Positions 1 to 48,124 of a stretch of 48,124 nucleotides of DNA are shown here, in pieces. Both the position numbers and the translations under genes were made by a program. The DNA lies in the NCBI GenBank assembly GCA_903881505.1, contig CAIRTM010000139.1, positions 1 through 48,124 of the forward strand. Reading direction: 5' to 3'. The stretch comes from an uncultured delta proteobacterium. GTDB taxonomy: Bacteria > Desulfobacterota > WTBG01 > CAIYCZ01 > CAIRTM01. The notes below the pieces were generated by a model, which was given only the letters and a program-made list of their open reading frames with translations, was not told where the DNA came from and did not search any database. How positions within the stretch are numbered: the first letter of the stretch is position 1; every line of letters begins with the position of its first letter.

Positions 1-1
1 G

Positions 2-367
2 AAATTAAAGGATACGGTGGTCAGGCTGTACACGGCCGGCGGTCTCATGCCGCCCACGCGCAGGGAAGTGCTCGAGAACTCGGGCGCGCGGGAAAAAGAA
101 CTTGCTGAAATCCTGCAGCTGCTGGTGCGCGAGGGCGCGCTGGTCAGGCTCAGTGATGATCTTTACTATACGGCCGAAAGCATGCGCGACCTGAGCGGAC
201 AGGCCGCGCTGTTCATGCAGCAGCACGGAGAGCTGACCATTCAGGGCTTCAAGGACCAGACCGGCCTGACCCGCAAATTCCTCATCCCCCTGTTTGAATA
301 CTTCGACCGCATCCGGCTCACGATCCGGATGGGGGACAAGCGCATCCCGCGCAAGACGGCTGAATAG
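2..367 (+). CDS. selB: Selenocysteine-specific elongation factor SelB, C-terminal part (5' end outside window)
   Basis: The frame is open from base 2 and ends at the TAG at 365-367, giving 121 visible residues. They resemble the winged-helix repeats at the C-terminus of SelB, the part that binds the SECIS hairpin of selenoprotein mRNAs. Typical SelB features are the GGLMPPT segment, then LVRLSDDLYY, HGELTIQGFKDQTGLTRK and LFEYFDRIRLT near the end. The GTP-binding domains would lie upstream of the window. Its presence suggests that the organism inserts selenocysteine at UGA codons. It converges on the DUF362 gene with only seven bases between the stops. The call rests on family recognition of a partial protein. 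Confidence 0.85.
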   Translation, partial: KLKDTVVRLYTAGGLMPPTRREVLENSGAREKELAEILQLLVREGALVRLSDDLYYTAESMRDLSGQAALFMQQHGELTIQGFKDQTGLTRKFLIPLFEYFDRIRLTIRMGDKRIPRKTAE

Positions 368-374
368 AGGGGGT

Positions 375-1304
375 TTAGACTGCCGCCCGTTTAATTTCGA
401 TCCGCTCGAGCTGCATGGTGCCGAGCCCCATGGCATGCGCCGCGGCAATGTGCTGTACCTGCTCCGGGGCCATTTTTTTGCCGTACCACTCGGCCACGCC
501 CACCGCAACGGCATCGACCGCGACCGGATCAGTCCCTGCAATGATCGTTTTGGGTTCGGTCACCAGGCCGGGGCCGGCCGGTCCACCGGTTGTGAGCGCG
601 CGTGAGGCGTCCACGACGGTCAGCGAAATTTTAACCGCAGAGGCGAGGTCCGCCAGCGCCTGGTTGATGTCGAAATCAGCATGGAAGGCCTTGCGGTTCA
701 AGACAATACCCATCAGGTTCTTCATGCCGAGGGTCACGCCCGTTGTGGTGTGCGATTTTGCGCAGGGCAGGTTGATGAATGTGTTGCACGTGAGCACATC
801 CTTCACCACGTCAACGCTGCGCAGGGCCTTCCCGTTGGCGATGGCCAGCTTCGTATAGAACTTCTCATGATTTGCCGCGTACACGTGCACATTCCTGAGG
901 CTGCTGCAGGCCTGCTGTATACCTGATATCTGCAGGCATTTTTCAGGCGGATGGATCGTGTGGTCGAGTACGAGCACTTCGCGGGCTCCGGCCGCAAGGC
1001 ACATGGCGGCAACTGCAGCCACAACCTCGGGGTGCGTATTGACTGCAGAGGCAATCGGAGAAGCCCAGGACATGTTGGGCTTGAGAACGACGCGGCTGTC
1101 CTTTTTTACAAACGCCTCCATGCCGCCCAGAAGCTCAACGGCCTTGCGGGTGGCGGCCGCACGTGCGCCGGTTACAGAAGCCACGGTTGCGGTCGGGGCT
1201 TCGGCTGCTACGGCGGCTGCGATGCGGGAAATGAGGGGTCCGGCTCCGGCGGCAAGGCCGCACGCAGCGCTTGTTTTAATGAATGTTCTCCGGGAAATGT
1301 GCAT
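375..1304 (-). CDS. DUF362 domain protein with Tat signal
   Basis: This 309-residue protein starts with a twin-arginine signal (SRRTFIKTS at residues 4-12, then an Ala/Gly-rich hydrophobic stretch), so it is probably exported folded. The body has the DUF362 pattern: LKPNMSWA, NTHPEVVAAVA, a CAKSHTTTGVTLGMKNLMG segment and a late GTDPVAVDAVAVG segment. DUF362 proteins often occur with iron-sulfur or redox proteins, but their reaction is not established. No ferredoxin-type cysteine cluster is visible in this copy. The start is supported by an AGGAGG ribosome site eight bases upstream. An inverted-repeat element lies directly upstream of the gene. Confidence 0.85.
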   Translation of the reverse strand: MHISRRTFIKTSAACGLAAGAGPLISRIAAAVAAEAPTATVASVTGARAAATRKAVELLGGMEAFVKKDSRVVLKPNMSWASPIASAVNTHPEVVAAVAAMCLAAGAREVLVLDHTIHPPEKCLQISGIQQACSSLRNVHVYAANHEKFYTKLAIANGKALRSVDVVKDVLTCNTFINLPCAKSHTTTGVTLGMKNLMGIVLNRKAFHADFDINQALADLASAVKISLTVVDASRALTTGGPAGPGLVTEPKTIIAGTDPVAVDAVAVGVAEWYGKKMAPEQVQHIAAAHAMGLGTMQLERIEIKRAAV

Positions 1305-1321
1305 GGCATCCCTCCTTTATT

Positions 1322-1448
1322 GCCGGCTGTTGAACAACGCTCATCTGCTGCGTTGCGCTCAGTATTCGTCACTGCGGCGTACAAAACAGTACGCCTCATT
1401 CCTCATACGTTCGCACGTCTTGCATCTGAGCATTTTTGAACAGCCGGC
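1322..1448 (-). repeat. MITE-like inverted-repeat element, copy 1
   Basis: This element of about 127 bp is bounded by inverted ends (GCCGGCTGTT at left, AACAGCCGGC at right). Its reverse complement matches the element at 9712-9832 over nearly its whole length. Shared blocks include GGAATGAGGCGTAC, GTACGCCGCAGTGACGAAT and GAGCGCAACGCAGCAG. It contains an inner palindrome around GGCGTAC/GTACGCC. It encodes no protein. It lies between the DUF362 gene and the Hfq-like gene, in an otherwise empty stretch of about 255 bases. Confidence 0.8.
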
Positions 1449-1559
1449 TGATAACCTTTTTCTGGCTTGCTGCTGTAATGCATTCCGGTCACCGGTGCAC
1501 AGGTATATGCGTTAAAAAGTCAGCAATACGAAACCTTGGGGCGCAATAGAACAGTTTTC

Positions 1560-2213
1560 TCAGCGGATGATAACTTTTTTGCGTCGTTTGATTTTTACTT
1601 TTTTCAGTCCGGGCCTCAGCTGCGAGCGGGGGCGGGGATCGATGTAGAGGTCGCTTCTGGTCCAGTCTCGCAGTGTCTGCTGTGAGGACTTAAGAAAGCA
1701 GCGGTCCTCATTGTTGCGGACATCGAGAATTGCATGGCGTAAAACAACAACCTCTGTTCCGTCGTTGAGCATGAGCGTGATTTCATAGCGGGAAAATGAA
1801 TGAATCACGCCCGTGAGCACTTCGCCTTCAAGCAGGGTGACCAGCAGCACATCCTGTGAGCGCATCAGGTGAAAGAGCGTTTTGTTTTTTACAAAATGCC
1901 GCTGCTTTACGGCAACAATCGGGGCGATCCGCCGAGCTTCTGCATCCGGGTCAATGCTGATCCGGGCCTGCACCGGTTGCGAGAATGCGGCCGGATAGAG
2001 CATTTTAATCCGGGTTTTCGGCAGTTCATGCCGGGCGCCGTCATCGGCGGTCACGGCAACGTCATAAACGCTGTTTTCCGCTATCGTGCCCTGCAGCGTG
2101 GCATGCCCGTGCAGGTGCAGGCAGTACGTCGCACCCGTGGCCGCGGCCTCTTCAAATGTCGAGCGCCGGTAGTTTTTCAGCAGGTAGTCGTTCAAGCCGG
2201 CCAGAAAGGCCAT
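1560..2213 (-). CDS. Protein with two Hfq/Sm-like domains
   Basis: This 217-residue protein appears to carry two Sm-like segments. The first (about 1-74) has an N-terminal helix, then CLHLHGHATLQGTIAENSVY and HELPKTRIKMLYP. The second (about 111-166) has a helix KTLFHLMRSQ, then VTLLEGEVLTGVIHSFSRYE and VVVLRHAILDV. Its LRHAI at 159-163 corresponds to the [Y/F]KHAI signature of Hfq Sm2. The tail (203-217) is very rich in Lys and Arg. Hfq is a hexameric RNA chaperone of one domain of about 75 residues, so two domains on one chain would suggest a trimer. That is inference. A strong GGAGGAGG site supports the start. The gene is the last of an apparent ahcY-plsY operon, 22 bases after plsY. Confidence 0.7.
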   Translation of the reverse strand: MAFLAGLNDYLLKNYRRSTFEEAAATGATYCLHLHGHATLQGTIAENSVYDVAVTADDGARHELPKTRIKMLYPAAFSQPVQARISIDPDAEARRIAPIVAVKQRHFVKNKTLFHLMRSQDVLLVTLLEGEVLTGVIHSFSRYEITLMLNDGTEVVVLRHAILDVRNNEDRCFLKSSQQTLRDWTRSDLYIDPRPRSQLRPGLKKVKIKRRKKVIIR

Positions 2214-2235
2214 TGGTACCTCCTCCAGCGCGCTA

Positions 2236-2889
2236 TTATGATGCAGCCGTTTTTTTTGAACCGATCCGGTTCTCGGTTCCCAGCATCAGCCGCTCGATGT
2301 TGGCACGGTGTTTGAGAAACACAAACACGGCCATCAAAAAGCCCAGCGCTGTGACACTCAGCGCAACCGGCCGTATCAAAGCATCGACAGCCAGCAGCAC
2401 GAGCGGCAGCGCGAACGCGCTTGCAAGCGACGCCAGGGATACAAACCGCGAAATCGCGACAACGCCCGCAAACACAATCAGCAGGACCGGGATGACGATC
2501 GGCTCAAGCGCCAGCATGACGCCGCAGGCCGTGGCCACGCCTTTGCCGCCCCGGAACCTGAGATATACCGGAAAAAGATGTCCGAGAAAGGCGGCCAGGC
2601 CGCACACGGCAGCCGCAAATTGAACCTGCAGCCCGTCCCCTGCGCCCGCCAGCACGCCCGCGGCAATCACCGGTATGAAGCCCTTGAGCATGTCGCCCGC
2701 AAATGTGCAGGCCCCGAATTTTTTCCCCAGAAGCCGGGCCGCGTTCGTGGCCCCGATATTGCCGCTGCCGGCGGTGCGGATGTCCTGTTTGCCCAGCGCG
2801 GCGGCCAGCACCACGCCGGTCGGGATCGATCCCAGCAGATATGATCCGATCACCAGAAGCGGCAGTGTCATGTCCATAGCGGTGCCCAT
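2236..2889 (-). CDS. plsY: Acyl-phosphate:glycerol-3-phosphate acyltransferase PlsY
   Basis: PlsY transfers an acyl group from acyl-phosphate to glycerol-3-phosphate to make lysophosphatidic acid, the first step of phospholipid synthesis at the inner membrane. The 217-residue protein has the family motifs: GSIPTG at 20-25, GSGNIGATNA at 41-50 and FRGGKGVAT at 112-120. It has several hydrophobic membrane segments and a length near the family norm. An internal ATG four codons later (MDMTLP) is an alternative start. The gene begins 12 bases after the ahcY stop and precedes the Hfq-like gene, so the three are probably co-transcribed. Confidence 0.95.
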   Translation of the reverse strand: MGTAMDMTLPLLVIGSYLLGSIPTGVVLAAALGKQDIRTAGSGNIGATNAARLLGKKFGACTFAGDMLKGFIPVIAAGVLAGAGDGLQVQFAAAVCGLAAFLGHLFPVYLRFRGGKGVATACGVMLALEPIVIPVLLIVFAGVVAISRFVSLASLASAFALPLVLLAVDALIRPVALSVTALGFLMAVFVFLKHRANIERLMLGTENRIGSKKTAAS

Positions 2890-2901
2890 GCCTGCGCTTT
2901 G

Positions 2902-4335
2902 TTAATAGCGGTAGTGTTCGGGCTTGTACGGGCCTTCAACCGGCACGCCGATGTAGTCGGCTTGACGCTGCGAGAGCGTTGTCAGGCCCGCGCCGAGACG
3001 GCCCAGATGCAGGCGCGCAACCTCCTCGTCCAGCTTTTTGGGCAGCGTAAAGACTTTTATGCCATGATCATTCGTCGCAAGCTCGATCTGGGCCAGGCAC
3101 TGGTTGGTGAAACTTGAACTCATCACAAAGCTGGGGTGTCCGGTCGCACATCCCAGGTTCACAAGGCGGCCTTCGGCCAGCACGATGATGGAGCGGCCCG
3201 AAGGCAGGGTCCATTTGTCGACCTGCGGCTTGATGTTCGTCTTAATGCAGCCCGGCGTCTTTTCAAGATAGGACATGTCGATTTCACTGTCAAAGTGGCC
3301 GATATTGCAGACAATCGCCTCGTCCCGCATCGCTTCAAGATGCGCGCCCGTGATCACGTGGTAATTGCCGGTGCACGTCACGAACAGATCAGCCTGGCCG
3401 GCGACATCTTCCATGCGCTGTACCTCATAGCCCGACATGGCCGCCTGCAGGGCGCAGATGGGGTCGATTTCCGTGACGATAACGCGGGCGCCGTAGCTTC
3501 GCAGCGACTCGGCGCAGCCTTTGCCCACGTCGCCGTAGCCCAGCACCACACAGACTTTTCCGGCCAGCATGATGTCGGTTGCGCGCTTGATGCCGTCGGC
3601 AAGGGATTCGCGGCAGCCGTACAGGTTGTCGAATTTTGATTTTGTGACCGAATCATTGACATTAATGGCCGGGAACAGCAGCTCTCCCGAAACCATCATC
3701 TGGTAGAGGCGGTGCACGCCGGTGGTGGTTTCTTCCGACACCCCACGGACCTGCGCGGCGATTCCGGTCCACTTCTGCGGATTGCGCTTAAAGCCTTCGG
3801 CCAGCCGGTCCATTATGACGTGCATCTCATGATGCTCGAATTTCTGCTTAAGCAGGGCGGGGTCTTTTTCAACCTTGACGCCCTGGTGGATCATCAGGGT
3901 GGCGTCGCCGCCGTCGTCAACGATCAGGTTCGGCCCCGTGCCGTCGGGCCAGGTCAGGGCCTGCTCAGTGCACCACCAGTACTCTTCCAGGGTTTCACCC
4001 TTCCAGGCAAAGACTTTGGCCGTGCCTTTCCGGGCGATGGCAGCGGCGGCATGGTCCTGGGTGGAGAAAATATTGCAGGATGCCCAGCGGATATCTGCCC
4101 CGAGCGCGTGCAGGGTGTCGATCAGCATGGCCGTCTGGATGGTCATGTGCAGGCTGCCCATAACCTTCAGGCCCTTCAGGGGCTGCCCGGGACCGTATTT
4201 GGCGCGCACGGCCATGAGGCCCGGCATTTCGTTTTCCGCCAGCTGCATTTCCTTGAGCCCCCACTCCGCCAGCGACATATCGGCCACCTTGTGCGTCAGC
4301 GCAGGGTCAAGTTCCATGAAGACAGTTGTTGACAT
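2902..4335 (-). CDS. ahcY: Adenosylhomocysteinase (SAH hydrolase)
   Basis: The enzyme reversibly hydrolyses S-adenosylhomocysteine to adenosine and homocysteine with tightly bound NAD, relieving product inhibition of methyltransferases. The 477 residues show [10 protein letters not shown] (60-69), [14 protein letters not shown] (85-98), the NAD-binding loop [13 protein letters not shown] and the conserved terminal PEHYRY. I place the start at the ATG at 4335 (MSTTVF). It follows an AGGAG site at a normal distance and matches the usual N-terminus, and the open frame upstream runs into the promoter. A TTGACA/TATTAT promoter lies just upstream. The gene is first of an operon with plsY and the Hfq-like gene. 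Confidence 0.97.
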
Positions 4336-4368
4336 TGAGTTTCTCCTGTAGGCATAGGTTAATATATT

Positions 4369-4398
4369 ATAATACCCTTGTGGGGGCAAACTTGTCAA
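4369..4398 (-). promoter_or_regulatory. Sigma-70 promoter of the ahcY operon
   Basis: On the minus strand a consensus -35 TTGACA (4393-4398) is separated by 18 bases from TATTAT (4369-4374), about 34 bases before the ahcY start. The predicted untranslated leader is short. I see no SAH or SAM riboswitch fold in it. Confidence 0.65.
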
Positions 4399-4670
4399 TT
4401 TGTTTTCAGAATGGCTTGCTTTTGGGAAGCTGCAATGCTACTTCTGCCAGGGTCCTTGCCACTGGCAGAATCGATATGCCTAACCTGAAGCTATGTTTTG
4501 TTTTTGCCATGGTTTTGTTCAAGGGCGTTTTCGTTGCGTACCCTGCCTGCAGGGTTGTTGGGGCTGTGCCGTCTGCTTTCCGCCGGCGCTGATTGCGGGA
4601 TTGCGAAGCCGCTCCCCCGCCACCCCTGCGTATCAGGCAGTCCGTGTGCTGCTGTGAGGTGAAGACGATC

Positions 4671-5438
4671 ATGATGGTCATTGTGGGCGCCTCAGAGATT
4701 GAGTTGCGAAGGGTACGGCGTCTGATCAGCGCGGAGCGCGTTGAAGTGCATGGCGGCAGGCAATTCTGCTTCGGGACCATGCGCGGCAGGGCTGTCTGCC
4801 TGGTCAGGGCCGGCGTGGGGCGCAAAAATGCCGCTGCGGCCGCCCGTGCGATCTGTGCCGATCTGAGGCCCGCCATGGTCATTGCTGCCGGGGCGGCCGG
4901 AGCGCTTGACCCCGCGCTCAGCTGCGGATCAGCCGTCGTCGTTGAACGCGTTCTCGGGGAAAACAGCACGGAGCTGATAGCCTGCCCGCCTGAATGGGCC
5001 GGCCGGGCGCTTGCAGCCCTGCATGCATCCGGCATGCAGGCGCAGGCCGGATCGTGCTGCCAAACCCGTACCTTCATCCACCGTTCATCTCAAAAGCAGG
5101 CCCTGCGGGCGAAGACGGGCGCGCATATTGTCGACATGGAAAGCTTCGCGTTCGCTGTTGAGTTCCGGCGCGCGGGCATGCCCTTTATCGACCTGCGTGT
5201 CGTTTCCGATTCCGCCCGCCGCGACACGGCCGACATGAAAATGCTTACCGGTCTGTGGCGCCGCTCCGGCCGCCCGGCCGTCGCGCTGCACCTGTGCCTG
5301 CGTCCGCGCGAGCTCGCGCGTGTACTGTTTTTTTATCGGGGAATGGGTGCTGCCGCAGAACGGATTGCCGATGCCCTGCTCGCCATTGTGCGTGCGAGTA
5401 TCGAACCTGTCGGAACATGCGGGCCTGCGGACGGTTAA
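4671..5438 (+). CDS. Nucleoside phosphorylase / MTA-SAH nucleosidase-like protein
   Basis: This 255-residue member of the PNP/UDP phosphorylase superfamily has a Gly-rich phosphate/ribose loop (AGVGRKNAA near 48-56 and AAGAAGALD at 72-80). It also has VDMESFAFA with the ribose-binding Met156-Glu157, and RVVSDSA (176-182) with the base-contacting Asp. The family cleaves N-glycosidic bonds of nucleosides such as methylthioadenosine or SAH. Hopanoid-associated HpnG proteins are another branch, and I cannot choose between them. It is divergent from ahcY, which fits an adenosyl-nucleoside role. A GAGGTG site precedes ATG 4671, and ATG 4674 is equally possible. About 335 bases separate it from ahcY; apart from the ahcY promoter they hold only small hairpins (for example TTCTGCCA/TGGCAGAA at 4442-4470). 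Confidence 0.7.
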   Translation: MMVIVGASEIELRRVRRLISAERVEVHGGRQFCFGTMRGRAVCLVRAGVGRKNAAAAARAICADLRPAMVIAAGAAGALDPALSCGSAVVVERVLGENSTELIACPPEWAGRALAALHASGMQAQAGSCCQTRTFIHRSSQKQALRAKTGAHIVDMESFAFAVEFRRAGMPFIDLRVVSDSARRDTADMKMLTGLWRRSGRPAVALHLCLRPRELARVLFFYRGMGAAAERIADALLAIVRASIEPVGTCGPADG

Positions 5439-5877
5439 AAAACACGCTATGGTGAATAGTTCTGCGGTATATGCGGCCGCCCGTCCGAAGAAGGTTTGTT
5501 CGGCCGCAGCTTGCATGGCACGCAGGGTCGGGTCACCTGTGATCCATCCTGCGTTCGACACAATAAAAGCCGGGCAGCCCCTGTCCAGGAACCAATCCGG
5601 GATATGGAGATGTGATCCTTTTTCGTCCTGTGCCCGTACAGGAACTGTCATGCGTGCCAATCGCCGCTTACCATGAAATGATAGACGAAGTCAGAATACC
5701 ATGATATAGTCCGCCCCTGTTTTGTTTATGCCGCCATCCGGACGCCGGATTTCCATTGTAAAAACATACGGCATTTTAATATGTTCCAGGAAACGAGCAC
5801 AGGTAACGGAATCATGTGAGCCGACCGTTTGAAGCGGCGCCTGCCCTTGTACCGGGGCGCAGAAAAGAGGAAGCAGC
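5439..5877. other. Intergenic stretch with no confident gene
   Basis: These 439 bases separate the phosphorylase-like gene from the CorA-family gene. A minus-strand frame opens at 5660 and runs into the antisense of the upstream gene. Its first 70 or so residues (for example HIPDWFLDRGCPAFIV) are not obviously nonsense, so a decayed gene end is possible. I could not assign a family. Just before the CorA start there is a short GC hairpin (about 5834-5857) and an AGAGGA ribosome site. Confidence 0.4.
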
Positions 5878-6816
5878 ATGGATCACTATCAGATCGCGGA
5901 GAATCGACTTAATCAGGTAACCCAGGGCGCCGGCCAGGTCCTGGTTGCAATTTCGCCCGGCGATCATGAGAGGGCATTTCTTCAGGAGAGGTTTCTCATT
6001 GATGACTACGATCTGAGCTCCACCCTTGATCCGGATGAGGTCCCCCGGCTCGATCTGGACGATGGCCGGCTGCTCCTTATCTGGAAGCTGCCCCATAGCG
6101 CAACCGTTTCCGAGGCCATTGAACTGGATGTCGGCGTGGTCGGATTGGCGTTTTTCCAGGATTGCCTTGCATTCGTGCGGGCAAGCGGCGGCCTGTCTTT
6201 TGCTGACCGGGAATTTCGTAAAATCAGCGATATCAGGGATGTGATGCTGGCGTTCCTGCTTCGCACGGTACGCCACTTCGTCAGCCACCTGAAGGTCATC
6301 AAGCAGATCAGCTCGGAGCTGGAGAAGAAAATCACCGTATCAATGGAGAATAAGCATCTGCTGCAGATGTTCAACCTCAGCGAAAGCCTTGTATACTATG
6401 TTGACGCTATTGAGGCTAACGGGGCCGTGCTGGCAAAGCTGCGGAGCATAGCCTCCCAGCTCAGGTTTCAGGAGCGGCATATTGAAATGCTTGAGGACAT
6501 CATTCTGGAAAATACCCAGGCCGCGCGGCAGGCCGCCATCTACAGCTCGGTCCTCAGCGGACTGATGGACGCGCGCGGCACGATAGTAAACAACAACATG
6601 AACGTTTTGCTGAAGAACCTCACGCTGATCAATACCGTGTTCCTGCCATTGAACATCATCGCCAGCATCGGCGGCATGTCCGAGTGGACCATGATGACGA
6701 AATGGCTCGACTGGCGGCTTTCATACAGCCTGTTTTCACTGGGCATGGTGGTCTTCGGTCTGGGCGTATGGGTGTTTATGAAGAAGGTAATTGACCGAAA
6801 GCCGCCAGAATTTTAA
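5878..6816 (+). CDS. CorA-family divalent cation transporter with altered signature
   Basis: This 312-residue protein has the CorA layout. It has an alpha/beta cytoplasmic N-domain (1-110), long helices including a coiled stalk (about 120-245), and two C-terminal transmembrane segments (about 248-266 and 281-301). CorA pentamers carry Mg2+, Co2+ or Ni2+ across the inner membrane. The loop after the first membrane helix normally reads GMN. Here it reads GGMSEW, with Ser268 in place of the selectivity Asn, and I believe this is a recognised divergent subgroup. The charged end MKKVIDRK follows the last membrane helix. AGAGGA precedes the start. The gene is convergent with lepB. Confidence 0.8.
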   Translation: MDHYQIAENRLNQVTQGAGQVLVAISPGDHERAFLQERFLIDDYDLSSTLDPDEVPRLDLDDGRLLLIWKLPHSATVSEAIELDVGVVGLAFFQDCLAFVRASGGLSFADREFRKISDIRDVMLAFLLRTVRHFVSHLKVIKQISSELEKKITVSMENKHLLQMFNLSESLVYYVDAIEANGAVLAKLRSIASQLRFQERHIEMLEDIILENTQAARQAAIYSSVLSGLMDARGTIVNNNMNVLLKNLTLINTVFLPLNIIASIGGMSEWTMMTKWLDWRLSYSLFSLGMVVFGLGVWVFMKKVIDRKPPEF

Positions 6817-6850
6817 CGGGAATCAGGCGAAACCGCCCCCGGGCGCTGAA

Positions 6851-7519
6851 TTACCTGATCAGGCGGCCGATGCGTGAGAAGCGGAAGTTCTTGAGGAAGC
6901 TTTCCCACGACCAGTAGATGATAAAGGCCTTGCCCCTCACCTTGTTGATGTCCACGAATCCCCAGAAACGGCTGTCGGCGCTGTGGTCGCGGTTGTCGCC
7001 CATGACAAAGAGCGCGTTCGGCGGAACCGTAACCGGGCCGAAGTTATCCCGATTGCCGTTGAGGCAGCCGCGTTGCAGCGTAACCGGATCGGTGTAAACC
7101 CCGAAGCCGTCATGGTAGCGCGCGCCGTTCAGGAAGATCTGCTTGTCGACAATCCGGATCGTGTCGCCGGGCAGTCCGATGACACGCTTGATGTAGTCCT
7201 TGCTTTCGTCTTCCGGATAGATGAAAACAACAACATCGCCGCGTTCGGGCTTTTTGACGTCAAGCAGCTTAATGTCGGTAAACGGAATGCCGATGCCGTA
7301 GATAAATTTGTTCACCAGGATATGATCGCCGATCAGGAGTGTCGGCTGCATGGAGCCCGAGGGAATCTTGAAGGCCTGAACGATAAAGGTCCTGATAAAC
7401 AGGGCCAGGACCACGGCGATTACGATGGCTTCGATGTTTTCGCGGCTCAGCATGGAGCCGAAAAATCCGGCCGGTTTCGCCGCCGGTGCGGCAGCCGGTG
7501 TCTGACGGTTTTTTTTCAT
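6851..7519 (-). CDS. lepB: Signal peptidase I
   Basis: LepB removes signal peptides from exported proteins on the outer face of the inner membrane with a Ser-Lys dyad. From the chosen start (MKKNRQ, ATG at 7519) the protein has 222 residues. It has one membrane anchor (about 29-49), the nucleophile Ser56 in PSGSMQPT, the general base Lys111 in DYIKRVIGLPGD, and the GDNRDHSADSRFWG box near the C-terminus. An upstream open frame to 7609 adds 30 unlikely residues that overlap the divergent tRNA promoter, so I reject it. The ribosome site (AGAGAG) is modest. An Ala/Pro-rich cytoplasmic segment precedes the anchor. Confidence 0.95.
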   Translation of the reverse strand: MKKNRQTPAAAPAAKPAGFFGSMLSRENIEAIVIAVVLALFIRTFIVQAFKIPSGSMQPTLLIGDHILVNKFIYGIGIPFTDIKLLDVKKPERGDVVVFIYPEDESKDYIKRVIGLPGDTIRIVDKQIFLNGARYHDGFGVYTDPVTLQRGCLNGNRDNFGPVTVPPNALFVMGDNRDHSADSRFWGFVDINKVRGKAFIIYWSWESFLKNFRFSRIGRLIR

Positions 7520-7599
7520 TCGCTTGCGGTTTCTCTCTGAAGGTGTCACGGCAAAGCTGAAACTTATAGCACCCCTTGTTCCATAATGCAAAAAAAAGA

Positions 7600-7627
7600 T
7601 TGACACCATTGCGCACAGGCGTATAAT
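7600..7627 (+). promoter_or_regulatory. Consensus sigma-70 promoter for tRNA-Gly and rimP operon
   Basis: TTGACA (7600-7605), a 16-base spacer, and TATAAT (7622-7627) form a near-perfect promoter 20 bases before the mature tRNA end. It is the only strong promoter I see upstream of rimP-nusA-infB. Confidence 0.85.
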
Positions 7628-7647
7628 TTGACAGTTTAAATATCAAG

Positions 7648-7723
7648 GCGGGCATAGCTCAGCTGGTAGAGTACAAGCTTCCCAAGCTTGGTGTCGCGGG
7701 TTCGAATCCCGTTGCCCGCTCCA
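7648..7723 (+). tRNA. tRNA-Gly (anticodon CCC)
   Basis: A 76-base cloverleaf including the encoded CCA. The acceptor stem GCGGGCA pairs with TGCCCGC and the discriminator is T, as usual for tRNA-Gly. The D stem is GCTC/GAGT. The anticodon stem CAAGC/GCTTG closes the loop TTCCCAA with anticodon CCC, which reads GGG. The T arm is GCGGG-TTCGAAT-CCCGT. It is transcribed just ahead of rimP. Confidence 0.96.
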
Positions 7724-7770
7724 ACTGCCCGGCAGCTGATATTTGCTCGTGAGTGCGTGTTCTTGTCTGG

Positions 7771-7797
7771 AAGGTGGGCCTGGCCCACTTTTTTATT
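7771..7797 (+). terminator. Terminator-like hairpin between tRNA-Gly and rimP
   Basis: A stem AAGGTGGG/CCCACTT (one G-T pair, loop CCTGG) is followed by TTTTATTTTA. It would end most tRNA transcripts. Because no second promoter is evident before rimP, it may instead work as a partial terminator that sets operon expression. Confidence 0.65.
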
Positions 7798-7823
7798 TTA
7801 ATCAGACCGGCGGGCGTTACGGT

Positions 7824-8312
7824 ATGACAGACATGAATAAGGCGGCCCGGCGGATATGCGCCCTGGCCGAACCGCTGATAGAGGCGCTGGTTACGGATGA
7901 AGGCTGCGAGCTGGTTGATGTAACCTATCGCCGCGAGCCGCAGGGCTGGGTGCTGCGGGTCCTGATCGACCGGACAGGCGGCGTGACCATCGCGGACTGT
8001 CAGGCCATCAGCAGGCTGATCGGCGACATGCTTGATGCCCGGGAAGTCATGAGGTACGGCTACAACCTTGAGGTTTCTTCGCCGGGACTGAACCGGCCCC
8101 TGAAAAGGGCCGCTGATTTCGAGCGGTTTGCCGGCCGGCAGGTGCGCGTTACAACGAAAGCCGCCGTGCAGGGCCGACGTAATTTTCTGGGCAAGCTGCT
8201 CGGCTGCGCCGATGGCCTGGTGACGCTGGACATTGATGGAACACGCGTGCACCTGCCGCTTGACAGTATCGGCAGGGCCAATATTGAATACGATTTCAGC
8301 GGTAAAAAATAA
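7824..8312 (+). CDS. rimP: Ribosome maturation factor RimP
   Basis: RimP assists late assembly of the 30S subunit. The 162-residue protein has the two-domain layout: an N-terminal alpha/beta domain (ELVDVTYRREPQGWVLRVLI and GVTIADCQAISR) with NLEVSSPGLNRPLK, then a C-terminal SH3-like domain (VTTKAAVQGRRNFLGKL, ending SIGRANIEYDF). I start it at ATG 7824 (MTDMNK), since the longer open frame runs back through the terminator-like hairpin. It heads the rimP-nusA-infB operon, the conserved order in many bacteria. Confidence 0.95.
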   Translation: MTDMNKAARRICALAEPLIEALVTDEGCELVDVTYRREPQGWVLRVLIDRTGGVTIADCQAISRLIGDMLDAREVMRYGYNLEVSSPGLNRPLKRAADFERFAGRQVRVTTKAAVQGRRNFLGKLLGCADGLVTLDIDGTRVHLPLDSIGRANIEYDFSGKK

Positions 8313-8333
8313 TTTCTTACAAAGGGCTGTGTC

Positions 8334-9683
8334 ATGCTTTCAGAGTTAGACAGAATTTTGGATGAGACCCGCAAGGACAAGGGGATTGACAAGGAAGTGC
8401 TTATCAACGCTCTTGAGACGGCGCTGGTGAAAGCCGCGCTCAACAAGTACGGGCACAGCCTCGATATCGAAGCGCAGTACAATGAGGAACTTGGGGAAAT
8501 CGAGCTGTTTCAGTACAAGACCGTTGCTGAAACCGTGACCGACATCACCCGCGAGATATCGATTGCCGAGGCGCGCCTGATTGTTCCGGACGCCGAGGTC
8601 GGCGAGGAAATCGGCGTAAAAATGGATGTCAGGCAGTTCGGCCGTATCGCGGCGCAGACCGCCCGGCAGGTCATTACGCAGAACATCCGCGAGGCCGAGC
8701 GTGAAAACATCTACGGCGAATACAAGGACAAAAAGGGCGAGCTGGTTACCGGCTACGTGCACCGCTTTGAAAAGGGCAATATCATCATCATGCTGGGCCG
8801 CTACGAGGCGCTCATGCCGGTTTCCGAGCAGATTCCGGGTGAAATGTTCTCGCTGCGCGACCGCATCAAGGGCTACGTGCTTGATGTCAAGAAAAACACC
8901 AAGGGCTCACAGATTATCGTTTCCCGCACCCATCCCGGCTTCCTCATAAAGCTTTTCGAGCTCGAGGTGCCGGAAATATCGGAGGGCATCGTCAAGATTC
9001 ACAATGTTGCCCGCGAGCCCGGCTTTCGTGCTAAAATCGCGGTTGAGTCGGTGGACTCCAGGGTTGATCCGGTCGGCGCGTGCGTGGGTAACCGCGGCAG
9101 CCGCGTGCAGAACATCGTGAGCGAACTGCACGGCGAGAAAATCGACATCATACCCTGGACCGACGACCAGACCCGGTTCGTGTGTTCGGCGCTGGCGCCG
9201 GCAGAGGTCACTGAAATGATCGTTGATGAAGACAACCGCGCCATGGAGATCATCGTTGAAGACAACCAGCTCTCGCTGGCCATCGGCAAGAAGGGCCAGA
9301 ATGTGCGCCTGGCCGCCAAGCTGACCGGCTGGAAGATCGATATACGCAGTAAGACCAAGTACCAGGAGCGTTCCAAACTGTTCAAGGATGTGCTGATGAA
9401 GATAGACGGCGTTGATTCGCGCGCCGCCGAGGCGCTCTATAACGCCGATCTGGTTTCGATTGAATCAGTCGCCCTGGCCGATTGCGAGGACCTCGAGGAG
9501 GTGCTGGGCATGAGCAATGAACAGGTGCAGATTATCATACACAGCGCCCAGAAGCTGATGGAGGCCGGAGTCGGCGCTGATGTGGAGGCCGCTGCTGCCG
9601 CACCGGCAGAAACAGCCCCGGCTGGCGCAGCCCCTGAAGAAGCGTCCCCGGAAGACGGGCAGCCGTCACCGGAGCAGCAATAG
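8334..9683 (+). CDS. nusA: Transcription termination/antitermination factor NusA
   Basis: NusA binds RNA polymerase and nascent RNA and modulates pausing, termination and antitermination. The 449-residue protein opens with the canonical N-domain (MLSELDRILDETRKDKGIDKEV). It then has an S1 domain (YVHRFEKGNIIIMLGRYEALMP), two KH domains (VDPVGACVGNRGSRVQNIV and LSLAIGKKGQNVRLAAKLTGW), and a helix-hairpin-helix segment near 350-400 (GVDSRAAEALYNADLVS). The last 35 residues are Ala/Pro/Glu-rich and probably disordered. AAAGGG lies at a normal distance before the start. It follows rimP by 21 bases. Confidence 0.97.
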   Translation: MLSELDRILDETRKDKGIDKEVLINALETALVKAALNKYGHSLDIEAQYNEELGEIELFQYKTVAETVTDITREISIAEARLIVPDAEVGEEIGVKMDVRQFGRIAAQTARQVITQNIREAERENIYGEYKDKKGELVTGYVHRFEKGNIIIMLGRYEALMPVSEQIPGEMFSLRDRIKGYVLDVKKNTKGSQIIVSRTHPGFLIKLFELEVPEISEGIVKIHNVAREPGFRAKIAVESVDSRVDPVGACVGNRGSRVQNIVSELHGEKIDIIPWTDDQTRFVCSALAPAEVTEMIVDEDNRAMEIIVEDNQLSLAIGKKGQNVRLAAKLTGWKIDIRSKTKYQERSKLFKDVLMKIDGVDSRAAEALYNADLVSIESVALADCEDLEEVLGMSNEQVQIIIHSAQKLMEAGVGADVEAAAAAPAETAPAGAAPEEASPEDGQPSPEQQ

Positions 9684-9711
9684 CAGGATGTTGAAAAAGC
9701 CCTTGTATACA

Positions 9712-9832
9712 GGCTGTTCAAAAACGTTCAGATGCAAGGCGCGCGAAATTATAAGGAATGAGGCGTACGTTTCCGTACGCCGCAGTGACGAATGATGAGC
9801 GCAACGCAGCAGGCGGGCGTTTTTCAGCAGCC
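9712..9832 (+). repeat. MITE-like inverted-repeat element, copy 2 (between nusA and infB)
   Basis: This element of about 121 bp starts GGCTGTTCAAAAACG and ends CGTTTTTCAGCAGCC. It closely matches the reverse complement of the copy at 1322-1448, including ATAAGGAATGAGGCGTAC and the GTACGCCGCAGTGACGAATG block. An extra end-like piece, GTTGAAAAAGCCC, sits just to its left (9690-9702), as if a second element had been truncated. The whole nusA-infB gap is 220 bases, unusually wide for this operon. Confidence 0.8.
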
Positions 9833-9903
9833 CGCTAGCGCATAGCCGGATACCGGCGTGCGGCGTATGACAGGCAGGTGGAACATTTAGCGCAGGCGGA
9901 TAC

Positions 9904-12618
9904 ATGAGAGTTCACGAGTTGGCAAAAGAGCTGCAGGCGGATTCGAAAGCACTGACCGGCATTCTTGCCGACATGGGCATTGTTATTAAAACCCATTTCG
10001 CAGCTCTGACTGATGAACAGGCCGAGCAGGTCCGCACAATCTATGCAGGCGGCGCGGACAAAAAGTCAGCTGAAACCGCAAAGAGTCCCCGCAGGAAAGC
10101 TGCGAAACCGGCAAAGAAGGAAGCTGAGCATGCCGCTGAAGCGGCCCCGCCCGCCGTGACCTCAAAAGTCGTGGCGGTTGCAACCGACGGGCAGGAAACC
10201 AAGACCGTCATCGAGCAGCGCATGAGCGGTACGGTCATCCGCCGGCGGAAGAAGTCCGAGGCGGAGCCCGCTGCATCCGAGCAGGCGTTGGCCGAATCCC
10301 CGGCTGCCGCTGAAGCAGTGCCGCAGGAAGCACCCGCGCCGCAGGAGGAGGTCTGCGCTGCTGAGGCCGCCGAAACCGAAGCAGCGCCGGAGGCCGGCCG
10401 GGACGAGGCAGCCGGGGCTGCGCCTGCAGTGCCGGAGCCTGTTGAAGGGAAACCCGCGCAGGTTGTTAAAAAATTGCGCCTCACCGAAAAGGAGGCCACG
10501 CCCGCCAGAATTATCGACCGGATTGACCTGGGCGGCAGGACCAGGCGGCCCGCCGGTGATGCCGCCGCGGAGCCCGTTGCTCCGGACATCCCCCTGCCCG
10601 CGCGCGGCACCGCAGTAAAAGAGACCGCCGTGAAGGAGGATCCCGAAGGCAAGCGCCTCGTAGCCAAGGACCGCCAGAAGCGGGCCAAGTTCCACTGGCA
10701 GCAGGTTGCGACGGTCAGCGAGGATGAGGAGGCCGAGCGCGCCGGAGCACGCCACAAGCGCGTGCGCTATAAGCTGAAAGACAAGGCCGGCCGGACGAAA
10801 AAAGGCCGGGGCGAGATGGTTGCGGTCAACGCGCGCGAGACTGAAATCACCGTACCGAAGGCGATCAAGCGCAAAATCAAAATTCATGACGGCATTACCG
10901 TGGGCGAGCTCGCAAAGCGCATGGGCGTCAAGGGCGCCGAGCTCATCAAAAAGCTGCTGGCCCTGGGCGTGATGGCGACCATCAACCAGCTGCTGGACAA
11001 CGATACGGCTACGCTGCTGGCAGCTGATTTCGAGTATGAAATCGAAACGGTTTCCATTGAAGAGGAAACCATCTTCGAGCAGGAAAACACCGATGCGGAA
11101 GAAGACCTGGTACCGCGATGTCCGGTTGTAACGGTCATGGGCCATGTCGACCACGGCAAAACCAGCCTGCTTGACGCCATCCGCAATACCCGGGTGGCCG
11201 AAGGCGAGGCCGGCGGCATAACCCAGCATATCGGCGCCTACCGCGTCAGCCTGCCCTCCGGCGATATCGCTTTTGTCGACACGCCAGGTCATGCCGCGTT
11301 TACGACCATGCGCGCCCGCGGGGCCCAGGTGACCGATATCGTCATCATCGTGGTGGCGGCCGAAGAAGGGGTCATGCCCCAGACCATTGAGGCGATCAAC
11401 CATGCCCGCGCGGCACAGGTGCCGATCATCGTGGCGGTCAATAAAATCGACAAGCCCGAGGCCAATCCCGAGAAAATACGGCAGGAATTGTCCCAGCACG
11501 GCCTGCTGAGCGAGGAGTGGGGCGGCGACGCCCTGTTCGTCGACATATCGGCGAAGAAGCGCATCAACATCGACAAGCTTCTTGAAAGCGTGCTGCTGCA
11601 GGCCGAAATGCTCGAGCTCAGGGCCAACCCCAACAAGCCCGCCAAGGGCACCATTGTCGAGGCCAGGCTCGACCGGGGGCGCGGCCCGATCGCGACCGTG
11701 CTCGTGCAGGAGGGCACGCTCAGGGCCGGTGACTCGTTCGTTTCGCGGCATAATTTCGGCAAGGTGCGCGCGCTGATCGATGATCACGGCAAAACCATCA
11801 AGGAAGCCGGACCCTCGACGCCGGTTGAAATTCTCGGTTTTGCCTCCGTTCCGGAGGCGGGCGATGTGTTCGTCGTGGTGGATGAGCGCAAGGCACGCCA
11901 GACCAGCACCTACTGGCAGCAGAAAAAGAGAGACGAGGACCTGCGCAAGGACGCGAAAGTGTCGCTTGAGACCTTCCTGAAGAGCGCCGGCGAGGCCGAG
12001 GTCAAGGAGCTGCGCCTGATTTTGAAGGCCGATGTGCAGGGCTCGGTCGAGGCCGTGAAGCAGTCGCTTGAGAACCTGAATACTGAAAAAGTAAAAGTCA
12101 ACGTCATCCATTATTCCGTCGGCGCGATCAGCCTCAACGACGTCATGCTGGCCTCGGCCTCGAACGCGATCATCATCGGGTTCGGCGTGAAGACCGAGCC
12201 GAAGGTGCACGAGACCGCCGAGGCCGAAGGCATCGATATCAGGCTCTATGACATCATTTACGAAATCATCGACGAGGTCCGCAGGGCCATGGTCGGGCTG
12301 CTGGCGCCCAAGTACGTTGAGCGCTTCGCGGGCCGCGCCGAGATCAGGCAGGTGTTCGATATTTCAAAATACGGCCGGGTCGCCGGCTGCTTCGTGGTGG
12401 AAGGCAAGGTTGCCAAGGGTTCAAAAGCGCGCGTTGTGCGCAATGCCGAAACCGTGTATGAAGGCGAGATAACCTCGCTGAAGCGCTTCAAGGACGACGC
12501 GCGCGAAGTGCTGTCCGGGCAGGACTGCGGCATTTTTCTGGGCACGTTCAAGGAGTTTGAGCCCGGCGATATCATCGAGTCTTTTTTCCTCGAGCAGGTG
12601 GAGCAGACGCTGGAATAA
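9904..12618 (+). CDS. infB: Translation initiation factor IF-2
   Basis: IF2 is the GTPase that places initiator tRNA on the 30S subunit and joins the subunits. The 904-residue protein starts with the IF2_N helix domain ([25 protein letters not shown]). A long Ala/Pro/Glu/Lys-rich linker follows to about residue 310, then a second IF2_N-like domain ([19 protein letters not shown]). The G domain has GHVDHGKTS near residue 413, then DTPGHAAF and NKID. Domains II-IV end with the fMet-tRNA-binding region ([21 protein letters not shown]). A repeat element separates it from nusA, and ylxP starts immediately after its stop. Confidence 0.97.
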
Positions 12619-12906
12619 ATGGTTGTCGGAGTCTGCCGGCTGCGGCTGGCGCTGCATGGCGTTTTTTCCCTGAAGGAAAAACGGGGTATCATGAAAAGGA
12701 TCATTGCGCGGGCGCGCAACTCCTTCCCCGTTGCAATAGCTGAAGTTGCTGAGAATGATCAACTGAGAAGTGCGGCTATCGGCTTTTCGGTGGTGGGCAA
12801 TGACGGTGCGTATGTGAATTCGGTTCTGGACAAGGTCATCGACTGTATCGAGGACCTGTGCCTGGCCGAGATCATCGATCAGCACATTGAGCTGATCAGC
12901 CTGTAG
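12619..12906 (+). CDS. ylxP: DUF503 family protein (YlxP-like)
   Basis: This small 95-residue protein of the DUF503/YlxP family begins MVVGVCRLRLALHGVFSLKEKR and has the family segment RNSFPVAIAEVAENDQ. Family members often sit between infB and rbfA, as here, and are thought to act in ribosome biogenesis, but no biochemical role is settled. The ATG follows the infB TAA directly, which suggests translational coupling. A stretch of 112 bases without a clear gene separates it from rbfA. Confidence 0.85.
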   Translation: MVVGVCRLRLALHGVFSLKEKRGIMKRIIARARNSFPVAIAEVAENDQLRSAAIGFSVVGNDGAYVNSVLDKVIDCIEDLCLAEIIDQHIELISL

Positions 12907-13018
12907 ATGCGCGTGGTGTACGCGATGTTCCCCGGGCGGGCGCCGGATCATGCCGATGCTATGGACATCCCCGCCCCGAGCCGCGCCCGAAACCGCACGC
13001 GGACACAGACGATATCCC

Positions 13019-13387
13019 ATGACAAGCACAGGCCAGCGAACCGATCGTGTCGGCGACCTTTTGCGCCGCGAAATTTCAGAGATCCTTGCGCGTGAGGTCA
13101 GGGAGCCGCTTGCGCAGTATGTAACCGTAACGGGCGTTCGCATGTCGAAAGACCTGCGCAACGCCTGCGTGTACTATACGGCCCTGCGGGACGATGACGC
13201 GCTGAAGGACGTGGCCGCGGCCCTGAAGCGCAGCGCGGGGTTCGTGCAGCGCATGCTCGGGTCCCGGGTGCAGCTGCGCTACATGCCGCATCTGCGTTTT
13301 GAATATGATACATCGCTGCGCGACGGCGCCCGCATGGACGAGCTGCTGCGCGGCATTGATACCGGAAGCGCCGATGAGGGGGCCTGA
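13019..13387 (+). CDS. rbfA: Ribosome-binding factor A
   Basis: RbfA is a single KH-fold protein that binds the immature 30S subunit and helps process the 5' end of 16S rRNA. The 122 residues show RTDRVGDLLRREISEILAREV, then VTVTGVRMSKDLRNACVYY (the conserved strand-helix unit) and LRYMPHLRFEYDTS near the end. The chosen start (MTSTGQ) gives the usual length, and the open frame upstream has no family resemblance. The 3' end overlaps the truB start by 14 bases. Confidence 0.93.
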   Translation: MTSTGQRTDRVGDLLRREISEILAREVREPLAQYVTVTGVRMSKDLRNACVYYTALRDDDALKDVAAALKRSAGFVQRMLGSRVQLRYMPHLRFEYDTSLRDGARMDELLRGIDTGSADEGA

Positions 13388-14324
13388 TGCCTGCCCGGAG
13401 GATCGCTCTCTCGACGGCGTGCTGATCGTTGACAAGCCCGCCGGCATGAGTTCCGGTTTTGCCTGCCGGCTGGCGCAGCGGCACTTCGGCTTCAGGAAAG
13501 CCGGCCATCTGGGAACGCTTGATCCGCTGGCAACGGGCGTGCTGCCGCTGTGCATCAATGAAGGCACCCGGCTTGCGCAGTTTCTCATGCATGCCGACAA
13601 GGAATACGTCGCCACCATGAGCCTGGGCATCGTGACCGACACGCAGGACAGCCAGGGCCGGGTGCTCAGCGCTACGGACCGGCTGCCCGGTACGGCCGGG
13701 GAAGTCCGCGCGGTGTGCGAACGTTTCCGGGGTGAATTGCTGCAGGTGCCGCCGATGTATTCGGCCCTGAAGCGGCAGGGCCGCCCGCTGTATGAGCTGG
13801 CGCGCCGCGGCGAGACGGTTGAGCGGCAGCCGCGGCCCGTTACGGTCTTCGCGCTTGAGGTGCTCGGGCTTGCGCTGCCGGAGGTAACCCTGCGGGTGCA
13901 CTGTTCCAGCGGCACGTACGTGCGCACCCTGTGTCACGATATCGGCCAGGCCCTGGGCTGCGGGGCGCATATGAGCGCGCTGCGGCGCACGCGCTGCGGG
14001 TTTTTTTCAATCGGCGACGCGACCGCCCTGGACGAGGCCCTGGCGAGAGGGGAGCGCGCGGTGCCGCACCGCTCCTTCGTGGCGATGCGCGAGGTTCTCA
14101 CCGGCATGCCCGAGGCCCTGGTCGCCCCGGAGCTTGAGCGCGCGGTGTGCAACGGCGTTGCTTTGCGCGGGGCGGAGGTTTCAGCGCTGTGCGCGGACCC
14201 TTTGCCGGATGCCGGGCTGGTAAAATTGATTGCCCGGGACGGGCACCTGCTCGCTGTCGGGAAGTTCATCCGCGACGAACATGGCGGCCCGCTCATCCGC
14301 CCGGTCCGGGTGTTTGCGCGCTGA
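13374..14324 (+). CDS. truB: tRNA pseudouridine(55) synthase TruB
   Basis: TruB makes pseudouridine 55 in the T loop of tRNAs. The 316-residue protein has VDKPAGMSS (19-27), the catalytic segment GHLGTLDPLATGVLPLC with Asp50 as nucleophile, the MYSALKRQGRPLYELAR segment, and a C-terminal PUA-like domain ending FIRDEHGGPLIRPVRVF. The start inside rbfA (ATG 13374) is chosen because no closer ATG keeps the conserved N-terminus. In many relatives a DHH phosphoesterase gene lies between rbfA and truB, and it is absent here. Confidence 0.95.
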   Translation: MRGPDACPEDRSLDGVLIVDKPAGMSSGFACRLAQRHFGFRKAGHLGTLDPLATGVLPLCINEGTRLAQFLMHADKEYVATMSLGIVTDTQDSQGRVLSATDRLPGTAGEVRAVCERFRGELLQVPPMYSALKRQGRPLYELARRGETVERQPRPVTVFALEVLGLALPEVTLRVHCSSGTYVRTLCHDIGQALGCGAHMSALRRTRCGFFSIGDATALDEALARGERAVPHRSFVAMREVLTGMPEALVAPELERAVCNGVALRGAEVSALCADPLPDAGLVKLIARDGHLLAVGKFIRDEHGGPLIRPVRVFAR

Positions 14325-14439
14325 GATTATATTTATGCAGTTGCAAGCCGGAGGCATCTGGCATATAAGAGTGAGGAACGACAGGCAATAACACAATAAC
14401 AAGCTGTATTAACCACAAAGCATGGAGAGAGTGAAGGTC

Positions 14440-14712
14440 ATGGCAGTATTTGAAAGCGCACAAAAACAGGAAGTAATCAAAAAATTCCAGGGACATGAAA
14501 AAGACACCGGTTCGGCCGAGGTGCAGATCGCGCTTCTCACGACCCGGATTCAGTATTTAACCGAGCATTTCCGCACGCACAAGAAGGATTTCCATTCGCG
14601 CCGCGGCCTGCTCAAGCTTGTCAACCAGCGCCGCAAGCTGCTCGACTATCTGAAGGGCAGGGACGCCGAGCGCTACAAGAAGATTCTGCAGGAACTGAAC
14701 CTGCGCAAATAG
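14440..14712 (+). CDS. rpsO: 30S ribosomal protein S15
   Basis: S15 is a primary binder of the central domain of 16S rRNA and an early assembly protein. The 90-residue product from MAVFES has the standard helices: [26 protein letters not shown], then [24 protein letters not shown]. Its length matches the family (about 89). The ORF has an earlier ATG at 14422, but GGAGAG and AAGG ribosome-site elements sit just before 14440. rpsO-pnp is a classical pair. Confidence 0.97.
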
Positions 14713-14762
14713 TGCTTCACGCACCAGCGGAAGCACACCGGAGAGATCCGAAACACCACAGG

Positions 14763-14787
14763 GCGCGCGGCCTCTGGAGTCGCGCGC
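14763..14787 (+). promoter_or_regulatory. GC-rich hairpin in the pnp leader
   Basis: GCGCGCG (14763-14769) pairs with CGCGCGC (14781-14787) around an 11-base loop that can close further (CC/GG). It lies 24 bases before the pnp start in the rpsO-pnp spacer. In E. coli the same spacer carries an RNase III hairpin for PNPase autoregulation, and a similar role here is inference. Confidence 0.5.
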
Positions 14788-14811
14788 TACACAGACACGA
14801 GGATAGAACGT

Positions 14812-16911
14812 ATGAAAGAAACAGTAACAGTAACATGCGGCGGCCGTGCGCTGTCGCTTGAAACCGGCCATCTTGCCAAGCAGGCCAGCGGCGCTATCGT
14901 CGCCCGCTACGGCGAAACGGTTGTGCTGGTCACCGCGGTCGCGGCGAAAAAGCCGCGTGAAGGCGTGGATTTTTTTCCGCTTTCCTGCGACTACCAGGAA
15001 ATGACCTATGCGGCCGGCAAAATCCCCGGCGGTTTTTTCAAGCGCGAAGGCCGTCCCGGCGAGCGCGAGGTGCTGACCTCGCGGCTGATCGACCGGCCGC
15101 TGCGCCCGCTGTTCCCCGACGGATTCCGCAACGACGTGCAGATTATCGCTACGGTCCTCTCGGCCGACGGTGAAAACGACTCCGACGTGCTCGCGATCAC
15201 CGCGGCATCGGCCGCGCTGACGATCTCCGATATTCCCTTCGGGGGCCCGATTGCGGGCGTGCGCGTGGGCAGGATCAACGGCGAATTTGTCGCCAATCCG
15301 CCGATTCCCCGCCTGGCTGAAAGCGACATTGAGCTCGTGATCGCCGCCAGCCGCGATGCCGTGGTAATGGTGGAAGGCGGCGCGGCCTGCGTTCCGGAAG
15401 ACGTGCTGCTTGACGCGATCATGTTCGGCCACACGCATGTTCAGGAACTGATCGATGCGCAGCTGGAGCTGAGAGCCCGGGTCGGCCGCGAGAAAACGCA
15501 GGTCATCCCTCCGGTGATCGACGCAGACATCGTGAAGGCCGTACGCCAACAGGCCGAACAGCCGCTGAAAGAGGCCTTTGCGCTCGAGGGCAAGCAGAAC
15601 CGCAACAATGCCGCATCGGCCGTGCGCAACGCGGTGAAAGAGGCGCTTGCGCCGCAGTTTGAGGGACGCGAAGGCCAGATCAGCGCGGTTCTGGAGACAA
15701 TCGAATCCGGGATCATTCGCGGCAAGATCATCAGGGAGGGCAGGCGCCTTGACGGCCGCGGCCCGGCTGATATCCGCCCGATTGCCTGCGAAGTGGCGGT
15801 GCTGCCCCGCACGCACGGTTCGGGTCTCTTTACCCGCGGTGAAACGCAGGCGCTGGTGTCGACCACGCTCGGGACCAGCGAGGACGAGCAGCGCGTTGAT
15901 TCGCTGATCGGCGAGAGCAAAAAACAGTTCATGCTGCATTATAATTTTCCGCCGTTTTGCGTCGGAGAGGCCCGCCCCCTGCGCGGCACCAGCCGGCGCG
16001 AGACCGGGCACGGCGCCCTTGCCGGGCGCGCCATTGCGCGGGTCCTGCCCGTTTATGACGATTTCCCGTATACCATCCGGGTCGTGTCCGAAATACTTGA
16101 GTCCAACGGCTCCTCGTCCATGGCCAGCGTGTGCGGCAGCACCCTGTCGCTGATGGACGCCGGCGTTCCGATCAAGGCTCCGGTGGCCGGCATCGCCATG
16201 GGCCTGATCCAGGAAGGCGAAAGCTTCATCGTGCTGTCCGACATCCTCGGCGATGAGGACCACGTCGGCGATATGGACTTCAAGGTCGCCGGCACGCGCG
16301 ACGGCGTGACCGCCATTCAGATGGACATCAAGATCAGCGGCCTGAGCCGGCAGATACTGTCCAGGGCGCTTGAGCAGGCCCGGCAGGGGCGGCTGCATAT
16401 TCTGGACATCATGCAGAAGGCCATTGCCGCGCCGCGCGCACAGATTTCAGAGCGCGCCCCGCGCATCGAGACCATCCAGATCAATCCTGAAAAGATCAGC
16501 GCCATTATCGGCCCCGGCGGCAAGAACATCAAAAACATCGTTGCCACCTCCGGCGCGAAAGTCGATGTTGACGACACCGGCAAGGTGAAGGTTGCCTCAC
16601 CCGACAAGGCCTCGATCGACAAGGCGATTGCGATGATCAAGGCCCTGGTCGAGGAAGCCGAAGTCGGCAAGGTGTATATCGGCAAAGTACGCCGCATTAC
16701 CGATTTCGGCGCGTTCGTCGAGATCCTGCCCGGCATGGACGGCCTGGTGCATATTTCGCAGCTTGCCAATGAGCGGGTTGCCAGCGTGCGCGACGTCTTG
16801 AGCGAGGGCCAGGAGGTGCTGGTGAAAGTGCTTGAAATCGACGCCTCCGGCAAGATACGCCTGAGCCGCAAGGCCGTTCTGGACGAGGACATCGAAAAGT
16901 ACAGAAAATAA
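14812..16911 (+). CDS. pnp: Polyribonucleotide nucleotidyltransferase (PNPase)
   Basis: PNPase degrades RNA 3'-to-5' by phosphorolysis. The 699-residue protein contains the first RNase PH domain ([23 protein letters not shown]), an all-alpha linker (about 240-300) and the catalytic second RNase PH domain ([42 protein letters not shown]). It ends with a KH domain ([16 protein letters not shown]) and an S1 domain ([27 protein letters not shown]). All parts are intact. It is probably co-transcribed with rpsO. Confidence 0.98.
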
Positions 16912-17001
16912 TAACGGGACACAGCAATAAGGATGGAAGGCCCGGCAGGCGGCCGTGTATATGTATCCGGGCCCAGTAATAGAAAATAAAAGTACGCTTC
17001 A

Positions 17002-18267
17002 ATGATACGGAAGTCGCAACTCGACAATGGCGCCCGGATCGTTACCGAAACGATTCCGGGCGTTCATTCAATTTCAATCGGCATATGGGTCAAGGCCGGG
17101 GCCCGCGATGAGAGCGCGGCCGAGCAGGGTCTGGCGCACTTTATAGAGCACATGCTCTTTAAGGGCACCAGCCGCTATTCGGCATTCGAGATATCGCGCC
17201 GGATCGACTCGGTCGGCGGCGTGCTGAACGCCTTCACCGCCAAGGAGTACACCTGCTTCTACGTCAAGGTGCTCTCGCGGCATCTCGATCTCGCCATCGA
17301 TCTTCTGGGCGATATCTTTTTCGACTCGCTCTTTGATCCCGCTGAAATCGAGAAAGAGCGCAATGTCGTGCTGCAGGAAATCAGCATGGTCAGGGACACG
17401 CCCGATGACTATGTGCAGGACCTGTTCAACCAGGCTGTTTTCGCCGACCATCCGCTGGGCTACAACATCCTGGGCGAGATCGAAACGGTGCAGCGCTTCA
17501 GCCGCGCTTCGGTCGTTTCGTTTTTCGAGCGTGAATACCTGCGCCCCCGGCAGCTGGTCATCGCGGCTGCCGGCAGTCTCGACCATGACGATTTCGCAGG
17601 CAGGATACGGCAGCGCTTCGCGGCGCTTCCGGCCCGGCCCTCAGGTGTCCGCTCGGACGTCTTTACCTGGCGCCGGAGAGTTGATTTCCACTACCGCGAC
17701 CTCGAGCAGGTGCATGTGTGCCTGGGCACCCGGGGCCTGTCGCACCTGGACGGCGGGCGCTACGTGCTGCACGTGCTCAACACCATCCTGGGCGGCAGCA
17801 TGAGCTCGCGCCTGTTTCAGGAAATACGCGAAAACCGCGGCCTGGCCTATACCGTTTTTTCCTTTATGACCTCGTTTCTGGACACCGGCATGTTTGGCGT
17901 GTGCATGGGGGTTGTGAAGGAAACCGTGCGGGAGGCGCTCGATATCACGCACCGCGAACTGGCGCTGCTGCGCGAGTGTCCGGTCGGCAGCGAAGAGCTT
18001 ATGCACGCCAGGGAACAGCTCAAGGGCAATCTGCTGCTGGCGCTCGAGGGCACCGACAGCCGCATGAGCCGCCTTGCAAAATGCGAGCTCTACTACGACA
18101 GGTTCGTGCCGGTCGAGGAAATTTTAAACGACATCGATGCCGTTACCCCGGAGCAGGTGCAGGCCCTGGCGCAGGAGCTGTTCCGCGACGAGCTGTTCAC
18201 CTATACCTTCCTGGGGCCCATCGAGCCCGATGATCTGCCGGCCGCGGAGCTCACGCTGGGAACCTGA
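17002..18267 (+). CDS. M16 family zinc peptidase
   Basis: This 421-residue insulinase/processing-peptidase-type protein carries the inverted zinc motif His46-Phe-Ile-Glu49-His50 (GLAHFIEHMLFKGT) and a downstream EIEKERNVVLQEI helix that supplies the third ligand. The C-terminal half has the expected inactive-like domain with SMSSRLFQEIRENRGLAYTV. The length fits the short bacterial type that dimerises. There is no signal peptide, so it is probably cytoplasmic. M16 genes often follow pnp, as here, but their substrate in this setting is not known. Confidence 0.9.
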   Translation: MIRKSQLDNGARIVTETIPGVHSISIGIWVKAGARDESAAEQGLAHFIEHMLFKGTSRYSAFEISRRIDSVGGVLNAFTAKEYTCFYVKVLSRHLDLAIDLLGDIFFDSLFDPAEIEKERNVVLQEISMVRDTPDDYVQDLFNQAVFADHPLGYNILGEIETVQRFSRASVVSFFEREYLRPRQLVIAAAGSLDHDDFAGRIRQRFAALPARPSGVRSDVFTWRRRVDFHYRDLEQVHVCLGTRGLSHLDGGRYVLHVLNTILGGSMSSRLFQEIRENRGLAYTVFSFMTSFLDTGMFGVCMGVVKETVREALDITHRELALLRECPVGSEELMHAREQLKGNLLLALEGTDSRMSRLAKCELYYDRFVPVEEILNDIDAVTPEQVQALAQELFRDELFTYTFLGPIEPDDLPAAELTLGT

Positions 18268-18322
18268 CATGCTGCCGCATGGCAATCGTGCGCATTACAG
18301 CGCACAGCAGGAGGGCCGCGTT

Positions 18323-19900
18323 ATGGATATGACAGGCTGTGCCACCCTCAGCGGCGTGTTCGACCGCGCCTGCCGCGCGTTTTCTGAAAAAGAATTCATC
18401 GTGTTCGAGGACCGGCAGGGAGCTGTCGAGGCCTTCACGTACGCGCAGGCCTCGGTTGCAGTCGAGCAGTACGCCGCCGTGTTCGCCCGGCGCGGCATCA
18501 CCAGGGGCGATCGCGTGCTGGTGCACATGCACAACCGTCCGGCCTACCTGTTTACATGGTTTGCCTGCGCCAGGATCGGGGCGATCATGGTGCCGCTCAA
18601 CGTGCAGGCCGGCGATTACGAGCTTGACTATTGCATCGAGCATTGCGGGGCAGGGACGGTTGTGACCGAGCCGGAATCGTTTGAGCGCTTTTGGGGCCTG
18701 CAAAAAAAACACCCCGTCCTGCAAACGATTTTCCTGTGCGCTGCGCCTCCCGGGAATGAATATCCGGGCGCGGTGCTGATCGATGAGGAGCGCGACTGCT
18801 GCCTGCATGTTTTGCACACAGCCGTGCGTGATGACGACGATCTCATGTGGCTTTTCACCTCCGGCACCACGTCGCGGCCCAAGGCCGTGCAGCTCACGCA
18901 CGCCAACGCGGTGTTCGCCGGCCGCTTCGGCGCCGAGTGGTGGAAGGTAACACCTGATGACCGCCACATGCTGGTTTTGCCCCTGTTCCACGTCAACGCC
19001 CAGTTCATGTCCGTGATGCCGGTCCTTACTGCCGGCGCGACCCTGATCATGACGGAGCGCTTCAGCGCCTCGCATTACATGGGGCAGGTGCGCCGCCACC
19101 GCGCCACGACCGCGAGCCTGGTTGCAACCACGCTCACCATGATTTTGAACCAGCCCGCAGGCGAGCTTGATGCGAAGAACGACCTGCGGCTTATCATCTA
19201 CGCCATCGGCCTGCCGAAAGAGAAGCTGCTGACCTTTCAGGAGCGCTTTAACGCGCCCCTGTGCGAACTGTGGGGCATGAGCGAAACGCTCGGCGCGACC
19301 ACCATCAACCCGCTTGACGGCGATATGCGGCTCAACTGCATCGGCATCGCGCGCACGGGAAACCGGGTGAAAATCGTTGATGACGAGGGCAGAGACGTGC
19401 CGCCCGGAACCGTGGGCGAACTGGTCGTGCAGGGCGTTCCGGGTCGAACGCTCATGAAGGGCTACTACAATGACCCGGCGGCAACGGCTGCGGCCATCCG
19501 CGACGGCTGGCTCTACACGGGCGACAATGCCTGGATGGACGAACAGGGCTATTTTTATTTTGTCGACCGCAAGAAGGACATGATCAAGCGCGCCGGGGAA
19601 AACGTGGCGGCCTGCGAGGTCGAGTACGTCATCAGCCTGCACCCGGCCGTTGAAGAGGCCGCGGTGGTGGGCGTGCCCGATGCGGTGCGCGAGGAGGCCG
19701 TTTTGGCCTTCGTGATCCTGCGTCCCGGAGAGCGCTGCAGTGAGCGGGACATCATCGAGTGGTGCGCCGATAAGCTTGCCGATTTCAAGGTGCCGGGATC
19801 GGTGCGCTTTGTCACTGATTTTCCGCGTACGTCGTTGGGCAAGGTGCAGAAAAATATTTTAAAGCAGCAGGCGCTGAGCGATCCCCCCGCAGGCGCGTAG
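18323..19900 (+). CDS. AMP-dependent acyl-CoA synthetase/ligase
   Basis: This 525-residue member of the ANL superfamily activates a carboxylic acid as acyl-AMP and transfers it to CoA. The phosphate-binding loop [10 protein letters not shown] lies near 178-187. The Y/LWGMSE motif is present as ELWGMSETLG, DGWLYTGDNAWMDEQGYFYFVDRKKDMIKRAGENV forms the A7-A8 hinge, and the C-terminus contains the catalytic lysine region FPRTSLGKVQKNIL. The sequence is nearest in feel to carnitine/crotonobetaine or medium-chain ligases, but the substrate cannot be read from the sequence. I start at ATG 18323 because AGGAGG lies just upstream; ATG 18269 is also in frame. Confidence 0.85.
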   Translation: MDMTGCATLSGVFDRACRAFSEKEFIVFEDRQGAVEAFTYAQASVAVEQYAAVFARRGITRGDRVLVHMHNRPAYLFTWFACARIGAIMVPLNVQAGDYELDYCIEHCGAGTVVTEPESFERFWGLQKKHPVLQTIFLCAAPPGNEYPGAVLIDEERDCCLHVLHTAVRDDDDLMWLFTSGTTSRPKAVQLTHANAVFAGRFGAEWWKVTPDDRHMLVLPLFHVNAQFMSVMPVLTAGATLIMTERFSASHYMGQVRRHRATTASLVATTLTMILNQPAGELDAKNDLRLIIYAIGLPKEKLLTFQERFNAPLCELWGMSETLGATTINPLDGDMRLNCIGIARTGNRVKIVDDEGRDVPPGTVGELVVQGVPGRTLMKGYYNDPAATAAAIRDGWLYTGDNAWMDEQGYFYFVDRKKDMIKRAGENVAACEVEYVISLHPAVEEAAVVGVPDAVREEAVLAFVILRPGERCSERDIIEWCADKLADFKVPGSVRFVTDFPRTSLGKVQKNILKQQALSDPPAGA

Positions 19901-19932
19901 CGGCCTGCCTGCCAATGCCAGCGCCCCGTATG

Positions 19933-20694
19933 TTATGGACCTCCCCTGGTCGTTCCCTCCCTGTTACTGTACTGCTTTACCAGCACGGCCGAGCCCCAGA
20001 GGCATGCCGTGAGCATGACGGCGCAGCCGAGCCCGTGCGACAGGCCGGCCAGCGTGTGGTCATATTTCAGCAGATGCAGCTCGGTGAGTATAAACTGCCA
20101 GTCATGGAATCCGTACGGCGAGCTGCCGCCCGTGTTGCCGCCCAGAAGGGGCAGCGTCAGCGAGCGCGCGTCATTGATGTAGGGCGCAAGATCGATAAAA
20201 TTCTGCCCGAGCCACCACAGGGCAACGGATGCCCCGAAGGGATCGCGCGTTTTCAATAGCAGCACCAGCAGGCACACGCAGGGAATGATGAGCTGCCCGA
20301 GCGATCCGCCCAGCGCACCGATAAACTGGCCGAAAATCCCGAAAAAAATGTGGCCGGCCTCGTGAAAGGGGAGGTTTACGAGGTGCATGAATGAGTTGCC
20401 GGCCGCATTGCCGGCCGGCGACGCCAGGATGAACGTCCAGCCCCACAGGAAAACAGCCAGCAGCACGAGGGCCCGTCCGCACACGTACACGATGTTCGTT
20501 GTATCCGGCACATGCATGATCACGCCTGCAAAAATGCCGTTTGCGTCTTCAGCGCCGTCCGCTTCCGCCCCGGCTGTATTGTTCCGGGCCTCCCGGAGCC
20601 GGTAATATTTCTCGAACACAATACCGCATTTGGCGCATTCCGTGTTCGCAGGGTTTTGCGCATGAGCGCATTTCGGGCACGTCATCATGAGCAT
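19933..20694 (-). CDS. Membrane protein with N-terminal zinc ribbon and HEAGH motif (putative metalloprotease-like)
   Basis: This 253-residue protein begins with a zinc ribbon (Cys6, Cys9, Cys20, Cys23). After a charged linker come several hydrophobic segments (about 68-92, 104-148, 153-170 and a C-terminal one near 215-237). The second begins with His111-Glu-Ala-Gly-His115, the HExxH signature of zinc peptidases, and NFIDLAPYINDAR (165-177) could supply an acidic third ligand, as in M50-type intramembrane proteases. I do not recognise a named family with a known substrate. It is convergent with the acyl-CoA synthetase. Protease activity is inference. Confidence 0.6.
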   Translation of the reverse strand: MLMMTCPKCAHAQNPANTECAKCGIVFEKYYRLREARNNTAGAEADGAEDANGIFAGVIMHVPDTTNIVYVCGRALVLLAVFLWGWTFILASPAGNAAGNSFMHLVNLPFHEAGHIFFGIFGQFIGALGGSLGQLIIPCVCLLVLLLKTRDPFGASVALWWLGQNFIDLAPYINDARSLTLPLLGGNTGGSSPYGFHDWQFILTELHLLKYDHTLAGLSHGLGCAVMLTACLWGSAVLVKQYSNREGTTRGGP

Positions 20695-20725
20695 CAGGCC
20701 GTTAAAGAGGCAACGTTCGATCCGT

Positions 20726-21892
20726 TCACGGGCGGTATGTCCTCTCGCGCAGTTTTAAAAGCCGGCGGCCGGCCTCGGCAAGGGTGTCCTCACGTTTAGC
20801 GAAATGGAAGCGGATGTAGCGGTTGACCGGGTCCCTGAAAAAGCTCGATCCCGGCACGGCCGCAACGCCGATCCCGGCGGCTAGCCACTCGCAGAATGCC
20901 GTATCGTTTGTAACGCCGAATTCGGAGACGTCGACCATGACGTAATAGGCTCCCTGCGGCACGATGCAGGCAAGACCGGCCCGTTCCAGGGCCGCGAGAA
21001 ACAGCTCCCGCTTGGCCGCATAGGCCTCCGCCAGGCCGCGGTAATATGAGTCGGGGAAGTTGAGCGCGGTGATGGCGGCCTCCTGCAGCGGCGCGGGCGC
21101 GCCCACGGTCAGGAAATCGTGCACCTTGCGCGCCGCGTCGATCACCTTCGCAGGAGCGATGATGTAGCCCAGACGCCAGCCCGTGATGGAATAGGTCTTG
21201 GAAAGCGAGCTGCATGAAATCGTGCGCTCGAACATGCCGGGCAGCGCGGCGAAATAGGTGTGCGCGTGGGGTGCGTACACGATGTGCTCGTAGACTTCGT
21301 CGGTGATGACGAAGGCGTCGAACTCATCGGCCAGGGCCGCGATGCACAGCAGCTCCTCACGGGTGAACACCCGGCCGGTGGGGTTTCCCGGGTTGCACAG
21401 GATCAGCGCCTTGGGCCGCTGCTCAAAGGCCCGGCGCAGCTCCTGCGGGTCGAAGGTGAAGTCCGGCTCGCGCAGCGGCACATGCAGCGGATGGGCGCCG
21501 CTCAGGATCGCATCGGCCGCGTAGTTTTCGTAAAACGGCGAGAACACGATGACCCTGTCGCCCGGGTTGACCACCGCCATCATGGCGGCCATCATCGCCT
21601 CGGTGCTGCCGCAGGTCACGGTTATGTTCGTTTCGGGGTCGACGGGTATTCCCATGAAGCGCTGCTGCTTGCGTGCCAGGGCCTCACGGAATCCGGGCGC
21701 GCCCCAGGTCACGGCGTACTGGTGCGGGCCCGCAGTCGCGACGCGCGCCAGGGCCTCTTTGAGCTCCTCCGGCGGATCGAAATCGGGGAATCCCTGCGAA
21801 AGGTTGACTGCGCCGGTGCGGTTGGCGACCCGGGTCATGTGCCGGATGACCGATTCGGTGAACGAGGCTGTGCGGGTGCTGATTGCGGGCAT
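20726..21892 (-). CDS. Class I/II pyridoxal-phosphate aminotransferase
   Basis: This 388-residue fold-type I aminotransferase has NLSQGFPDFDPP near the N-terminus, NPGNPTG (167-173), TDEVYEH (197-203), the PLP-binding Lys232 in SSLSKTYSITGWRLGY and a late RFHFAKR segment. It resembles the methionine/kynurenine aminotransferase subgroup (YbdL-like), which transaminates Met, Phe or Tyr, but the substrate is not certain. I take ATG 21892 (MPAIST) as the start because GGAG precedes it at a fair distance; the longer frame to 21943 lacks family similarity. Confidence 0.88.
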   Translation of the reverse strand: MPAISTRTASFTESVIRHMTRVANRTGAVNLSQGFPDFDPPEELKEALARVATAGPHQYAVTWGAPGFREALARKQQRFMGIPVDPETNITVTCGSTEAMMAAMMAVVNPGDRVIVFSPFYENYAADAILSGAHPLHVPLREPDFTFDPQELRRAFEQRPKALILCNPGNPTGRVFTREELLCIAALADEFDAFVITDEVYEHIVYAPHAHTYFAALPGMFERTISCSSLSKTYSITGWRLGYIIAPAKVIDAARKVHDFLTVGAPAPLQEAAITALNFPDSYYRGLAEAYAAKRELFLAALERAGLACIVPQGAYYVMVDVSEFGVTNDTAFCEWLAAGIGVAAVPGSSFFRDPVNRYIRFHFAKREDTLAEAGRRLLKLRERTYRP

Positions 21893-22321
21893 GGGGGAAG
21901 CGCTCCGGGGAAATAAGGGTTTCAACAGTTCATGGTTCGGCAAGGCAGGATATAGAATGGGGCAGGGGGTGTCAAGGCAATTGTGTCGGGAGCATGAGCG
22001 CGCGCATCCGGGTGCTCAGACAGCGTGGCGCCGGCATCCGTGGCCATGCCTTTTATTCGTCACCGCTGCAAACGGTTTTTTAAAACATAGAACCTTAAAA
22101 ACCGCAGCCGGATGACAATCCGGCATGGTGTTTAATGTTGAACTTTTGATTTTCAATCCCCATCGGGGCTCGGGGATCCGCCGCAGGCGGATGCGAAACG
22201 CCAGGGTGCCTTTTTTTGGGGGGGGGGTACCACTTTTTTGGGCATGTAAAAAATGGCTACGAGTAAAAATTTTTTGATTTATGGATGCCGTATCGGAGTG
22301 CGGCATGGCAGGACATGCACT
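21893..22321. other. Intergenic stretch with palindrome and poly-G tract
   Basis: No gene is supported in these 429 bases. They hold a GC palindrome ATCCGCC-GCA-GGCGGAT (about 22175-22191). A run of seven T followed by ten G (22211-22227) is next, then AT-rich sequence up to the stop of the zinc-ribbon gene. The palindrome resembles short dispersed repeats rather than a terminator. Confidence 0.5.
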
Positions 22322-23563
22322 TCAGATCTTCCTGCCGAAATCAAACGCGCTGCGCTCCATGCTGAAGCCGAAATGGCTTTGCACGAGATCCTGACCGCTG
22401 GTGCTAAAGGGCAGGTACACGAGGCGGCTGTCCGTAACGTTGACGGTGATGCCCTCCAGCAGCGGGAAAAATTCGTTCTTCCGTGTGGCAAGGCCTGCAA
22501 GGGCGATTTTTATGCTTTCAGCGGCTTCGCTTTTCGGCAGGTTCGCCGCAGAGAGGTTGAGATTTTTCAGCCGGGTATTTTCGGCCAGGTCGGGCTGCAG
22601 GACGATGAGCTGCTGCAGAAGGCGAAGGAACACATTGGGCTTTATTTTAAAGGCCGGCGCCCAGAAGCTTAAACGCTGCTGTTCGAACCCGGGCCTGACG
22701 GCCCTGGGAAGATTGGCGAACCTGACAAGGTCGGCGAAGCTCTCGAGGCTGACGCCGTCTATGCGCGCCTGCATGCGCCAGAAGGGCACATGCAGCACAC
22801 CGCTTTCGCCGGTTTCGGCAATCCCGAAGGATACGGCTTTCAGCGATCCCGCAACTGATTCCCAGGCGCTTTCGCAGTTGCGGCATATGAAAACGCAGCT
22901 TTCTTTCTCGCCTTCGAGATCCCAGCCGCATTGCGGGCACATGGCGGGAACAACGGTGATCGAGGGGCCGGGGCTGCGGCTGCCTTTTAAATCGTCTGCG
23001 CGTTCATCGGCCGGAATGCGGTGCACAGGCCGGTCAAGCACGGCATCGTAGAAGGTCTTGTTTTTATAGTAGAACGGGGCGTAGATCGCGCTGCAGTTCT
23101 CGCCGATGAGCTCGCGCAGCCACACGTGCTCACGCCTGCTCAGCGAATCGACCGCCTGCCAGGCATCGGCGTTCAAGAGCAAATCGCGCGCCTCCATGCG
23201 GCGCGAGGCGAAAAATGCCTTCTGGTCTGATGCGGCAAAGCGCAGCTTCATGGCCTGCGGCCGCAGGCCCAGCGTCGGGGGGGCAAAGGCCAGGTCGGAT
23301 GCGCAGCGGCTGGTGTCGATCACGCGAAAGCGCACGGCGGTGCCGGCGCAGGTGAAGGCCATGCCGCGCACGTGCCAGTAGGGAACAAAGAAAATATCAT
23401 CGCGCGGGATGCGCGGAGGCAGGCAGAACTGGAAAAAGCCGGGCGCCATGAGCAGGTGCCGCACCCGGCAGAACCCGCAGGACAGCACCCGGTCGGCCTC
23501 TGAGAGCTGCACCGGGGCGCCGCACTGCGGGCAGGGGTGCTCAACGACCCAGCCGCTATTCAA
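22322..23563 (-). CDS. Protein with two zinc ribbons, partner of SPFH gene
   Basis: This 413-residue protein has two zinc ribbons with the same C-x2-C-x14-C-x2-C spacing, at Cys11/14/29/32 and Cys210/213/228/231. The zinc ribbons are followed by beta-rich segments that look partly duplicated: VPYWHVRGMAFTCAG near 61-75 and VPFWRMQARIDGVS after the second. No catalytic motif is visible. Its first codons overlap the end of the SPFH gene by eight bases, so translation is probably coupled and the products may act together, perhaps at the membrane. I do not recognise a named function. Confidence 0.7.
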   Translation of the reverse strand: MNSGWVVEHPCPQCGAPVQLSEADRVLSCGFCRVRHLLMAPGFFQFCLPPRIPRDDIFFVPYWHVRGMAFTCAGTAVRFRVIDTSRCASDLAFAPPTLGLRPQAMKLRFAASDQKAFFASRRMEARDLLLNADAWQAVDSLSRREHVWLRELIGENCSAIYAPFYYKNKTFYDAVLDRPVHRIPADERADDLKGSRSPGPSITVVPAMCPQCGWDLEGEKESCVFICRNCESAWESVAGSLKAVSFGIAETGESGVLHVPFWRMQARIDGVSLESFADLVRFANLPRAVRPGFEQQRLSFWAPAFKIKPNVFLRLLQQLIVLQPDLAENTRLKNLNLSAANLPKSEAAESIKIALAGLATRKNEFFPLLEGITVNVTDSRLVYLPFSTSGQDLVQSHFGFSMERSAFDFGRKI

Positions 23564-24677
23564 TCTTTTCTCCGCAGCGGTTGCAGAACACGGAGTCGGC
23601 CAGGTTCTCGGCGCCGCATTGCGGGCAGCGGCGCGCCTGCGGCTTCTTGTTCTGCTCCAGGCCGCAGCTTGAGCAGAACCGGGCCGAGGGCGGCAGGTTT
23701 TTGCCGCAGCTCGGGCACTGGGAGAACACCAGCAGCTGATGGCCGCAGGCCGGGCAGAAGCGCGCCTCCCGGCTGACCGGGTTTTTACAGTCCGGGCATA
23801 CGGGCTCCTGAGACGGGCCCTGGGCCGCGGCCTGAAACATGGGCGAGCCCATCATGGCCGGCAGCATGAAGCCGGCCCCCATGCCCATGCCGGCGCCGGC
23901 CGCGCCCTCGTTGCCGGCGGCTTTCTCGAAGGCCATGGCGGCCTTCATCTTCATCAGTTTGTTCAAATCGTCGAATACGCCCAGCTTGCTCTTGTCGTCG
24001 ATGGCCTGCTGCACTTCGGGCGGCGGCGTGATGGCGTTGATGTAGAGCGCCTGCAGGCCCAGGCCGAAGCGGCTGAAATCGCGCTCGAGGCGCTTTTGCA
24101 GGCCGGCTGCCACGGCATCGTATTTGCCGGGCAGGTTGATGAAGGAGTCGAGCTCCTCGCCGATGTAGTCATTGAAGCGTGACACGATCACGCGGCTCAG
24201 GTATTCTTCGATTTCTTCGGTGGTGTAGACGCCCTGGGTGCCGACAAGGGAGTTGATGAACAGCACGGGCTGGATGACCTGGATGTTGAACAGGCCGAAA
24301 GCCCGCAGCCGGATCAGGCCCAGTTCGCTGTCCTTGAACGCGACCGGGTCGCGCGTGCCCCATTTCAAATTGGCAAACACCTTCATGTTGGCGAAATAGA
24401 CCTCGGCCCGCAGCGGGCTGGTCAAACCCCAGGGCAGGCTGAGCGCCTTGGTCAGGACGGGGATATTGGCGGTTTTGAGCGTGTGGCGTCCGGCAGGAAA
24501 AGCGTCGTAGGCCTTGCCGTTGTAGAAGAACACGGCGGCCTGGCTTTCGCGCACGATCAGCTGCGCGCCGAATTTGATTTCACCCGAGCCCTCCTCGGGT
24601 ATGCGGTGCACGAGTTCCCGGCCGCTGTCGTCAAACCACTCTATGACCTCGAGAAAAACAAGATTATTGGTTCCCAT
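23556..24677 (-). CDS. SPFH-domain protein with three C-terminal zinc ribbons (YdjI-like)
   Basis: This 373-residue protein has an N-terminal SPFH/band-7-like domain (about 25-240; RESQAAVFFYNGKAYDAFPAGRHTL, then VYTTEEIEEYLSRVIVSRFNDYIGEEL). A helical segment, a Gly/Met/Ala-rich hydrophobic stretch (about 255-290) and three C-terminal double-CxxC zinc ribbons (CPDC..CPAC, CPSC..CSSC, CPQC..CNRC) follow. Relatives, annotated as virion-core-like or SPFH/zinc-ribbon proteins, are related to Bacillus YdjI, which acts with the phage-shock protein LiaH/PspA-like system at the membrane. That link is family knowledge, and no pspA is visible here. AGAGG supports the start. Confidence 0.8.
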   Translation of the reverse strand: MGTNNLVFLEVIEWFDDSGRELVHRIPEEGSGEIKFGAQLIVRESQAAVFFYNGKAYDAFPAGRHTLKTANIPVLTKALSLPWGLTSPLRAEVYFANMKVFANLKWGTRDPVAFKDSELGLIRLRAFGLFNIQVIQPVLFINSLVGTQGVYTTEEIEEYLSRVIVSRFNDYIGEELDSFINLPGKYDAVAAGLQKRLERDFSRFGLGLQALYINAITPPPEVQQAIDDKSKLGVFDDLNKLMKMKAAMAFEKAAGNEGAAGAGMGMGAGFMLPAMMGSPMFQAAAQGPSQEPVCPDCKNPVSREARFCPACGHQLLVFSQCPSCGKNLPPSARFCSSCGLEQNKKPQARRCPQCGAENLADSVFCNRCGEKIE

Positions 24678-24711
24678 GGCGCGCCTCTCAATAAGGTAAA
24701 CTGTATGTGGT

Positions 24712-24727
24712 TTGTATTATCATACAA
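24712..24727. promoter_or_regulatory. Short inverted repeat upstream of SPFH gene
   Basis: TTGTAT-TATC-ATACAA is a perfect six-base inverted repeat 35 bases upstream of the SPFH start, overlapping the best TATGATAAT-like -10 region on the minus strand. It could be an operator. This is a suggestion from symmetry only. Confidence 0.3.
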
Positions 24728-24794
24728 GCGGTGGTGACAAAAGCGGTTTTTTAGCTGTTATAAGGGCAGGGCGGGCCGCCGCCGGCAGTGGGCA

Positions 24795-25244
24795 TCAGCG
24801 CCTGCGCGCCGCGTGGACCATCTGGTCGAGCTGCTGTAAAAACAGGGAGCGGTCGCGCCGGCTGAACGGCGGCGGCCCGGGGCCGACTTCGCCCATGTCG
24901 CGCAGCCCGGAGAGCAGCTCCCGTGTTGCCAGCGCATCTCCGATGTTGTCTTCCGTGAACGGCTTTCCGGACGGGCCGAGAACGCGCGCTCCCTGTGCAA
25001 GGCATCGGCCCGCAAGGGGAATGTCGGCGGTAATGACGATATCCCCCCTGCCGGCCCGCTCTGCGATCCAGTCATCGGCAGCATCGAACCCGCCCGGCAG
25101 GACCTCAAGATGGATGAGCGTATGTTGAGGTATGCGCATCCAGGCGTTCGCAACCAGCACAACCGCAATGCCGTAGCGCTGCGCCACGCGGTATATTTCA
25201 TTTTTTACCGGACAGGCATCGGCGTCGACGAAGATATGCATCAC
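24795..25244 (-). CDS. yaiI: YaiI/YqxD family protein (DUF188, PIN-like)
   Basis: This 149-residue protein of the YaiI/YqxD family begins MMHIFVDADACPVKNEI, where the paired Asp residues resemble the metal site of PIN-type nucleases. The segments DAADDWIAERAGRGDIVITADIPLA and GPSGKPFTEDNIGDALATRELL are diagnostic of the family. The biochemical role is not established. The start may be one codon later. It is divergent from the DMT-type membrane gene. Confidence 0.88.
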   Translation of the reverse strand: MMHIFVDADACPVKNEIYRVAQRYGIAVVLVANAWMRIPQHTLIHLEVLPGGFDAADDWIAERAGRGDIVITADIPLAGRCLAQGARVLGPSGKPFTEDNIGDALATRELLSGLRDMGEVGPGPPPFSRRDRSLFLQQLDQMVHAARRR

Positions 25245-25338
25245 GGAATCTTTATTTTCAGATTATACGGCCCAGGCAGGCGCGCAGGCTGCATTGCAGG
25301 GCTATTTCATTCTCGCTCAGGATATATAACAATTTGAT

Positions 25339-25366
25339 TTGACACGCAACGGCGTTGTGTTATCAA
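25339..25366 (+). promoter_or_regulatory. Possible promoter of the DUF486 gene
   Basis: TTGACA (25339-25344), 16 bases, then TATCAA (25361-25366). The -35 is perfect and the -10 weak. It lies about 38 bases before the GTG start. Confidence 0.4.
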
Positions 25367-25403
25367 TCAAAAAGATGACAATTTTTGTACAGGAGAACCA
25401 TCC

Positions 25404-25754
25404 GTGCACACGATGCTTTCTACAATCGGCCTGTTGATCTGCAGCAATGTCTTTATGACGTTTGCGTGGTACGCGCATCTCAAGGAACTCAACAACAAGC
25501 CCTGGCTGATTGCCGCCATGGTGAGCTGGGGAATAGCCCTGTTTGAATACATGCTGCAGGTGCCCGCCAACCGGATAGGCTACACCGTCGTGTCGGTCGG
25601 GCAGCTGAAGATCCTGCAGGAGGTCATCACGCTGAGCGTGTTTGTGCCCTTTGCCGTGTTTTATCTGAAGGAGCCCCTGAAGCTTGACTACCTGTGGGCA
25701 GGGCTGTGCCTGGTGGGGGCGGTATATTTCATGTTTCGCGGCAGGTTCGCATAG
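25404..25754 (+). CDS. DMT-superfamily small membrane protein (DUF486)
   Basis: This 116-residue protein has four predicted membrane segments (about 5-21, 34-52, 66-86 and 92-110). It shows the DUF486 pattern: FAWYAHLKELNNKPW, then FEYMLQVPANRIGY and LKILQEVITLSVFVPFAVFYLKEPL. It is half the size of a typical drug/metabolite transporter and may dimerise, and no substrate is known. The start is GTG at 25404, preceded by AGGAGA at seven bases. A repeat element begins directly after the stop. Confidence 0.88.
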   Translation: MHTMLSTIGLLICSNVFMTFAWYAHLKELNNKPWLIAAMVSWGIALFEYMLQVPANRIGYTVVSVGQLKILQEVITLSVFVPFAVFYLKEPLKLDYLWAGLCLVGAVYFMFRGRFA

Positions 25755-25757
25755 AGA

Positions 25758-25912
25758 GCTGTTCAATAAGGACCGTCCGCTGCGCTGCGGCGCATGGAGG
25801 GGCAAAAAAGTTTCACCCCTGGCCGGGCAGGCACGGGGGCCTGCCCCTACAAAGCATATGCCTGCTCTGGCCACGTCTGCAGTGCCTTGCATCCGGGCGT
25901 TTTTGAACAGGC
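25758..25912 (-). repeat. Composite repeat with ends of the MITE-like family, copy 3
   Basis: The outer ends (GCTGTTCAATAAGG at left; CTTGCATCCGGGCGTTTTTGAACAGGC at right) match the ends of the copies at 1322 and 9712. The interior differs. It holds CGGGCAGGC-ACGGG-GGCCTGCCC, a palindrome of the kind also seen at 33226. The region to 26084 contains no gene. Confidence 0.6.
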
Positions 25913-26084
25913 CCGGTTCCAGAGCGGGGCGCGCGCCTTTTTTTGGCCGTTGCCGGTGACTGGTGTGGATGCTATAGAATAAAGCGGACATATTTAAAAA
26001 AAACCGGCATATAGGTACAATAAACTTACATGTATTGTTTTTTTGACGTTTTTGTCGTTTGCTTGACAGCACGAGGGCAGTCCC

Positions 26085-26675
26085 ATGGCTGCAAAAGGTG
26101 TTTTCTGTCTTGAAGGCCTCTGGCAGCCTGATCTCAGGAAGGGCTCCACGGTCCAGCCGATTTTAGGCTTTCTCAAGCAGAACGCGGGCATTCCCTATAT
26201 ATACCGCGACTGCGCCACGCAGGAGGAGTTCAAGTTCTATCTGTCGAAATTTCCGCAGGTGCAGTACCGTGACTATCCGATCCTGTACCTGGCATTCCAT
26301 GGCGTGCCCGGCAGGATCCTGATTTCGGGGAAAACCTCGCTTTCCATTGAAGACATCGGCTCGCTGCTGGGCAACCAGTGCAAGGGGCGGGTCGTGATTA
26401 TCGGCTCGTGCAGCGTCCTTGATATCAACAAGCGCCTCCTGAAGGCGTTCCTTGATTCCACCGGGGCGTTTGCGGTCTGCGGCTATCGCAACGATGTCGA
26501 CTGGATGCGCTCAACCGCCTTCGAGCTGCTGCTGCTTACAGAACTGCAGGAAAACGTGTTTGACGGGCGGGGCGTGCGGTCGATCGTGGCCAAGTGCGAT
26601 GCGCTCAGGCGCAGGTTCGCCGATTCCGACAGGAACAAGGACATCAGCTTCCGGATCGTTCCCTGTGCTGATTGA
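26085..26675 (+). CDS. DUF6642-like protein, possible caspase-fold (CHAT-like) domain
   Basis: This 196-residue single-domain protein resembles DUF6642. Pattern landmarks are GVFCLEGLW (5-13), IPYIYRDCATQEEF (36-49), YPILYLAFHG (64-73), RVVIIGSCSVLD (102-113) and FAVCGYRNDVDWMRSTAFELLLL. A His after a hydrophobic strand (His72) and a Cys after the next strand (Cys109) match the spacing of the catalytic dyad in caspase/CHAT peptidases. That assignment is inference. No signal peptide or extra domain is present. It stands alone, with no obvious partner effector next to it. A GAGG-type site lies before the ATG. Confidence 0.65.
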   Translation: MAAKGVFCLEGLWQPDLRKGSTVQPILGFLKQNAGIPYIYRDCATQEEFKFYLSKFPQVQYRDYPILYLAFHGVPGRILISGKTSLSIEDIGSLLGNQCKGRVVIIGSCSVLDINKRLLKAFLDSTGAFAVCGYRNDVDWMRSTAFELLLLTELQENVFDGRGVRSIVAKCDALRRRFADSDRNKDISFRIVPCAD

Positions 26676-26699
26676 GCTCGGCTGCCCGGCTCGTATGCT

Positions 26700-27689
26700 T
26701 TACGGGGCGCAGGCCTCCATGACATCGGCCCCCAGGCAGACCTCCCGGTAGATCGCAAGCATTTTTTCTTCCGTCATCCGTTCAAAATCCTCCTGCCGGG
26801 GCAGGATCGCCAGGCCGGCCACGTCGACCGCGCCCGGGCTGATCACGCACTGCCCGTCACCGGAGGCAAAGAAGCAGGCGGGCCGGTGGGCCCTGCGCGG
26901 CAGCACTACCCCCGCAAGATGTCCGGGGCGGCCGAAGATAATCAGGTTGAGGTCGGCTTCGCCGCCGGGAGCTGCCGTGCGGCTGAGGCGCGCGCACATG
27001 TCCCCCAGCTGCTCAAGAAGCGCCTCACGAGACTGCGCGCGGCACAGGCCGATGCCGCGGTTGTCGCGCGTGCAGAACAGCCAGGTCGTTTTGCCGTGCG
27101 GCGGCTCATCAAGCAGCGGCCGCAGCTGGCGCTCAAGCGGCAGCATGCCTGCCGGGCAGGCCTGAAAATGCAGATGATCCGGGGCCGAGGCGCCGCAGCG
27201 CGCGCCGTTGTAAAAGGCGCTGAAGCCGCCTTCAAGCCCGGCGACGAAGCCGGCCATAGCCGGCAGGGCGCTTGCAAGCAGCTGGTCGGTATGGCGCATG
27301 CTGCTGATGACCAGGTGATCGGTAAAAATCGGGAACGGGTTGTTCAGGATAAGCCAGTCCTGGGCAAAGGGCAGGCCGAGCTGCCCGGGATAGAGATTGC
27401 CCGGGCATAAAAAGCAGGGCCGCTGCGCGACATCATCGGCTGCCACCTTCGCCGTGGTGCTGCGCGCGCGGCCGGGGTTGCACTGCAGCTCGACGGTGCT
27501 GTCCGGCAGGCGCAGGGTGCGCCTCAAACGCTCACCGAGCCGGCAATGGGCTTGCTCCAGGGCCGGCCAGGTCGCACGCTGCTGCCGGATAAAGGCTCTC
27601 AGCCGGGCGCGTGCGTCTTCGCCGCCGGCATCAAGGTACGGCAGCAGCTGCTCAGGGGATATTTCAGTATACGTGTTCAAGATTCCCAC
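26700..27689 (-). CDS. DUF4922-like protein, HIT/GalT-superfamily nucleotidyltransferase
   Basis: The roughly 329-residue protein has CFLCPGNLYPGQLG, then WLILNNPFPIFTDHLVISSMRHTDQ, YNGARCGASAPDHLHFQACP and a C-terminal half with LNLIIFGRPGHLAGVVLPRR. The HLHFQA segment corresponds to the HxHxQ motif of HIT/GalT-type enzymes, and the whole fits DUF4922, related to GDP-hexose phosphorylases (VTC2-type). The substrate is unknown. The start is uncertain: GTG 27689 limits the overlap with the upstream glycosyltransferase to about a dozen bases, and TTG 27680 or GTG 27698 are alternatives. The overlap implies coupling with the glycosyltransferase. Confidence 0.75.
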   Translation of the reverse strand: MGILNTYTEISPEQLLPYLDAGGEDARARLRAFIRQQRATWPALEQAHCRLGERLRRTLRLPDSTVELQCNPGRARSTTAKVAADDVAQRPCFLCPGNLYPGQLGLPFAQDWLILNNPFPIFTDHLVISSMRHTDQLLASALPAMAGFVAGLEGGFSAFYNGARCGASAPDHLHFQACPAGMLPLERQLRPLLDEPPHGKTTWLFCTRDNRGIGLCRAQSREALLEQLGDMCARLSRTAAPGGEADLNLIIFGRPGHLAGVVLPRRAHRPACFFASGDGQCVISPGAVDVAGLAILPRQEDFERMTEEKMLAIYREVCLGADVMEACAP

Positions 27690-28594
27690 AATGTGCACCC
27701 GAACCGCTCCCGCGTGCGCTTGCGTACGGCTTCGGGATCGTAGCTGGCTGTCCCAAGCCATACCTGGTGGCCCGCATGGCCCTGCCAGCAGTGCCGGTAC
27801 CAGGCATTGCGAAGCTGCATGTCCGGCAGCGGGTCGCAGAAGCGGTATCCGTATCCGACGGCCTGCGCGAACCAGTACGCGCCCACATCACCGCCGTTGT
27901 CGTAATTGCCGAAAAAACAGCGTGCTCTGCGCGCCATGTCACGCGCGGCCGATGTCCTGATCAGGCAGCACCACTCATTGATCCGGCAGTCGTACATGTG
28001 CGGTCCGGGTGCGCTGTCCGTGAGCGGCCAGCGCTGCCAGGGACGCTCGCCGCGCATGATCCGTGCGGGCGAGCACGCGTTGGAACCGGCGCCGAAACGG
28101 CAGCGCCAGCACTGGCCCAGGTCGCCGGCAATCGCGGTTTCAGGGGTCATGCAGCCGAGATACACCCCGATGATGTCGCCCGAAAAATCAACATCATCAT
28201 GCGTCAAAAATACAAACTCCTTGTCGGTTGAGTTCAGGGCCCACTGGAACCGGATATCATCCTGCGGAGGAAAATAGCGCCGTTGGCGCGCCAGGCACGA
28301 ACCTATCGTCAGCACATAATACCAGCGGGGCATGTATGCGGGCCGGTAGCCGTGCACGATGAGCCGCTTTGTGCGAGCCGGGCGCGTGTTGCGCCGGAAA
28401 CGTATGGTCCAGTCAGGAAAATAGGCCTGCACCTTTGCGCCGGTAAAAACAGGCGCGGCATCAGGCGAGCTGCAGTCGTCGTTGATGTAGACCGTGTGGA
28501 TTCTGTCCCCGCAGCACTGCTTCAGGCACATGAGCGTGTAGAGCAGCGATTCGGGCTTGTTATAGGATTGAATGGCGACATCAACCGCGCGCAT
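27677..28594 (-). CDS. Glycosyltransferase-like protein (GT-A fold)
   Basis: This 305-residue protein starts VDVAIQSYNKPESLLYTLMCLKQC, a typical family-2 glycosyltransferase opening. NDDCSSPDA follows, and a HDDVDFSGDIIGVY segment may hold the metal-binding acidic pair. The middle is rich in Cys and Trp (QCWRCRF, NEWCCLIR). The C-terminal part has GNYDNGGDVGAYWFAQAVG, with Asp residues that could bind nucleotide-sugar. The acceptor is unknown. I start at ATG 28594 because GGAG precedes it; the longer frame to 28660 looks like spurious Ala-rich sequence. It overlaps the DUF4922-like gene downstream. Confidence 0.7.
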   Translation of the reverse strand: MRAVDVAIQSYNKPESLLYTLMCLKQCCGDRIHTVYINDDCSSPDAAPVFTGAKVQAYFPDWTIRFRRNTRPARTKRLIVHGYRPAYMPRWYYVLTIGSCLARQRRYFPPQDDIRFQWALNSTDKEFVFLTHDDVDFSGDIIGVYLGCMTPETAIAGDLGQCWRCRFGAGSNACSPARIMRGERPWQRWPLTDSAPGPHMYDCRINEWCCLIRTSAARDMARRARCFFGNYDNGGDVGAYWFAQAVGYGYRFCDPLPDMQLRNAWYRHCWQGHAGHQVWLGTASYDPEAVRKRTRERFGCTLWES

Positions 28595-28831
28595 GGCGCT
28601 CCAGCTCCCGAAAACACGGCCGCCGGCGCGCACAACAGCGGCCGCGCGGCCGGCCGCCACTATACCATGGATACGGAACGGGGCGCAAAAAAAGAAACGG
28701 ATCGAAGGCAGCCTGGTGGGGCGCTGCTGTCCTCTTTACTGCCCGCGCGTTCGGCGGTTACATGCAGCGCGAAGAAGCCGTCCGGATGAGGCGGCCGATC
28801 CGGGCGTTCCCGGCGACGGCATGCCCGCCGG

Positions 28832-29881
28832 CTAGGCTGCCCGCGTAAACGCAGCCGGGTTGTCGAGCTTTCTGTCTGCGGCCGCGGCAAAACAGGCAAG
28901 CTTTTTCATCATGGCGGCGAACTTCTCCGGGGTAAGCGATTGAACGCCGTCACAGACTGCCTGCTCCGGATTGGGGTGCACTTCCACCATAAGGCCGTCG
29001 GCCCCTGCCGCCACAGCGGCGTAGCACATGGGCGCCACGAGTTTCCAGTGCCCCGTTCCGTGACTGGGGTCCACCACGACGGGCAGATGCGTGCGCTGCC
29101 GGAGCAGGGGAACACTGCTCAGGTCGAGTGTGTTGCGCGTCGCGGTTTCGAAGGTGCGGATACCCCGTTCGCACAATATAACCTTGCTGTTGCCGCCCGC
29201 AAGGATATACTCGGCGCTCATAAGGAATTCCTCGATCGTGGTCATCATGCCGCGCTTGAGTATCACGGGAGTATTTATTTTGCCGAGCTCTTTCAACAAG
29301 GCAAAGTTCTGCACGTTGCGTGCTCCCACCTGCAGTATATCGGCATACGCGCAGATACGTTCGATATCGGAGGGGTTCATCACCTCGGTCACGATGGGCA
29401 GGCCGGTTTCGTCCCGCGCGCTGCTCAGCAGGACGAGGCCTTCCTCCTCCATGCCCTGGAAGCTGTAGGGCGATGTCCGGGGTTTGAACGCGCCCCCCCG
29501 CAGCATGGTAGCGCCGGCAGCCTTTACGGCCCGGGCAGTTTCGATGACCTGCTCCCTGCTCTCGACCGCACAGGGCCCGGCAATCACCGCCAGGCTGTCA
29601 CCGCCCACGGTTGCGCCATTGCGCAGGGTAATGACGGTTTTTTCCTGCTTCACCTCAAGGCTGGCGAGCTTGAACGGCTGCAAAATGGGCATCACGTTTT
29701 CCACGCCCGGCATGTTCTCCATGGCCTGCAGCTTTTCCTTGCCGCGTCCGCTGCCGACAGCGCCGATGACCGTGCGCTCCGAGCCCTTTATAATATGGGC
29801 CTGAAAGCCGAATTCCTGCACCATGGCAAGTACTTTCTGCAACTGCTGTTGTGTAATGTCTTTTTTTAAAACGATAATCAT
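28832..29881 (-). CDS. aroF: 3-deoxy-7-phosphoheptulonate synthase (DAHP synthase)
   Basis: This enzyme condenses phosphoenolpyruvate and erythrose-4-phosphate, the first step of the shikimate pathway. The 349-residue protein is of the AroAbeta/AroF type. An N-terminal ferredoxin-like regulatory domain (1-70; MIIVLKKDITQQQLQ) precedes a TIM-barrel core with VIAGPCAVES (99-108), RGGAFKPRTSPYSFQG (128-143), ILKRGMMTTIEEFL and VDPSHGTGH. AGGAGG lies just before the start. Expression is probably set by an attenuator directly upstream that reads the availability of aromatic amino acids. No other shikimate gene lies next to it. Confidence 0.96.
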   Translation of the reverse strand: MIIVLKKDITQQQLQKVLAMVQEFGFQAHIIKGSERTVIGAVGSGRGKEKLQAMENMPGVENVMPILQPFKLASLEVKQEKTVITLRNGATVGGDSLAVIAGPCAVESREQVIETARAVKAAGATMLRGGAFKPRTSPYSFQGMEEEGLVLLSSARDETGLPIVTEVMNPSDIERICAYADILQVGARNVQNFALLKELGKINTPVILKRGMMTTIEEFLMSAEYILAGGNSKVILCERGIRTFETATRNTLDLSSVPLLRQRTHLPVVVDPSHGTGHWKLVAPMCYAAVAAGADGLMVEVHPNPEQAVCDGVQSLTPEKFAAMMKKLACFAAAADRKLDNPAAFTRAA

Positions 29882-29910
29882 GCTGCTGCCTCCTGTTCAA
29901 TCGCACGGAT

Positions 29911-29947
29911 AAAAAAAGAGCCATGGACTGTGCTGTCCATGGCTCTT
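29911..29947 (-). terminator. Rho-independent terminator in aroF leader
   Basis: A perfect 12-bp stem AGAGCCATGGAC / GTCCATGGCTCT with a six-base loop is followed on the minus strand by a T run ending about 30 bases before the aroF start codon. Confidence 0.9.
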
Positions 29948-30014
29948 TGCCGTGCGCTTCTCGCGGCCATGGACCCTTTGCTCTGCCCATGACCTGATAA
30001 TAAACTAGCTATCA
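29911..30014 (-). promoter_or_regulatory. Attenuator of aroF: pause hairpin, antiterminator and terminator
   Basis: On the minus strand four segments follow the leader ORF. CTGCC near the leader end can pair with GGCAG downstream, around a CTGATA/TATCAG hairpin. GTCCATGGC (29966-29974) can pair perfectly with GCCATGGAC, forming an antiterminator. The same GCCATGGAC is the left arm of the terminator AGAGCCATGGAC-agcaca-GTCCATGGCTCT followed by seven or more T (29911-29947). The two folds exclude each other, as in classical amino-acid operon attenuators. The pairings were read by eye and no energies were computed. Confidence 0.85.
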
Positions 30015-30080
30015 GACGCCACTGGCAGGGCTCCTAAAAAAATAAAACCAGAAAAAGCGGCTGATAGAAGTTTGTTTCAT
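30012..30080 (-). CDS. Aromatic leader peptide for aroF attenuation
   Basis: A 22-codon ORF starting ATG at 30080 and ending TGA at 30012 encodes a peptide with the run RFFWFYFF (residues 8-15). It holds five Phe, one Trp and one Tyr within eight codons. Starvation for any of the three aromatic charged tRNAs would stall the ribosome here, expose the antiterminator and allow aroF transcription. AAGGA lies about 12 bases upstream of the ATG, slightly far. The ORF overlaps no other gene and is too short for usual gene callers. Known analogues are the pheA and trp leaders of other proteobacteria. Confidence 0.85.
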   Translation of the reverse strand: MKQTSISRFFWFYFFRSPASGV

Positions 30081-30117
30081 GTTGTGTGTAAGTCCTTATC
30101 GCGTTTCAGTTGGATAA

Positions 30118-30145
30118 AGTATATCAAAGCCTGCGCGGATGTCAA
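30118..30145 (-). promoter_or_regulatory. Sigma-70 promoter of the aroF leader
   Basis: On the minus strand TTGACA (30140-30145), a 16-base spacer and TATACT (30118-30123) lie about 38 bases upstream of the leader peptide ATG. Confidence 0.8.
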
Positions 30146-30218
30146 GCACTTTAGCCGCACAGGCTTTCCGGACGAATTGTTGCGGGCGAAGGCACATGTA
30201 TTGCCCCGGCGCCGATGT

Positions 30219-31106
30219 TCAGTAGCGTTTCGCGCCCCGGTTGTAATAATCAAAGCTGTCGGCATTCAACAGACGCTGGATGGATTCCCCTGTGCGGATG
30301 TGCGGGCAGCGCTCAAGGGCTTCGCGCTTGCCCGGCGTATCCGGGTGAATATATTCAATCAGTCTGGCATCGCCCGGGTCCCTGGAGGTTCCTGCCGCCG
30401 GCCAATGCTCGCCATGCAGGCCGAGCTGTTCGCACGCAAAACGCTGATGCGGATGCACCGGTTCGCGCTCGCGCATGCGCACCACCCGTTCAAAGCCGTA
30501 ATAGGCCGTGAAGCGGTCGAACCACAGGCGCTCGACCAGCCGGCGGCCATCAGGGCGCATTCCGCAAAAAAGTTCCAGCAGGGACCGGTCATTGCGCAAA
30601 ATGATGCACTGGGTGCAGAAATCAACGGCGTCATAGCGCATGCGCCGGGGAATTGATGCCAGCCGGCGGAGGCGGTCCTCCGGTGAGAGCACGATGCCTT
30701 TAACCTCCCGCGCAAGCCGCTGCAAACGGCTGCGCGGCGGCGTCGACCATGCGCAGGTGGCAATCAGGCTGCGGGGGTCCTCCTGCAGGCGGCGAATGTA
30801 GGCAAGCAGCATATCTTCTTTGAGCAGCCATACATCGCCGTCCAGCACTACGAGAAGGTCCGGCGCAAACGCCGCGGCCGCGCCGATCGCATTGCGCATG
30901 AGCGAAAGGGCCCCGGCAAAATGCGGCAGCGGAGGGCAGGGCACAAAAGCGTCCTCAAGATACGCCTGTGCACCGGCGCCTGAGGATGCGTGGACGACCA
31001 CATAGGGGTTTTTGAAATTGAGCTTGAAAATTTCCTGATTGATGCGGGCGCAGTCCAGGCGGTCGTGGCTGGTCAGGCAGACGGCTATGCGGGGCGGCAC
31101 GTGCAT
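30219..31106 (-). CDS. Putative glycosyltransferase (GT-A like)
   Basis: This 295-residue protein opens with IAVCLTSHDRLDCARINQEIFKL and has LLVVLDGDVWLLKEDMLL, where DGD is a probable DxD metal/nucleotide-sugar site. DAVDFCTQCIILRNDRS and a late ARLIEYIHPDTPGK segment follow. No membrane segment is seen. I cannot name a family beyond a general GT-A-like fold. ATG 31106 is taken as the start. GTG 31100, seven bases after GGAG, is equally good, while the frame open to 31145 lacks support. It overlaps the end of the SAF oxidoreductase gene by 22 bases, so the two are probably coupled. Confidence 0.6.
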   Translation of the reverse strand: MHVPPRIAVCLTSHDRLDCARINQEIFKLNFKNPYVVVHASSGAGAQAYLEDAFVPCPPLPHFAGALSLMRNAIGAAAAFAPDLLVVLDGDVWLLKEDMLLAYIRRLQEDPRSLIATCAWSTPPRSRLQRLAREVKGIVLSPEDRLRRLASIPRRMRYDAVDFCTQCIILRNDRSLLELFCGMRPDGRRLVERLWFDRFTAYYGFERVVRMREREPVHPHQRFACEQLGLHGEHWPAAGTSRDPGDARLIEYIHPDTPGKREALERCPHIRTGESIQRLLNADSFDYYNRGAKRY

Positions 31107-32260
31107 ACTCCATCGGAAAGGGTTGCCGGTTCTACCGCACGCCACGCCTTCAGGGCAGCGGAATCCGGGATCTCAACATCATCGAGCATGATCATGCCGC
31201 CGGCGTCAATATCGCGGGTCAGTACAGCGCTTTGCAGAAGCGCGATGGGAAGATGGCCCGGATGTTCGCGCATGCGCACGCACTCCCCCCGCACGCAAAA
31301 GCTGCCGATGCCCTGCTCGATCCGCTCGCCCGCACGGATGGTGTGCTTTGCTACCGCTGCCACGCTGATTGTCGGCCGGGCACCGTTGTCAAGCAGAACA
31401 GGGCCTCCCGCGGCCGCACGGCGCAGGGTCTTCAGGATTTCGAGATGGCAGAGATGATACGGCCTCACCATCCGGTACAGCGGGCCGTCGCCCATCTTAA
31501 ACCATTGCAGCGCAGCGGCCTCCTGCGCATCATGGCGTGCCAGGATCATCACCGCCCCGGATGCCTCTCCGGTCAGGACATAGTCGACGATCGGGCTGCC
31601 GTGTTCGTGCGCAGCCCGTGCCAGCACCTCAAGGCCGTCTTCGATACGGGGGGGTGCCGGGCCGATCATCCCCTGCCTGAGGATATCCGCACCGAAACCA
31701 TTGGCCACAAGGGCCTGCTCAAGCTGCAGCTTCGTGCCGTCGGTGAATGACACCACCTGCGGGAGCGAAATTCCGTACAGCTTTGAAAAATGGCTCATCT
31801 CGTCAAAGGTCGGGGTGTGGTTCAGAAACCTTTTCACATTTACATACACCAGGGGCTCGAAGCCCATCGCGCGGCTGTCCTCGGCGAGGGCCGCAAGCGA
31901 TCCGGGCTGATCGCCTTCGGCTTCCGTGATGTAGCCCCGGCCATGGTAATGGCTGCCTGCTGTAACATGCCAGGCCGCGCTCATGGTCACCACCCTGCGC
32001 CCGGCCGCAACCGCGCGTTCAATAACGTCAGTGGCATAGAGGGGATCGCCCGAGCATTCGACGATAATGCCGGAGCGCTCGATCAGGTCATCGGGAGATA
32101 CAGTGATCTCGCCGTCGTCAAAGCCGGGTATGTGTGCTTCCCGGCGCCTGGTCAATACCGGACCGGGCGTGAATTCGTCCGAACGCCTGAGTGCCCTGGC
32201 AAGACCCCGGGCGGTGAAACCCGTGCCGACAATACCGACAACACTCTTATCTGCACTCAA
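31085..32260 (-). CDS. NAD(P)-dependent oxidoreductase with C-terminal SAF domain
   Basis: The protein begins with a Rossmann fold (VVGIVGTGFTARGLARAL) followed by VECSGDPLYATDVIERAVAAGRRVVTMSAAWHV, like homoserine-dehydrogenase-type proteins. Its C-terminal 80 residues have the SAF pattern HTIRAGERIEQGIGSFCVRGECVRM, as in NeuB and antifreeze proteins. Proteins with this layout are common in surface-sugar clusters, but their substrate is not established. I place the start at TTG 32260: GGGAGG lies eight bases upstream and the Rossmann strand follows at once. A GTG at 32323 (412 residues) is the alternative, with only a weak site. Confidence 0.7.
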   Translation of the reverse strand: MSADKSVVGIVGTGFTARGLARALRRSDEFTPGPVLTRRREAHIPGFDDGEITVSPDDLIERSGIIVECSGDPLYATDVIERAVAAGRRVVTMSAAWHVTAGSHYHGRGYITEAEGDQPGSLAALAEDSRAMGFEPLVYVNVKRFLNHTPTFDEMSHFSKLYGISLPQVVSFTDGTKLQLEQALVANGFGADILRQGMIGPAPPRIEDGLEVLARAAHEHGSPIVDYVLTGEASGAVMILARHDAQEAAALQWFKMGDGPLYRMVRPYHLCHLEILKTLRRAAAGGPVLLDNGARPTISVAAVAKHTIRAGERIEQGIGSFCVRGECVRMREHPGHLPIALLQSAVLTRDIDAGGMIMLDDVEIPDSAALKAWRAVEPATLSDGVCTCRPA

Positions 32261-32356
32261 AGAAGCAGCCTCCCGCTGCACAGACAATTGCAGAAAATGG
32301 AGAAAATCGGGGTTAAACCGCACCCTGTTTTTTTTAAGTTCAAAGCCCCCTTCTGA

Positions 32357-33109
32357 TCAGGTCTCGCGGTTGACCAGGCTGGCGAAATAGCCCGCGCCGA
32401 AGCCGTTGTCGATGTTGACCACGGTCACGCCCGCGGCGCAGGTGTTGAGCATGCCGAGCAGTGCCGCGATGCCGCCGAAGCTGGCCCCGTAGCCCGTGCT
32501 GGTGGGCACGGCGATGACGGGGCGCGACACGAGCCCGCCGACCACGCTCGGCAGCGCGCCTTCCATGCCCGCCACCACGATGATCACGTTGGCCTCGCGT
32601 ATCTTGTCGGTGCGGCTCATGAGACGGTGAATGCCGGCCACGCCCACGTCGTAGAGATACTCGACCCGGTTGCCCATGATCTGCGCGGTCAGAAAGGCCT
32701 CTTCCGCTACCGGGATGTCGGAGGTTCCCGCTGACACAACCAGTATCAGGCCTTTGCCCTGCAGGGTGATTTTGCCGAAGGTAAGCGTGAGCACGCGCGA
32801 GCCGGGATAGTATTTCGCCTTTGGAAAGCGCTTCCTGATCTGTTTGGCCTTGTCTGCATCGATGCGCGTTGCAAGGATGGGGTGCTTGCGCGGCGCCATT
32901 TTTTCCATGATGCCGATGATCTGTGCGGCGGTTTTGCCCTCGCCGTAGATGACCTCGGGAAAGCCCTGGCGGATGGTGCGGTGATGGTCGACCGCGGCAT
33001 AGCCCAGATCCTCGAACGGCAAAGTTTTCAGGCGCTCAAGCGCTGCGGCGGCTGTCATCGCGCCCGCGGCGACCGATTGCAGAATGTTTGCGATGTCCTG
33101 CTCTTTCAT
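32357..33109 (-). CDS. larB: Nickel pincer cofactor biosynthesis protein LarB
   Basis: LarB carboxylates and hydrolyses nicotinic acid adenine dinucleotide, the first step towards the nickel-pincer cofactor of lactate racemase-like enzymes. The 250-residue protein shows the family segments: AVDHHRTIRQGFPEVIYGEGKT, ILVVSAGTSDIPVAEEA, ANVIIVVAGMEGALPSVVGGLV and the active-site region NTCAAGVTVVNIDNGFGAG. The start at ATG 33109 (MKEQ) follows GGGGAA. Neither larC, larE nor a LarA homologue is in the window. It may be transcribed with rimO, but the spacer carries a palindrome. Confidence 0.95.
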   Translation of the reverse strand: MKEQDIANILQSVAAGAMTAAAALERLKTLPFEDLGYAAVDHHRTIRQGFPEVIYGEGKTAAQIIGIMEKMAPRKHPILATRIDADKAKQIRKRFPKAKYYPGSRVLTLTFGKITLQGKGLILVVSAGTSDIPVAEEAFLTAQIMGNRVEYLYDVGVAGIHRLMSRTDKIREANVIIVVAGMEGALPSVVGGLVSRPVIAVPTSTGYGASFGGIAALLGMLNTCAAGVTVVNIDNGFGAGYFASLVNRET

Positions 33110-33225
33110 GGCGATTCCCCGTGTGTGCAGGCATATGCCTGCAATAACCATATCATAGTGATACTGTTATTTCGAAGCGGCGTATCATGTAACATTTCCA
33201 CCGGGCCTGCCGTTAATGTACCGTA

Positions 33226-33247
33226 GGGGCACGGCATGCCGTGCCCC
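33226..33247. repeat. Perfect 22-base palindrome between rimO and larB
   Basis: GGGGCACGGCA is followed directly by its reverse complement, and the flanks (GTA left, TGC right) extend the near-symmetry. There is no T run, so it is more like a short dispersed palindrome than a terminator. A related GC palindrome lies in the repeat at 25758-25912. Confidence 0.7.
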
Positions 33248-33277
33248 TGCAAGGGTAACATCGGTTCAGACGCAGTG

Positions 33278-34591
33278 CTATGCGCACACCCGGCCGACAA
33301 GGTCATAGGTCAGGCTGCGCGTGACGGTTACCGTGGCGAACTCGCCGATCGGGATGTCGTCATTGAGAAATACAACGCCGTCAACCTCCGGGGCCTGGAA
33401 TTCCGTGCGCGCCTGCAGCGCGTAAGCCTTGCGGGGCGATATGCCGTCGACAAGCACCCGCAGCCTGCAGCCTTTCATGGCGGCGTTTTTCTCCCGGGCA
33501 ATTTGTTTCTGCAGGCCCATGAGCGCGGCGTAGCGCTCGCGCTTCACGTCCTCGGGCACTGCGTCGGGCATGCGTGCCGCAGGCGTGCCTTCTTCAGCCC
33601 TGTAGCAGAAAGCCCCCAGGTTGTCAAAGCGCGCGCTGCGCACGAAGCCCAGAAGGTCCTGAAAATCGCGGTCTGTTTCGCCGGGGAACCCGACGATGAA
33701 GGTGGTGCGCAGGGCAATCTCGGGGCAGACCGAACGCGCCTTGTCGATCAGGGCTTCGATCCGGCCGCGGCTTTCGCGGCGGCCCATGCGCTTCAGCACC
33801 GGATCAGCGATATGCTGCAGCGGTATGTCGATGTAGCGGCACAGTTTCGGTTCCGATGCCATCATTGTGATGATGTCCGTGTGCAGATGCGCGGGATGGC
33901 AGTACAAAAGGCGCAGCCACTCAAGGCCGCGCACGCGGCACAGGCCGCTCAGCAGCGCTGCAAGGCCGCTGTAGCGGGTCGTATCCTGCGCGACAAGGTT
34001 GATTTCCTGAATGCCGGCACGGGCCAGCGTGCGGGCTTCATGCAGTATTGAACTGCGTGATCTCTGGCGGAACGGTCCTTTTATGGCTGGAATCGCGCAG
34101 TAGGTGCAGCCGTGTGAGCAGCCCTCGGCGATTTTCAGGTATGCCGATGAACCGGGAGCGGAGATCACGCGGGGTGTGCCGGCCGTTTGCAGGAATGCCT
34201 GCCGGCCGATAATCAGCCGTTCCGCGGACGGGCCCTTTGCAAGCGACGTGATGTGTTCGGCAATATGGCCGTATTCGCTGCTGCCCAGAAACAGGTCAAC
34301 CTCGGGCAGTTCGCGCGCAATCTCCTGCCTGTAGCGCTGCGGCAGGCAGCCGCATACAATCAGAGCGCGGCAGGAACCCGTACGTTTCAGGGCCGTGTAT
34401 TCAAGGATGGTATCAATCGACTCGCGGGTCGCTTCTTCAATAAAGGCGCAGGTGTTGATGATGATGATCTCGGCCGAGCCGATGTCGTCATGCAGCGTGA
34501 AGCCTTCCTTTTGAAGGCAGCCGAGCATGATTTCGCTGTCGACCTGATTCTTGGCGCAGCCGAGGCTTTCGATGTAGACGGTGAGGGCCAT
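33278..34591 (-). CDS. rimO: Ribosomal protein S12 methylthiotransferase RimO
   Basis: RimO is a radical-SAM enzyme that adds a methylthio group to an Asp of ribosomal protein S12. The 437-residue protein has the MTTase N-domain with Cys12, Cys48 and Cys82 for one iron-sulfur cluster. The radical-SAM triad Cys158-x3-Cys162-x2-Cys165 (GCSHGCTYC) follows, with HIADPVLKRMGRRESR in the barrel and a C-terminal TRAM domain (KAYALQARTEFQAPEVDGVVFL). The start MALTVYIESLGCAKNQVDSE fits RimO rather than MiaB. A 76-base spacer with degenerate direct repeats separates it from the M24 peptidase gene. Confidence 0.95.
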   Translation of the reverse strand: MALTVYIESLGCAKNQVDSEIMLGCLQKEGFTLHDDIGSAEIIIINTCAFIEEATRESIDTILEYTALKRTGSCRALIVCGCLPQRYRQEIARELPEVDLFLGSSEYGHIAEHITSLAKGPSAERLIIGRQAFLQTAGTPRVISAPGSSAYLKIAEGCSHGCTYCAIPAIKGPFRQRSRSSILHEARTLARAGIQEINLVAQDTTRYSGLAALLSGLCRVRGLEWLRLLYCHPAHLHTDIITMMASEPKLCRYIDIPLQHIADPVLKRMGRRESRGRIEALIDKARSVCPEIALRTTFIVGFPGETDRDFQDLLGFVRSARFDNLGAFCYRAEEGTPAARMPDAVPEDVKRERYAALMGLQKQIAREKNAAMKGCRLRVLVDGISPRKAYALQARTEFQAPEVDGVVFLNDDIPIGEFATVTVTRSLTYDLVGRVCA

Positions 34592-34667
34592 AGTGGAATG
34601 TTCAAAGTTCAAGCGTTCAGGGTTCAGGAAATCGGGATCGCTGTCGGTATCGAATACGTTCAGAACA

Positions 34668-35738
34668 TCAGCCCAGCACGGTTAAATCCTTCTTCGTACA
34701 GGTAATGTATTCACAGCCGTCCTTGCCTACCGCGACCGTGTCCTCGATGCGTATGCCGCCCCAGCCGGGTATGTAGAGGCCGGGCTCGACCGTGACCACC
34801 ATGGAGCGCTCAAGCACCGTGTCGGATGCGGAGGAGATAGATGGGAATTCATGCACGGCCATGCCGACGCCGTGGCCGGTGCCGTGGGTAAAGTACTTCC
34901 CGCAGCCCGCTGTTTTTAAATAATCGCGGGCGACAGCGTCAATGTCACGTCCCGTGCGGCCGGCGGCCAGCGCATCGATTGCCCGGTCGTGGGCCTGATG
35001 CACGAGCCGGTAGAGTTTTTTCTGCCGGGCACCGGCTTTCCCGACGACAAACGTGCAGGTTTCATCCGAGCAGTAGCCCTCATACAGCGTGCCGTAGTCG
35101 ATGGTCAGAAGATCCCCCGCCCTGATTTTTTTATCGCTTGGCGCGGCATGGGGCAAGGCGCTGCGCTCGCCGGACGCCACGATGGTCGGAAAGGCGCTGC
35201 CCCGGCCGCCGTTGCAGCGCATGCGGTAGTCCAGCTCGGCGGCAAGCTCTACCTCGCGTACGCCCGGCTTTATCAGCGGCAGAATCTGCGCGAGGCTGTC
35301 GGCCGCCAGGCGGGCCGCTTTTTTTAGCAGGCGGATTTCGCCCGCGTCCTTGCAGGCGCGCAGGCTGTCAATAGATGCGGACACGGGGGCGGTCTCACAT
35401 GCGCCGACATATTTTTCAAGCTCCTGCAGCATGGCAACGCTTATGTGGCGCGACTCGTATCCCAGCCGTTTAATGCGCATCCGGGCCGCAAGGCTTCCGA
35501 TGTGCCCCCATTTTTTTTTGAAGGTCACAATGGGAAACCCGGAAACCTCCCTGCGCGCCTGGGTGGTATAGCGGCCGTCGGTCAGGAAAAATCCGCTGCC
35601 GCGCGTCAGCAGCAGCGTGCCCTCCGTGCCGCTGAACCCGCACAGGTAGCGCACGTTCTCGGGGCTGGTGACGAGCATGGCGTCGGCGTTATCCCCGATC
35701 AGCCTCCAGAATTTTGCCAGGCGTTTTGGAAAAGCCAT
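34668..35738 (-). CDS. M24B Xaa-Pro peptidase family protein
   Basis: This 356-residue protein of the aminopeptidase P/prolidase type has an N-terminal creatinase-like domain (MLVTSPENVRYLCGFSGTEGTLLL) and a pita-bread catalytic domain. The metal ligands are visible in TIDYGTLYEGYCSDETCTF (two Asp), THGTGHGVGMAVHEFP (His) and VTVEPGLYIPGWGGIRIEDT (two Glu). It removes an N-terminal residue before proline, or cleaves Xaa-Pro dipeptides; which of the two is not clear. No good ribosome site is seen before the ATG at 35738. Confidence 0.9.
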   Translation of the reverse strand: MAFPKRLAKFWRLIGDNADAMLVTSPENVRYLCGFSGTEGTLLLTRGSGFFLTDGRYTTQARREVSGFPIVTFKKKWGHIGSLAARMRIKRLGYESRHISVAMLQELEKYVGACETAPVSASIDSLRACKDAGEIRLLKKAARLAADSLAQILPLIKPGVREVELAAELDYRMRCNGGRGSAFPTIVASGERSALPHAAPSDKKIRAGDLLTIDYGTLYEGYCSDETCTFVVGKAGARQKKLYRLVHQAHDRAIDALAAGRTGRDIDAVARDYLKTAGCGKYFTHGTGHGVGMAVHEFPSISSASDTVLERSMVVTVEPGLYIPGWGGIRIEDTVAVGKDGCEYITCTKKDLTVLG

Positions 35739-36000
35739 ACGTTTCAGCGCAGCAGTGTGAGGTTTATATGCGGCAGCATTGAGGTTTCACCACAGCCGGC
35801 ATCGTTTGTCAATTGAAAAAAGGTTCAGGGAGTGCGGTCATCGGCACGGGCGCACGGAGCCGCTTTCCCCGATTTTTTTATTGACAAAAAAGCACCCGGC
35901 AAGTACCTTGATAAATCCGTATACGCGTTACTGAACGGCCGTCCCGTCAGGCGCGGCCGCAATGGTACACAAACATTTCATATGCTGAAGGAGATCGAAC

Positions 36001-36480
36001 ATGGACATGAACGAACTTGTCAAAAAGGTACAGCGGCTTGAAGCCATTGAAGCCATCAAACAACTCAAGGCCGAATACGCGGACGCCTGTGACGATATGT
36101 ACAATCCGGCCCGCATGCCGGGGCTTTTTACCAGGGATGCGGTCTGGGACGGCGAGAAGGAAGGCTTCGGCAAGCATGTCGGCATCGACGCCGTCTGCAA
36201 GTTCATGGGCGAGGTCAAAAACGGCCTGAAATTCGGCGTGCACTGGTTCCTGCAGCCCCGCATTACGATCCTGAGCGACACTGAAGCCGAGGGCGCCTGG
36301 TACCTGTGGCAGACCAGCACCATGGCAAGCGGCAAGGATATCTTCCTGGCCGGCATGGAGTATGACAGGTACCGTATCGAAGACGGCAAATGGAAAATGA
36401 GCTATATGGAACTGAAGCTGTTTTACGCGGCCGACATCAAGCAGGGCTGGAAGGACAACCGCCGCAACGGCCTCGAATAA
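36001..36480 (+). CDS. SnoaL/NTF2-like protein
   Basis: This 159-residue protein has the SnoaL-like (NTF2-superfamily) pattern: an N-terminal helix AIEAIKQLKAEYADACDD, then LFTRDAVWDGEKEGFGKHVG, HWFLQPRITIL and a C-terminal strand DRYRIEDGKWKMSYMELKL. Members are either ring cyclases, dehydratases or binding proteins, so no reaction can be assigned. AGGAGA lies at a normal distance before the ATG. A TTGACA at 35881 may be its -35, but the -10 is unclear. A strong terminator follows the stop, so it is probably transcribed alone. Confidence 0.8.
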   Translation: MDMNELVKKVQRLEAIEAIKQLKAEYADACDDMYNPARMPGLFTRDAVWDGEKEGFGKHVGIDAVCKFMGEVKNGLKFGVHWFLQPRITILSDTEAEGAWYLWQTSTMASGKDIFLAGMEYDRYRIEDGKWKMSYMELKLFYAADIKQGWKDNRRNGLE

Positions 36481-36505
36481 AAATTTTTAGAAAAAACAGC
36501 TCAAA

Positions 36506-36541
36506 CGCCCGGAAACAGCAGTATTCCGGGCGTATTTTTTG
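36506..36541 (+). terminator. Rho-independent terminator after the NTF2-like gene
   Basis: CGCCCGGAA (36506-36514) pairs with TTCCGGGCG (36524-36532), followed by TATTTTTTG. The A/T pair just outside extends the stem. The remaining gap to 36860 is AT-rich and contains the promoter of the sigma factor gene. Confidence 0.85.
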
Positions 36542-36699
36542 TTTTCAGGCCGGCTGAAATTTTTGCATGATTAGCGCAAGATATTGTAGCAGGACTGCAG
36601 GCAACAACAAAATATGAGAATCATCTGTTAAATTTGTCCGTTATCTGACATTCCTTGAAGTCGAATATTATAAAAATAATCGGAAGTATCTTTTTTTGC

Positions 36700-36727
36700 T
36701 TGCAATTTGAAATTTCACAACTATAAT
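36700..36727 (+). promoter_or_regulatory. Promoter of the FliA-type sigma gene
   Basis: TTGCAA (36700-36705), 16 bases, TATAAT (36722-36727). It lies in strongly AT-rich DNA about 134 bases before the start codon. Confidence 0.55.
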
Positions 36728-36860
36728 TAGCATAAATATAAGGCAGTGATAGCGGATAGTTCATAAGAAAAAGCATCAGGGCTGATGTGCACATGAGCGC
36801 GGCGACAAACACAGGCAGGGCCGCCGGGAAACGGATGCAACCTTTGAGGAGGGTCATCAC

Positions 36861-37631
36861 ATGCCGAATGCAGGATTAGCCGCAGAATCGTTTCCGGATA
36901 TATGCGTGATTGCCCGACGGGGCAAAAAGAAAAAAAAGGACGCGCTTATTATGAAATATGCGCCCCTTATCAAATATATCGCCACCCGCATCGCCGCCCG
37001 CCTTCCCATGCATATTGAAATCCAGGACCTGATCAATTCAGGTGTTCTGGGCCTGATGGACGCAATCGAAAAATTCGACCCTGACAAGGGGGTCAAGTTC
37101 GAGACCTATGCCGAGTACCGCATCAAGGGAGCGATTCTTGACAGCCTGCGCGCCATGGACTGGGTTCCGCGCTCGGTCCGCAAGGTTGCCACCCTGCTTG
37201 AAAACACCTATGCCGAGCTTGAAAAAAAGCTGGGACGCCCTGCCCGGGACGAGGAAGTCGCCGAGGCCATGGACGTTGAAGTCGAGAAGCTGCATAAAAT
37301 CATGAGCCGCGTCAGCCATGTTTCCATGGTCAGCCTCGAGCGTGACAACAAAAACAGCACGCATCCCTGTCTGCTCGACCGCCTGATTAATCCCGATGAT
37401 GCGTCGGGGTTTGACAAGCTTGATGTCGAGGAAATGCGCGACGTGCTGGCTGAAACCGTCGAGCGCCTGCCCGAAAAAGAGCAGACGGTGGTTTCCCTTT
37501 ACTACTACAACGAGATGACCATGAAGGAAATCGGCAAAGTCCTCAATCTGACTGAATCGCGCGTTTCACAGATACATACCAAGGCGGTGCTGCGCCTGCG
37601 CGGCAAGCTGCGCAAGTTCTATTACTGCTGA
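36861..37631 (+). CDS. RNA polymerase sigma factor, FliA/WhiG type
   Basis: This 256-residue sigma-70 family protein has region 2 (LIKYIATRIAARLP, DLINSGVLGLMDAIEKFDPDKGVKFETYAEYRIKGAILDSLR), region 3 and region 4 (LPEKEQTVVSLYYYNEMTMKEIGKVLNLTESRVSQIHTKAVLRLR). This is the FliA/WhiG arrangement (sigma-28) used for flagellar or developmental genes. GGAGGG precedes the ATG. No flagellar or anti-sigma gene is nearby, so its regulon cannot be told from the context. Confidence 0.9.
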   Translation: MPNAGLAAESFPDICVIARRGKKKKKDALIMKYAPLIKYIATRIAARLPMHIEIQDLINSGVLGLMDAIEKFDPDKGVKFETYAEYRIKGAILDSLRAMDWVPRSVRKVATLLENTYAELEKKLGRPARDEEVAEAMDVEVEKLHKIMSRVSHVSMVSLERDNKNSTHPCLLDRLINPDDASGFDKLDVEEMRDVLAETVERLPEKEQTVVSLYYYNEMTMKEIGKVLNLTESRVSQIHTKAVLRLRGKLRKFYYC

Positions 37632-37764
37632 GCCGTACGGCGCTCCGCCAGGCTGGCTCCGTTGGGCCGTGCCTTGAAAACGCCGCCGTCTGTTCGGGCG
37701 CACCATGGCGTCCGGTCCGCATCCGGAACATCCCGGGAAAAGCAGCACACACAGGAGCACGGCC

Positions 37765-38214
37765 GTGCCTGTTTATGATTTCTTCTGCGAGGCCTGCAAC
37801 ACGCTTTTCAGCTTTTATTCGAAAACCGTTCGCTCTTCCGCCGACTGCCCGGTGTGTCCGCGATGCGGCGGCTGCCTGCGCAAGCGCGTAACGGCCTTCA
37901 GTGTTGTTGATCGATCCCGAAGCAAACGATCCCTTGAAAACCTGCCGTTCAACCAGCAGCGGCTCGTCGACGGGATGAAAAAATTCAGGGCCGAGCATGC
38001 GCGCCTGCGGGACGAAAATCCGGCCCGCGCCGAGGCCATGATGAAGAAATTTTCCCGCTGGCTCGGGGGGGTCCACCTTGAGGAGGACAGGAAACGGGCC
38101 ATGCAGCGCGTGCTTGAATCCAGCGAGACTGACGCTCAGAAGATCGAACAACTTGAGTCTCTGACGCGCGCCTCCGATGAGCCTGAGCGCGATGAGCGCC
38201 TCTACGAGTTCTAA
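37765..38214 (+). CDS. FmdB-type zinc-ribbon protein
   Basis: This 149-residue protein has an N-terminal FmdB-like zinc ribbon (PVYDFFCEACNTLFSFYSK, then CPVCPRCGGC) and a charged helical C-terminal half (FNQQRLVDGMKKFRAEHARLRDENPARAEAMMKKF, and later LESSETDAQKIEQLE). FmdB-family proteins are regulatory or accessory proteins with no settled activity. The start is GTG 37765, preceded by AGGAG at eight bases; the open frame continues upstream without family similarity. Confidence 0.8.
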   Translation: MPVYDFFCEACNTLFSFYSKTVRSSADCPVCPRCGGCLRKRVTAFSVVDRSRSKRSLENLPFNQQRLVDGMKKFRAEHARLRDENPARAEAMMKKFSRWLGGVHLEEDRKRAMQRVLESSETDAQKIEQLESLTRASDEPERDERLYEF

Positions 38215-38563
38215 GCCTGCTGAGTGCGGCTGTGAACGTTGAGCGGGGCGATGGTTTTTCGCATCGCAGCTGCCGGCTTCCAGTTGCCGCCGCATGCGAC
38301 CGCGATCCTGCGGTCACGATTTCTTCAGCGTTGACGGCGTTGTAAAAGTCCCCGACATCCTCATCGCGGGCCAAGCGGAGCAATCTCCGGTTTCCAGCCT
38401 GTCTGAAAAAAGAGATCGCCGCGACGCTGTGCTTCCCGCAATGGCGCCCGAAAAAAGTTGGCGGCTGCATGAGGCGTGAACCGTTTTTTTAAGCTTGCCA
38501 TCGGGCTTTAATTATACTAAGTGGTAGCCTGTGTCCGATGATTGTACGCAGGAGTTACTGCCC
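38215..38563. other. Gene-free stretch, possible repeat remnant
   Basis: No gene is supported in these 349 bases. There is a short palindrome (GACCGC/GCGGTC around 38299-38316). On the minus strand a frame reads RDEDVGDFYNAVNAEEIVTA, which has the feel of a dispersed repeat rather than a protein. The part just before the M29 gene (38480-38530) is AT-richer and may hold its promoter. Confidence 0.35.
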
Positions 38564-39763
38564 ATGTTTACTATGCAACAGCTTGAGCGCTATGCGGATG
38601 TTCTGCTGTGGGGCATGCAGAAAGCCCGCACGCGGGCGTTTAAAAAAGGCGACATCGTGCTGGTGCGTTTCAACCTGCGCGCCATTAAACTGGCGGAGCT
38701 CCTGCAGGTGCGTCTGCTCGACCGGCGCCTGCACCCCATGCTGCGGATGCTGGCAACCGACCGGATGGAATACGGTTTTTTCTCACATGCAGATGGCGAT
38801 CAGCTGTCTTTTATCGCGCCGGGCGAAAAGGACATGGTCAACAACCTCAACGGGACTATTTTTTTGAATGCGCCCGAGTCCCTTACGCATCTGCAGAGGG
38901 TTGACTCGCGTAAAATCACCGCGGCAATGATTGCCCGCAAGCCCCTGCGCGACATTTTGACCCGCAGGGAGGAAAACGGGCTGTTCGGCTGGACGCTGTG
39001 TTCGCTGACCACGCCGCAACTGGCGCGCCATGCCGGTATATCTCAGAAACTCTATACAGAGCAGATCGTTAAAGCCTGCTATCTCAATGCCGCCGACGCT
39101 GCAGTCAAATGGGATGAGATATTCAGCAGCGCCCGCGAAATCAAGCAGTGGCTCAACAGCATGCGCATTGTTTCCTACCACATCGAGTCGCCGCGCACCG
39201 ATTTGCGCATCGCCCACGGGCAGCAGCGCCGCTGGATCGGCATCTCGGGCCACAATATTCCGAGCTTTGAGCTGTTCATGTCGCCTGACTGGCGCGGGAC
39301 CGAAGGCGTGTATTTCGCCGATCAGCCCTCCTACCGCAACGGCAACCTGGTGCGCGACGTGCGCCTTGAGTTTAAAAACGGCTGCGTGCGTGCGCTGGAC
39401 GCGGCCTGCGGTCGTGCTTTCGTGCAGGAGCAGGTCGGCATGGATGCCGGGTCCGGCAGGCTGGGCGAGTTTTCGCTCACCGACACGCGTTTTTCAAAAA
39501 TAGACCGTTTCATGGCAGACACGCTGTTTGATGAAAATTACGGCGGCCGCTACGGCAACTGCCACGTCGCACTGGGTGCGTCCTATTCCGATACGTTCCG
39601 CGGCAAGCCGGCCCAGCTGACGAAAAGGCGCAAGCAGCAGCTCGGATTCAACGACTCGGCCCTGCACTGGGACCTGGTGAACACGGAAAAAAAGATGGTT
39701 ACTGCATATCTGGCCGGCGGCCGCCGGCAGGTCATCTACGAAAACGGCCGCTTCAAGATATAG
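38564..39763 (+). CDS. M29 family aminopeptidase
   Basis: This 399-residue metallo-aminopeptidase of the thermophilic aminopeptidase (AmpS/aminopeptidase T) family removes N-terminal residues using two metal ions. The expected ligands are visible in order: Glu in NIPSFELFMSP, Glu in GRLGEFSLTD, His in YGNCHVALGASY, and His and Asp in SALHWDLV. The N-terminal domain begins LERYADVLLWGMQ. The start at ATG 38564 (MFTMQQ) follows AGGAG at nine bases; the frame is open to an earlier ATG at 38531. Confidence 0.9.
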   Translation: MFTMQQLERYADVLLWGMQKARTRAFKKGDIVLVRFNLRAIKLAELLQVRLLDRRLHPMLRMLATDRMEYGFFSHADGDQLSFIAPGEKDMVNNLNGTIFLNAPESLTHLQRVDSRKITAAMIARKPLRDILTRREENGLFGWTLCSLTTPQLARHAGISQKLYTEQIVKACYLNAADAAVKWDEIFSSAREIKQWLNSMRIVSYHIESPRTDLRIAHGQQRRWIGISGHNIPSFELFMSPDWRGTEGVYFADQPSYRNGNLVRDVRLEFKNGCVRALDAACGRAFVQEQVGMDAGSGRLGEFSLTDTRFSKIDRFMADTLFDENYGGRYGNCHVALGASYSDTFRGKPAQLTKRRKQQLGFNDSALHWDLVNTEKKMVTAYLAGGRRQVIYENGRFKI

Positions 39764-39845
39764 CGGGCTGTTCAGGCCAGAGGGGCGTCCCGGGCACCGG
39801 CCCGATTCGGAGGATATTACGTGTACTTTCGCGGTCGATACCGGA

Positions 39846-39859
39846 CCCGATAGCGATAG
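39846..39859. repeat. CCCGATAGCGATAG motif, first site
   Basis: This 14-base motif recurs exactly at 46697-46710. It sits in a 254-base gap between the M29 gene and purM that otherwise shows no gene. A looser variant lies near 34643-34670. Confidence 0.6.
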
Positions 39860-40017
39860 TTGAAACTTAAGCCGGCTTTTCTTTGCGGCTCTTCGCTCTC
39901 GACGTCAAATTTTTTGATATTGCATTTGTCCGGACTGTGCTACTATTACACGCTGATGTGCAGGGTGCGGGCATCGGAGAATGGTTAACGCGGACAGCAT
40001 GGAAAGACCCGGAACGT

Positions 40018-41061
40018 ATGAAAAAAAAGATTACCTACAAGGATGCCGGCGTGGATATCGATGCGGCGGATGAGTTTATCGATTCAGTCAAGCGCATCGT
40101 CAAGCCCACGTTCCGTCCCGAGGTTTTGACCGGCATCGGCGGGTTCGGCAGCCAGTTCGCGCTCAATATGCAGAAATATAAAGAGCCCGTGCTGGTCTCC
40201 TCGACCGACGGTGTGGGCACTAAGCTGCGCGTTGCCTTCATGATGAACCGGCATGACACTATCGGCATTGACCTGGTCGCGATGTGCGTTAATGACGTTA
40301 TCGTTCAGGGCGCTGAACCCCTGTTCATGCTGGATTACCTCGCGACCGGCAGGCTTGACAAGGCCGTGCTGGTTGATGTCGTCCAGGGCATTGCGAAAGG
40401 GTGCGAGGAGGCCGGCTGCTCTCTGGTCGGCGGCGAGACCGCCGAGATGCCCTCGTTTTATGCCGACGGCGAGTATGATGTCGCCGGATTTGCCGTAGGG
40501 GCTGTGGAGCGTGAAAAAATCATCGACGGCTCAGCTGTTGCGGTCGGCGATGCCGTGATCGGTATTGCCTCCAGCGGCGTGCATTCAAACGGGCTTTCGC
40601 TCGCGCGCAAGGTTGCGTTTGACATTAAAGGCCTCGCCCCCCGCGACCATATTGACGAGCTGGGCTGCTCAATCGGCGAGGAGCTGCTGCGCCCCACGCG
40701 CATTTATGTCAAGACGGTCATGAATCTTATGCGCGATTTCAGCATTCACGCGATAGCCCACATTACCGGCGGCGGACTGGTTGACAATATCGCACGCGTG
40801 CTGCCCAAGGGCTGCGGCGTCACTATCGCAATGAACAGCTGGAAGGTGCCGCCGATTTTTCAGCTGCTGCAGCAGTGGGGCGGCATCGAGATGCCGGAAA
40901 TGCACAGGACGTTCAACTGCGGAATCGGGCTGGTGCTGATTGCCGGCGCGGCTGAAGCCGAGGATATACTGATCCGCCTGCGTGGGCTCAATGAGGAAGC
41001 CTGCGTGATCGGCACGGTTGAAAGCAGAAAAGACCGGGGCACAAGAGTGGTAATTACCTAG
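40018..41061 (+). CDS. purM: Phosphoribosylformylglycinamidine cyclo-ligase (AIR synthetase)
   Basis: PurM closes the imidazole ring to give aminoimidazole ribonucleotide in purine synthesis, using ATP. The 347-residue protein has ITYKDAGVDI near the start, STDGVGTKLRVA, GIDLVAMCVNDVIVQGAEPLFMLDYLATG, the GGETAEMP segment and SGVHSNGLSL. These all fit the family, and the length is normal. I start at ATG 40018 (MKKKITYKDAG); the upstream open frame to 39883 is not conserved. It converges on psd, and the two stops overlap by eight bases. Confidence 0.97.
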   Translation: MKKKITYKDAGVDIDAADEFIDSVKRIVKPTFRPEVLTGIGGFGSQFALNMQKYKEPVLVSSTDGVGTKLRVAFMMNRHDTIGIDLVAMCVNDVIVQGAEPLFMLDYLATGRLDKAVLVDVVQGIAKGCEEAGCSLVGGETAEMPSFYADGEYDVAGFAVGAVEREKIIDGSAVAVGDAVIGIASSGVHSNGLSLARKVAFDIKGLAPRDHIDELGCSIGEELLRPTRIYVKTVMNLMRDFSIHAIAHITGGGLVDNIARVLPKGCGVTIAMNSWKVPPIFQLLQQWGGIEMPEMHRTFNCGIGLVLIAGAAEAEDILIRLRGLNEEACVIGTVESRKDRGTRVVIT

Positions 41062-41731
41062 CGCGGAGCCTGGCCATAACGGTTGCGCCGGCCGTGACCT
41101 TCTGGCCGCTGCGCACCAGTATTTCACTGCCGGGGGGGCAGAACAGATCAACGCGCGACCCGAAACGGATGATATTGATCCGTTCGCCCTGTTCGACCCG
41201 GTCATCCTTCCTTTTGTAAAACACAATTCTGCGCGCAATCAGCCCGGCGATAAAGCGTACCGCTATTTTGACATCTCCCTCCTGAGCGCGAATGCCGATC
41301 AGCAGGTTCTCGTTGTCTTCGGATGCTTTTTCCTTGAACGCGTTGATGAATTTGCCGGGATTGTATTGCACATACTCTATGGTGCCGCTCAGCGGCGTGC
41401 GGTTGACGTGAACATTGAAAACCGACATGAAAATGCTGATGCGCTGCGCGGGCGCCTGCAGGTAGCGGTCCTCCGTAACGGTTTTGACATCAATGACCGT
41501 GCCGTCGGCCGGTGAAATCAGGACATTGGAATCACGGACCACGGAGCGCTCCGGGTCCCTGAAAAAATACAGGCAGAACAGCAGGAACAGGCATGTGATT
41601 ATTCCCATCACGTTCAGGAATACCGAGGCAACTCCGCCGGTGAGACGGCCGCCTGCAAGAAACACGACCGCGGCCGCGCACACGGTGTAGATAATAGGGT
41701 AACCCTCGCGGGCTATGAACGGGTGCTGCAT
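41054..41731 (-). CDS. psd: Phosphatidylserine decarboxylase (short type)
   Basis: Psd converts phosphatidylserine to phosphatidylethanolamine at the inner membrane. This is the short form (225 residues) related to archaeal-type decarboxylases. It has two N-terminal membrane segments (about 11-29 and 33-53), FFRDPER, ISPADGTV, SIFMSVFNVHVNRTP and the self-cleavage site FGSR with Ser192, which becomes the pyruvoyl group. It lies 57 bases after radA on the same strand. The usual partner pssA is not in the window. Confidence 0.93.
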   Translation of the reverse strand: MQHPFIAREGYPIIYTVCAAAVVFLAGGRLTGGVASVFLNVMGIITCLFLLFCLYFFRDPERSVVRDSNVLISPADGTVIDVKTVTEDRYLQAPAQRISIFMSVFNVHVNRTPLSGTIEYVQYNPGKFINAFKEKASEDNENLLIGIRAQEGDVKIAVRFIAGLIARRIVFYKRKDDRVEQGERINIIRFGSRVDLFCPPGSEILVRSGQKVTAGATVMARLRAR

Positions 41732-41788
41732 CGTATGGTTCCTTTCGGCAAAAGTATGATTGCGCAGGCTTTCTGCGGATGCGTGATG

Positions 41789-43150
41789 CTAGCGCAGCTT
41801 GAAAATACAATCAACCATGTCCTGTACTGATCCGGCGCAGATGCATTCAATGCCATGCCGGTCGGTCATATTCTTTTTGCTGTTCTCCGGGAGAATACAG
41901 CGTTTGAACCCGAGGCGCGCGGCCTCGTTTATGCGCGTGGCGATCTGGCTGACAGCGCGCACCTCGCCGGTCAGGCCCACCTCTCCGCACAGCACCATAT
42001 CAGGGGGCACCTGCTGGTCAAGGCGGCTCGATATGATGGCGGCGACAATGCCCAGATCCACGGCCGGCTCATTCACGCGCACACCGCCGGCAACATTGAC
42101 GAACACGTCCTGGTTGAACAGTTTCAGGCCTATTTTTTTTTCAAGCACTGCTATCAAGAGCGAGGTCTTGTTCTGGTCGATGCCGATCGCTGTGCGCCGA
42201 GGCATTGCCAGGGGCGTTGGCGCGACCAGGGCCTGGATCTCGATCAGGATCGGGCGTGTGCCTTCAATGCTGGGAACCACGGCCGAGCCCGGGGTCTGAT
42301 TTCTGCGGCCTGACAAAAACAGTTCCGACGGGCTGGCAACCTCAACCAGGCCTGCTGCGCTCATCTCAAACACGCCGATTTCATCGGTTGAACCGAAGCG
42401 GTTTTTGACCGCGCGCAGAATACGGTAGCTGTGGCCTCGGTCGCCTTCGAAATACAGCACCGTGTCGACCATGTGCTCAAGCACGCGCGGACCGGCAATG
42501 GCGCCGTCCTTGGTGACGTGCCCGATCAGGAAGGTTGCCGTGTCGGTCTGCTTGGCCTGCTGAATGATGCGCGCTGAAACCTCGCGCAGCTGGCTGACGC
42601 TGCCCGGAGCCGACTCGAGGTCGGCCGAGTACACGGTCTGGACCGAATCAATGACCAGCATGTCGGGCTTGCATTCGCTGATGTGCGCACTGATCTGTTC
42701 AAGGGAGGTTTCCGCCAGGATCAGGACATTGTCAGGCAGGGGCCCGAGGCGCTCGGCGCGCATGCGGATCTGGCGCGCTGACTCTTCACCGGAAACATAG
42801 AGGACTTTGCGGCCGGCTTCGGAGAGCCTGGTGAGCGCCTGCAGCACCAGGGTTGATTTGCCGATGCCCGGGTCACCGCCGATCAGCACCACGGCGCCCG
42901 GCACCAGCCCGCCGCCCAGCACCCGGTCGAGTTCTGCAATGCCGGTAGGCGTGCGGGCATCCTGCTGCGCGGCGATCGCGCTGAGCGCGAGCGGCTCCGA
43001 ACCCTGCGCGGCGCACGCAGCGCTCCGGCGGGCAGGCCGTTTTTCCTCGTAAAAGGTGTTCCACTGGTCGCAGTCCGGGCATTTGCCCAGCCATTTTGAC
43101 GACTGAAAACCGCAGAACGAGCACGTATATACTGTTTTGTCTTTCGCCAT
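41789..43150 (-). CDS. radA: DNA repair protein RadA (Sms)
   Basis: RadA is a RecA-related helicase that extends D-loops during recombination. The 453-residue protein begins with a zinc finger (CSFCGFQSSKWLGKCPDC) and has the Walker A loop GGDPGIGKST. It then has the RadA-specific KNRFGSTDEIG motif and a C-terminal Lon-like domain (NVAGGVRVNEPAVDLGIVAAIIS). AGGA lies eight bases before the ATG. A gap of about 250 bases with a divergent promoter separates it from the EF-G-like gene. Confidence 0.97.
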   Translation of the reverse strand: MAKDKTVYTCSFCGFQSSKWLGKCPDCDQWNTFYEEKRPARRSAACAAQGSEPLALSAIAAQQDARTPTGIAELDRVLGGGLVPGAVVLIGGDPGIGKSTLVLQALTRLSEAGRKVLYVSGEESARQIRMRAERLGPLPDNVLILAETSLEQISAHISECKPDMLVIDSVQTVYSADLESAPGSVSQLREVSARIIQQAKQTDTATFLIGHVTKDGAIAGPRVLEHMVDTVLYFEGDRGHSYRILRAVKNRFGSTDEIGVFEMSAAGLVEVASPSELFLSGRRNQTPGSAVVPSIEGTRPILIEIQALVAPTPLAMPRRTAIGIDQNKTSLLIAVLEKKIGLKLFNQDVFVNVAGGVRVNEPAVDLGIVAAIISSRLDQQVPPDMVLCGEVGLTGEVRAVSQIATRINEAARLGFKRCILPENSKKNMTDRHGIECICAGSVQDMVDCIFKLR

Positions 43151-43279
43151 CGCCGTTTTCCTGCCCTGCAGCCGGTCGGTGCCGCCGTTGCCTGCGGCAG
43201 ATATTCGAGAGGCATCATTGTAACAGCTGACCTGATTCTGTCAAACGATAACGCGTGCCCGTGCCGCCAATCTTTTCTG

Positions 43280-43309
43280 TTGACAGCATGACAACATGTC
43301 TTTTATAGT
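43280..43309 (+). promoter_or_regulatory. Promoter of the EF-G-like gene
   Basis: TTGACA (43280-43285), an 18-base spacer, TATAGT (43304-43309). It is about 94 bases before the start codon, in the radA/EF-G-like divergent gap. Confidence 0.65.
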
Positions 43310-43402
43310 AAAAATTTACGTTAGAATACAAAAACAGCCATCTGCGTGGCTTCCGTGTACAGGTGTCCGGCCTGACAACGCTCTTGACATGAAAGGATGA
43401 TC

Positions 43403-45484
43403 ATGAAGAAGAACGAGCCCAGCAAAATCAGAAATATCGCGATTGTCGGTCACGGCAAGTCCGGCAAAACATCCCTGGCAGAGGCAATGCTGTTCAGCGG
43501 CAAGGCGACCGACCGTCTGTGCAGGGTCGACAACGGCGAATCGGTGCTGGACTGGGAGCCCGAGGAAAAAGACCGCCGCATGACTATCATGAGCGGTTTT
43601 CACCATGTCACCTGGAAAAAATGCGCGGTGAATATCATCGACACGCCCGGCGACTCGAATTTCGTTGCCGACACCTTCAACAGCCTGCAGGTGGTAGACG
43701 CGGCCGTTCTGGTTATCGACGCCGCTTCCGGCGTGCAGGTCATCACCGAGAAAATCTGGCAGGTGCTCAAAAGCCGTAAAATTCCCACCGTTATCTTCGT
43801 CAATAAGCTCGACCGTGAAAATACAGATTTTTATGCGATTCTGGACAATATTAAAAATTCGCTGGGCGTCAGCCTGACGCCGGTCACCATCCCGATCGGC
43901 AAAGAGTCGGGTTTCGGCGGCGTGGTCGACCTGGTGAAAATGAAAGGCCTGCGCTTTGCCTCTGATGATTCGGGTGCGCTGAGCGAAGGCGATATTCCGG
44001 CTGACATGAGCGGCCGTGTGGACGAGCTGCGCCAGCAGCTCATTGAAAACATTGCAGAGTCCGATGAGTCCCTGCTTGAAAAGTATCTCGAGGGCGGCGA
44101 GCTGTCCGTCGATGAAATCAGCGCAACCATGACAACCGGCATCAAGGACACCAGCCTGGTCGGTGTCCTGTGCGGCTGCGCGGTAAAAAATCACGGCGTG
44201 CAGCCGCTGCTGGATTTTATCGTCCAGTATTTCCCTTCACCGGTTGACCGGGCCGAACTGGAAGTGCTTGACCCCAAAACCGGAGAGCCCCGCACGGTCG
44301 CCATCTCGGAAGGCGGGCCGCTGCTGGCCTATGTGTTCAAAACCATCGCTGATCCCTATGCCGGCAAGCTGACCCTGTTCCGGGTGTTTTCCGGGGAGCT
44401 TGCGGCTGATTCGACCGTGTACAACGCCACCCGGGACACCAAGGAAAAGGTCGGCAACATCCTGCGCATTGAAGGCAAAAACCAGTCCGCCATCGACGCG
44501 GCCGTGGCCGGCGATATCGTGGCGGTCGCCAAGCTGAAGGAAACCTCCACAGGCGATACATTCTGCGAACCGGGCTCGGCCGTCAAGTTCAAGGGCATCA
44601 CGCATCCCCGACCGGTTACGTCCTACGCGGTTATGGCGAAAACCAGGGCCGATGAAGATAAAATGGCCAGTTCGCTGCACCGTCTGATGGAAGAGGACCC
44701 GACCCTGCTGCTTGAGAAAAACGAGGCCACCAAGGAGTTTGTCCTGTCCGGTGTGGGCCAGGTGCATATCGATGTGACCGCCCAGCGCCTGAAGCGCAAG
44801 TTCGGGGTCGAGATCGAAATGAAACTGCCCAAGATTGCCTATAAGGAAACCATCAAGGGCAAAACGCGCATTCAGGGCAAGCACAAGAAGCAGTCCGGCG
44901 GACGCGGCCAGTTCGCCGACACGTGGATCGAGATCGAGCCGCTGCCCAGCGGCGGAGGTTTTGAGTTCGTCGATAAAATCGTTGGCGGCGCAATACCGCG
45001 CAACTACATTCCGGCGGTTGAAAAAGGCATCGCGAACCAGATGGTAGAAGGCATCCTGGCCGGCTATCCGATTGTGGACGTGCGCGTATCGCTGGTCGAC
45101 GGCGGCTACCATGACGTCGATTCATCCGATATGGCGTTCCAGATCGCGGGCTCCAAGGGTTTCAAGGCCGGCTTTGTGCAGTGCAATCCCATTCTGCTTG
45201 AGCCGATCATGCTGGTTGAAGTGACCGTGCCCGACGATTTGACCGGTGATGTCATGGGCGATGTCAACAGCCGCCGGGGACGCGTGCTGGGTATGGAGCA
45301 GGGTGTCGGCGGCCAGATGGTACGGGCGCTGGTGCCGCAGTCGGAGATGCTGACGTATTCGGCCGAGCTGACCTCAATGACCAGCGGCCGCGGCATGTTC
45401 ACCATGCAGTTCGATCACTATGAGGAACTGCCGCACAACCTGGCGGAAAAGGTAATCGCCGCTTCCCAGAAGGAAGAGAAATAA
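43403..45484 (+). CDS. Elongation factor G-like GTPase with altered G3 motif
   Basis: This 693-residue translational GTPase has the EF-G domain order: G domain, domain II (LTLFRVFSGELAADSTVYN), domain III, domain IV (KIAYKETIKGKTRIQGKHKKQSGGRGQF) and domain V (DVMGDVNSRRGRVLGMEQ). The P-loop reads GHGKSGKT (16-23) instead of the usual GHVDAGKT. G3 reads DTPGD (80-84) instead of DTPGH, so the catalytic His is replaced by Asp. It is therefore a paralogue of the FusA2 type rather than the main EF-G. It begins at ATG 43403, after AAGGA. The unknown gene at 45534 follows closely. Confidence 0.85.
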   Translation: MKKNEPSKIRNIAIVGHGKSGKTSLAEAMLFSGKATDRLCRVDNGESVLDWEPEEKDRRMTIMSGFHHVTWKKCAVNIIDTPGDSNFVADTFNSLQVVDAAVLVIDAASGVQVITEKIWQVLKSRKIPTVIFVNKLDRENTDFYAILDNIKNSLGVSLTPVTIPIGKESGFGGVVDLVKMKGLRFASDDSGALSEGDIPADMSGRVDELRQQLIENIAESDESLLEKYLEGGELSVDEISATMTTGIKDTSLVGVLCGCAVKNHGVQPLLDFIVQYFPSPVDRAELEVLDPKTGEPRTVAISEGGPLLAYVFKTIADPYAGKLTLFRVFSGELAADSTVYNATRDTKEKVGNILRIEGKNQSAIDAAVAGDIVAVAKLKETSTGDTFCEPGSAVKFKGITHPRPVTSYAVMAKTRADEDKMASSLHRLMEEDPTLLLEKNEATKEFVLSGVGQVHIDVTAQRLKRKFGVEIEMKLPKIAYKETIKGKTRIQGKHKKQSGGRGQFADTWIEIEPLPSGGGFEFVDKIVGGAIPRNYIPAVEKGIANQMVEGILAGYPIVDVRVSLVDGGYHDVDSSDMAFQIAGSKGFKAGFVQCNPILLEPIMLVEVTVPDDLTGDVMGDVNSRRGRVLGMEQGVGGQMVRALVPQSEMLTYSAELTSMTSGRGMFTMQFDHYEELPHNLAEKVIAASQKEEK

Positions 45485-45533
45485 GCCGTTGTTGCCAATG
45501 CCTGAACGCAGGTGTTTGAGGAGGGATGTCCGC

Positions 45534-46061
45534 ATGGATGAGCCTGATGATCCCGAAACGCGGCCCGATGAAACGGAGGTCGATCCCGGAGATTTCCCTG
45601 ATGAACTGACCCGGGAGAGCGAGGACAGCGTTCATCATTCGATCAAAATCGAGTCCATGACCGCCATGGTTCTCCGCATGGGTGTGAGCGATAAAATCAA
45701 GCTCGCTCTCATCGGCAATAAGGAGGCCCGCGGCCTGCTGATCAAGGAGAGCAACAGGGTCGTGGTGAAAAACGTGCTTGAAAATCCGCGGCTGACCGAC
45801 GATGAGGTCATAGCATACGCTGGAAATAAAAATCTTTCCAGCGAGGTTCCGCGCATCATTTCCGGCAAAAAACAGTTTCTGAAGTCCTACAAGATCAGGT
45901 GCGCGCTGGTCAGAAATCCCAAGACCCCGGTTCCGGCTGTGATTAAACTCATCCCGACGCTGACGGAACAGGAATTAAAGGACCTTGCCCGCAGCACGGC
46001 CGTTGCCGGTATCGTCAAAACCACGGCCCGTCGGCTTTTGACCCAGCGCGGCAAACATTGA
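45534..46061 (+). CDS. Uncharacterised helical protein (HEAT-like repeats)
   Basis: This 175-residue protein starts with an acidic stretch (MDEPDDPETRPDETEVDPGDFPDEL). Helical repeats follow that resemble each other: KIKLALIGNKEARGLLIKESN, VVVKNVLENPRLTDDEVIAYAGNKN and IRCALVRNPKTPVPAVIKLIP. This layout is typical of HEAT/leucine-rich-variant repeat proteins that bind other proteins. I do not recognise a function. GAGGAGGG precedes the ATG at 45534. It follows the EF-G-like gene by 49 bases and precedes mog by 27, so it may belong to one operon with them. Confidence 0.65.
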   Translation: MDEPDDPETRPDETEVDPGDFPDELTRESEDSVHHSIKIESMTAMVLRMGVSDKIKLALIGNKEARGLLIKESNRVVVKNVLENPRLTDDEVIAYAGNKNLSSEVPRIISGKKQFLKSYKIRCALVRNPKTPVPAVIKLIPTLTEQELKDLARSTAVAGIVKTTARRLLTQRGKH

Positions 46062-46088
46062 TACCGGCCCCGGACTCCAGGCAATGCA

Positions 46089-46580
46089 ATGACCATACGC
46101 GCCGCAGTGCTTACCATCAGCGACAAGGGCTCCAGGGGAGAACGCCCCGATACGAGCGGTCCGGCCGTGCAGGCCCTGCTTGAACAGGCCGGCATAGCGG
46201 TTGTCTACATGGAGATCATTCCGGACGAGCGCGGCGAAATCGCCCGGAGGGTCGTGGCCTGCTGTGATGATGTGGGTTGTGACCTGGTCCTCACCACCGG
46301 CGGTACCGGCGTGGCCCCGCGTGATGTCACCCCCGAGGCGACCCGCAGCGTGATCGACCGCGAGCTGCCCGGCTTCGGGGAGGCCATGCGCATGGAAAGC
46401 CTGAAAATCACGCCGCATGCCGTGATCTCGCGCGCCATGGCCGGCATTCGCGGCCGCAGCCTGATCATCAACCTGCCCGGCAGCCCCAAAGCCGCGCGCG
46501 AAAATCTCGTGACCGTGCTTCCCTCCCTTGCCCACGCAATCGCGAAAATACAGGACGACCCCAGCGACTGCGCCGGGTAG
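46089..46580 (+). CDS. mog: Molybdenum cofactor biosynthesis protein, MogA/MoaB family
   Basis: MogA adenylates molybdopterin before molybdenum insertion; MoaB is a close relative. The 163-residue protein shows RAAVLTISDKGSRGERPDTSGP, then VLTTGGTGVAPRDVTPEAT with the substrate-binding Gly/Thr loop, GFGEAMRMESL and LIINLPGSPKAARENL. Intact motifs suggest an active enzyme, probably MogA-like adenylyltransferase. The organism therefore probably uses molybdo- or tungsto-enzymes. It is convergent with pgi across a gap with a long inverted repeat. Confidence 0.88.
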   Translation: MTIRAAVLTISDKGSRGERPDTSGPAVQALLEQAGIAVVYMEIIPDERGEIARRVVACCDDVGCDLVLTTGGTGVAPRDVTPEATRSVIDRELPGFGEAMRMESLKITPHAVISRAMAGIRGRSLIINLPGSPKAARENLVTVLPSLAHAIAKIQDDPSDCAG

Positions 46581-46611
46581 AGCGGCTGGAGTTCCTCCGC
46601 CTGGTATCTGC

Positions 46612-46708
46612 ATCGCTATCGGGATCGTCTTCGGGATTGCTTCCGGGTGGCCTGAATACAGCTCCGGCTGGTTTCACGTGCACTACCGATTTCGATCCCG
46701 ATAGCGAT
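46612..46708. repeat. Inverted repeat between mog and pgi
   Basis: ATCGCTATCGGGATCG (46612-46627) is the exact reverse complement of CGATCCCGATAGCGAT (46693-46708), with 65 bases between. The convergent gene ends suggest a bidirectional hairpin, though no T runs follow. The motif is also shared with 39846-39859. Confidence 0.7.
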
Positions 46709-46753
46709 AGCGATTTTAAACCTTGAATCTTGAAAAGGTCGCCCGGCCTGGCG

Positions 46754-48124
46754 CTACCCCTTGCGCCAGCGCTTCCAGGTGTTGATCAGCCCGCGGGTGG
46801 AACTGTCGTGGGTGTTAACCGGTTCAGGCCCGTCAAGTTCGGCTGTGATGGCCTGCGCGAGCTGCTTGCCCAGTTCAACGCCCCACTGGTCAAACGAGCA
46901 GATATCCCAGATGATTCCCTGCGTGAAGACCTTGTGTTCGTACATGGCGATCAGCGCACCGAGCGTGCGCGGGTCGAGCTGCCTGAACATGATGCTGTTG
47001 GTGGGCCGGTTGCCCTCGAAAACGCGATGCGGGGCCTGGAACTCAATCTCGGCCGGGCGCATGCCGCCGGCGGCAAGTTCAGCGTGCACCTCGTCTTCGG
47101 TCTTGCCGTTCATCAGGGCCTCGGTCTGGGCAAAGAAGTTTGCCATCAGCAGTTTGTGGTGCTGTCCCAGGGGGTTGAGGCTCACGGCCGGGGCCAGGAA
47201 GTCGGCCGGGATCAGCGCGCAGCCCTGATGGATGAGCTGGAAAAAAGCGTGCTGGCCGTCCGTGCCGGGTGCTCCCCAGATAACGGGTCCGGTTGCGGCG
47301 CCGCAGGGGCTTCCTGCGCGCGTTACATGCTTGCCGTTTGATTCCATGTCGAGCTGCTGAATGTAGGCCGGCAGCCTGCGCAGGTACTGGTCGTAGGGCA
47401 GGATGGCATGGGTCTGGCAGCCGAATCCGTTGCGGTAGAGAATGCCGATAAGACCCAGCAGGACCGGGACGTTGCGCGCGAACGGGGCGGAGCGGAAATG
47501 GGCATCCATGTCGCGCGCGCCGGTCAGAAAGTCCCGGAAATTGCGCTCCCCGATTGACAGCATGACCGGCAGCCCGATCGCGGACCAGACCGAGTAGCGG
47601 CCGCCGACCCAGTCCCAGAACCCGAACATGCTGGCCGGGTCAATGCCGAACGCGCTCACCGCCTCGCGGTTGGTGGACACGGCCGCGAAGTGGGCGGCGA
47701 CATGCTCACGGCCCGATGCTTCGATAAACCACTGTCTGGCCGTCTGCGCGTTGGTCATGGTCTCAAGGGTGGTAAAGGTCTTGGAGGCGATGATGAACAG
47801 GGTGGTTTCCGGCTGAAGCAGTTTCAGGGTTTCGGCGATATGGGTGCCGTCGACATTGGATACAAAATGCATGCGCAGGTGCGGTGCGCCGAACGGCCGC
47901 AGGGCTTCGCATGCCATGGCCGGCCCGAGATCCGAGCCGCCGATGCCGATGTTGACAACGTCGGTAAACGGCCTGCCCGTGCAGCCTCTTCGAGCGCCGC
48001 TGCGCACGGATTCGGCAAAGCGGCAGCACGCATCGCGCACGCTGACGACATCGGGCACGACGTCGCGGCCGTCGCACAGTACCCGGTCGCGGGCGTCCGA
48101 GCGCAGGGCCGTAAGCAGCACGGC
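46754..48124 (-). CDS. pgi: Glucose-6-phosphate isomerase, C-terminal part (5' end outside window)
   Basis: Pgi interconverts glucose-6-phosphate and fructose-6-phosphate. The visible 457 or so residues begin within the conserved RAVLxTALR region, so about 90 residues at the N-terminus lie beyond the window. Landmarks are [36 protein letters not shown], the signature [16 protein letters not shown], a segment [18 protein letters not shown] and the C-terminal [16 protein letters not shown]. It is the long bacterial/eukaryotic type. No truncation or frameshift is visible in this part. Confidence 0.96.

Follow-up and report, generated by a model that had tools for sequence, protein, structure and literature searches.

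A deltaproteobacterial protein family with two predicted Sm folds in one chain, one of them homologous to Hfq

RESULTS

A gene for a protein with two Hfq-like halves. Can a single polypeptide carry two Hfq-type domains, and could such a protein stand in for Hfq in a bacterium that lacks the usual form? The question is raised by a gene in a contig of 48,124 nucleotides from an uncultured delta proteobacterium (CAIRTM010000139.1; this whole stretch is referred to here as the window). A preliminary description of the locus had proposed an ahcY-plsY operon that includes a gene for a protein with two Hfq/Sm-like domains, an Sm2 signature in the second of them, and a strongly basic tail. The gene (positions 1560 to 2213, minus strand) is an open reading frame of 217 codons beginning with an ATG at 2213 that is preceded by GGAGG, and it encodes a protein of 217 amino acids (24.8 kDa, pI 9.8). 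Upstream on the same strand are plsY, encoding glycerol-3-phosphate acyltransferase (2236 to 2889, minus strand; PF02660, E value of 6.8e-54; TIGR00023 above its cut-off), and ahcY, encoding adenosylhomocysteinase (2902 to 4335, minus strand; TIGR00936, 599.7 bits). The gaps are 12 bp between ahcY and plsY and 22 bp between plsY and the tandem gene; the proposed ahcY-plsY context is real. An ATG at about position 4335 is a more likely start for ahcY than the listed TTG at 4398, and a sigma-70-like promoter site (4398 to 4369, 11 of 12 matches) lies directly before it.

Two other genes of this region recur in congener G001. The tandem gene is adjoined on the same strand by a gene for a DUF362 protein with a TAT signal (window positions 375 to 1304, minus strand), and this is also the case in the congener. 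A phosphorylase-superfamily gene (PF01048; window positions 4593 to 5438, plus strand) is oriented divergently to ahcY in the window and is also close to ahcY in G001; it might belong to the same SAM-recycling pathway as ahcY.

The orthologue of the tandem gene in G001 encodes a protein 76% identical to that of the window, and the gene order is identical. Comparison of the two genes gave a dN of 0.13 and a dS of 0.55 (dN/dS of ∼0.24), with values of 0.03 and 0.54, respectively, for residues 176 to 217. The low dN, lowest at the basic end, indicates purifying selection on the gene and especially on that end. The basic tail anticipated in the preliminary description comprises residues 199 to 217 (LRPGLKKVKIKRRKKVIIR; positions 1563 to 1619, minus strand), which include 10 lysines or arginines and no aspartate or glutamate, are predicted to be disordered (pLDDT below 50), and are identical in the congener. 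When the neighborhoods of homologues were compared, the ahcY-plsY context was confined to the genus of the window, and so is the tail. Both therefore say little about the function of the family, and we set the operon aside as a functional clue.

Both halves are predicted to adopt the Sm fold. We modeled the whole protein with AlphaFold2, without templates and from an alignment of 15 sequences. The model (mean pLDDT of 87.5, pTM of 0.82) shows the same order of elements twice, an N-terminal helix followed by five strands, which is the order that characterizes the Sm fold of Hfq. In the N-terminal domain, the helix spans residues 19 to 26 and the strands span residues 29 to 34, 38 to 47, 51 to 56, 61 to 65, and 69 to 74; in the C-terminal domain, the helix spans residues 110 to 119 and the strands span residues 122 to 127, 131 to 140, 144 to 149, 154 to 158, and 162 to 167. 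Between the domains lies a linker of ∼30 residues (residues 75 to 109) with two helices. Modeling of the N half alone (88 amino acids) returned identical elements with a pLDDT of 87.1. When this half was compared with the PDB by Foldseek, Hfq chains made up 49 of the 50 matches listed, with a best E value of 2.5e-4 and, among those listed, TM-scores by target of up to 0.87. The best PDB matches of the whole model were also Hfq, at an rmsd of ∼1 Å. Neither half was thus modeled as anything other than an Sm fold, as the two-domain proposal requires, and two such folds in one chain are predicted at high confidence.

The C half is homologous to Hfq, and the N half is strongly diverged. The C-terminal Sm fold (residues 109 to 166; positions 1716 to 1889, minus strand) matched the Hfq families PF17209 (E value of 8.5e-4, 19.3 bits, cut-off of 27) and TIGR02383 (E value of 2.3e-4, 21 bits, cut-off of 61.7) over residues 111 to 163, in both cases under the cut-off. 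PF17209 was matched by 8 of 15 homologues, and no family member among those checked by genome search reached the Hfq cut-offs. Compared profile to profile with the canonical Hfq proteins of the same phylum, the C half gave an E value of 5e-8 and a probability of 93% over 59 columns. A C-half profile built from 34 homologues scored 42.1 against Hfq, and the best of 150 column shuffles scored 23.7. On the strength of this E value and of a score above those of all 150 shuffles, the C half is homologous to Hfq, and chance is excluded. The expected Sm2-type signature is present as LRHAI at residues 158 to 162.

The N-terminal Sm fold (residues 12 to 77; positions 1983 to 2180, minus strand) had no Hfq or Sm match in searches of Pfam and NCBIfam. 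Its profile aligns in the Sm register over its full length, at a P value of ∼0.01 that is not significant; 9 of 150 column shuffles reached its score against the Hfq profile, and 1 of 150 reached its score against the C-half profile. Profile searches thus confirmed the proposed Hfq relationship for the C half but not for the N half. Since these profiles are weak, it is the structure prediction that decides in favor of an Sm fold there. For the same reason, we do not claim on sequence alone that a duplication gave rise to the two domains.

Proximal-pocket residues are retained mainly in the C domain. Conservation was assessed over 34 homologues, with E. coli Hfq numbering transferred through profile alignments. 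In the C domain, all 34 have K, N, and K at Hfq positions 8 to 10, G29, G34, F39, R at 41, R at 56, and H57, and 33 of 34 have Y at position 42. In the window protein, these residues are K109-N110-K111, G130, G135, F140, R142, Y143, R159, and H160. The Sm2 region reads LRH[ASG], with RH in 34/34, where the Hfq motif is [YL][KR]HA. Most of these positions belong to Hfq's proximal, U-binding pocket. Compared with Hfq, the pocket has K in place of Q8, a replaced D9, R in place of Q41, and R in place of K56, and the distal-face positions are also altered (T at 25, V or I at 31, and D at 61). In the N domain, K at Hfq position 56 (K66 of the window protein) and an aromatic residue at position 42 are found in 34/34, position 57 is T, V, L, or I in 33 of 34 so that H57 is lost, and positions 8, 9, and 41 are variable. 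Judged from these residues, the C domain appears to have an Hfq-like pocket and the N domain only traces of one. A further conserved stretch, at about residues 165 to 192, follows the C domain and is common to the family.

The family occurs in part of one phylum, and no canonical Hfq was found in its carriers. We collected 34 distinct full-length homologues, all from the same phylum and all with both domains. Searching 395 genomes of the phylum with a profile built from the first three members gave matches in 18; these reflect the tandem family in 13 and canonical Hfq in 5. The family occurs in 31 of 85 genomes of the class of G336 and in 3 of 17 genomes of the window's own class; within the window's taxonomic family, it is confined to the window's genus. 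Scanning named genomes added Delta proteobacterium NaphS2 and four metagenome bins with the title Deltaproteobacteria. A search of viral contigs gave no relative, and a phage origin was set aside.

The preliminary description had raised the possibility that this is the organism's only Hfq-like protein. The genome of the window is 96.8% complete, and its sole match to PF17209 or Hfq_1 is the tandem gene; searches with these two families found no canonical hfq elsewhere in it, which supports that suggestion. CsrA (PF02599) had no match in this genome at an E value of 0.01. In none of the 36 genomes carrying the tandem family does a canonical Hfq exceed the cut-off. In the sample of 395 genomes, 96 have canonical Hfq, 13 have the tandem form, none have both, and 286 have neither. 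The overlap of 0 compares with ∼3 expected, in a sample of related genomes that includes one class with no canonical Hfq altogether; in view of both, mutual exclusion of the two forms is only suggested. The absence of canonical Hfq in carriers fits replacement by the tandem form and is weak evidence for it, as genomes of that one class have no canonical Hfq, both those with the tandem form and those without it.

A response regulator gene precedes the tandem gene in one lineage. For 23 of the 34 homologues, a gene lying no more than 140 bp upstream on the same strand encodes a strongly conserved single-domain response regulator (PF00072) of ∼166 amino acids with a tail of 45 amino acids (KRFGPDWKEKDRFFKEFEE). 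Examples are found at L018:3453-3953, L041:4032-4532, L042:5850-6350, L043:4480-4980, L017:3350-3859, and L047:5270-5872. No close copy of this regulator was found in the window's genome, so the link is not general; it is specific to one lineage and strong there. Two G147 genomes have many paralogues of the regulator elsewhere. The neighbors vary by lineage: they are ahcY and plsY in the window, and G015 has a gene for a protein containing DHHA1. Close to the tandem gene of G015 there is also a gene of homocysteine biosynthesis (PF01837; L040:6361-7653). AhcY makes homocysteine, and the occurrence of homocysteine-related neighbors in both G015 and the window is probably a coincidence.

DISCUSSION

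What might a protein with two Sm folds and one well-kept pocket do? We think it probable that it is a diverged Hfq-type RNA chaperone, three chains of which would form a six-domain ring with unequal pockets; the ring and the RNA binding are what we infer. Three chains are the simplest assembly given two Sm folds per chain, and they would close into a ring in which N and C domains alternate. The pockets between adjacent domains would then be of two kinds, alternating around the proximal face, where U-rich RNA such as the 3′ ends of sRNAs may be held by the C-domain residues together with the N-domain lysine. In the genus of the window, the basic tail could add a looser RNA contact. Binding of A-rich RNA on the distal face in the manner of E. 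coli is unlikely, since the distal-face residues are replaced. The tandem protein would help RNAs to pair or to be turned over, standing in for the missing canonical Hfq. This reading draws on the predicted Sm folds, the homology of the C half, its invariant pocket, the constant presence of both domains, the absence of canonical Hfq from carriers, the basic character of the protein with its strongly conserved tail, and the precedent of a tandem Hfq in Zymomonas mobilis that has a stress phenotype when disrupted (PMC2877685). Counted against it are the substitutions in the C-domain pocket, the loss of H57 from the N domain, scores under the Hfq cut-offs in all members checked by genome search, and the 286 of 395 genomes with neither form, in which Hfq is evidently dispensable.

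One alternative concerns the N domain. The C domains alone could form a homohexameric ring, with the N domains outside it or in a second layer and binding protein partners rather than RNA. The lack of most pocket residues in the N domain and the long helical linker would suit such an arrangement. However, the N domain is predicted to be a complete Sm fold with both edge strands present, its lysine and aromatic residue at pocket positions are invariant in 34/34, and six outer N domains would need a new interface, for which we saw nothing; we regard this arrangement as unlikely. There is also a weak hint that the C half is not an Sm domain at all, and is instead an S1/OB RNA-binding domain (PF00575) as in NusA: 3 of 15 members had a weak Pfam S1 match (best E value of 0.003), and the window protein matched the S1 stretch of NusA with an E value of 0.09. 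Hfq is matched by more of the same 15 members and with a better best E value, helix and strands follow the Sm order in the model, which superimposes closely on Hfq chains, and no S1 domain is among the 50 PDB matches listed. We consider this identity highly improbable and rejected it.

The neighborhoods raise a different possibility, namely, that the protein keeps the Sm fold and is no longer an sRNA chaperone, acting, for example, as a protein-binding or mRNA-specific regulator tied to signaling. The 23 homologues encoded behind one conserved response regulator, the replaced distal-face residues, and the variation of neighbors between lineages would all fit. Yet a close copy of that regulator is missing from the window's genome, and the KNK, FxR, and RH residues show no variation, the pattern to be expected if an RNA site has been maintained, which leaves this possibility quite unlikely in our judgment. 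Returning to the chaperone, we can propose, with more doubt than confidence, a specific history for it: a double Hfq in a single chain that evolved separately, one of whose Sm domains has turned into structural filler, so that six equal pockets give way to pockets alternating with threefold symmetry, and which in one class is coupled to a dedicated response regulator.

If the protein is a chaperone as proposed, deltaproteobacterial lineages scored as free of Hfq would have a hidden one, and surveys of sRNA regulation would be incomplete. A ring that alternates strictly between two kinds of Sm domain would offer a natural way to ask how many of the six Hfq pockets are needed and, by analogy only, would resemble a step from homomeric Hfq toward the hetero-oligomeric LSm rings of eukaryotes. 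The response regulator next to the gene in one class offers a testable link to signaling; were the coupling of the filler-domain history real, two-component signaling would be linked directly to an RNA chaperone.

How does the family compare with known systems? Canonical Hfq (PF17209, TIGR02383) has one Sm domain per chain, forms a hexameric ring, and binds sRNAs and mRNAs to promote their pairing. The present proteins are predicted to share its Sm fold with an N-terminal helix, and their C domain keeps G29, G34, F39, and H57 as well as a basic or aromatic residue at positions 42 and 56. They differ from it in having two domains per chain, in the replacement of Q8, D9, Q41, and the distal-face residues, in an N domain without H57, and in a stretch of their own after the C domain. 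PF21979 (Hfq_1) and the cyanobacterial NF047718 are likewise diverged Sm/Hfq folds and match the C half weakly (14.6 and 13.1 bits, with cut-offs of 27 and 52, respectively), but both are single-domain models of 61 and 64 positions. The C half also scores 13.1 bits against a 176-position Hfq model, NCBIfam NF010691 (PRK14091), whose cut-off is 270; our guess is that this model represents the tandem form of Sphingomonadales.

That tandem form is the closest precedent. It is known from Z. mobilis (ZMO0347), whose protein shares 60% identity with E. coli Hfq in a BlastP comparison, and from six other Sphingomonadales; the study describing it had already raised the question of whether a hexameric ring can be built from three chains (PMC2877685). 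We found no description of the present family in the open-licence papers searched; a one-chain double Hfq is already known, and the present family is a separate and apparently undescribed one. The two share the arrangement of two Sm domains per chain. The present family differs in belonging to another bacterial group, in remaining under all Hfq cut-offs, and in an N domain that is unrecognizable by sequence, and it likely arose independently of the Sphingomonadales form.

Follow-up and report, generated by a model that had tools for sequence, protein, structure and literature searches.

The aroF gene of the window (the whole stretch of DNA analysed, 48,124 nucleotides) raises the question of how its expression is controlled and which amino acids are sensed, as a small ORF rich in aromatic codons lies ahead of it. 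The answer favoured here, at a probability of about 0.9, is that aroF is under a ribosome-mediated transcription attenuator with the six-segment layout of the his type.

Organization of the aroF leader region

The aroF product, which catalyses the opening step of aromatic amino acid biosynthesis, scored 508.9 bits against NF006421 (cut-off 335) and 404 bits against TIGR01361, and it matched Pfam PF18152 and PF00793. No Pfam match was obtained for the two flanking genes (window positions 27677-28660 and 30219-31145, minus strand), and aroF seems to stand alone, outside any aromatic operon. The promoter, the leader ORF and the terminator all lie on the minus strand between the gene ending at 30219 and aroF. 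The features are as follows.

28832 to 29881, minus strand: aroF, DAHP synthase of the Bacillus/Thermotoga type with an N-terminal ferredoxin-like domain (NF006421, TIGR01361, PF18152, PF00793)
30118 to 30145, minus strand: promoter, TTGACA, 16-nt spacer, TG-A-TATACT (extended TG), 11 of 12 consensus matches
30092 to 30097, minus strand: possible ribosome-binding site of the leader, AAGGAC by sequence, 11 nt 5' of the ATG, a rather long spacing
30012 to 30080, minus strand: leader ORF MKQTSISRFFWFYFFRSPASGV, 22 sense codons and a TGA stop, containing RFFWFYFF
30036 to 30056, minus strand: control codons, the aromatic run F9 F10 W11 F12 Y13 F14 F15
30048 to 30067, minus strand: segment A, partner of B when the ribosome is absent
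30009 to 30030, minus strand: segment B, 3' end of the leader ORF, core CTGCC
29981 to 30000, minus strand: segment C, core GGTCATGGGCAGAG, partner of B (antitermination) or D (termination)
29965 to 29976, minus strand: segment D, GGGTCCATGGCC, partner of C or E
29935 to 29948, minus strand: segment E, AAAGAGCCATGGAC, partner of D or F
29909 to 29928, minus strand: segment F and T run, 3' arm of the terminator E:F

All the attenuator elements that an earlier note had listed for this place were found, including the consensus promoter and the 22-codon leader ORF. The hairpin that it took for a pause-type structure corresponds to A:B (30067-30009, -18.0 kcal/mol), and the exact 9-base antiterminator pairing is that of GTCCATGGC (29974-29966) with GCCATGGAC (29943-29935). 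Its terminator is also present with the T run next to it, 27 bp before aroF; the stem (29948-29915, -23.9 kcal/mol), however, has 14 pairs rather than the 12 claimed when the flanking A-U pairs are counted. Two helices beyond that list, B:C (30030-29981) and C:D (29994-29965), connect the 9-base pairing with the leader peptide and complete a chain of six segments. The five chained helices (A:B, B:C, C:D, D:E and E:F), arranged like dominoes, were all found in the window.

The aromatic run consists of five Phe, one Tyr and one Trp codon. With seven aromatic residues in nine codons, the leader stands out from the 861 small ORFs of the window that were compared, the next best of which has four. 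As computed, the fold of the whole leader was 5.3 s.d. better than that of dinucleotide shuffles (z = -5.3), and none of 200 shuffles folded equally well. Searches of Pfam and NCBIfam returned no entry for such a leader peptide.

Conservation among aroF orthologs

A set of 80 aroF orthologs was collected by scanning genome contigs with an aroF alignment. About 60 of them are preceded, typically at a distance of 180-265 nt, by a similar leader (17-37 codons, at least five aromatics in nine), and these belong to Desulfuromonadales, Geobacter and Syntrophaceae-type genomes; the orthologs of Nitrospinota, Nitrospirae and Tectomicrobia genomes in the same survey were without a leader. The same arrangement precedes the aroF ortholog of four relatives (genomes G008, G005, G004 and G010; loci L002, L003, L004 and L006), and a TTGACA-type promoter occupies the equivalent position in L002, L003 and L004. 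Leaders were absent from L005, a same-family ortholog at 75% identity, and nothing comparable was seen before other DAHP synthase paralogs such as L018 and L020-L022. Genome G001, of the same genus, lacks this aroF ortholog.

Among 68 aroF leaders, Phe codons occur in all 68, Tyr in 66 and Trp in 60, and all three occur together in 58. This codon content, like the gene-matched runs found elsewhere (see below), agrees with the earlier suggestion that a single leader may sense Phe, Tyr and Trp. Intrinsic terminators follow 67 of the 68 leaders, two in 33 cases and one in 34. In many leaders, those of L003, L004 and L006 included, a T run after C:D makes this helix the first of two terminators, whereas C:D of the window has no T run.

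Conservation and covariation of the helices

In an alignment of 31 leaders, the cells forming a standard pair were counted, with partners slid by 1-3 columns as the control. B:C was paired in 91.8% of the cells (31 sequences), against 31-39% in its slid controls; the values for C:D, D:E and E:F were 94.1, 97.2 and 97.0%, and across the four helices the slid partners paired in 10-57% of cells. Five pairs of C:D and five of E:F were changed on both sides, with 20-21 such cells each (21 for E:F). The palindrome CCAUGG leaves D:E little room to vary in this clade; in an alignment of Desulfuromonadales the helix was kept with different letters, often UCUCCC with GGGAGA.

Moreover, a swap test was performed, in which segment partners were exchanged between species and the pairing energies compared. 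In each of two clades, the own partners paired better than swapped ones for B:C, C:D, D:E and E:F (at most 9 of 2000 permutations), and the control pairs C:F and B:E showed no own-partner advantage. When all species were swapped together, C:F was positive as well; that version was confounded by the shared palindrome CCATGG, and the within-clade repeat removed the effect.

The survival of the aromatic run and the paired helices in close relatives, named beforehand as a test of the attenuator reading, was therefore borne out, with covariation. Judged from these alignments, the predicted antiterminator (B:C with D:E) is mutually exclusive with C:D and E:F, and both sets are conserved. The whole corresponds to the his-type layout, in which A:B, C:D and E:F alternate with B:C and D:E, although A:B is present in only part of the homologs. 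It was found in 48 of 66 homologs and is missing in the closest relatives, and for this reason A:B is the least certain part.

Ribosome position and folding in silico

The effect of ribosome position was modelled by hiding the RNA up to the front edge of the ribosome, with the transcript made as far as E, and folding the remainder. With the last aromatic codon in the A site, the offset between the front edge and B has a median of -2 nt over 56 homologs. For the window, a stall at codons 4-14 gave B:C with 8.8 expected pairs together with D:E with 5-9, and a ribosome placed anywhere from codon 15 to the stop gave C:D with about 10 expected pairs and no D:E. The fold thus flips on passing from codon 14 to codon 15, where the aromatic run ends, which supports the attenuator reading of the earlier note. 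Both W11 and Y13 lie inside the switching zone. The D:E switch amounts to 9.1 pairs in the window, a value reached by none of 300 shuffles. In this model, a stalled ribosome frees the switching segment and a ribosome at the stop codon covers it.

Switching codons were found in 53 of 66 homologs, the other 13 being non-switching in this simple equilibrium model, and the antiterminating fold persisted beyond the run at just 17 of 632 codons (66 homologs). When the transcript was folded only to D, with E omitted, most homologs seemed non-switching. The six-segment model was retained because adding E, and with it D:E, restored the switch in those 53. At full length in the stalled state, the fold with E:F (-54.8 kcal/mol) is more stable than the fold with D:E (-42.1 kcal/mol). 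Antitermination would therefore have to be under kinetic control, with D:E in place before F has been transcribed. Classical attenuator models likewise assume that the antiterminator forms first, and it is by analogy with them that this order is proposed.

Proposed mechanism

Transcription would start about 30-40 nt before the leader. With enough charged tRNA for Phe, Tyr and Trp, the ribosome would pass codons 9-15 and cover segment B; C:D could then pair, E would be left free for F, and RNA polymerase would terminate at the T run. When one of the three tRNAs is short, the ribosome would stall at one of codons 9-14, its front edge stopping just short of B, so that B:C forms and D is freed for D:E, F is left without a partner, and the polymerase would read into aroF. 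Opening by a shortage of any one of the amino acids would be the natural reading of the codon run. The aroR leader of Corynebacterium glutamicum warns by analogy that the presence of a codon may not guarantee a response.

A wider family of leaders

A covariance model, R1, was built from 31 leaders and applied at E <= 0.001, the E-values being rough. Of the 395 genomes of the phylum, 224 were matched, and many of these gave between two and six matches each. R1 also recovered the aroF leaders of Pelovirga and Geobacter, which lie outside its training set, and gave no match in those genomes of Nitrospirae and Tectomicrobia to which it was applied. The 130 matches inspected were taken from among the best and second-best, and hence not at random; nearly all have an aromatic-rich leader. 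The downstream genes, classed by NCBIfam name, include the following numbers of inspected matches.

DAHPS Ib: 41
Aminotransferase (PRK06836): 24
2-amino-3,7-dideoxy-D-threo-hept-6-ulosonate synthase (aroA'): 23
ABC transporter substrate-binding proteins: 11
Protein without an NCBIfam name: 6
DAHPS Ia: 5
TrpB-like, TrpE and TrpD: 4 each
Phenylacetate-CoA ligase (PaaK): 4

Trp codons are present in 12 of 12 leaders of trp genes, in 46 of 69 leaders of DAHPS or aroA' genes and in 2 of 38 leaders of aminotransferase, transporter or PaaK genes (Fisher p 1.6e-10 and 7e-10 for the contrast between gene classes). In the other gene classes, a pair of terminators and a switch close to where the run ends were seen again, less regularly than before aroF.

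We lean towards regarding these leaders as one undescribed family of Desulfobacterota and Desulfuromonadales. Its members would share the B-C-D-E-F scaffold, often with two terminators disarmed by a single stall, and would exchange the codon run for specificity: the common pathway would go with Phe, Tyr and Trp, trp genes with Trp alone, and aminotransferases, transporters and the activation of aryl acids with Phe or Tyr. The aroF leader would then work as an OR gate, with a shortage of any one of the three amino acids enough to open it.

The strongest competitor keeps the same attenuator and makes it effectively a phenylalanine sensor, for which a shortage of Tyr or Trp hardly matters. Phe makes up five of the seven residues of the window run, Trp is missing from 8 of the 68 aroF leaders, and in C. 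glutamicum aroR, with its Phe-Tyr-Phe codons, the effect is described as coming from Phe limitation only (PMC11802643). Against this stand the retention of Trp in 60 and of Tyr in 66 of those leaders, the position of W11 and Y13 within the switching zone, and the near absence of Trp (2 of 38) from Phe/Tyr-type gene leaders built on the same RNA scaffold. Sensing of Phe alone is accordingly judged unlikely, yet it deserves to be taken seriously.

TnaC is an arrest peptide, in which the nascent chain together with a free amino acid halts the ribosome. A similar control of aroF by a nascent aromatic peptide might be suspected from the unusual hydrophobic sequence and from its end near a conserved PSA or VCP motif. 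That C-terminal motif, however, follows from the RNA pairing of B, and the residues of the run vary freely among F, Y and W and with the downstream gene, in no fixed pattern, so that this explanation is very improbable. Slightly less credit still is given to an ordinary terminator, or terminators, insulating aroF from upstream transcription, with the small ORF being non-regulatory: a strong hairpin and T run do lie just before aroF, but the promoter is upstream of the terminator, the aromatic run, segment B and the alternative helices are kept and co-vary, and the codon run differs by downstream gene.

Relation to known leaders

Leader-peptide attenuation is a textbook mechanism. As in amino acid leader attenuators generally, a short ORF with a run of end-product codons is followed here by a terminator located between the ORF and the gene. 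Rfam 15 gave no match at gathering or permissive thresholds for the window and 16 related loci; the Trp, Phe, His, Leu and Thr leader families did not reach their gathering scores in this set, and below threshold only chance microRNA matches appeared. A tRNA- or metabolite-binding leader (T-box or riboswitch), which a structured leader before an amino acid gene could also suggest, is practically negligible, given that no Rfam family matched at threshold and that the conserved, gene-matched part is the ORF with its codon run.

The attenuator reading of the aroF leader can be compared with several known systems. The his attenuator of Salmonella and E. coli sets A:B, C:D and E:F against B:C and D:E, and the leaders described here share this six-segment chain with its two alternating helix sets. 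It differs in its His codons and in having one terminator, where many of the present leaders have a T run after C:D as well; to our knowledge, the two have no sequence relation. E. coli trpL and pheL likewise use ribosome-mediated attenuation with Trp or Phe codons, but each senses one amino acid, they serve other operons, and their Rfam families were unmatched here.

A counterpart before aroF is aroR-aroF of C. glutamicum, in which an aromatic-codon leader peptide precedes a DAHP synthase gene and ribosome stalling relieves termination, and where only Phe limitation is said to have mattered despite the Tyr codons (PMC11802643, describing Neshat et al. 2014). Compared by that description, aroR differs from the window leader in lacking Trp, in belonging to an actinobacterium and in its Phe-only effect. 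The uORFC-13-1 motif, for which attenuation before aroF was proposed and the structure reported as uncertain, also combines a small ORF containing Phe codon(s) with a terminator upstream of aroF, but it is confined to Acholeplasma and unassigned environmental sequences (PMC8632094). In a delta-proteobacterium, an attenuator was predicted (Merino database) before aroA' of the aroA'-aroB'-pheA-aroF-tyrA-trp supraoperon of Desulfovibrio vulgaris (PMC1173090, Table 7). This is likewise aromatic-gene attenuation; as listed there, the prediction comes without a leader peptide or family, and the gene context is unlike that of the window.

The mechanism class is already known, also before aroF. The family, a leader combining Phe, Tyr and Trp codons at the pathway entry, and an exchangeable run on a shared scaffold appear to be undescribed; no published description of this leader family was found in the freely accessible literature that was searched. 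If the proposal is true, a largely uncultured group of anaerobes regulates aromatic metabolism through one modular RNA design instead of repressors, and Phe, Tyr and Trp are all monitored by one leader at the entry to the pathway. The codon run would also be a readable label predicting Phe, Tyr or Trp transporters, transaminases and CoA ligases where genetics is hard, and this would extend to an apparent arylacetate-salvage operon. In addition, the leaders offer a natural series for studying the relative weight of each amino acid in a leader with mixed codons, a question to which aroR, with Tyr codons and no Tyr response, gives a puzzling answer.

Downstream genes of other leaders

In the genome of the window, R1 has a single match, the aroF leader, and a search for a trpE leader there met only weak TrpE-family paralogs below the family cut-off. 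In G010, a genome of the same order, trpE has two hairpins and the end of a leader containing W (KKYWWLLAEAYVCSL) ahead of it, next to a contig edge (L243:1-190), and R1 gave a weak match there.

The PRK06836 aminotransferase is regularly found behind a Phe/Tyr-run leader (24 loci, including L144, L148, L172, L181, L186, L194 and L195), which suggests that this protein is an aromatic aminotransferase. Two subfamilies of LIV-type substrate-binding proteins (L141, L142, L158 and L159 versus L154, L200, L214, L216, L231, L235 and L236) are divided between Phe-rich leaders for one and Tyr-rich leaders for the other, a hint at substrate specificity.

Tyr- or Phe-run leaders also precede two operons. 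At L249 (G173:C45), genes named by eye as an LIV-type ABC transporter, a phenylacetate-CoA ligase-like protein and IorA/IorB-like proteins follow, and L247 (G051:C40) has PaaK, another PaaK-like gene and an LIV-type transporter. Their induction when Phe or Tyr runs short would be in keeping with operons that recover arylacetates for amino acid synthesis, not with catabolic ones.

Finally, a protein of about 480-540 aa, GNAT-like by eye and without an NCBIfam match, is encoded behind aromatic leaders at L147, L150, L175, L189, L219 and L230. At L250, the gene for the GNAT-like protein is followed by that of an apparent ADP-forming acyl-CoA synthetase.
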